A DNA stretch of 32,330 bases from Paludibacteraceae bacterium. Lineage in GTDB: Bacteria > Bacteroidota > Bacteroidia > Bacteroidales > Paludibacteraceae. Positions 1 through 32,330 of this stretch are shown here, one piece after another. The stretch covers positions 1 to 32,330 of the forward strand of contig CAJOPG010000075.1 of NCBI GenBank assembly GCA_905236355.1, written 5' to 3'. The stretch's first letter is position 1. Every line of letters starts with the position of its first letter. The notes under the pieces were generated by a model. That model saw only the letters and a list, made by a program, of their open reading frames with translations. It searched no databases and had not been told where the DNA came from. A program made the translations under genes and the position numbers.

Positions 1-2
1 CC

Positions 3-87
3 CCATTGCGCCTTCAAACCGACAAAAAATCTAATCAAAAATAAAGCCATAATCATCAAAACGCTAATGACCGATTTGGGTTAAAAA
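3..87. repeat. Left copy of a diverged inverted repeat; perfect 24-bp core CTAATGACCGATTTGGGTTAAAAA at 64-87
   Basis: Core is the exact reverse complement of 32242-32265; about 60 nt outside the core aligns collinearly with the right copy (roughly 65% by eye, starting CCATTG). Confidence 0.8.
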
Positions 88-362
88 ATGTCAGAATGGA
101 TACTATTCCTCTATTCCCGGTTTCTCTGTAGTTTCTATTAAGGGTATACAGAGGGTTTTGTGCGGGCCTTTGATGTATCGATGATCCTTCGATGGTGGTA
201 TGATACCGCTATCTATTTTTATGCTTAGTGCTTTCTGTGACTCCGGTGGAGTTATCAGCCTACTGAATGTCACTTTTCAGATTTCCACAGATGGCGCCGA
301 TATGTATGATAGGTGTAGATGATGAGCAGAATTGTGGGGAACGGCCCGGCATTATCTACAGT

Positions 363-1655
363 TTATTCCTCCATTGGGAGTTGTTTGCCGGCTTTGGCTC
401 CGAGTTCTTTGATTCGTTCTGCAGTCCGGAGCACATTGCCATTCCCATCCGAGAGTTTTTTGATGCCCTCGGAATATGCTTTTTGTGCAGCATCAAGACT
501 TTTCTGTATTTTTTGGAAATCTTCTATTGAGCCGCAGAGTTTGTCATACATAGCTCCTGCCAGTCGTGCTATTTCCTGTGCGTTACGATTCTGGTTTTCT
601 TGTTTCCATACATAGCTGACGGTGTGTAGTGTAGCGAGCAGGGTGGTGGGGTTCACAATGACGATTTTGCGTTGGAGAGCATAGTCATATAGTGAGTAGT
701 CGGCTTGTAGTGCGATGGTGTAGGATGCTTCAATAGGTACAAACATGAGAACGAAATCCGGGGTGTTGAGTCCTGCCGCTCGTTGATATTGTTTGTCGTA
801 GAGTTCTTTGACATGTTGTCGTAGCGAGTCGGTGTGTGCTTTGAGCAGTCGGTTGTATTCGTCTTCGGTTTGTGCCTGCTGCATTTGTTCGTAGGCGACG
901 AGAGAGACTTTGGAGTCGATAATAATTTGTTTGTTGTCAGGCATATATAGGATAACATCGGGTCGGAGTATTTCTCCTTCGAGTCCGTGTACGACAACTT
1001 CCCGTTCGTACTCAATTCCTTTTCTGAGTCCGGATGCTTCGAGTACTTTTTCCAAGACGAACTCTCCCCAGTTGCCTTGTTTTTTTACATCTCCTTTCAG
1101 TGCATTGGTCAGGTTGACGGCATCTTGTGAGAGAGTGCGATTGAGTTCCATAAGTTGTCGGAGTTCAGCCTGCAACGAAGCCTTTTCACGGGTCTCGTTG
1201 CTGAATGCGGTGCTGACCTGTTCTTTGAAATCGTTGATGCGTTCTTTGAGAGGAGTCAGCAGGTCGCCTATTTGTTTGCTGCTTTGTGTAGAGAACTCTT
1301 CCTGACGCTGCTTCATCACTCTGTTGGCGATATTCTCGAACTCAGTAGTGAGTTGTTTTTGAATATCTTGTAATTCCTGCTTTTGCGTGTCAAGTTTGTC
1401 CTGCAGGTTTCTGTTGTCGGTTTGTGCTCCGGCCAGACTGATGGTGAGTTGGCGTAGTTTTTCTTCTTGCAGGTCTGCTTTCTGTTGCCATTGTTCGGCA
1501 GTGTTTTTAGTTGCCTGTAGTTCAGTTTGCAGTCGGGTGTTGTCCTGCTGCAGTTTGCTTTCCCGACGAATCTGGAGCAGCCGTGTTGTCAGCCATGCAG
1601 CGGCGCCGCCGATAAGCAGGGCGGCGATGACAGAGATGATGAGAGTTGCGTTCAT
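363..1655 (-). CDS. rmuC: DNA recombination protein RmuC
   Basis: N-terminal TM helix, coiled coil, then RmuC core (KKQGNWGEFVLEKVLEASGLRKGIEYERE, IIIDSKVSLVAYE, FVPIEASYTIAL). Confidence 0.93.
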   Translation of the reverse strand: MNATLIISVIAALLIGGAAAWLTTRLLQIRRESKLQQDNTRLQTELQATKNTAEQWQQKADLQEEKLRQLTISLAGAQTDNRNLQDKLDTQKQELQDIQKQLTTEFENIANRVMKQRQEEFSTQSSKQIGDLLTPLKERINDFKEQVSTAFSNETREKASLQAELRQLMELNRTLSQDAVNLTNALKGDVKKQGNWGEFVLEKVLEASGLRKGIEYEREVVVHGLEGEILRPDVILYMPDNKQIIIDSKVSLVAYEQMQQAQTEDEYNRLLKAHTDSLRQHVKELYDKQYQRAAGLNTPDFVLMFVPIEASYTIALQADYSLYDYALQRKIVIVNPTTLLATLHTVSYVWKQENQNRNAQEIARLAGAMYDKLCGSIEDFQKIQKSLDAAQKAYSEGIKKLSDGNGNVLRTAERIKELGAKAGKQLPMEE

Positions 1656-3574
1656 TGTTTGCTATTGAGAGGAATGATGATACTTGTAAGTGGTTCGATA
1701 GTGATAGTTTGTGACAAGTTGTATTCTTTACCGGAGATGAGGTCGGTTCCGTTGGTGTTGTAGTGGGCGAGTATCTCGTTGTAGTGTTCTGTGGGGATTG
1801 TGCGTGGTTGTGCGGAAGCATTGAGATAGACGAAGACGGCTTTGTCGTTGTTATAACGGAAATAGGCATAAGTATTGTCCCGGCTCATGAAGTGCATTGT
1901 TTTGCCGGTATGTATGACAGGTTCGTTCAGTCGCCATGTGAAGAGCCGACTTTGGAAGTCGAACATGTCTTTCTCATAGTCAGAGAGTTGGTTTTCTTGC
2001 GGGAGTGGTTGTCGCAGTCCGCTATGTCCGCGGCTGCGGTCCGCGCTTCGTTGCCCATATTCGTCTCCGGCAAAGAGTTGCGGGATGCCTCTCATGGTGG
2101 CAATGAGTGTCATAGCCAGTTTAACCCGCCGCGGGTCTTGGTCTTTCACTACATCGGCGATGCGGTCCATATCGTGGTTGCCGGCAAAGAGCAGTAGTTT
2201 GTTGACATCGGCATAGAGATAGTCTTGCGCTACAGCGTCATACACCCGAGTCATTCCGCCTCCCCAGAAGTTCCCGTCGTTCTCTAATGCTTGCCGGATG
2301 GCTTCCTCTACCGGGAAGTCCATCACAGTCGGCAGATAGGAGTTGAAGCCGTCTGCATTGTTGGCATCAGCCTGCCAATAGGCGACATTGGAAGCGGGTC
2401 GTGTCCAACATTCGCCTACGATGTTGAGGTTGGGGTATTCGTTTCGTATGGCTTTGCACCAGTCGGCAGCGGGTTGTTTCTCAATGTAGGGATATGTATC
2501 CACCCGCAGACCGTCAAGGTCGGCATACTCAATCCACCAGACGGCCCATTGTGTGAAATACTTGAGGAGGTCATTGTTTTCAAGGTTCATATCGGGCATA
2601 GGATGGTCGAACCAGCCGCGGTTGTTGAGACGTCGGTCGTATTCGGAGGCATTGGAGTCGTAGTTGGCAGAGAAAGCGTTGTTGGTATTGGTGAACCGGT
2701 CGAACTGATTGACCCAATCATGGTAGGGGAGGTCCTTCATCCACCAATGTGCTGCTCCGCAATGGTTCGGGACCATATCCATCAGGAATTTCAGTCCTTT
2801 CTCATGTGCTTTGGCCACCATAGTTTTGTAGAGGTCGTTGTCACCGAAGCGCGGGTCGATATGGTAGTAGTCGCTACAAGCATAGCCATGGTAACTCCAT
2901 GCAGCCTCGTCGTCCAAGAGCAGCGGTGTAGGCCAGATGGTGGTGGCGCCTAATGCCTTGATGTGGTCAAGTGAGTTGATGATGCCTTGAATATCACCTC
3001 CCCATCGTCCGTCCATATTGTTTTTATCACCTTTCTCGCGGGTGTTATCGGTAGAGTTGTTGCTTTCGTCTCCGTCCACAAAACGGTCAGACATAATCAG
3101 ATAGACCACATCTGCGGAGGTGAAACTTTGGCGTTCCCGACTTCCTTGCCGGCGTGTCTGGATATCATACAGCCACTTGGACTGTTTGTCGCCTTGCCGC
3201 AGTGTGAAGAGGTAGGTTCCAGCCTTTCGGGCATCCACATCAACAAACAGGTAGTTGGGACTTTCGGCATTGTGCTGTCCTTTGATTTTTAAGCCTTTCG
3301 TGTGACGGGTTTGATAGGCTTCCCACCAAGGTTTGTCGGTTGTTACATAGTTGATGCCGGTTACTTCCTCGACGCTGACTTGTGCATCCTGAAGGTCTTG
3401 CCCATAGAACATGATAGTGAGAGGGGTCTGCATGCCGGTCCACCAGCAGAGGGGTTCTGCCTTAAGGATTTCCGGTTGGGGGTTCTCCAGAGTGGGGATG
3501 TGTGTTCGCGGTTGCAGTGTGCAACCTGCGAGTGTTACAACAACAGCAATGGTGGTGATAAGTGTTTTTCTCAT
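1652..3574 (-). CDS. Alpha-amylase family (GH13) glycosidase, SusA/neopullulanase-like lipoprotein
   Basis: Start re-set to MRKTLITTIAVVVTLAGC (lipobox). GH13 motifs DMVPNHCG, GLRVDTYPY, VGECW, FAGNHDMDR; N-terminal Ig-like domain. Confidence 0.93.
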   Translation of the reverse strand: MRKTLITTIAVVVTLAGCTLQPRTHIPTLENPQPEILKAEPLCWWTGMQTPLTIMFYGQDLQDAQVSVEEVTGINYVTTDKPWWEAYQTRHTKGLKIKGQHNAESPNYLFVDVDARKAGTYLFTLRQGDKQSKWLYDIQTRRQGSRERQSFTSADVVYLIMSDRFVDGDESNNSTDNTREKGDKNNMDGRWGGDIQGIINSLDHIKALGATTIWPTPLLLDDEAAWSYHGYACSDYYHIDPRFGDNDLYKTMVAKAHEKGLKFLMDMVPNHCGAAHWWMKDLPYHDWVNQFDRFTNTNNAFSANYDSNASEYDRRLNNRGWFDHPMPDMNLENNDLLKYFTQWAVWWIEYADLDGLRVDTYPYIEKQPAADWCKAIRNEYPNLNIVGECWTRPASNVAYWQADANNADGFNSYLPTVMDFPVEEAIRQALENDGNFWGGGMTRVYDAVAQDYLYADVNKLLLFAGNHDMDRIADVVKDQDPRRVKLAMTLIATMRGIPQLFAGDEYGQRSADRSRGHSGLRQPLPQENQLSDYEKDMFDFQSRLFTWRLNEPVIHTGKTMHFMSRDNTYAYFRYNNDKAVFVYLNASAQPRTIPTEHYNEILAHYNTNGTDLISGKEYNLSQTITIEPLTSIIIPLNSKQ

Positions 3575-3597
3575 GGTTATGTGTTGTATATAAAGAG

Positions 3598-3637
3598 AAG
3601 GTGTCAGTCGGCCTATGATAGTACCGACTAACACCTT
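3598..3637 (-). terminator. Intergenic stem-loop
   Basis: Arms AAGGTGTCAGTCGG / CCGACTAACACCTT; the single mismatch is a G.U wobble in the minus-strand transcript, suggesting it acts after the 3649-5889 gene. Confidence 0.6.
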
Positions 3638-3648
3638 TGTTTTGTGGT

Positions 3649-5889
3649 TTATTCTGCAGTTTCTTCTGCAGGAACTTCTTCTGCTACAGGCACTTCTTCG
3701 ACCGCTGCTTCTTCTATTACCACTTCTTCAGCGGGTTTGTTGAAGCAGGGTAGCGGGGAGCGCAGTTTCTCGCTGCCGAGCATACCGCCGATATTGCCTA
3801 ACCAGAGTCCGCAGCATACGACTAAGGCACATGCAATGCCGATGCACCATCTCTTCCAAGGTGCCAAGCCTTTTTCTGCAAACGGGTCTTTGATTTTTAC
3901 AATGGGGAAGTTCACTTGGTCGGTGAGAGTAGCCCCGAATCGAATGTTGACGATGGAGGCCGCGTTGACAGCCCAACCGTTAGCATTGAGTATCGGTGCG
4001 ATGTTGCGTTTGCGCAGTTTGAGCCATGCCATTATCATGCTGGGACCTGAGATAAGGAGAATGATAACGACAAAAATCAGGATGTATTGCCACCATGTCA
4101 GTCCGGACAACCCTTTCCCAAGTGCGACAAGAGCGGTACCAATCATGCCTAATGCCATACCGATGGCAGCAAAGATACCTGCGAATTTGGCAATATCGAA
4201 CGGCATTGCAGCTTGTGGTTTTCCATCGGCTCCCACTGCCGGTTTTTCTTGCAGTTTAGCAGTGGTTTCCGACATCATCTTGGCATCTTTTTCCGCTGCG
4301 CGCTTGTTGATGAGGTCTTCCGCCCATTTTGCCAAGCGGCGGTAGGGTGACCAGAATGCCTGTTTGATACTGATGGGATTGTCGATAATCTTTGTGATGA
4401 CGGCATCGTAGTCGAGTCCGTTGCGGTCGTAGAAGATAGCATTTTTGCCGACATAGAGATCGCCTGTTTCACCCATTGTCATGGCGGCCACAATCTCTAT
4501 GGGAGCGGGCTTCTGCTTGCTGGTGCAGGTGCAGTAAATCAAATATATGCCACTGACGGGAGCCAAAGCTGCTTGTGCACCCGGGTTGGTGACGAGCATT
4601 GTCAGGTGGCAAGCACGCTGGTCAATAACCAATGTTCCTGCCTGGAAGATTGCCTTTACATTTTGGTCGGGGTCGTAGAAGTCCTGCAGGGTGATATAGT
4701 TTTTCAGTAGAGTATAGAAGTCGCGGTACAGGTGTGTGAGACGGTCGACGGCATCGATACCATTGGCTTCAGCCTCTAAAGCCTTGTCTTGCTCTACCAA
4801 TTCGAGCAACGCAGTTTTCTTGTCAGCTTTCAGCAAAGCTTCTATACACTCCATGCCAAGGCTCTCAACGGCGGCTCCGGCTTTGGCACCTTGCCATGCG
4901 GTGTATGCCGCAAAGGCAGCGCCTATCTCGTTCCATTCTTCCTCACAGAGGGTTTTCTTTTTCTTGTCAACGGCAATAGCTTTCAGTGTTTCAAATTGAC
5001 TTGCCCAAGCGGGGTTGAATGGAGCGTTGAGGTCAAGTTCCGCCTTGCCGGTGATTCGTTGCAATGGGTATGAGGCAATCTCGTCACCTTTTTCAGTCAG
5101 GTTGTCGGCAGAGATGGCCTCTATTCGGCTTACCTGCACATCCAACGCTGCAGTGCTGTCCTGATTGAAAGCGGCCAAGCGCGAACGGAGGAAGAAGTCT
5201 TTCACTTTGGCATTGAGGGCACAGAAGAGTTCTAAGCCCTTGTCGGTATCTTCTCCGTAAGGCAGTTCGGGTTTGGCTTCTTGCCATGCTTTATATTCAT
5301 TCAGTGCAGTATAGAACGCTTCAATCTGGTCGGCATTAACTCCTTGAGCGCCGCTGCGGTCCATACTGCCACCAGTAGCGGCAATAGCTGCTGCGATGGT
5401 CTTTTGCAAGTCTTCATCGGCAGTGGAGCCTTCGGTGATGATGCCATCGCCGTTGAACTGTGTTTGGGCAAATATGGCGATGCTGTCAGACGAATCGGCT
5501 ACTGTGATAACTTCGTCTTCTTTCTTTAGATTTGCCAGTATCTGCTTGGCACTGGCGTAGAGTTGTTGCCCTTCTTCGCTGTCTTGATTGATGTTGCTCA
5601 GAGCGATTCCGTCTTCGCTGTGCAATAGAGTGTCAGCATCTCTCACTACATTGGTCAGCCAGTTGGCGGTGTTTACGATATCGTTTACATGAATTTTGCC
5701 ATCGGCATCGGTATCTGCATATTTCAAACTCTTACTGTCGATTTCTAACCCCGAAGTGGGACAGGAGAGTATAGTCCACATTTTCTGGTCCAGTTCACCG
5801 AGATGACGCAGGTCTTCACCTGACTGAATTTTCACGCGGGTCGCTCCCCCAATATTCTGAAACGCCCACTTGTAATCGTTGTTTTTCAT
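3649..5889 (-). CDS. Large uncharacterised protein with EF-hand-like motifs, C-terminal TM segments and acidic tail
   Basis: 746-aa ORF; DTDADGKIHVNDIV and NGDGIIT calcium-loop-like motifs; hydrophobic segments near the C-terminus; tail EEVVIEEAAVEEVPVAEEVPAEETAE. Confidence 0.85.
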   Translation of the reverse strand: MKNNDYKWAFQNIGGATRVKIQSGEDLRHLGELDQKMWTILSCPTSGLEIDSKSLKYADTDADGKIHVNDIVNTANWLTNVVRDADTLLHSEDGIALSNINQDSEEGQQLYASAKQILANLKKEDEVITVADSSDSIAIFAQTQFNGDGIITEGSTADEDLQKTIAAAIAATGGSMDRSGAQGVNADQIEAFYTALNEYKAWQEAKPELPYGEDTDKGLELFCALNAKVKDFFLRSRLAAFNQDSTAALDVQVSRIEAISADNLTEKGDEIASYPLQRITGKAELDLNAPFNPAWASQFETLKAIAVDKKKKTLCEEEWNEIGAAFAAYTAWQGAKAGAAVESLGMECIEALLKADKKTALLELVEQDKALEAEANGIDAVDRLTHLYRDFYTLLKNYITLQDFYDPDQNVKAIFQAGTLVIDQRACHLTMLVTNPGAQAALAPVSGIYLIYCTCTSKQKPAPIEIVAAMTMGETGDLYVGKNAIFYDRNGLDYDAVITKIIDNPISIKQAFWSPYRRLAKWAEDLINKRAAEKDAKMMSETTAKLQEKPAVGADGKPQAAMPFDIAKFAGIFAAIGMALGMIGTALVALGKGLSGLTWWQYILIFVVIILLISGPSMIMAWLKLRKRNIAPILNANGWAVNAASIVNIRFGATLTDQVNFPIVKIKDPFAEKGLAPWKRWCIGIACALVVCCGLWLGNIGGMLGSEKLRSPLPCFNKPAEEVVIEEAAVEEVPVAEEVPAEETAE

Positions 5890-5950
5890 GTTGCATAGTA
5901 GTTTTATGTTTGTTGTTATATCTTTTGTTTTCCGACTTGCCTCTTATTTT

Positions 5951-6436
5951 TCACACTCCGTTGCCTACTTGTCGGTAGTCGTGCAGCGACAGGTTGTCGC
6001 TCACATATTTCAATGCATGTACATTATGGAAGCCCATAGCACAAATGAAGGCGAGTTCCATGTCGAACACGCAGTTTGTGTAGTTGCTCTGCAGGCAGAA
6101 GTCTATACCTGTGTAGCATGGGGCTTTCCGCATGCCGTTTTGACCATATCGGGTGGGTGCAAGCATTAAAACGGGCTCGGGATAATTCACATTGGGGTGA
6201 TTGAGCCGGGCTTCCGTTACTTCCACCATCTCACCTATTTCAAAGTTGGCACTGCCGGCATAACCGACATTGAAGATTTCTGTATCCAGCGTGAGGTCGC
6301 GAAGGCTTTTCATTATGTTGAGTGCTCCCACTCCTGTTATTCTCACTTCGATGCCGGGGAAATATTTTTCCGCCAACCGGCGTTCCTGTTCTTCTGCGAT
6401 GACGACAAGTTGCATGATTCTATTGGGGTTAAACAT
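5951..6436 (-). CDS. Nucleoside phosphorylase / MTA-SAH nucleosidase-like protein
   Basis: 161-aa ORF with ITGVGALN, NVGYAGS, CVFDMELAFICAM resembling the PNP/UDP superfamily. Confidence 0.65.
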   Translation of the reverse strand: MFNPNRIMQLVVIAEEQERRLAEKYFPGIEVRITGVGALNIMKSLRDLTLDTEIFNVGYAGSANFEIGEMVEVTEARLNHPNVNYPEPVLMLAPTRYGQNGMRKAPCYTGIDFCLQSNYTNCVFDMELAFICAMGFHNVHALKYVSDNLSLHDYRQVGNGV

Positions 6437-6500
6437 TTCAGGCTACAAATATACTACAAAAAAATGGAATAGTAAATATATAGCGGTTCAATGAGCGATG

Positions 6501-7433
6501 TCAGTTGATAGTGTATTTATAGAGCAAGTCGGTTTTGTTGCCTCTGAATATATTGATATCCACCGGTCGGGAGCATCCTCCCACTTTCCCGCTCTCCGAA
6601 CACTGCCACAGGATATGGTGGTGCGATGGTTCTTTCCCTCCATAGCGTGCTATCCAGAAGGTGTATTTCCGGAACTCTTTGCGTGGGTGAAAATAGTTGA
6701 GATAGCATTTCTCGCCGGTATAGATTATAGGTCGCTGATTGTAGTATGTTTCCACAGTATTAAGCCAGCATAGCACGGAGTCGGGAGGCGGAAGGCGCTT
6801 TTCTAAATCTTCCACATCTAACACGGGTACGATGTCGCCCTGTTGCAGTTGGGCGGTTTGAATATAATTGTCGGCTTGGGCTTTTGCACCTGCTTTCCAA
6901 GAGTAGAAGTGGTAAGCACCGAAGATAATCCGCTGCTCTCTTGCTCCTTGTTTGTATCGGTTGTAGTGAGAGTCGCGATGGTTGGCTCCTTGTGTAGCCT
7001 TTGCCACGACAAAATCCACCGGTCTGGGATGCGTTTTGTTGTTGGCATTTTTGTAGAGTTTGCGCGAGTTGTCTATATGGAAGCACAACTCTTCCCACTG
7101 TATGTCTCCTTGGTAGTGGGATATGTCAATGCCAATCACTTCTCCTTCAGGGAGGCGTGTCTGCTGCCACCCGGAGAGCATGATGAGGATTTTCTCTTTG
7201 TATCTTGGTAGTTCTTCTCTTGTAGGAAGCCAGCCGCTCCACCAGAAGGCAACAAACATAGTAATAGGAATCAGCACCAGCATAGCAACTATGGAAATAG
7301 CTACTATCTTGCGGCGGCGTGCAAGCTGCTTCTTGGTAGGCCTACGTCTCCTTCTCCGATGTTTCTTCCGCTTAGGAGGATTGTTATCTATGATATTAGG
7401 GCCAGATGCCATGTTGTTTTTTCTATCCCTCAA
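6501..7433 (-). CDS. GH25 (lysozyme-type muramidase) with N-terminal TM anchor
   Basis: VIGIDISHYQGDIQW, FVVAKATQG, GAYHFYSW, PVLDVEDLE, PIIYTGEKCYLNYF motifs; basic N-terminus followed by TM helix. Confidence 0.92.
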   Translation of the reverse strand: MRDRKNNMASGPNIIDNNPPKRKKHRRRRRRPTKKQLARRRKIVAISIVAMLVLIPITMFVAFWWSGWLPTREELPRYKEKILIMLSGWQQTRLPEGEVIGIDISHYQGDIQWEELCFHIDNSRKLYKNANNKTHPRPVDFVVAKATQGANHRDSHYNRYKQGAREQRIIFGAYHFYSWKAGAKAQADNYIQTAQLQQGDIVPVLDVEDLEKRLPPPDSVLCWLNTVETYYNQRPIIYTGEKCYLNYFHPRKEFRKYTFWIARYGGKEPSHHHILWQCSESGKVGGCSRPVDINIFRGNKTDLLYKYTIN

Positions 7434-7453
7434 TTATTCAAATTCTCAAGTTC

Positions 7454-8791
7454 TCATTCCGTCACTTTCCGATACTTGCCTTCAATCAAGAGCATGCCGG
7501 GAAGGACTTCACCTCCTGCGGTCTTCTTGAAAGTCGTTGCTTGCAACTCCGAGCCTTCAGACTTTTCGGTTACGGCGTTGTAGCGATTGTCCCATATCTT
7601 GTCTTTTTTAGGCTGAAGAGATGCTACATATTTATATTTGGTGCGGTTGGTTTCAGGGTCAACTATGCGTTGCACCACTTGAAAACGGGACCTCTCCGTG
7701 ATGCCTTCTTTCATGCCAATTTTGGCGGTATAGCCCGATATTCGTCCCTTGTCATCGGTTACAATTTCATACACCGGAGTCTTCACTTTGAAGTCCTCGT
7801 ATGCCAATTGCAGGGCGGCAATGTTTTTATCAACAGAGCGTGTGCAGACCATTTTCACCAACTCGGGTCGCTCATACGAACCTTTGATGACGCTTTTCCC
7901 GTCGTACTCATATTCGTGTGCCACATACTTCAGGCGGAAAGTGTTGTCATCCATCAAGAAGCCCATCATCTTGTCATAATCGGGAACGGGCGTATAATAG
8001 TTATTGTAGAAAATGGCGGCAATACTATCGTTCCACTCTAACTGATACAGATAGGAATGTGTCTTCACGGTAAATCCGGTGAAACTATCGGCAATATCAC
8101 CCCCGAGTTGAGCAATCTGGCTACCACTTTTGTTGCCCGTGAAGGCATCAAGGATACCGCCAAACACATTCAGCACAGCTTTTGCCACAGCAGCTTTTTC
8201 TTCGGCAGTAACATAGGTGATATCGGAAATAAGCACAAAGGTGTTGCCAATCAGTTCTTCTCCTGCGTCTGACAATGTGGCGAGCCCTCGGGCGGTTTGA
8301 ATGGCTTTGTTGACATCCAATTCGGAAGCGTTGTACTGCCCGCGCTGCTGAATCAAGTTCATTGAGAAGTGTGCAGTGTTGATGTCAAAGTTATCAGGGT
8401 CAATCTCCAGCCCGAACCACTTTGCCACCATCATTTTTGCAATCTCTTGTTGGTTGAGAATCTTCTCCAACATGGCGGCATTTTTGCGTATATCCGCTGC
8501 GTTGAGGACCTTACCGTATTCTGCTTTTATCAGTCCGTGGGAAGTGCGTTTGACATTTTCTATACTATCGTTGTCTATGGCAAAGAAACCGATATTGTGG
8601 TCATCATACTTATCCGATTTCGGTTTCTCCATAAAGGCTTCATATATCTCCACACCAAACTCGTCTTCGCTATGATATATCATCATTTCGGCAAGCGAGT
8701 TGCGTTTGTATTCCCGCAACTCACCTGTTGATTGTGCATACATAACGGAGACTACAGATGCACACAATAGTAACAGACTTGTTTTACGCAT
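7454..8791 (-). CDS. Uncharacterised secreted protein
   Basis: 445-aa ORF with signal peptide MRKTSLLLLCASVVSVMYAQ; co-directional with neighbours. Confidence 0.85.
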   Translation of the reverse strand: MRKTSLLLLCASVVSVMYAQSTGELREYKRNSLAEMMIYHSEDEFGVEIYEAFMEKPKSDKYDDHNIGFFAIDNDSIENVKRTSHGLIKAEYGKVLNAADIRKNAAMLEKILNQQEIAKMMVAKWFGLEIDPDNFDINTAHFSMNLIQQRGQYNASELDVNKAIQTARGLATLSDAGEELIGNTFVLISDITYVTAEEKAAVAKAVLNVFGGILDAFTGNKSGSQIAQLGGDIADSFTGFTVKTHSYLYQLEWNDSIAAIFYNNYYTPVPDYDKMMGFLMDDNTFRLKYVAHEYEYDGKSVIKGSYERPELVKMVCTRSVDKNIAALQLAYEDFKVKTPVYEIVTDDKGRISGYTAKIGMKEGITERSRFQVVQRIVDPETNRTKYKYVASLQPKKDKIWDNRYNAVTEKSEGSELQATTFKKTAGGEVLPGMLLIEGKYRKVTE

Positions 8792-8809
8792 CTTCCGAGT
8801 CCACTCTGT

Positions 8810-9748
8810 TTAGCGTATGAAGCCGATATTGGTTGTGGTGGGCTGTTGACCTTGCCCATATGCCACGCCCACATCACGCCACGAATGTATGCGCGCAAGT
8901 TCCAAATCTACGCCGTCTTGATAACGCTTCATCTCAAAATGCCAATCGTCAAGCACTTTCCCTTTAATTTCAGCATAAAGGGCTTCGGCTTCGGCATAGC
9001 ATTTAGCCTCAGGATATATCAATCCGAGATACTGCCCTGCTTCTTCGGCAGCTTTTGAGTTCTGACCGCTCACCCATGCCATTTTGGCGGCAGCAAGATT
9101 TACATCACAGAGATAATCAACATATTCCTGATATATCTCATTTCCGACAGCGATAGCGTCTGCATAGCGGTCGCATTCGGACGGAATGGTCTGAACCAGG
9201 AACAACGCCTGCTCATAGTCATGCTGCTTGGCAAGCGCACGCGCTTTCAGTATAATCTTATCCGCCTGCTCGTTGTAGTATTTGATAATCTTCACTCTTC
9301 CTTCTTCCACAAACTTGGTCAGTGCCGGCGAATTGAGGTTAATCTTCTTGATGGCATCCATATAACTCTTGGCATCGCTCGTACCCACACCTTTGGCGGT
9401 AACCGATGCGGTGGAGAATATGATTTGATTATAATAGTCGGCAATATAGAATGTGAAGTCCATAGTTTCTGCAATCTGCATTGGAGGACCGGGGAGAACA
9501 TCTTTTGTCAGAGGGGTAGCCCGGGCAGTAATGAAAAACTGACCTAAATAGTCCATTGAGGCTATGCCGTTTTTGGTGAGTAAGGCGTTCAACTTGTTTT
9601 CTACTTGCAGTTTGGCAGTTGCGGGGAAGGGTTCTACCATCTCTTCCACCACCACCTTCAGGGCCAGATTGTGCCCGTCGTTGTTGCTCTGCGCGAATAC
9701 GCTGATTGACATCAATGCTGCGATTGATATGATTGCTATTTTTTTCAT
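8810..9748 (-). CDS. Uncharacterised secreted protein, possibly CsgG/LpoB-like fold
   Basis: Start re-set to MKKIAIISIAALMSISVFAQ (signal peptide); family suggestion is weak. Confidence 0.83.
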   Translation of the reverse strand: MKKIAIISIAALMSISVFAQSNNDGHNLALKVVVEEMVEPFPATAKLQVENKLNALLTKNGIASMDYLGQFFITARATPLTKDVLPGPPMQIAETMDFTFYIADYYNQIIFSTASVTAKGVGTSDAKSYMDAIKKINLNSPALTKFVEEGRVKIIKYYNEQADKIILKARALAKQHDYEQALFLVQTIPSECDRYADAIAVGNEIYQEYVDYLCDVNLAAAKMAWVSGQNSKAAEEAGQYLGLIYPEAKCYAEAEALYAEIKGKVLDDWHFEMKRYQDGVDLELARIHSWRDVGVAYGQGQQPTTTNIGFIR

Positions 9749-9805
9749 ATTCTCAAATTCAATTATTCGATTGTTCACTTCTCCAGTTCTGCTGTTCCTC
9801 ATTCC

Positions 9806-10756
9806 TTATTTTTCTCCGAGGACGAGTATTGTTTTACCCAAACCGCGGTTCATCACTTTTACGGGGATGTTGTAAGGTTCTTTTCTAAGTACATTCCGCA
9901 GTTGCCGTGCCCATGCCTCGGTGTCCATAGCCACGCCCTTGGCATTGTATAGCGGTATGCGAACTTGTTCGTATGAGGCATAATATTCAGAAGAGCCCAA
10001 TTTGGAGAAGCGACCTTCCACGGTGTTCTCTGCCAACCATGCATCTATGATTTCTATGAGTTCATCGCCATCAAACTCGCTTTCGAGGTCAATGCCTGCC
10101 TCGTTGTCTTGAAATACACGAATATCAAGGGCTACTTCTCTTCCGTTTTGGAAGAGATCGTCGAAGTAGGATTGCAGGCGATTGTTGAAGTTGTCGATAT
10201 TGGCCACGACCGCTTCCTCCAGCAGTACGGCTATGTCTGCCGAGAAAGAGGGTTGGCTGGCTCCGTTAGCACCACCGATACTTTTACCTGTATAGGCATC
10301 CTTGCCCTCCATTATGTAAGTGAGGGTGCGCTTTGGTCCTTGTTCTCTAACATCCCAACTGAGGTCAATTACAATATCTGCTTTTGCGGTACGCAGTAGG
10401 CGGTCAACCGGTGTTTCCGCCATTTCATTGCCGTTTTTGCTGGTCACCAGATTCTGCTCAGCATTTTGCTGACGAATCAACTTTATTTGTGCCTCAAGGT
10501 CTTTAAGCGGGAACCCTCGGTCAGCCATCAAGTCATTGATTTTGGCTATCGCCAGTTTCAAGTCCATATCATTCTGCAATGCCTGTTCATAGTCAGGAAT
10601 TGTCTGCTTTACGCCTTGATTGTCGATTATCTGTACATAACCATTTTGATTGCACCAGATGTCGCTTGGTACTACCATCAATGTCGGTTTTTTTGCCTGT
10701 GCAAACAGCATGGTTGCACTCAGCAACCCGATGCATATAAACAAATATTTCTTCAT
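9806..10756 (-). CDS. Uncharacterised secreted protein, resembles DUF6175 (from memory)
   Basis: Signal peptide MKKYLFICIGLLSATMLFAQ; KPTLMVVPSDIWCNQNGY, MADRGFPLKDLE, ADIVIDLSW, PSFSADIAVLLEEAV. Confidence 0.8.
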   Translation of the reverse strand: MKKYLFICIGLLSATMLFAQAKKPTLMVVPSDIWCNQNGYVQIIDNQGVKQTIPDYEQALQNDMDLKLAIAKINDLMADRGFPLKDLEAQIKLIRQQNAEQNLVTSKNGNEMAETPVDRLLRTAKADIVIDLSWDVREQGPKRTLTYIMEGKDAYTGKSIGGANGASQPSFSADIAVLLEEAVVANIDNFNNRLQSYFDDLFQNGREVALDIRVFQDNEAGIDLESEFDGDELIEIIDAWLAENTVEGRFSKLGSSEYYASYEQVRIPLYNAKGVAMDTEAWARQLRNVLRKEPYNIPVKVMNRGLGKTILVLGEK

Positions 10757-10762
10757 AAGGGT

Positions 10763-11257
10763 CTATTTTAGAATGTTATCGTCTATCAGTTTTTGTTTCA
10801 ACTGGCTGCGATATACGCACACCGTAACCTGCGCAATGGTTTGTGCATCGGTTTTTGAATAGTTGGAAGAGAGTACACGTTTCTCTTTCAAAGAGCAGTA
10901 TTTTTCAAACTCCCCTTTGTCTGCAAAAAACGCATTGAAATAGTCTTCGTATTTCTGTTTGGCATTAAGTTCCATCAAAAGCGGACGCAATACTCCGGAA
11001 GTAGATGCCATAGTACCACTCTCTACTTGTATCTCATTAAATACTACATCATATACTGCCTGTTTGCGGGCTTGCTCGTATGCATCGGCTGCATTGCGGG
11101 CACGTCCCCAGGCACGAATAGTATAAGAACCGTCTAATTCGGTGCCGATTACCTTGCTTTTGTAGTCATAGTAGGCTTGTGAACGGCGACTGCCACAACC
11201 TGCCAGTATCAGGCTTGTCAGTAATAGTGCCACTATTGTCAGTCTATTTGTTTTCAT
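10763..11257 (-). CDS. Uncharacterised lipoprotein, paralogue of 11298-11795
   Basis: Lipobox ...LILAGCGSRRS; GSYTIRAWGRARNAADAYEQARKQAVYDVVF ... FADKGEFEKYCSL. Confidence 0.85.
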   Translation of the reverse strand: MKTNRLTIVALLLTSLILAGCGSRRSQAYYDYKSKVIGTELDGSYTIRAWGRARNAADAYEQARKQAVYDVVFNEIQVESGTMASTSGVLRPLLMELNAKQKYEDYFNAFFADKGEFEKYCSLKEKRVLSSNYSKTDAQTIAQVTVCVYRSQLKQKLIDDNILK

Positions 11258-11297
11258 AACATTTGTTCATTTATCCATATATTTTTCTCTTTCTTTA

Positions 11298-11795
11298 TTA
11301 GAAGCCCGAGCCCAATCCTTTAATCACTCCCGCTTCCTCAAGGGCGCGCCGCAACTCATCTTTTTTGACACTCACAATCACCCCCACTTTATATTCTTTT
11401 CCTACTTTTACAATGTCTTGGGCGGTGTCGGTGAGCGAGACATACTTATAGTACTCTCCATTGTCGCTGAAGAATGTTTTGAAGTAGGCTTCATACTCCA
11501 TTTCTACTCCGGCATTGCGTGCCAGAGGGCGCTGTGCTACACATCCATGTTCGCCGGTGTAGCCCTTAAAGATAACACCGTGAACAGCATTCTTCTTGCA
11601 TTGTTCGGCAGCTACTGCCGCTTTTTTTGAATATGTCCATACTTTAATTAGATAGGTGCCTTGTATGCCGTTGCCGGCGCACTCAATCTCATAGCGAAAA
11701 CGCTCTGTGTCCTTGTCTGCTTTCTTCTTTGCACCTGCAAATACAGGCATGCAGAGCAATAATGAAAGACCAATCAGTAATACTTCTCGTTTCAT
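11298..11795 (-). CDS. Uncharacterised secreted protein, paralogue of 10763-11257
   Basis: Signal peptide MKREVLLIGLSLLLCMPVFAGA; GTYLIKVWTYSKKAAVAAEQCKKNAVHGVIF ... FSDNGEYYKYVSL. Confidence 0.85.
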   Translation of the reverse strand: MKREVLLIGLSLLLCMPVFAGAKKKADKDTERFRYEIECAGNGIQGTYLIKVWTYSKKAAVAAEQCKKNAVHGVIFKGYTGEHGCVAQRPLARNAGVEMEYEAYFKTFFSDNGEYYKYVSLTDTAQDIVKVGKEYKVGVIVSVKKDELRRALEEAGVIKGLGSGF

Positions 11796-11867
11796 ATAAT
11801 TAATTTTTTTGTATATATATAATCAATGATAGTCTGACTACTTGTTTTCCTGACAACTATCCGACCG

Positions 11868-11898
11868 CAAAGATAAGTTTTTTTTTCATTCTGACAAA
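11868..11898 (-). promoter_or_regulatory. Bacteroidota sigma-ABfr-type promoter for the secreted-protein cassette
   Basis: Minus strand TTTG-N19-TATCTTTG, spacer counted directly. Confidence 0.75.
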
Positions 11899-12000
11899 AT
11901 AAAATACTAACCCGATAGCGGAATCAGACCGGTGCATATTTGATTCTTTCTATCAGTTTATTATTACAACTGACCCTGTAATTAGTATTGTGTGGTCTGC

Positions 12001-12066
12001 TGAATCACTAATAAATCACTAATAAATCACTAACGAATCACTAATGAATCACTAATGAATCACTAA
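12001..12066. repeat. Six tandem copies of the 11-bp unit TRAATCACTAA
   Basis: TGAATCACTAA TAAATCACTAA TAAATCACTAA CGAATCACTAA TGAATCACTAA TGAATCACTAA read directly. Confidence 0.97.
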
Positions 12067-12085
12067 AGATTTATTGCTGTTATGT

Positions 12086-12103
12086 TGCTGCCAATCGGCA
12101 GCA
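12086..12103. promoter_or_regulatory. Perfect palindrome TGCTGCC-AATC-GGCAGCA
   Basis: 7-bp arms, 4-nt spacer, upstream of the PL8 promoter. Confidence 0.55.
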
Positions 12104-12144
12104 TGGGTACGACATTTTTTTATTCCGCCAACGGGTGACTATCG

Positions 12145-12175
12145 ATAACAACCCCCGTTTTGATGCGGTTGTTAT
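12145..12175. promoter_or_regulatory. Inverted repeat ATAACAACC-N13-GGTTGTTAT
   Basis: 9-bp perfect arms, 18 bp upstream of the -33 element. Confidence 0.5.
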
Positions 12176-12193
12176 GAAAGCAGGTCACATTCG

Positions 12194-12225
12194 TTTGCGA
12201 AGTTTATAAAAATTGTTTACATTTG
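12194..12225 (+). promoter_or_regulatory. Bacteroidota-type promoter of the PL8 gene
   Basis: TTTG-N20-TACATTTG, about 57 bp upstream of the ATG. Confidence 0.8.
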
Positions 12226-12281
12226 CAGAGTTTTTAGAAGTTCCTTTATATTAACTTAACGCAACAAATACTTGTCAAACT

Positions 12282-14657
12282 ATGCGTAACCGTTTCTTTT
12301 TGTCAGTAACATTGGTAATGACCTTTGCGCTATCCGCTATGGCGGACGATTTTGAACTCATGCGGCAGCACTTGCGCGAGCGTATTGTGCTCGGCGAAAC
12401 GACCACTACTCTTAGCGACCCTCAGATGAAAGAGTATGTGACAAATTTGAACAAGCGTGCTATTTCTTATCGCCAGACAATGCGTAAAGACACTACAGTA
12501 TTGTGGAATGACCTGAAGGAACTGCATAATGTGCCCGCTTACACACCTGTGCATCTTAATTCCTCCTATTCCCGCTTGCTTGAGATGTCAAGGGCCTGGG
12601 CCTACCCAGGAGGCACACTCTATCAAGATGAGACACTGTTAGCCGACATCCGCTTCGGACTGGACCTATTGTATAAAGAAGGGTATAACAAGAAGACAGA
12701 AAAGATAGGCAGTTGGTGGGAATGGCGTATCGGAATTCCGTGGTCGTATGCACATATTGTGAGTATTTTATATGAACAACTCACGCCTGAGGAGATAGCG
12801 CACTATGAAGAAGGCGTTGCTCATTTTATCCGCTCGTTTACCAAAAACGGCGACCTCACATGGGCGAACAAGGCTTCTATCTGTCGCAACCTGCTCTTGA
12901 TGGGTATTCTTACAAATAGCAAGCAGGATTTGCAAGACGCAATGTACTATTGTGTTTCTGCCTTTTGTGACAAGACAACCCCCTCGCAAAGGATGTCTGC
13001 CATCAAACGGCAAGACGGCTATGTCAGCAGACAGAAATATCTGAGGAATGTGAGCCTGCTTGCAAATAAAGAAGGGCTTTATCAAGACGGCACATTCATT
13101 CAACACAATTGCATTCCTTATATCGGGACTTATGGTTTAGAGATTATTCAGATGGCGGGCTACTTGTGTCAATTGTTGGAGGGCACTCAATATTCTATTC
13201 CGCAGGAAATAGCGGATGTATTGCCAATCTGGATTAACAAGACTTATCTCCCCTCGATCTATCACGGAGAAATGTTGCTAATGCTCATGGGGCGTGCCAA
13301 TGCTTCCGACCCTTATAACAATGCCAGAATGGTTGCACTCAGTATTATTGATGCTGCCGATTTGATAGTCGACTCTGTCAGCCGTCAGGAGACTTTGACG
13401 ACGGCGGCAAATATAGTAGCATACAACGAACATTACAGCAATCCGTATTCGGGTTTGAACCCATTGCCGGTATATAAACCGGTGGTAGACAAGGCGCTCC
13501 GCTTGGCATCCGAGCAATCCGGCGATATCCCCTTCTCCGTTGTTTGGGCGGCGGGCGACCGAGTTATCCACCAAACCGACCGTTGGAGGGTTGCCCTTAG
13601 TATGTCAAGCAACAGAATCGGCAAATATGAATCATTCCTCACTGCCACTGCCAAGCAGAACAATACGGGTTGGTACACAAGCGACGGAATGACTTATCTG
13701 TACCTTCCCACAGATGCCAAGCAGTATTATCAGTATATGCTCAATATCAACCCCTATCGTGTTCCGGGTACCACTGTTGACATGATAGAGCGCAAGGAAG
13801 AGGCTACCACACAGCCCATGTATGGCAATCCGGCCGGAGCGCCGAAGAATGCCCGTGCAGGGGGGGCCAAACAAGGGATGGTAAGTTCGGCAATGATGCA
13901 ACTTCTGGGCGGAGCAAGCAATCTGACAGCAAAGAAGTCGTGGTTTTTCTTTGATAACGAAGTGGTATGTCTGGGTGCTGATATCAACCTTGATGCAGAC
14001 CGTGAGGTGATAACCACAGTGGAAAACCGCCGATTTAAGCATCCGCTTGTGCTGTCTGATGGCAAAACTTTGCAACAATTCAACAATCAGGTATCTCAGC
14101 AACAGGCTGATTGGGCCTGCTTAGAGACTATCGGCGGTTACTATTTCCCTGAAGGTGCTACGCTGAATGTAAATCAGACCGACAATGGGAATACAGAAAT
14201 CTGGTTCACACATGGCAATGCCCCCCAACAAGCGCACTATGCCTACTATCTGTTGCCGGCTATGAACACCGCACAAGTAAAAGAATATGCAGCAGCACCG
14301 GCGGTTACCATACTGGCCAATACCTCGCAGTTGCAGGCGGTGGAGCATAAGGAGAAAAGCATCCTCGCAGTCAACTTCTGGACAGCCAACACTCTTGCTG
14401 TGGATGACTTGGCACTTACTTCCGACGGAGTGGCTGCCGTGATACTCAAGCAGGAAGGCAATTCTCTAACGCTGAGCGTTGCCGACCCCACATGGGACTT
14501 GCGCAAACAGACACTTACGCTGAATGGCGTTTATCAGTTGGCAGAGGCGGATCCTATCGGGAATGTAAAAGTGAAAGTGAAGGGTGAAAATACCATTGTC
14601 ACAATCAATCAGGACAATCGGTTAGGCATGACGCAGCAGATAGTGTTGACTCGCTGA
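12282..14657 (+). CDS. Polysaccharide lyase family 8 (hyaluronate/chondroitin/xanthan lyase type)
   Basis: Signal peptide; GSWWEWRIGIP, DLTWANKASICRNLLLMGIL, YQDGTFIQHNCIPYIGTYG catalytic-domain motifs; C-terminal beta domains. Confidence 0.9.
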   Translation: MRNRFFLSVTLVMTFALSAMADDFELMRQHLRERIVLGETTTTLSDPQMKEYVTNLNKRAISYRQTMRKDTTVLWNDLKELHNVPAYTPVHLNSSYSRLLEMSRAWAYPGGTLYQDETLLADIRFGLDLLYKEGYNKKTEKIGSWWEWRIGIPWSYAHIVSILYEQLTPEEIAHYEEGVAHFIRSFTKNGDLTWANKASICRNLLLMGILTNSKQDLQDAMYYCVSAFCDKTTPSQRMSAIKRQDGYVSRQKYLRNVSLLANKEGLYQDGTFIQHNCIPYIGTYGLEIIQMAGYLCQLLEGTQYSIPQEIADVLPIWINKTYLPSIYHGEMLLMLMGRANASDPYNNARMVALSIIDAADLIVDSVSRQETLTTAANIVAYNEHYSNPYSGLNPLPVYKPVVDKALRLASEQSGDIPFSVVWAAGDRVIHQTDRWRVALSMSSNRIGKYESFLTATAKQNNTGWYTSDGMTYLYLPTDAKQYYQYMLNINPYRVPGTTVDMIERKEEATTQPMYGNPAGAPKNARAGGAKQGMVSSAMMQLLGGASNLTAKKSWFFFDNEVVCLGADINLDADREVITTVENRRFKHPLVLSDGKTLQQFNNQVSQQQADWACLETIGGYYFPEGATLNVNQTDNGNTEIWFTHGNAPQQAHYAYYLLPAMNTAQVKEYAAAPAVTILANTSQLQAVEHKEKSILAVNFWTANTLAVDDLALTSDGVAAVILKQEGNSLTLSVADPTWDLRKQTLTLNGVYQLAEADPIGNVKVKVKGENTIVTINQDNRLGMTQQIVLTR

Positions 14658-15147
14658 CGGCTTTTAGTGCCTGACGCAGTCGTTCTTGCGGTTCGATGCC
14701 TGTAATGATGGCATAGGGTAGGTGTGTATATTCCACTTCCTGTAGGTAGATATTATAGAGTTCCTGCCGTTCGTGAGGGTGCTCCCGTACAGGGTCTTCC
14801 ACAAAAGGCAATACCGGCGGACATAGCAGGTACAAATCAATGGGATTGGAAAAAGGTAAGAGTGCATCTGCGATCCACTGCGGACAATGCCCGTATTTGT
14901 ATTGCAGCCACACCTTGGTTATAATAAGGTCGGTATCGAACACAACAAAACCTGCCCCTCTTTCTTGCAGTTGAGATTGTTGAATGCGGGCAATATGCAG
15001 GACATCCAAATAGTTGTATGGTCGGCGGAGTTGCTCTATATAGTGTCTCGCATATTCTTCTACATACCGACCGTTTAAAGCAGTGGCAAGAGCATTTCCC
15101 AAAGTGCTCTTGCCACTGCTTTCGGGACCTATGATGGCTATATTCAT
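14605..15147 (-). CDS. NadR-like P-loop ATPase/kinase
   Basis: MNIAIIGPESSGKSTL Walker A, YVEEYARHYIE, VVFDTDLIITKVW typical of NadR ribosylnicotinamide-kinase-like domains. Confidence 0.85.
   Translation of the reverse strand: MNIAIIGPESSGKSTLGNALATALNGRYVEEYARHYIEQLRRPYNYLDVLHIARIQQSQLQERGAGFVVFDTDLIITKVWLQYKYGHCPQWIADALLPFSNPIDLYLLCPPVLPFVEDPVREHPHERQELYNIYLQEVEYTHLPYAIITGIEPQERLRQALKAVSESTLSAASCLTDCPD
15077..15122 (-). other. 18-bp perfect inverted repeat (10-nt loop) in the 5' part of the NadR-like gene
   Basis: AAAGCAGTGGCAAGAGCA (15077-15094) / TGCTCTTGCCACTGCTTT (15105-15122). Confidence 0.97.
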
Positions 15148-16364
15148 TTGCTTCTTACGGAATTAAGCAAGTCCATAAATACCTCTATCTGTTTTTGGTG
15201 ATGCCCCGGCAAAATAAGATGATGATTCCCGATGGGGTTTTTCAAAAAGTAATCGCCGATGCCGGGGGCCTGCACCACAATCTGTGTGCGGCAGAGGTCC
15301 TGTTCATACTGATTGCGTTCAATCACAGCATCTTTAGCAAAAAACCTTGCGAGGTCGCCACTCACTTTCGCAATGGTAACTGCACTTTCAGGAAGTTCTC
15401 CATGCACGGCAACCCCTAAACCCGACTCAAAGTGCGTATCCCATTGATAATTGCGTATCATATTGAAAGGCACCGTGCAATGGGCAAACAACAATTCTCC
15501 AGTTGCGGGATTGATGCGGGCAGGATTGGCCTGAAAGCCGGTAATATTCGTCAGTTGCTTGGATATCATCATCGTCAGCAGTGCCGGTATATCGCCTTCA
15601 CAAGCCGAAGGAATGCCTTCGTCGTTGAGTAATGCAAGTGCCAAACAACCTGTGTTTTTGACGGTGGAGAGCAAGTCAAAGCAGCGTAGCGTCAGTGCCG
15701 ACAAGTGATACTTATCAATCAAACGCTTTAGTGCCCCGTAAATCTCCAATGCCCCAACAAAATAATCAGAAGGACAGGTTTTGATACGTCGGGGGGCGTC
15801 TATCGGGTATTCACGCTTCTTAATCTCCTTTAACAACTCGTCCATCGGGATGTCCACCAATTCTATGCCGACCTTCTGCTTTAGCAGGTTATAATCGGTA
15901 TTGCTGGCTATCAGCCAGTCAGATGGATGACCAATGACGCCTGCGCGTTGTCCTTGGAGTTTCCGGATTGCTGCGTGCGCATTGGCAAGCATGCGAATGC
16001 GTTCAGTCACATCTGTCGTGTCGCCATGCAATATCTCGCCTTGAGCCTGCCGGTTACGTAGCCATGACAATATCTCCATAGAAGCGGCGAGCGAGTTGCT
16101 TTTGCCGGATGTAAGCAGATAGACGGGTCCTTCGGGGTGCGCTGACTCATACCACTGCCGGAATAACCCTTCCGTACCACCGGTGCGGATATACAAAAGA
16201 TCAAGGTCAGCTTTGCCGTATTCTTGGTAGTCAGTGTCCAACAAGTTCAACCGGACATCATTGGGAAGCGCTGCACAGAGTTCTTTCAGAAAAGACTGCG
16301 TAGCCTTAGTAACTGACGTATGATTGTGTATGGGTGAAGTGAAAGTAAAAAGATTGACAATCAT
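15144..16364 (-). CDS. Fucose isomerase-like sugar isomerase family protein
   Basis: 406-aa ORF; overall layout and motifs (LRCFDLLSTVKNTGCLALALLNDEGIPSACEGDIPALLTMM, HCTVPFNM) match the FucI/AraA-like family. Confidence 0.75.
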   Translation of the reverse strand: MIVNLFTFTSPIHNHTSVTKATQSFLKELCAALPNDVRLNLLDTDYQEYGKADLDLLYIRTGGTEGLFRQWYESAHPEGPVYLLTSGKSNSLAASMEILSWLRNRQAQGEILHGDTTDVTERIRMLANAHAAIRKLQGQRAGVIGHPSDWLIASNTDYNLLKQKVGIELVDIPMDELLKEIKKREYPIDAPRRIKTCPSDYFVGALEIYGALKRLIDKYHLSALTLRCFDLLSTVKNTGCLALALLNDEGIPSACEGDIPALLTMMISKQLTNITGFQANPARINPATGELLFAHCTVPFNMIRNYQWDTHFESGLGVAVHGELPESAVTIAKVSGDLARFFAKDAVIERNQYEQDLCRTQIVVQAPGIGDYFLKNPIGNHHLILPGHHQKQIEVFMDLLNSVRSK

Positions 16365-16621
16365 AGTAAAAAACTTCTTACATCTTAAACATAAAGGGGT
16401 ATTAGAATTTGTTGTTTATGTTCAATATATTTTAAGCGGATTTTGGCTTGAGAAAGGGCACTCGGAATTCCCCCGAAAAACTTGTTCGAATGGGGTGGTG
16501 GTGCGGGCATTGTAGCCGACCGAAAATTAAAAAATGCCCCAATAGATGAACATAAGCATAAATAGGATTCCGAAAATAAACATTAATAATTCATATTAAT
16601 AGGTCTGCTTTCCGATTAGGG

Positions 16622-17182
16622 TTACACCGTCATAATCTCTTTTTCTTTCTTGGCATACACCTCGTCAATTTGCTTGATGTATTTGTCGTGAATCTGCTGA
16701 ACCTCGTTTTCCGCATCTTTCTCATTGTCTTCCGAGAGACCTTCTTTTATCTGCTTTTTGAGGGTCTCAATAGCATCGCGCCGAGCCGTGCGTACACTCA
16801 CTTTGGCATTCTCCGCTTCCGCTTTGCATTGCTTAGCAAGTTCTTTACGCCGTTCTTCTGTCAACGGGGGAATACTCAAGCGAATCACCTCTCCGTTGTT
16901 GGAAGGGGCGAGTCCGATGTTGGAATTGATGATAGCACGCTCTATGTCAGAGATAATCTTCTTTTCCCACGGCTGTATGGTGATGGTGCGTGCATCCGGA
17001 GTCAGAATTGTTGCTACATTGGCAAGCGGAGTGAGCGAACCATAGTAGTCAATACGGATAGCATCCAGCAATTTTGTACTTGCCTTGCCTGCACGGATAT
17101 GGGCAAGGGCATCGTCAAGGTACATAACGGCAGCCTGCATCATCTCTTCAGCATCTGCCTTAACTTGTTTAGGGTCAAGCAT
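16622..17182 (-). CDS. frr: Ribosome recycling factor
   Basis: [66 protein letters not shown]. Confidence 0.97.
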
Positions 17183-17223
17183 ATTAGTATTGTTTAGTAT
17201 TATTGTGTGTTGTTTGGAGTTGT

Positions 17224-17928
17224 TCAGGGTTGTACTATTGTGCCGATGTCTTCGCCTTCAATCATGCGGAGCAGGTTGCCCGGTGTATCCATGTTGAAGA
17301 CATAGATCGGCATACGATTGTCCTTCGCAAGGGCGATGGCCGTAAGATCCATTACGCGCAGATTGCGGCTGAGAACCTCATCGTAGGTGATTTCTTTGAA
17401 CTTGCGAGCCTCAGGGTCTTTCTCAGGGTCGGCGGTGTAGATGCCGTCCACGCGAGTTCCCTTCAGCATCACATCAGCCTCTATCTCAATGGCACGCAGT
17501 ACGGATGCCGTGTCTGTGGTGAAATAAGGGTTGCCGGTTCCGCCGGCGATGATGACGATGTTACCTTTCCCAAGCAGGCGGAGTGCTTTGTCTTTTTGGA
17601 AGAGTTCGCCCACAGGCTCCATGCGTATGGATGTCAGTACGCGCGCCTTCTGACCGATTGCATTGAGTGCAGACTGCAAGGCAAGCGAGTTGATGACGGT
17701 TGCAAGCATTCCCATCTGGTCGCCTTTCACACGGTCAAACCCTTTCTTGTTACCACTCAGACCGCGGAATATGTTGCCGCCGCCGATAACGATACCAATC
17801 TCAATACCACGGTCGGCTATTGCCTTTATCTGTTGTGCGTATTCAGCAAGATGCTGCTCGTCAATGCCAAATCCTTTTTCGCCGGCGAGACTCTCGCCGC
17901 TCAGTTTTAGTAAAATCCGATGAAACAT
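17224..17928 (-). CDS. pyrH: UMP kinase
   Basis: [73 protein letters not shown]. Confidence 0.97.
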
Positions 17929-18125
17929 ATACTGATTCTTTATTTTGTTAATTTCTTTTTGTCAACACTCTTTCATCTAATCTATTATACTCTTTTATGT
18001 CCCCATTCCTGCTTGCTGAAGAGTATCTGACAAACCCATAAAAACGGGTCATCGTATCTTGTTGAATTTCAATAGGGGTCTTGTGTTCTTCTAAAAAACT
18101 AAATGAAGTTTGATAGCAGATTCGC

Positions 18126-18650
18126 TCATTCTTGTTGATACCAACCGGCATACATGGCATAGTTGTGGGCTATTTTCCGATTGATTTCTGCAGTTTGTGC
18201 AGGGTCCGCCTTTTTGATAAACTTAGCCGGAACACCGCCCCATATCTCATACGGACCAATTTTTGTTCCTTTCAATACCAAGGCTCCTGCAGCCACGATA
18301 GCGCCTTCCCCTACTTCTGCATCGTCAAGCAGCGTACTACCCATACCAATAAGAGCGTAATCACGAACATGTGCACCATGGATGGTTACATTATGACCGA
18401 TGCTGACATAGTCGCCTATCTCTATAGTGGATTTTTGGTAGAGTGTATGAAGCACACTTCCGTCTTGGATATTCACATGATTACCAATGCGTATAGAGTT
18501 GACATCACCACGCAATACTGCGTTGAACCAAATGCTGCAACCGTCACCTATCACAGTGTCACCCACTATCGTGGCGTTCTCTGCCAGAAAGCAGTCATTG
18601 CCAATTTGAGGTGTAAAGCCGCGAACAGATTTTATGAGTGCCATAACCAA
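18126..18650 (-). CDS. Gamma-carbonic anhydrase family protein
   Basis: Hexapeptide-repeat left-handed beta-helix; GDVNSIRIGNHVNIQDGSVLH, YVSIGHNVTIHGAHV, GMGSTLLDDAEVGEGAIVAAG. Confidence 0.93.
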   Translation of the reverse strand: MVMALIKSVRGFTPQIGNDCFLAENATIVGDTVIGDGCSIWFNAVLRGDVNSIRIGNHVNIQDGSVLHTLYQKSTIEIGDYVSIGHNVTIHGAHVRDYALIGMGSTLLDDAEVGEGAIVAAGALVLKGTKIGPYEIWGGVPAKFIKKADPAQTAEINRKIAHNYAMYAGWYQQE

Positions 18651-18679
18651 TTAAAGACCTAATAAAGTATATTCGGGTA

Positions 18680-18687
18680 CAAAGATA
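18680..18687 (-). promoter_or_regulatory. Probable -7 box for the gamma-CA gene
   Basis: Minus strand TATCTTTG 30-37 bp upstream of the start codon; weak -33 match. Confidence 0.5.
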
Positions 18688-18766
18688 CAATAAATAATGG
18701 AAAGAGAAAAGTGAAAAATTCAAGTTGGTTCAGGATGGGCAATATATGGGTACATCACAAGTTCTG

Positions 18767-18810
18767 AATCACCCAATAATCACCCAATAATCACCCAATA
18801 ATCACCCAAA
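18767..18810. repeat. Four tandem copies of the 11-bp unit AATCACCCAAT
   Basis: AATCACCCAAT x3 then AATCACCCAAA read directly. Confidence 0.97.
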
Positions 18811-18871
18811 ACCGGTAGGGAAAAGCGATGTATTGTATGACTGCTTCCGCAGAGTAGATGAGGTAGTCGTT

Positions 18872-20119
18872 TCAGGGAATGGTGATGCGTTCGAAGGTGT
18901 TGATTACGGCTTTGTCGTATGGTCGTTGGACGCGGACATAGTTTTCGGTGAATCCCGCCATCATATCGCCTTCCCGCTTTGCCTCCCACAATACAACAGC
19001 CTCACGCCCTTGTTGCTGCTTATAGAAAGCGGTCAGTTTCTGTCCGGAAAGCCGGTGCATGATGTCGCTGCGGTGTTTGCGCTCTTTGGCAGACACAACC
19101 ACAAGCGGCATCTGCAGCATGTGTGTGCCTTCGCGTTCAGAATAGGTGAATACATGCAACTGACTGACAGGAAGACTCTCAACAAAACGCACATAATCTT
19201 CGAAGTACTCTTCCGTTTCACCACGCACTCCGACCATACAATCCACACCGATAAAAGCATGTGGCATAAGGCGGCGTATGTGTGTCACCCGCTCGGCAAA
19301 CAGTTCGCGCGTGTAGCGTCGGTGCATAATCTGCAACACCTCGTTGCTGCCGCTTTGAAGCGGTATGTGGAAATGGGGGGCAAAATGGTTGCTGCAGGCA
19401 ACAAACTCAATAATCTCATCCGTAAGCAAGTTGGGCTCACAAGAAGATATCCGTACTCTGAACTCACCTTCAACAACGTCTATAGCTTTCAGCAGGTCGA
19501 TAAAACTCTCACCTGTGCTCTTGCCGAAATCTCCTATGTTGACACCGGTAAGCACAATCTCCTTTGCTCCTTCGGACAAAGTCTGCCGTACTTGTCGTAG
19601 GATGTCCTCGATGCTCCCGTTGCGGCTTCTGCCGCGTGCATAAGGAATGGTGCAATAGGTGCAGAAATAGTCGCAGCCGTCTTGTACTTTTAAGAAACAG
19701 CGAGTACGGTCATCTTTAGAATAGGCAGACTGAAATGCCTTTATGTTGTTGTGAGCAGTAGTAAGTATGGCAGGGTGTGCCTTCTCCAGATTGTCAACCA
19801 ATAGAGGAATATCCGCCTTCTCGTTGCTTCCGACTACGATGTCAACTCCTTCAATATTGCTGACTTCCTGCGGTTTGAGTTGTGCGTAGCAACCTGTGAC
19901 AATGAGTGTGGCGTGCGGGTTCTGGCGACGAATACGATGTATAGCCTGCCGCCCTTTATGGTCGGCTGCATCTGTTACAGAGCAAGTGTTGATAATGCAA
20001 ATGTCGGCTTCTTCGCCGGTATGCACTTTGGTGTGTCCCCGCGAAAGGAGTTCTTTGCCGAGGGCAGAAGTCTCTGCAAAATTCAGTTTGCAACCTAAAG
20101 TATGAAAAGCTATCTTCAT
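18872..20119 (-). CDS. mtaB: tRNA (N6-threonylcarbamoyladenosine(37)-C(2))-methylthiotransferase
   Basis: UPF0004 N-terminus (FHTLGCKLNFAETS), radical SAM CDYFCTYC, GVNIGDFG, VGVRGETEEYFEDY. Confidence 0.95.
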   Translation of the reverse strand: MKIAFHTLGCKLNFAETSALGKELLSRGHTKVHTGEEADICIINTCSVTDAADHKGRQAIHRIRRQNPHATLIVTGCYAQLKPQEVSNIEGVDIVVGSNEKADIPLLVDNLEKAHPAILTTAHNNIKAFQSAYSKDDRTRCFLKVQDGCDYFCTYCTIPYARGRSRNGSIEDILRQVRQTLSEGAKEIVLTGVNIGDFGKSTGESFIDLLKAIDVVEGEFRVRISSCEPNLLTDEIIEFVACSNHFAPHFHIPLQSGSNEVLQIMHRRYTRELFAERVTHIRRLMPHAFIGVDCMVGVRGETEEYFEDYVRFVESLPVSQLHVFTYSEREGTHMLQMPLVVVSAKERKHRSDIMHRLSGQKLTAFYKQQQGREAVVLWEAKREGDMMAGFTENYVRVQRPYDKAVINTFERITIP

Positions 20120-20138
20120 GGTTTTCTACTTGTGAGCA

Positions 20139-20170
20139 CAAAGGTAATGCTTTTTGTCGAATAGGACAAA
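20139..20170 (-). promoter_or_regulatory. Bacteroidota-type promoter of mtaB
   Basis: Minus strand TTTG-N20-TACCTTTG. Confidence 0.75.
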
Positions 20171-20174
20171 CGAA

Positions 20175-20202
20175 AACGGCTGTCCGCAATCGGTCAGCCG
20201 TT
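20175..20202 (-). terminator. Stem-loop terminator downstream of the decarboxylase operon
   Basis: Minus strand AACGGCTG-N12-CAGCCGTT followed by TTCGTTT. Confidence 0.7.
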
Positions 20203-20235
20203 CACTATTTTCTCCAATCTTCAATATGTGATTGC

Positions 20236-21666
20236 TTAGCCGAGGAAAGAAAGCAACAGGCCTGCGGCCACCGCGCTTCCGATAACGCCTGCCACATTGG
20301 GTCCCATGGCGTGCATAAGCAAGAAGTTGCTCGGGTTTTCCTCTTGTCCCACTTGTTGGCTGACGCGTGCTGCCATAGGCACGGCACTGACTCCTGCGGA
20401 ACCAATGAGCGGATTGATTTTCTCTTTGGAGAATACATTCATCAGTTTTGCGAGCAATACACCGCCTGCACTACCGCAACTGAATGCGACAATACCCATG
20501 ATGAGAATCATGATAGTCTGCCAGTTGAGGAAAGAGGCTCCTGTTGCCGTTGCACCTACTGACAAGCCAAGGAAGATAACCACGATGTTCATCAACTCGT
20601 TTTGTGCCGTCTTGCTTAACCGGTCTACTACGCCACACTCTTTCATCAAGTTGCCCAGCATCAGACATCCGATAAGAGGGGCTGCATCCGGCAGCATGAG
20701 TGCTACAACGGTGGTAACCATAATCGGGAAGACAATCTTCTCGGTCTTGCTTACAGAGCGCAACTGCTTCATCTTGATGGCACGCTCCTTTTTCGTTGTC
20801 AGTGCGCGCATGATAGGCGGCTGAATGACAGGAACGAGGGCCATGTAGGAGTAAGCTGCAATAGCAATCGGGCCCAGCAATTCCGGCGCTAATTTGGATG
20901 TGAGGAATATGCTGGTCGGCCCATCTGCGCCACCTATGATGGCAATGCTTCCTGCTTGTGCTTCAGTGAAACTGATAGCGTCAATGCCTGTCAGAGAAAA
21001 GGCATTGGCACAAAGGAATGTAAGGAATATGCCTATTTGTGCTGCCGCACCTAAAAGCAGACTCTTTGGGTTGGCAATCAGAGGTCCGAAGTCGGTCATC
21101 GCACCTACACCTACAAATATAAGGCAGGGATAGACTCCGGCTTTCACACCGATATAGAGTACATCCAGCAAACCTCCCTCTTTCAGGATTGCGCCATAAC
21201 TATGATAGGCAGGACTTGACGGGTCAAGGAACTCCGACCAGAGTTCGCTGTGGAACATACCGCTACCCGGAAGGTTGGTGAGCAACATACCAAAAGCGAT
21301 AGGCAATAGCAGAAGTGGTTCATATTGTTTTTTGATAGCCAAATAGAGCAAGAAGAAAGAGATGAGAAGCATAATGAGTTGACGCCAGTCACCCGATTCT
21401 TCTTTGCCATCAAACATACGGACAATTCCCATGGTCTTGAAGAAGTCTGCCACTTCGGTCCATACATTTTCCTTCTCAACCGCTTCCTCACAGACTGCCG
21501 GTCCGGCATCGGGTGCGAAGTCGTCTTCTATGATGGTTTCCGTTGCAGTGCCATCCTCTTGTTCGATGAGAACAATTTCTTCCGTGCCGACTTCTTCTCC
21601 CACCGAAGATAGAGACACTGTAAAGAGAAGTGTCAGGGTGAGAAACAAATATTTGATTGTTTTCAT
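20236..21666 (-). CDS. Na+-translocating decarboxylase beta subunit (OadB/MmdB family) with N-terminal extension
   Basis: [59 protein letters not shown]; extra signal-like acidic N-terminus. Confidence 0.94.
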
Positions 21667-21685
21667 GCGAAAGGTGTTAAGATGT

Positions 21686-22417
21686 TTAACCTAAAACGAG
21701 CAGCAGGTCTTCCTGCATTACATTCTGTCCTGCACTGACACAGATTTGCTTCACAACACCATCCTGTTCTGCCATGACGGCATTCTCCATTTTCATGGAC
21801 TCTAATGTGAGCAATGTGTCGCCTTTCTTTACGGCTTGACCTTCAGTCACGAGCACTTTAATGACGGATCCGGGAAGAGGCGAAGTAACTTTCAGACCTG
21901 CAGCGGGTGCGGCAGCCGTTTTGGGGGTTTCTGCTTTGGGAACCGGTGCGGGTTGGGGAGTTACAGTTTTAGGAGCGGCAGGAGCGGGTTGAGGGGCAGC
22001 TGCGACGGCCGCAGTCTCAATCTCCAACAACTTGTCGTCCTGCATCACATTCTTTCCGGGTTCTGCATAAACGGTTTTCACCGTACCTGCGACTTCCGCT
22101 TTGATGCTATTCTCCATCTTCATACTCTCCATAGTGAGCAATTCGTCACCCACATTCACTTTGTCGCCCGCTTTTACCTTCACCTTCACAATGCTGCCCG
22201 GTAGCGGTGATTTGACTACTTGCGTTCCTTGCGCCTGCTGTGCCTGACTTACCACTTGCTGCACTGTACGGCGAGGAGCGGCGGCAGGTGTTTCCTCTTT
22301 CTCAATCTCTACTTGGAAAGTAGTGCCGTTGACGGTTACTTCTGCAAGATTCTGACCTATTTCGTTGACGGTTGTGGAGTATTCATGACCGTCAATAACA
22401 AATTTGAATTCTTTCAT
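21686..22417 (-). CDS. Biotin carboxyl carrier subunit with two biotinyl domains
   Basis: Two ESMKMEN motifs, each in a complete biotinyl-like domain (residues about 69-135 and 176-243), separated by a Pro/Ala linker. Confidence 0.95.
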
Positions 22418-22418
22418 G

Positions 22419-22781
22419 TTAGTTTCTGTGTAAATTGTTCATACCGTAGAGTTTACTATTCCATGGAGAGTATTTGCGCTCTACTTTTTTGATGGTTACC
22501 TGGGTCGGCTCCTCATCATGGATGCCGTTGTAATACAGATGCAGTGCCATTGCAATGGCGGCTGTGGCGTTGCCTGTGAGTGTGATGCTCTCGGAATTCT
22601 CTTTGCGTGGAGCACCCACTGCTTCATGCACTTCTTGCGGTTTCTCCACTTTCACGCGCGGACGCATGATGAAACCGAAAAGTTTGAGTACATAAATCAG
22701 TACTACCAGCAGGAGAAATACCAAGCCGAAGCCCAGCAATGTTACCATCCATATATGTCCCCAATTGGCTGCAAGTATCAT
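22419..22781 (-). CDS. OadG-family decarboxylase gamma/delta subunit
   Basis: Single N-terminal TM, 120 aa, position between carrier and carboxyltransferase genes. Confidence 0.85.
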   Translation of the reverse strand: MILAANWGHIWMVTLLGFGLVFLLLVVLIYVLKLFGFIMRPRVKVEKPQEVHEAVGAPRKENSESITLTGNATAAIAMALHLYYNGIHDEEPTQVTIKKVERKYSPWNSKLYGMNNLHRN

Positions 22782-22783
22782 AA

Positions 22784-24340
22784 TTACAATGGGATATTAG
22801 AGTGTTTTTTGAGTGGATTGGTCAGGCGTTTTGTTTGCAGCATCTCGAAGGCTCGGATGATGCGTGCACGCGTGTTGCGCGGCTCTATCACATCATCGAT
22901 ATAGCCACGATTGGCTGCTTGATAGGGGGAAGCAAATTTGTCTTTGTATTCCGTCTCTTTCTCCGCTATAAATTTCTTCTTTTCTTCGGGGTCCTCGATG
23001 GCCTTGATGGCTTTAGCCTGAAGCACACCCACAGCCCCGCTGGCACCCATCACGGCAATCTCTGCATTGGGCCATGCGTAGCACATGTCGCCGCGCAGTT
23101 GTTTGCAGGACATCACAATATGGCTTCCGCCATAACTTTTGCGAACGGTAATGGTTACTTTGGGCACGGTGGCTTCACCGTATGCGAACATCAGTTTGGC
23201 TCCGTGGTCGATGATACCGGCATACTCCTGCCCTGTTCCGCAGAGGAATCCGGGGACATCCACGAGTGTGAGTATTTGAATGTTGAAGGCATCGCAGAAG
23301 CGTACGAAGCGGGCTGCCTTGCGGCTGGCGTCGCAATCCAGTACTCCTGCAAGCCAGTTGGGTTGGTTAGCGATGATACCCGTTGACCGACCATTAAAAC
23401 GAGCAAAACCGCAGATGATATTCTTGGCATAGTCCTTCTGTACCTCCATGAAGTCGCCGTTATCTACGATGGTGTAGATGATGTCCTTCATGTTGTATGG
23501 TTTGTTGGGATCATCGGGAACGATGTCGTTCAAGCTGTCTTCTATGCGTGCGGGGTCATCGGTGCATTCAAAGAGCGGTGCCTCTTCCATGTTGTTTTGT
23601 GGAATGAAAGATATCAAACGGCGAATTTCCTGCATTGCTTCATCTTCGGTGGTTGCCACGAAATGCGTTACACCAGACTTGGTGGCGTGCACTTTGGCAC
23701 CACCGAGTTGTTCTACGGTAACATCTTCGCCGGTAACTGATTTCACCACCTTCGGACCGGTGATGAACATGTAGGAGTTCTGCTCTGTCATCATGATGAA
23801 GTCGGTGAGGGCAGGGGAGTAAACGGCACCTCCGGCACACGGACCAAAGATAACGCTTATTTGTGGTACTACGCCGGACGCCAAGATGTTGCGTTCAAAT
23901 ATTTCGGCATATCCTGCGAGTGCACATGCTCCTTCCTGAATACGGGCTCCTCCTGAGTCATTCAGACCGATGATGGGGGCACCCAACTTCATTGCCATAT
24001 CCATTACATGGCATATTTTCTGTGCCATTGTTTCGGAAAGGGAGCCGCCGATAACAGTAGCGTCTTGTGCGAAGACGAATACCAAGCGGCCGTCTATTGT
24101 ACCCGATCCGCAGGCAACGCCATCTCCGAGGAACACTTTTTTCTCCATTCCGAAGTCGGTGCAACGATGTGTGAGAAACATATCCACCTCTTCAAAAGAG
24201 CCTTCGTCCAACAGCATGTTGATACGCTCGCGGGCAGTATAGCTGCCTTTGGCATGATGTTTTTCTACAGCCGCTTCACCGCCTCCTGCATTTGCTTTGG
24301 CACGGCTTTCTATGAGTTTTTGTAATTTTGCTGAATCCAT
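22784..24340 (-). CDS. mmdA: Acyl-CoA carboxylase/decarboxylase carboxyltransferase subunit (methylmalonyl-CoA decarboxylase alpha / propionyl-CoA carboxylase beta)
   Basis: GLNDSGGARIQEG, FGPCAGGAVYSPALTDFIMM, LVDVPGFLCGTGQEYAGIIDHGAK, RKSYGGSHIVM. Confidence 0.94.
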   Translation of the reverse strand: MDSAKLQKLIESRAKANAGGGEAAVEKHHAKGSYTARERINMLLDEGSFEEVDMFLTHRCTDFGMEKKVFLGDGVACGSGTIDGRLVFVFAQDATVIGGSLSETMAQKICHVMDMAMKLGAPIIGLNDSGGARIQEGACALAGYAEIFERNILASGVVPQISVIFGPCAGGAVYSPALTDFIMMTEQNSYMFITGPKVVKSVTGEDVTVEQLGGAKVHATKSGVTHFVATTEDEAMQEIRRLISFIPQNNMEEAPLFECTDDPARIEDSLNDIVPDDPNKPYNMKDIIYTIVDNGDFMEVQKDYAKNIICGFARFNGRSTGIIANQPNWLAGVLDCDASRKAARFVRFCDAFNIQILTLVDVPGFLCGTGQEYAGIIDHGAKLMFAYGEATVPKVTITVRKSYGGSHIVMSCKQLRGDMCYAWPNAEIAVMGASGAVGVLQAKAIKAIEDPEEKKKFIAEKETEYKDKFASPYQAANRGYIDDVIEPRNTRARIIRAFEMLQTKRLTNPLKKHSNIPL

Positions 24341-24364
24341 ATTCTGTATGATTTGGAATTTAGA

Positions 24365-24778
24365 TTACTTGGGTTGTTGACAGATTTCGGTTAGCACGCT
24401 GCAAGTGGATTTGGGATGAAGGAAAGCAATCATCAGGTTCTCGGCGCCCTTGCGCGGAGCCTTGTCAATGAGTTGGATGCCAGCCTCTTCGCACTCTTTA
24501 AGTGCGTCTGCCACATTCTCTACATTGAAAGCCACATGGTGCACGCCTCCGCGTCCGCCGTTTTTCTCAATGAACTTGGCGATAGTGCTTTCAGGGCTTG
24601 TGGGCTCCAACAGTTCAATTTTGGTCTGACCTACTTTGAAGAAGGCGGTTTTCACCTTTTGGTCTTCTACTACTTCGATGCTGTAGCATTTGCTGCCGGT
24701 TAAGAACTCAAAGAAAGGGATAGTGGCTTCCAATGAAGTCACTGCGATTCCGAGGTGCTCGATATGAGATGGTTTCAT
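24365..24778 (-). CDS. mce: Methylmalonyl-CoA epimerase
   Basis: HIEHLGIAVTSLEATIPFFE, KIELLEPTSPES, GGVHHVAFNVENV, VFL-type C-terminal motif. Confidence 0.94.
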   Translation of the reverse strand: MKPSHIEHLGIAVTSLEATIPFFEFLTGSKCYSIEVVEDQKVKTAFFKVGQTKIELLEPTSPESTIAKFIEKNGGRGGVHHVAFNVENVADALKECEEAGIQLIDKAPRKGAENLMIAFLHPKSTCSVLTEICQQPK

Positions 24779-24873
24779 GATATAAAATTGTTTATGTTGT
24801 TAATATTATTGTTGTTTGCATTGCGAACTGCTCCATGTGAGGCATTGCGGAAATACTATTCACGAAAAGCGCA

Positions 24874-24881
24874 CAAAGTTA
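24874..24881 (-). promoter_or_regulatory. Probable -7 box of the mce-mmdA-oadG-carrier-oadB operon
   Basis: Minus strand TAACTTTG with a partial -33 match. Confidence 0.45.
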
Positions 24882-25403
24882 CAAAAAGTTTTGTTAACGT
24901 GCAATCGTTTTTTTTAGAATCAATCGCAAGAAAGGGCACTTGTAATTCGACCATAAAAAACTATTGTGATTTATGGGCGATTATCTGGTGAGACTTATAT
25001 CTATGGCACAGACATAAACTTATTAGCTACTTATGCTCGCTTCATAATGGACGCTCCTGATTTTGAAGTGTTCTTGCCAGCTAATGTCAAATAATTTGTC
25101 GGTTTTATAAATTTGCACGCAGTAATTTAGTAGCTGATTGCAGTGGCAATACAGGTCTAATTGCTTAAAATAGGAAGTGAAGCGTTTGTATATCTTCTCA
25201 CAGGAAATCGCCAAAATTTTCAACAACAGAAGACAATCAGGACGACGGCACTGGCTGTATTCGTATTCGTTTGCGGATATTAGCGGGTGTGGGTGGTTGT
25301 ATGTTTCTGTTGTGGGTGTTTGGCGATACCTCTGTGAGAAATGTTCAATCTCCCACGCTTCATTGTATAAGTTTGCTATAGGGGGAGTAGCAATAATTCT
25401 TGA

Positions 25404-25958
25404 TTGAATATGAAACGAAAAATTAAGTTTAGCCTAATTGGCACGAATGTTTTAGACGGACATTCCAAGTTAAGTAGGAACGGCTCTTATAGTGAGTTTG
25501 AACACGAATATATCACAAAAGATTATTGTGGTTATTTTCTGTGTTTTTTGTTATTGGTAGTCTTGTCCATGGGATTTATGGGATGTAATAGAACAATTAA
25601 GGAAAAATTGAGTGATATAGATTCTCTCGATCCGAATAAATGTACAAGTGTTACGATAAAAGGTTCTTATGGTGACCCTGCTTTTGCTAGAGAAAAGAAT
25701 GATAATCTTAAATTAGTAAGAATTTATGATTCTTCTGATAATCTTGTAGGTCAAGGTTCATTATGTGGAACATACCTTGTTCCATATTATGGATATATTC
25801 ACATTGAATGGTATAGTGGCGATTATAAAGATAAAGAAAATGTATGTTCTGATGATGTAAGTGTGGGAACGCTTAATAAATTATGTATAGTATTTAGAAC
25901 TTTAGGTTCTGATTATGGTAATCCATGTCTGCCATTAGAAGTAACAACCAATTATTAA
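25404..25958 (+). CDS. AT-rich orphan, possible lipoprotein
   Basis: 184-aa ORF with hydrophobic segment ending in FMGC (lipobox-like) about 60 residues in; start codon uncertain. Confidence 0.6.
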   Translation: MNMKRKIKFSLIGTNVLDGHSKLSRNGSYSEFEHEYITKDYCGYFLCFLLLVVLSMGFMGCNRTIKEKLSDIDSLDPNKCTSVTIKGSYGDPAFAREKNDNLKLVRIYDSSDNLVGQGSLCGTYLVPYYGYIHIEWYSGDYKDKENVCSDDVSVGTLNKLCIVFRTLGSDYGNPCLPLEVTTNY

Positions 25959-25974
25959 TTTGGTTGGAAAAAAA

Positions 25975-26008
25975 CATCGTATTTTTCGTCCAAATACGAT
26001 GCTTTTGT
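25975..26008. terminator. Bidirectional intrinsic terminator between convergent genes
   Basis: CATCGTATTT-ttcgtcc-AAATACGATG; T-rich on the plus side and GTTTTTTTCC on the minus side. Confidence 0.85.
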
Positions 26009-26049
26009 CTTATTCATAAAACAAAGGAACAAAAATCGGACTACCAAAG

Positions 26050-27378
26050 CTACAATAGATTTGCCATATAAATGGGAAGATATGTAGTAGTGTTATCGGT
26101 TTGATAGTCTTTAGTGTAGAGTAAGAAGCGTTCACCGATGCGCTCGTGAAACTTAAGACAAAAGGCATCCAATGATTTATGTGCCTTGTAACCTGAGGAT
26201 TTGACCTCTATCGGTATGAGTTTGTATCCACGCGAAAGAAGAAAATCAACCTCGTAATTATGATTATTGCCATCGGGAAACGTATAATAGAATAGTTCGT
26301 TGCCGGCAGTGCGAAGCATCTGCGCCACGAGATTCTCATATACAAAGCCGAGGTTGACAGATAATTTATCACTTAATAGTTTGTTATAAATAATATTGTC
26401 TGTACTATCTCTATCCATAAACGCTAATGTGATAAATAGTCCTGTGTCACCCATAAACATCTTGTATTTATTAGGTTCTTTGCTAAGTGCCATTCCTACA
26501 TTCGGGTCATTGGCTTGATATGCCATATTGATGACCAAACTATCTTCCATATCTGCAATGATAGTATCTAACATAGCGGAGGCGCGTTTGTCAGTTGTGG
26601 TGGCAATTTTCAGTGAGGATGCGTGTGATGTCAGTTGTGATGGTATATTACGGAAAATTCGAGAGGCTGTACCGGTTGTGTCTATTTTACGAAAATCATC
26701 ATCATATAGTTCAAGTATCTTGCGCTTTACTATATCCACTTGTCGCAAATTATTAGTAGTGATGTATTCGTAAACAGCTTGTGGCATGCCACCAATAAGC
26801 ATATATAGCCGTAAATCGCGCATCCACTTGCGATGTACGGCTTCTCCTACAGCTTTTTTCATCAGAAAAGCCTGACGGATGCCAGCGCTACTTACCTCAT
26901 CACCAACTGCCCAACGAAATTCTTCATAGTCCATAGGATAAAGCCTTAATCGATGTTCTTCCGAGGGGATAACGATATTCTTTACATTGCGCTTGAGAGT
27001 AAGTAGCGAGCCTGTTTCTATGTAATCATATCTGCCATCTTTTACTAAATGCTTGATGGCTTGACGAGCGAGAGGTTGCAATTGTACTTCATCAAAAATG
27101 ATAACAGACCGATGCTCGTAAAGTGTTACTTGAAAGATGTTTTGTAGGCGAAAGAAGAAATAGTTAAGGTCGTGCATATCGTTGAATAACTCATCAATCT
27201 CATCATATTTTTGCGAGAAATCAATAAGTATATACGAATCATATTCTTTCTTTGCAAACTCCTCAACGAGTGTGGATTTTCCAACCCGTCTTGCCCCTTG
27301 AATCAGTAAGGCATAACGATTCGACAGTTCTGCTTTCCAGTAAAGCATGTCGTCATATAACTTGCGTCTAAATACCAT
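26050..27378 (-). CDS. AAA ATPase with DUF4143 C-terminal domain
   Basis: Start re-set to MVFRRKLYDDML. Walker A LLIQGARRVGKST, Walker B VIIFDEVQ, ETGSLL, C-terminal NYEVDFLLSRGYKLIPIEVKSS. Confidence 0.92.
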   Translation of the reverse strand: MVFRRKLYDDMLYWKAELSNRYALLIQGARRVGKSTLVEEFAKKEYDSYILIDFSQKYDEIDELFNDMHDLNYFFFRLQNIFQVTLYEHRSVIIFDEVQLQPLARQAIKHLVKDGRYDYIETGSLLTLKRNVKNIVIPSEEHRLRLYPMDYEEFRWAVGDEVSSAGIRQAFLMKKAVGEAVHRKWMRDLRLYMLIGGMPQAVYEYITTNNLRQVDIVKRKILELYDDDFRKIDTTGTASRIFRNIPSQLTSHASSLKIATTTDKRASAMLDTIIADMEDSLVINMAYQANDPNVGMALSKEPNKYKMFMGDTGLFITLAFMDRDSTDNIIYNKLLSDKLSVNLGFVYENLVAQMLRTAGNELFYYTFPDGNNHNYEVDFLLSRGYKLIPIEVKSSGYKAHKSLDAFCLKFHERIGERFLLYTKDYQTDNTTTYLPIYMANLL

Positions 27379-27409
27379 GATGAAACTATAAGTTCTTGGT
27401 TTACGGATG

Positions 27410-27440
27410 CAAAGGTATAATAAAGTTTTTACTCCGCAAA
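27410..27440 (-). promoter_or_regulatory. Promoter of the DUF4143 ATPase gene
   Basis: Minus strand TTTG-N19-TACCTTTG; the -33 TTTG lies inside the innermost 33-bp-spaced repeat. Confidence 0.75.
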
Positions 27441-27510
27441 ATGTTTTAGGGCATGAACTACATTTTTCGCAAAATGTTTGTGCCCTCAAACTACATTTCC
27501 CGCAAAATGT
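27435..27510. repeat. Three CGCAAAATGT repeats at exact 33-bp spacing, two within palindromes ACATTTT-N4-AAAATGT
   Basis: CGCAAAATGT at 27435, 27468, 27501; palindromes 27460-27477 and 27493-27510. Confidence 0.95.
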
Positions 27511-27520
27511 GAGTGCTTTT

Positions 27521-29244
<1,724 letters not shown>

Positions 29245-29266
29245 GGCTGTTGTTTAATGTGTGCGG

Positions 29267-29836
29267 TTAGAATGGTTGAGTGATGAGTTGTTTTTCCCGC
29301 AGGGTGTTATCCAATTCCTGCAATGCGTTTTGCAGGTTGTCGTTGACAATGATGCGGTCAAACAATGGTGCATCCTGCAATTCAACAGATGCTTTCTGAA
29401 TGCGCTTCTCTATCATCTCTTCGCTATCAGTGCCCCGACTCACCAGACGTTTGCGCAGTTCTTCAATAGATGGCGGCATGATGAATATAGACAGGGCGTC
29501 TTTGCCGAAGATCTTTTTCAGATTCAGTCCTCCCTTCACATCCACATCAAAGATGACATGCTTTCCTGCACTCTGAATGCGCTCTATCTCGCTTTTCAGC
29601 GTACCATAGAAGTAGTCTTCATACACTTCCTGATATTCCACCAGTTTTTCGTCCAATATCAGTTGACGAAACTCTTCGGCACTGAGGAAGTAGTACTCCA
29701 CACCGTGTTGCTCCGTGCCGCGGGGTTTGCGTGAAGTGGCAGAGATGGACAACTCGAAGTTGTTGTATCGGTTCAGCAGATATTGCACGAAAGTGCTCTT
29801 GCCGGAACCAGACGGGGCACAAAAGATTAGTATCAT
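29267..29836 (-). CDS. gmk: Guanylate kinase
   Basis: IFCAPSGSGKSTFVQYLL, SATSRKPRGTEQHGVEYYFLS, VIFDVDVKGG. Confidence 0.97.
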   Translation of the reverse strand: MILIFCAPSGSGKSTFVQYLLNRYNNFELSISATSRKPRGTEQHGVEYYFLSAEEFRQLILDEKLVEYQEVYEDYFYGTLKSEIERIQSAGKHVIFDVDVKGGLNLKKIFGKDALSIFIMPPSIEELRKRLVSRGTDSEEMIEKRIQKASVELQDAPLFDRIIVNDNLQNALQELDNTLREKQLITQPF

Positions 29837-29897
29837 TGCTTGTTGTTCTTAGGTTTGATGTTTGTCGGTTTTTTCAATGCAATGGTCTTCGCTCTCT

Positions 29898-30794
29898 TTA
29901 TAATACATTGAGCACTTGTTCTTTGATTTGTTCGAGGATGTCTTTCATTTTGACAACGATAATCTGCATTTCGGAGTGGTTGGATTTGCTGCCGAGTGTG
30001 TTTATTTCCCTGCCCATCTCTTGTGCGATAAATCCGAGTTTTTTGCCCACACCGCTATAGTTTTCGCTTTCCATTGTCTCAAAGAAATAGCGTATATGAT
30101 TGTGTAGCCGGACTTTTTCTTCGGTGATGTCCAACTTTTCTAAATAATAGATCATCTCTTGTTCCAACCGGTTGCGGTCGGTGGCTTGCTGTCGTTCTTC
30201 AGACAATTGTTTCAGACTTTCTTCCAATCGTGCTCTGATTTTCTCGATACGTTCTTTTTCCAACGGCTCCACCTGACTGAGCAGGGAGAGTATGCCGTTG
30301 AGTTTTTCCGTAAACATGTGTTGCAGAGCTTCTCCTTCCTGTTTGCGGAAGGCATTGAACTGTATGATGGCGGCTTCAATCCCGCTTTTCAGTGCATTCC
30401 AGTCTTCGTCGGTCAGATTGCTTTGCTCCTGCACCTTCACCACATCGGGCATACGCATGGCGATAGCCAATACATCGGTTTGCAGATTTTTCTCGGCGGC
30501 ATATTGCTGCAGTTGCGTTACATAGTAGTCTAATGCGGCTTTGTTGATTGGTGTGACAGCACCTTCACCGTTGTCTGCCAAACTATTGTCTTGCCAGATA
30601 GCGCAATCTATTTTGCCCCGTTCCAGTTGTTGGGCGAGCAGGGTGCGAATATCCAATTCCCGCTCCCTGATCAGCGGTGCAATACGCAGATTGATATCTG
30701 CTTGTTTGGAGTTGAGCGAGCGCAACTCGATGATGTATTTCTGATTTTGCAGCAGGCACTCCGCTCTGCCGTAACCTGTCATAGATGAAAGCAT
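29898..30794 (-). CDS. YicC-family endoribonuclease
   Basis: MLSSMTGYGRAE, ELRSLNSKQADINLR, GKKLGFIAQEMGREINTLGSKSNH. Confidence 0.95.
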   Translation of the reverse strand: MLSSMTGYGRAECLLQNQKYIIELRSLNSKQADINLRIAPLIRERELDIRTLLAQQLERGKIDCAIWQDNSLADNGEGAVTPINKAALDYYVTQLQQYAAEKNLQTDVLAIAMRMPDVVKVQEQSNLTDEDWNALKSGIEAAIIQFNAFRKQEGEALQHMFTEKLNGILSLLSQVEPLEKERIEKIRARLEESLKQLSEERQQATDRNRLEQEMIYYLEKLDITEEKVRLHNHIRYFFETMESENYSGVGKKLGFIAQEMGREINTLGSKSNHSEMQIIVVKMKDILEQIKEQVLNVL

Positions 30795-30817
30795 AATATG
30801 TTGATTCTAGATTTGTT

Positions 30818-32140
30818 CTATTTTCCTATACAGAAGTGCTTGAATATATTGTTCAGCACTTCTTGTGAGGTTATCTCTCCTGTTATCTCTCCTAAGGCAC
30901 TGAGACAGTCTTGCAAGTCCATTGAGAGTAACTCCCCGCTTACGTTGTTTTCCAATCCGTCTTCCACACGCACTATTGCCTCCATGGCTTCCTTGAGTGC
31001 GTTATAGTGCCGGATATTGCTGATAAGTACTTGCCCTTCAGCCTCCTTTTTCCGGCAACGCTTTATCAAGTGTTGAATCAGTTCTTCTGTTTCCCCTCGT
31101 TTGGCGGACAAAAGCAGCCCTTTGCCGGCATACAGTTTTTTCTGCTCATCGGTCAGCAGGTCGCTCTTGTTATATACATCCAAGCGTTTGCCGGCATCAA
31201 TCCATGCATAGTCATCAGTTTCTGTCTGCGTGGCATCGTGCAGGACTATGACTATTGCTGCTTTTCCGGCTGCAGCTTTGCTCCGTTCAATGCCGATGTT
31301 CTCTATTGTATTGTCGGTTTGTCGGATACCTGCCGTATCAATGAGTCGGAAGAGTACTCCCTCTATCCGCAGAGTGTCTTCTATGGTGTCGCGTGTGGTA
31401 CCATGAATATCGCTCACAATAGCCCGCTCGTCGCCTACTAATGCATTCAGCAAGGTGCTCTTGCCGGCATTGGTAGCACCCACTATTGCCACGGGTACGC
31501 CATTTTTCAGAGCATTGCCTAACTGAAAACTATCTACCAGTCGTTTCAAGTGTTGTTCCGTTTCCTTGGCGAGTGCCTTGAGTTCGCTGCGGTCGGCAAA
31601 CTCCAATTCTTCATGGTCGGCAAAGTCGAGTTCGAGTTCGACGAGTGAAGTGAATTGCAGCAGTCGGTCCCGTAGTTGTTTGAGTTCATTCGAGATACCT
31701 CCCCGCAAGTGGTTGAGGGCAATCTCATGTGCCGCCTTACTTTCTGCGGCTATCAAGTCGGCCACCGCTTCCGCTTCACTCAGATCCATCTTCCCGTTCA
31801 GGAACGCGCGTCGGGTGAACTCGCCCGGCAAGGCAGGGCGGCAACCAGTGTCAATCAGGCGCCTCAGTATCTCCTGTTGTATGTAGAGCGACCCATGACA
31901 TGCTATCTCCACTGTGTCCTCGCCAGTGAAGGAGTGAGGAGTGCGAAAGACGGTTGCTATCACATCGTCAGTATCGGCAAAGGTGCCATAATGTGCACTA
32001 TAGCCGGGGGCATCGGACAATGTGTGCTTGCCATGAAACAACTTATCCGCTATCAGTATGGCATCGCTACCTGATATGCGCACTACAGCTATGCCTCCTA
32101 TACCCTGTGGCGTTGATATGGCACAAATGGTGTCTTGCAT
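30818..32140 (-). CDS. mnmE: tRNA modification GTPase MnmE
   Basis: Start re-set to MQDTICAISTPQGIGGIAVVR; GATNAGKSTLLNAL, DIHGTTRDTIED, DTAGIR, C-terminal CIGK. Confidence 0.97.
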   Translation of the reverse strand: MQDTICAISTPQGIGGIAVVRISGSDAILIADKLFHGKHTLSDAPGYSAHYGTFADTDDVIATVFRTPHSFTGEDTVEIACHGSLYIQQEILRRLIDTGCRPALPGEFTRRAFLNGKMDLSEAEAVADLIAAESKAAHEIALNHLRGGISNELKQLRDRLLQFTSLVELELDFADHEELEFADRSELKALAKETEQHLKRLVDSFQLGNALKNGVPVAIVGATNAGKSTLLNALVGDERAIVSDIHGTTRDTIEDTLRIEGVLFRLIDTAGIRQTDNTIENIGIERSKAAAGKAAIVIVLHDATQTETDDYAWIDAGKRLDVYNKSDLLTDEQKKLYAGKGLLLSAKRGETEELIQHLIKRCRKKEAEGQVLISNIRHYNALKEAMEAIVRVEDGLENNVSGELLSMDLQDCLSALGEITGEITSQEVLNNIFKHFCIGK

Positions 32141-32183
32141 CTTTTTGTTTTTGCTCTTGCAACCAGTGTTTTCTAAACAGCTG

Positions 32184-32191
32184 CAAAGATA
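32184..32191 (-). promoter_or_regulatory. Probable -7 box of the mnmE-yicC-gmk-nadD run
   Basis: Minus strand TATCTTTG upstream of the mnmE start. Confidence 0.5.
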
Positions 32192-32241
32192 CAATTTTAT
32201 GCTTAATTATGAAAATGTTTCCGAGATAGTTTGGAACGATA

Positions 32242-32328
32242 TTTTTAACCCAAATCGGTCATTAGACTGTTTCACGCTTACACGACTTTCTTTTTGTTAT
32301 CTTTTTTGCCGATTTTCAGTTACAATGG
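32242..32328. repeat. Right copy of the window-end inverted repeat
   Basis: TTTTTAACCCAAATCGGTCATTAG at 32242-32265 is the reverse complement of 64-87; flank aligns collinearly out to CAATGG near the window end. Confidence 0.8.
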
Positions 32329-32330
32329 AA

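What the first reader, a model, noticed from the sequence alone, without database searches (positions are those of the whole stretch)
27435..27510. 33-bp-phased palindromic repeats containing the -33 element of the DUF4143 ATPase promoter
CGCAAAATGT occurs three times at exact 33-bp spacing (3 x 11). The outer two are halves of ACATTT(T/C)-N4-AAAATGT palindromes, and AGGGCA/TGCCCT (27448-27453/27481-27486) encloses one of them. The innermost copy supplies the -33 TTTG of a TTTG-N19-TACCTTTG promoter. This looks like a multi-operator repression site, possibly autoregulation by the ATPase/DUF4143 protein, or an RNA structure at the 3' end of the esterase transcript. From memory, similar TFC-KC-like repeats appear as false N-termini of related Bacteroidota ATPases; this is unverified.
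Basis: partly seen in the sequence, partly recalled or inferred. Interest (0 to 1): 0.75.

Follow-up and report, generated by a model that had tools for sequence, protein, structure and literature searches.

The report
Self-read promoter repeats of defence ATPases
A very common but untested bacterial defence gene carries, across several phyla, three evenly spaced DNA repeats over its own promoter; the repeat sequence changes from gene to gene together with the protein's own DNA-reading domain, so the protein very probably binds and controls its own promoter.

Summary
The repeats are real: three copies at 27423-27510, exactly 33 bp apart, over the promoter of an AAA+/DUF4143 gene. PADLOC calls that gene PDC-S01, a widespread, untested phage-defence candidate. 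The window's repeat sequence is private: it is not shared across the order. The layout is a family rule. In the genus, 74 of 87 homologues have 3-copy arrays at 32-34 bp, against 1 of 172 control genes (that one borders a PDC-S01 array). The repeats differ between homologues, and among up to 12 paralogues in one genome. A second PDC-S01 subfamily, including another gene in this genome, has 32-33 bp arrays, and a third often has 22 bp: whole helical turns. A blind DNA search for two spaced copies found them directly upstream of PDC-S01 genes in several phyla. The predicted structure shows a winged helix between AAA+ and PD-(D/E)XK domains. Repeat similarity tracks the winged helix (partial rho 0.59, p about 7e-9, about 82 disjoint pairs), not the ATPase or nuclease. 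AAA codons lie between array and winged-helix codons, so linkage cannot explain this. Best reading: autoregulatory operators bound by the protein itself; repression is inferred.

The parts
27489..27510 (-). repeat copy 1 (farthest from the gene), ACATTTTGCGGGAAATGTAGTT
27456..27477 (-). repeat copy 2, ACATTTTGCGAAAAATGTAGTT
27423..27444 (-). repeat copy 3, ACATTTTGCGGAGTAAAAACTT; its TTTG is the -33 element
27410..27440 (-). Bacteroidota-type promoter, TTTG-N19-TACCTTTG (-33 at 27440-27437, -7 at 27417-27410)
   Evidence: TAnnTTTG found in 119 of 133 homologous upstream regions against 21% of shuffles
26050..27378 (-). PDC-S01 gene, 442 aa, AAA+ (AAA_14) - winged helix - DUF4143 (PD-(D/E)XK type)
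   Evidence: Pfam, PADLOC, structure
26443..26694 (-). codons of the winged-helix domain (residues 229-312; third helix 264-279, strands 283-289 and 300-309)
   Evidence: co-varies with the repeats
26053..26442 (-). codons of the PD-(D/E)XK-like domain (E348, E376/D378, E391-x-K393 conserved)

Best explanation
The three phased repeats are operator sites of the PDC-S01 gene, read by the winged helix of the protein that the gene encodes. Several protomers bind side by side on one face of the DNA (33 bp is three helical turns; related subfamilies use 32-33 or 22 bp) and cover the -33/-7 promoter or the first transcribed bases, so the ATPase-nuclease represses itself and stays at a low level until something releases it. 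Each gene lineage and each paralogue has its own repeat sequence because site and winged helix change together, which gives private, largely non-crossing circuits. Shown here: arrays, spacing, promoter position, winged helix in the model, co-variation. Inferred: physical binding, repression, release on infection.
For: 3-copy arrays at 32-34 bp above the 99% shuffle threshold in 74/87 genus homologues and 53/59 homologues from genomes reached through array hits, against 1/172 control genes, that one sharing a neighbouring PDC-S01 array. Without a score cut the best period is 32-34 in 197/210 genes (50 of the 210 came from an array-based search). The core is 70-95% identical between copies while spacers are near 0.37-0.44 against a background of 0.28, so this is not recent tandem duplication. 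Blind pattern search: spacing 33 (171), 32 (24), 34 (1), 35 (1), none at 30, 31 or 36; PDC-S01 start within 400 bp downstream on the same strand in 68 of 129 array loci. Named cases in Segatella, Prevotella, Collinsella and Glaesserella. Second subfamily, including a gene in this genome, with 32-33 bp arrays; third with 22 bp. Winged helix at 229-312 in a model with pLDDT 89.5. Partial correlation of repeat similarity with winged-helix identity 0.52, AAA -0.23, nuclease 0.03, spacer control 0.05; disjoint pairs rho 0.59, median p 7e-9. Private repeats among paralogues of one genome. A DUF4143 ATPase gene of Thermus thermophilus HB27 (TT_P0211) is listed with a 6.6-fold change when a plasmid is present (PMC4406477), consistent with regulated expression.
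Against: No binding or expression data. Array position relative to the promoter varies (upstream of -33, across it, or after -7), so activation in some members is possible. About 15% of genus homologues lack a detectable 3-copy array. Some arrays have no PDC-S01 gene beside them. Single-residue association also ranks a few residues outside the winged helix (e.g. E412, Q79). The winged helix rests on a predicted structure.
Confidence: 0.74

Rival explanations
1. The protein binds the array, but the array's main job is to hold the ATPase-nuclease in a parked or licensed assembly (scaffold or titration site) that is released on infection; transcription control is secondary.
For: Three-site geometry is kept even where the array lies at different places relative to the promoter. 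The protein is a presumed nuclease with conserved PD-(D/E)XK residues. Structural relatives include STAND and origin-binding AAA+ proteins that assemble on DNA (low TM-scores).
Against: 119/133 arrays sit at a recognisable promoter and cluster at a few distances from it, which operator function explains more simply.
Confidence: 0.14
2. The array is bound by another host regulator, or is a neutral tandem repeat that travels with the gene.
For: Arrays occur without the gene in some loci.
Against: Repeats co-vary with the gene's own winged helix and not with the AAA part whose codons lie between array and winged helix; spacers are not conserved while cores are; the same layout appears in several phyla.
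Confidence: 0.06
3. An RNA element (leader hairpins, or a structure at the 3' end of the esterase transcript).
For: In one group of homologues the array lies after the -7 box, in the leader; AGGGCA/TGCCCT can pair in the window.
Against: Fold z -1.6; AGGGCA/TGCCCT lies in the non-conserved spacers; in the window's own clade the array lies upstream of the promoter; no conserved palindromes; co-variation with a winged helix.
Confidence: 0.04

Closest known systems
PDC-S01 (PADLOC phage-defence candidate; AAA_14 + DUF4143, COG1373-type ATPases)
   Same: The gene is a member: PDLC04786 E 2.6e-90; AAA_14 and DUF4143 above cut-offs.
   Different: The papers read (PMC12988326, PMC13356809, PMC10855318) report prevalence and domains of PDC systems; [quoted passage not shown] The operator-like array is new here.
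Autoregulators with phased direct-repeat operators (general knowledge: iteron-type and tandem-site repressors)
   Same: Several direct repeats at whole helical turns over the gene's own promoter, with a DNA-binding domain in the product.
   Different: The binder would be an AAA+ nuclease of a defence candidate, and the site sequence differs for nearly every gene.
Orc1/Cdc6 initiators on origin repeats; MalT/STAND proteins
   Same: AAA+ or STAND ATPase joined to a winged helix (general knowledge); Foldseek hits 2qby and 8bob.
   Different: Whole-chain TM-scores are only about 0.26-0.29; here a PD-(D/E)XK-like domain is fused and the sites are at the gene's own promoter.

Membership tests
PDC-S01 / AAA_14-DUF4143 ATPase | match to the family models over the full length | tested here: met
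PDC-S01 / AAA_14-DUF4143 ATPase | Walker A/B and PD-(D/E)XK residues intact | tested here: met
   invariant or near-invariant G33 K34, D96 E97, E348, E376/D378, E391, K393
PDC-S01 / AAA_14-DUF4143 ATPase | anti-phage activity | not testable with these tools
   validation pending for most PDCs according to PMC12988326
autoregulatory phased-repeat operator | several sites at whole helical turns, over the promoter | tested here: met
autoregulatory phased-repeat operator | product has a DNA-binding domain that matches the sites | tested here: met
   winged helix in model, co-variation; sequence and model only
autoregulatory phased-repeat operator | binding and repression measured | not testable with these tools
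   no wet-lab data
CRISPR array | near-identical repeats with unique spacers of similar length beside cas genes | tested here: not met
   three degenerate copies, conserved core of about 11-22 nt only; genes on either side are an esterase and the ATPase
leader RNA structure or attenuator | stable conserved secondary structure in the transcript | tested here: not met
   fold z -1.6; no conserved palindromes; covariation of RNA pairs was not tested

The most novel reading that the evidence does not exclude
The array is not only an operator but the gene's own self-address: AAA+-nuclease protomers assemble on their private three-site array, which sets their state (parked, armed, or cutting there), and arrays found without the gene, including in viral contigs, are decoys, targets or scars of such events.
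Probability: 0.15. Interest if true: 0.92.

Novelty: new variant of a known kind. Interest (0 to 1): 0.8.

Why it matters
PDC-S01 is reported as the fourth most common defence system in prokaryotes (PMC12988326), with no mechanism described in the papers read here. This gives it a precise, testable handle: the DNA that the protein reads, predictable from the promoter of any member, and a natural set of many protein-site pairs from which a winged-helix recognition code could be learned. It also explains how one genome can hold a dozen copies without obvious crosstalk.

Tried and rejected
Searching the window's own repeat sequence across the order: only 2 of 393 genomes, so sequence conservation is the wrong test. 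A nucleotide search with the upstream region returned mostly -7 promoter matches in other genes. Palindrome as the conserved feature: rejected. RNA fold: not significant. Tandem duplication: rejected because spacers diverge while cores do not. Selection for repeats to differ more within than between genomes: no clear effect beyond protein divergence. Literature: DUF4143 gave 1 paper, COG1373 7, PDC-S01 3; searches for the repeats gave nothing relevant.

Full report
OBSERVATION. The minus strand upstream of the ATPase gene (26050-27378, start codon 27378-27376) reads ACATTTTGCGGGAAATGTAGTT / ACATTTTGCGAAAAATGTAGTT / ACATTTTGCGGAGTAAAAACTT at exact 33-bp steps (27510-27489, 27477-27456, 27444-27423). 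The third copy holds the TTTG of TTTG-N19-TACCTTTG. A pair of the 10-mers at this range of distances occurs only here in the 1.86 Mb genome, and with up to one mismatch ACATTTTGCGNNAAATGTAGTT occurs only at these copies in that genome. The upstream neighbour is an esterase that ends at 27521.

THE GENE. It has AAA_14 and DUF4143 domains and matches PADLOC PDC-S01 (E 2.6e-90). [quoted passage not shown] No close relative has a solved structure.

THE ARRAY IS A FAMILY RULE, THE SEQUENCE IS NOT. Reading the upstream DNA of the 29 best genus homologues showed three direct repeats in nearly all, with different sequences. With a period-free detector (16-60 bp) on 210 unique genes, the best period was 32-34 bp in 197, whereas shuffles gave flat periods. 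By source: genus homologues 74/87 above the 99% shuffle threshold at 32-34 bp; homologues from genomes reached through array hits 53/59; plasmid set 6/11. Fifty of the 210 came from an array-based search and are not counted as unbiased evidence. Control genes: 1/172, and that one borders the array of the L048 ATPase. Cores are 70-95% identical between copies; spacers fall to 0.37-0.44 against a background of 0.28. That is the mark of separate binding sites at fixed spacing, not of recent duplication. In genome G571 twelve paralogues have twelve different cores; G561, G441, G582 and G583 are alike.

BLIND REVERSE TEST. With 9 viral stretches, spacings were 33 (171), 32 (24), 34 (1) and 35 (1), none at 30, 31 or 36. 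A PDC-S01 start lay within 400 bp downstream on the same strand in 68 of 129. Hosts include Bacteroidales, Collinsella, Clostridia, Bacilli, Acholeplasmataceae and an alphaproteobacterium. Plasmid-borne members show the same: Segatella (two), a plasmid listed as Agathobacter (4 copies), Prevotella, Collinsella (4 copies at 33), Glaesserella parasuis (32/33), Vescimonas (42), and Parabacteroides with two sites 66 bp apart flanking the promoter. Fusobacterium, Ruminococcus and Acinetobacter examples gave no significant 3-copy array.

OTHER SUBFAMILIES. The window genome has a second PDC-S01 gene (G000:C108, subfamily PDLC04787) with a 32-bp array; most of its 28 testable homologues have three copies at 32-33 bp with other cores. 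Subfamily PDLC04790 (alphaproteobacterial plasmids and L084) often has 22-bp arrays, though several members tested showed none. Spacings of 22, 32-33 and 42 are whole helical turns, which places the sites on one face of the DNA.

THE PROTEIN READS THE REPEATS. AlphaFold2 on 102 aligned homologues gives pLDDT 89.5 and pTM 0.90: AAA+ about 1-175, helices about 176-228, winged helix about 229-312, PD-(D/E)XK-like domain about 313-442. Repeat similarity between genes was compared with identity in each protein segment, correcting for the rest of the protein. The signal forms one block at 229-315; the best windows are 259-276 (third helix) and 295-312 (wing). By domain: winged helix 0.52, AAA -0.23, helical -0.14, nuclease 0.03; spacer DNA as control 0.05; each repeat copy alone gives 0.40-0.46; the result holds in sets thinned to below 60% and 50% identity. 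With disjoint pairs, which avoids counting a lineage many times, the winged-helix partial rho is 0.59 with median p 7e-9 over about 82 pairs. In the DNA the AAA codons lie between the array and the winged-helix codons and show no positive association, so co-inheritance by linkage is not the cause.

MECHANISM. TAnnTTTG promoters are found in 119/133 upstream regions against 21% of shuffles. Arrays lie just upstream of or over -33 (window clade), across the promoter, or just after the -7 box. Occlusion by bound protein fits all three; activation fits only the first. Negative autoregulation is therefore the preferred reading, inferred rather than shown. A DUF4143 ATPase gene of Thermus thermophilus (TT_P0211) is listed with a 6.6-fold change in the strain carrying a plasmid (PMC4406477), which at least shows that such genes are regulated.

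LOCI WITHOUT THE GENE. About 44 of the 129 array loci have no PDC-S01 of this model nearby despite enough sequence. Some keep only the C-terminal 25-80 residues right after the array (L200, L210, L283, L287, L290), so at least part are remains of lost genes. Others lie beside different ATPases or a more distant AAA_14 gene (L190, L286, L218). Of 25 such genomes, 24 have PDC-S01 elsewhere, usually without a second strict copy of that motif pair.

LIMITS.

Noticed in passing
L200, L210, L283, L287, L290: Arrays followed within 12-85 bp by only the C-terminal 25-80 residues of a PDC-S01 gene; in L200 and L210 the junction falls at TTGGAAA, shared by the repeat and the codons of the nuclease motif. 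Looks like repeated internal deletion starting at the array.
   Followed up: partly
L307, L309, L313, L314, L315 (IMG/VR viral contigs): Two-copy GGAAAAGTGT arrays at 33 bp with no PDC-S01 gene beside them; L309 and L315 share the same array. Possible decoys, remains or the phage's own sites.
   Followed up: no
L190, L286: Arrays of the PDC-S01 type directly upstream of other ATPase genes (by eye an archaeal-ATPase-like protein and an OLD/AAA_15-like protein); they may use the same sites or have replaced a lost PDC-S01 gene.
   Followed up: partly
L218:2632-2674 and 2828-4006: Array in inverted orientation upstream of a more distant AAA_14-type gene, so orientation relative to the gene can flip.
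   Followed up: partly
L193, L209, L238, L259 (Collinsella): The same three-copy array is kept in four Collinsella genomes without a PDC-S01 gene of this model downstream.
   Followed up: no
window 27423-27645, minus strand: 33 bp is 11 codons, so the frame through the array stays open and gives a false 531-aa start with TFCGKC/TFCEKC repeats.
   Followed up: partly
L422 (Rhizobium sp. K15/93 plasmid): By eye about five copies of an ATTAACRTTYNGCCA-like motif at 22-23 bp upstream of the ATPase gene.
   Followed up: partly
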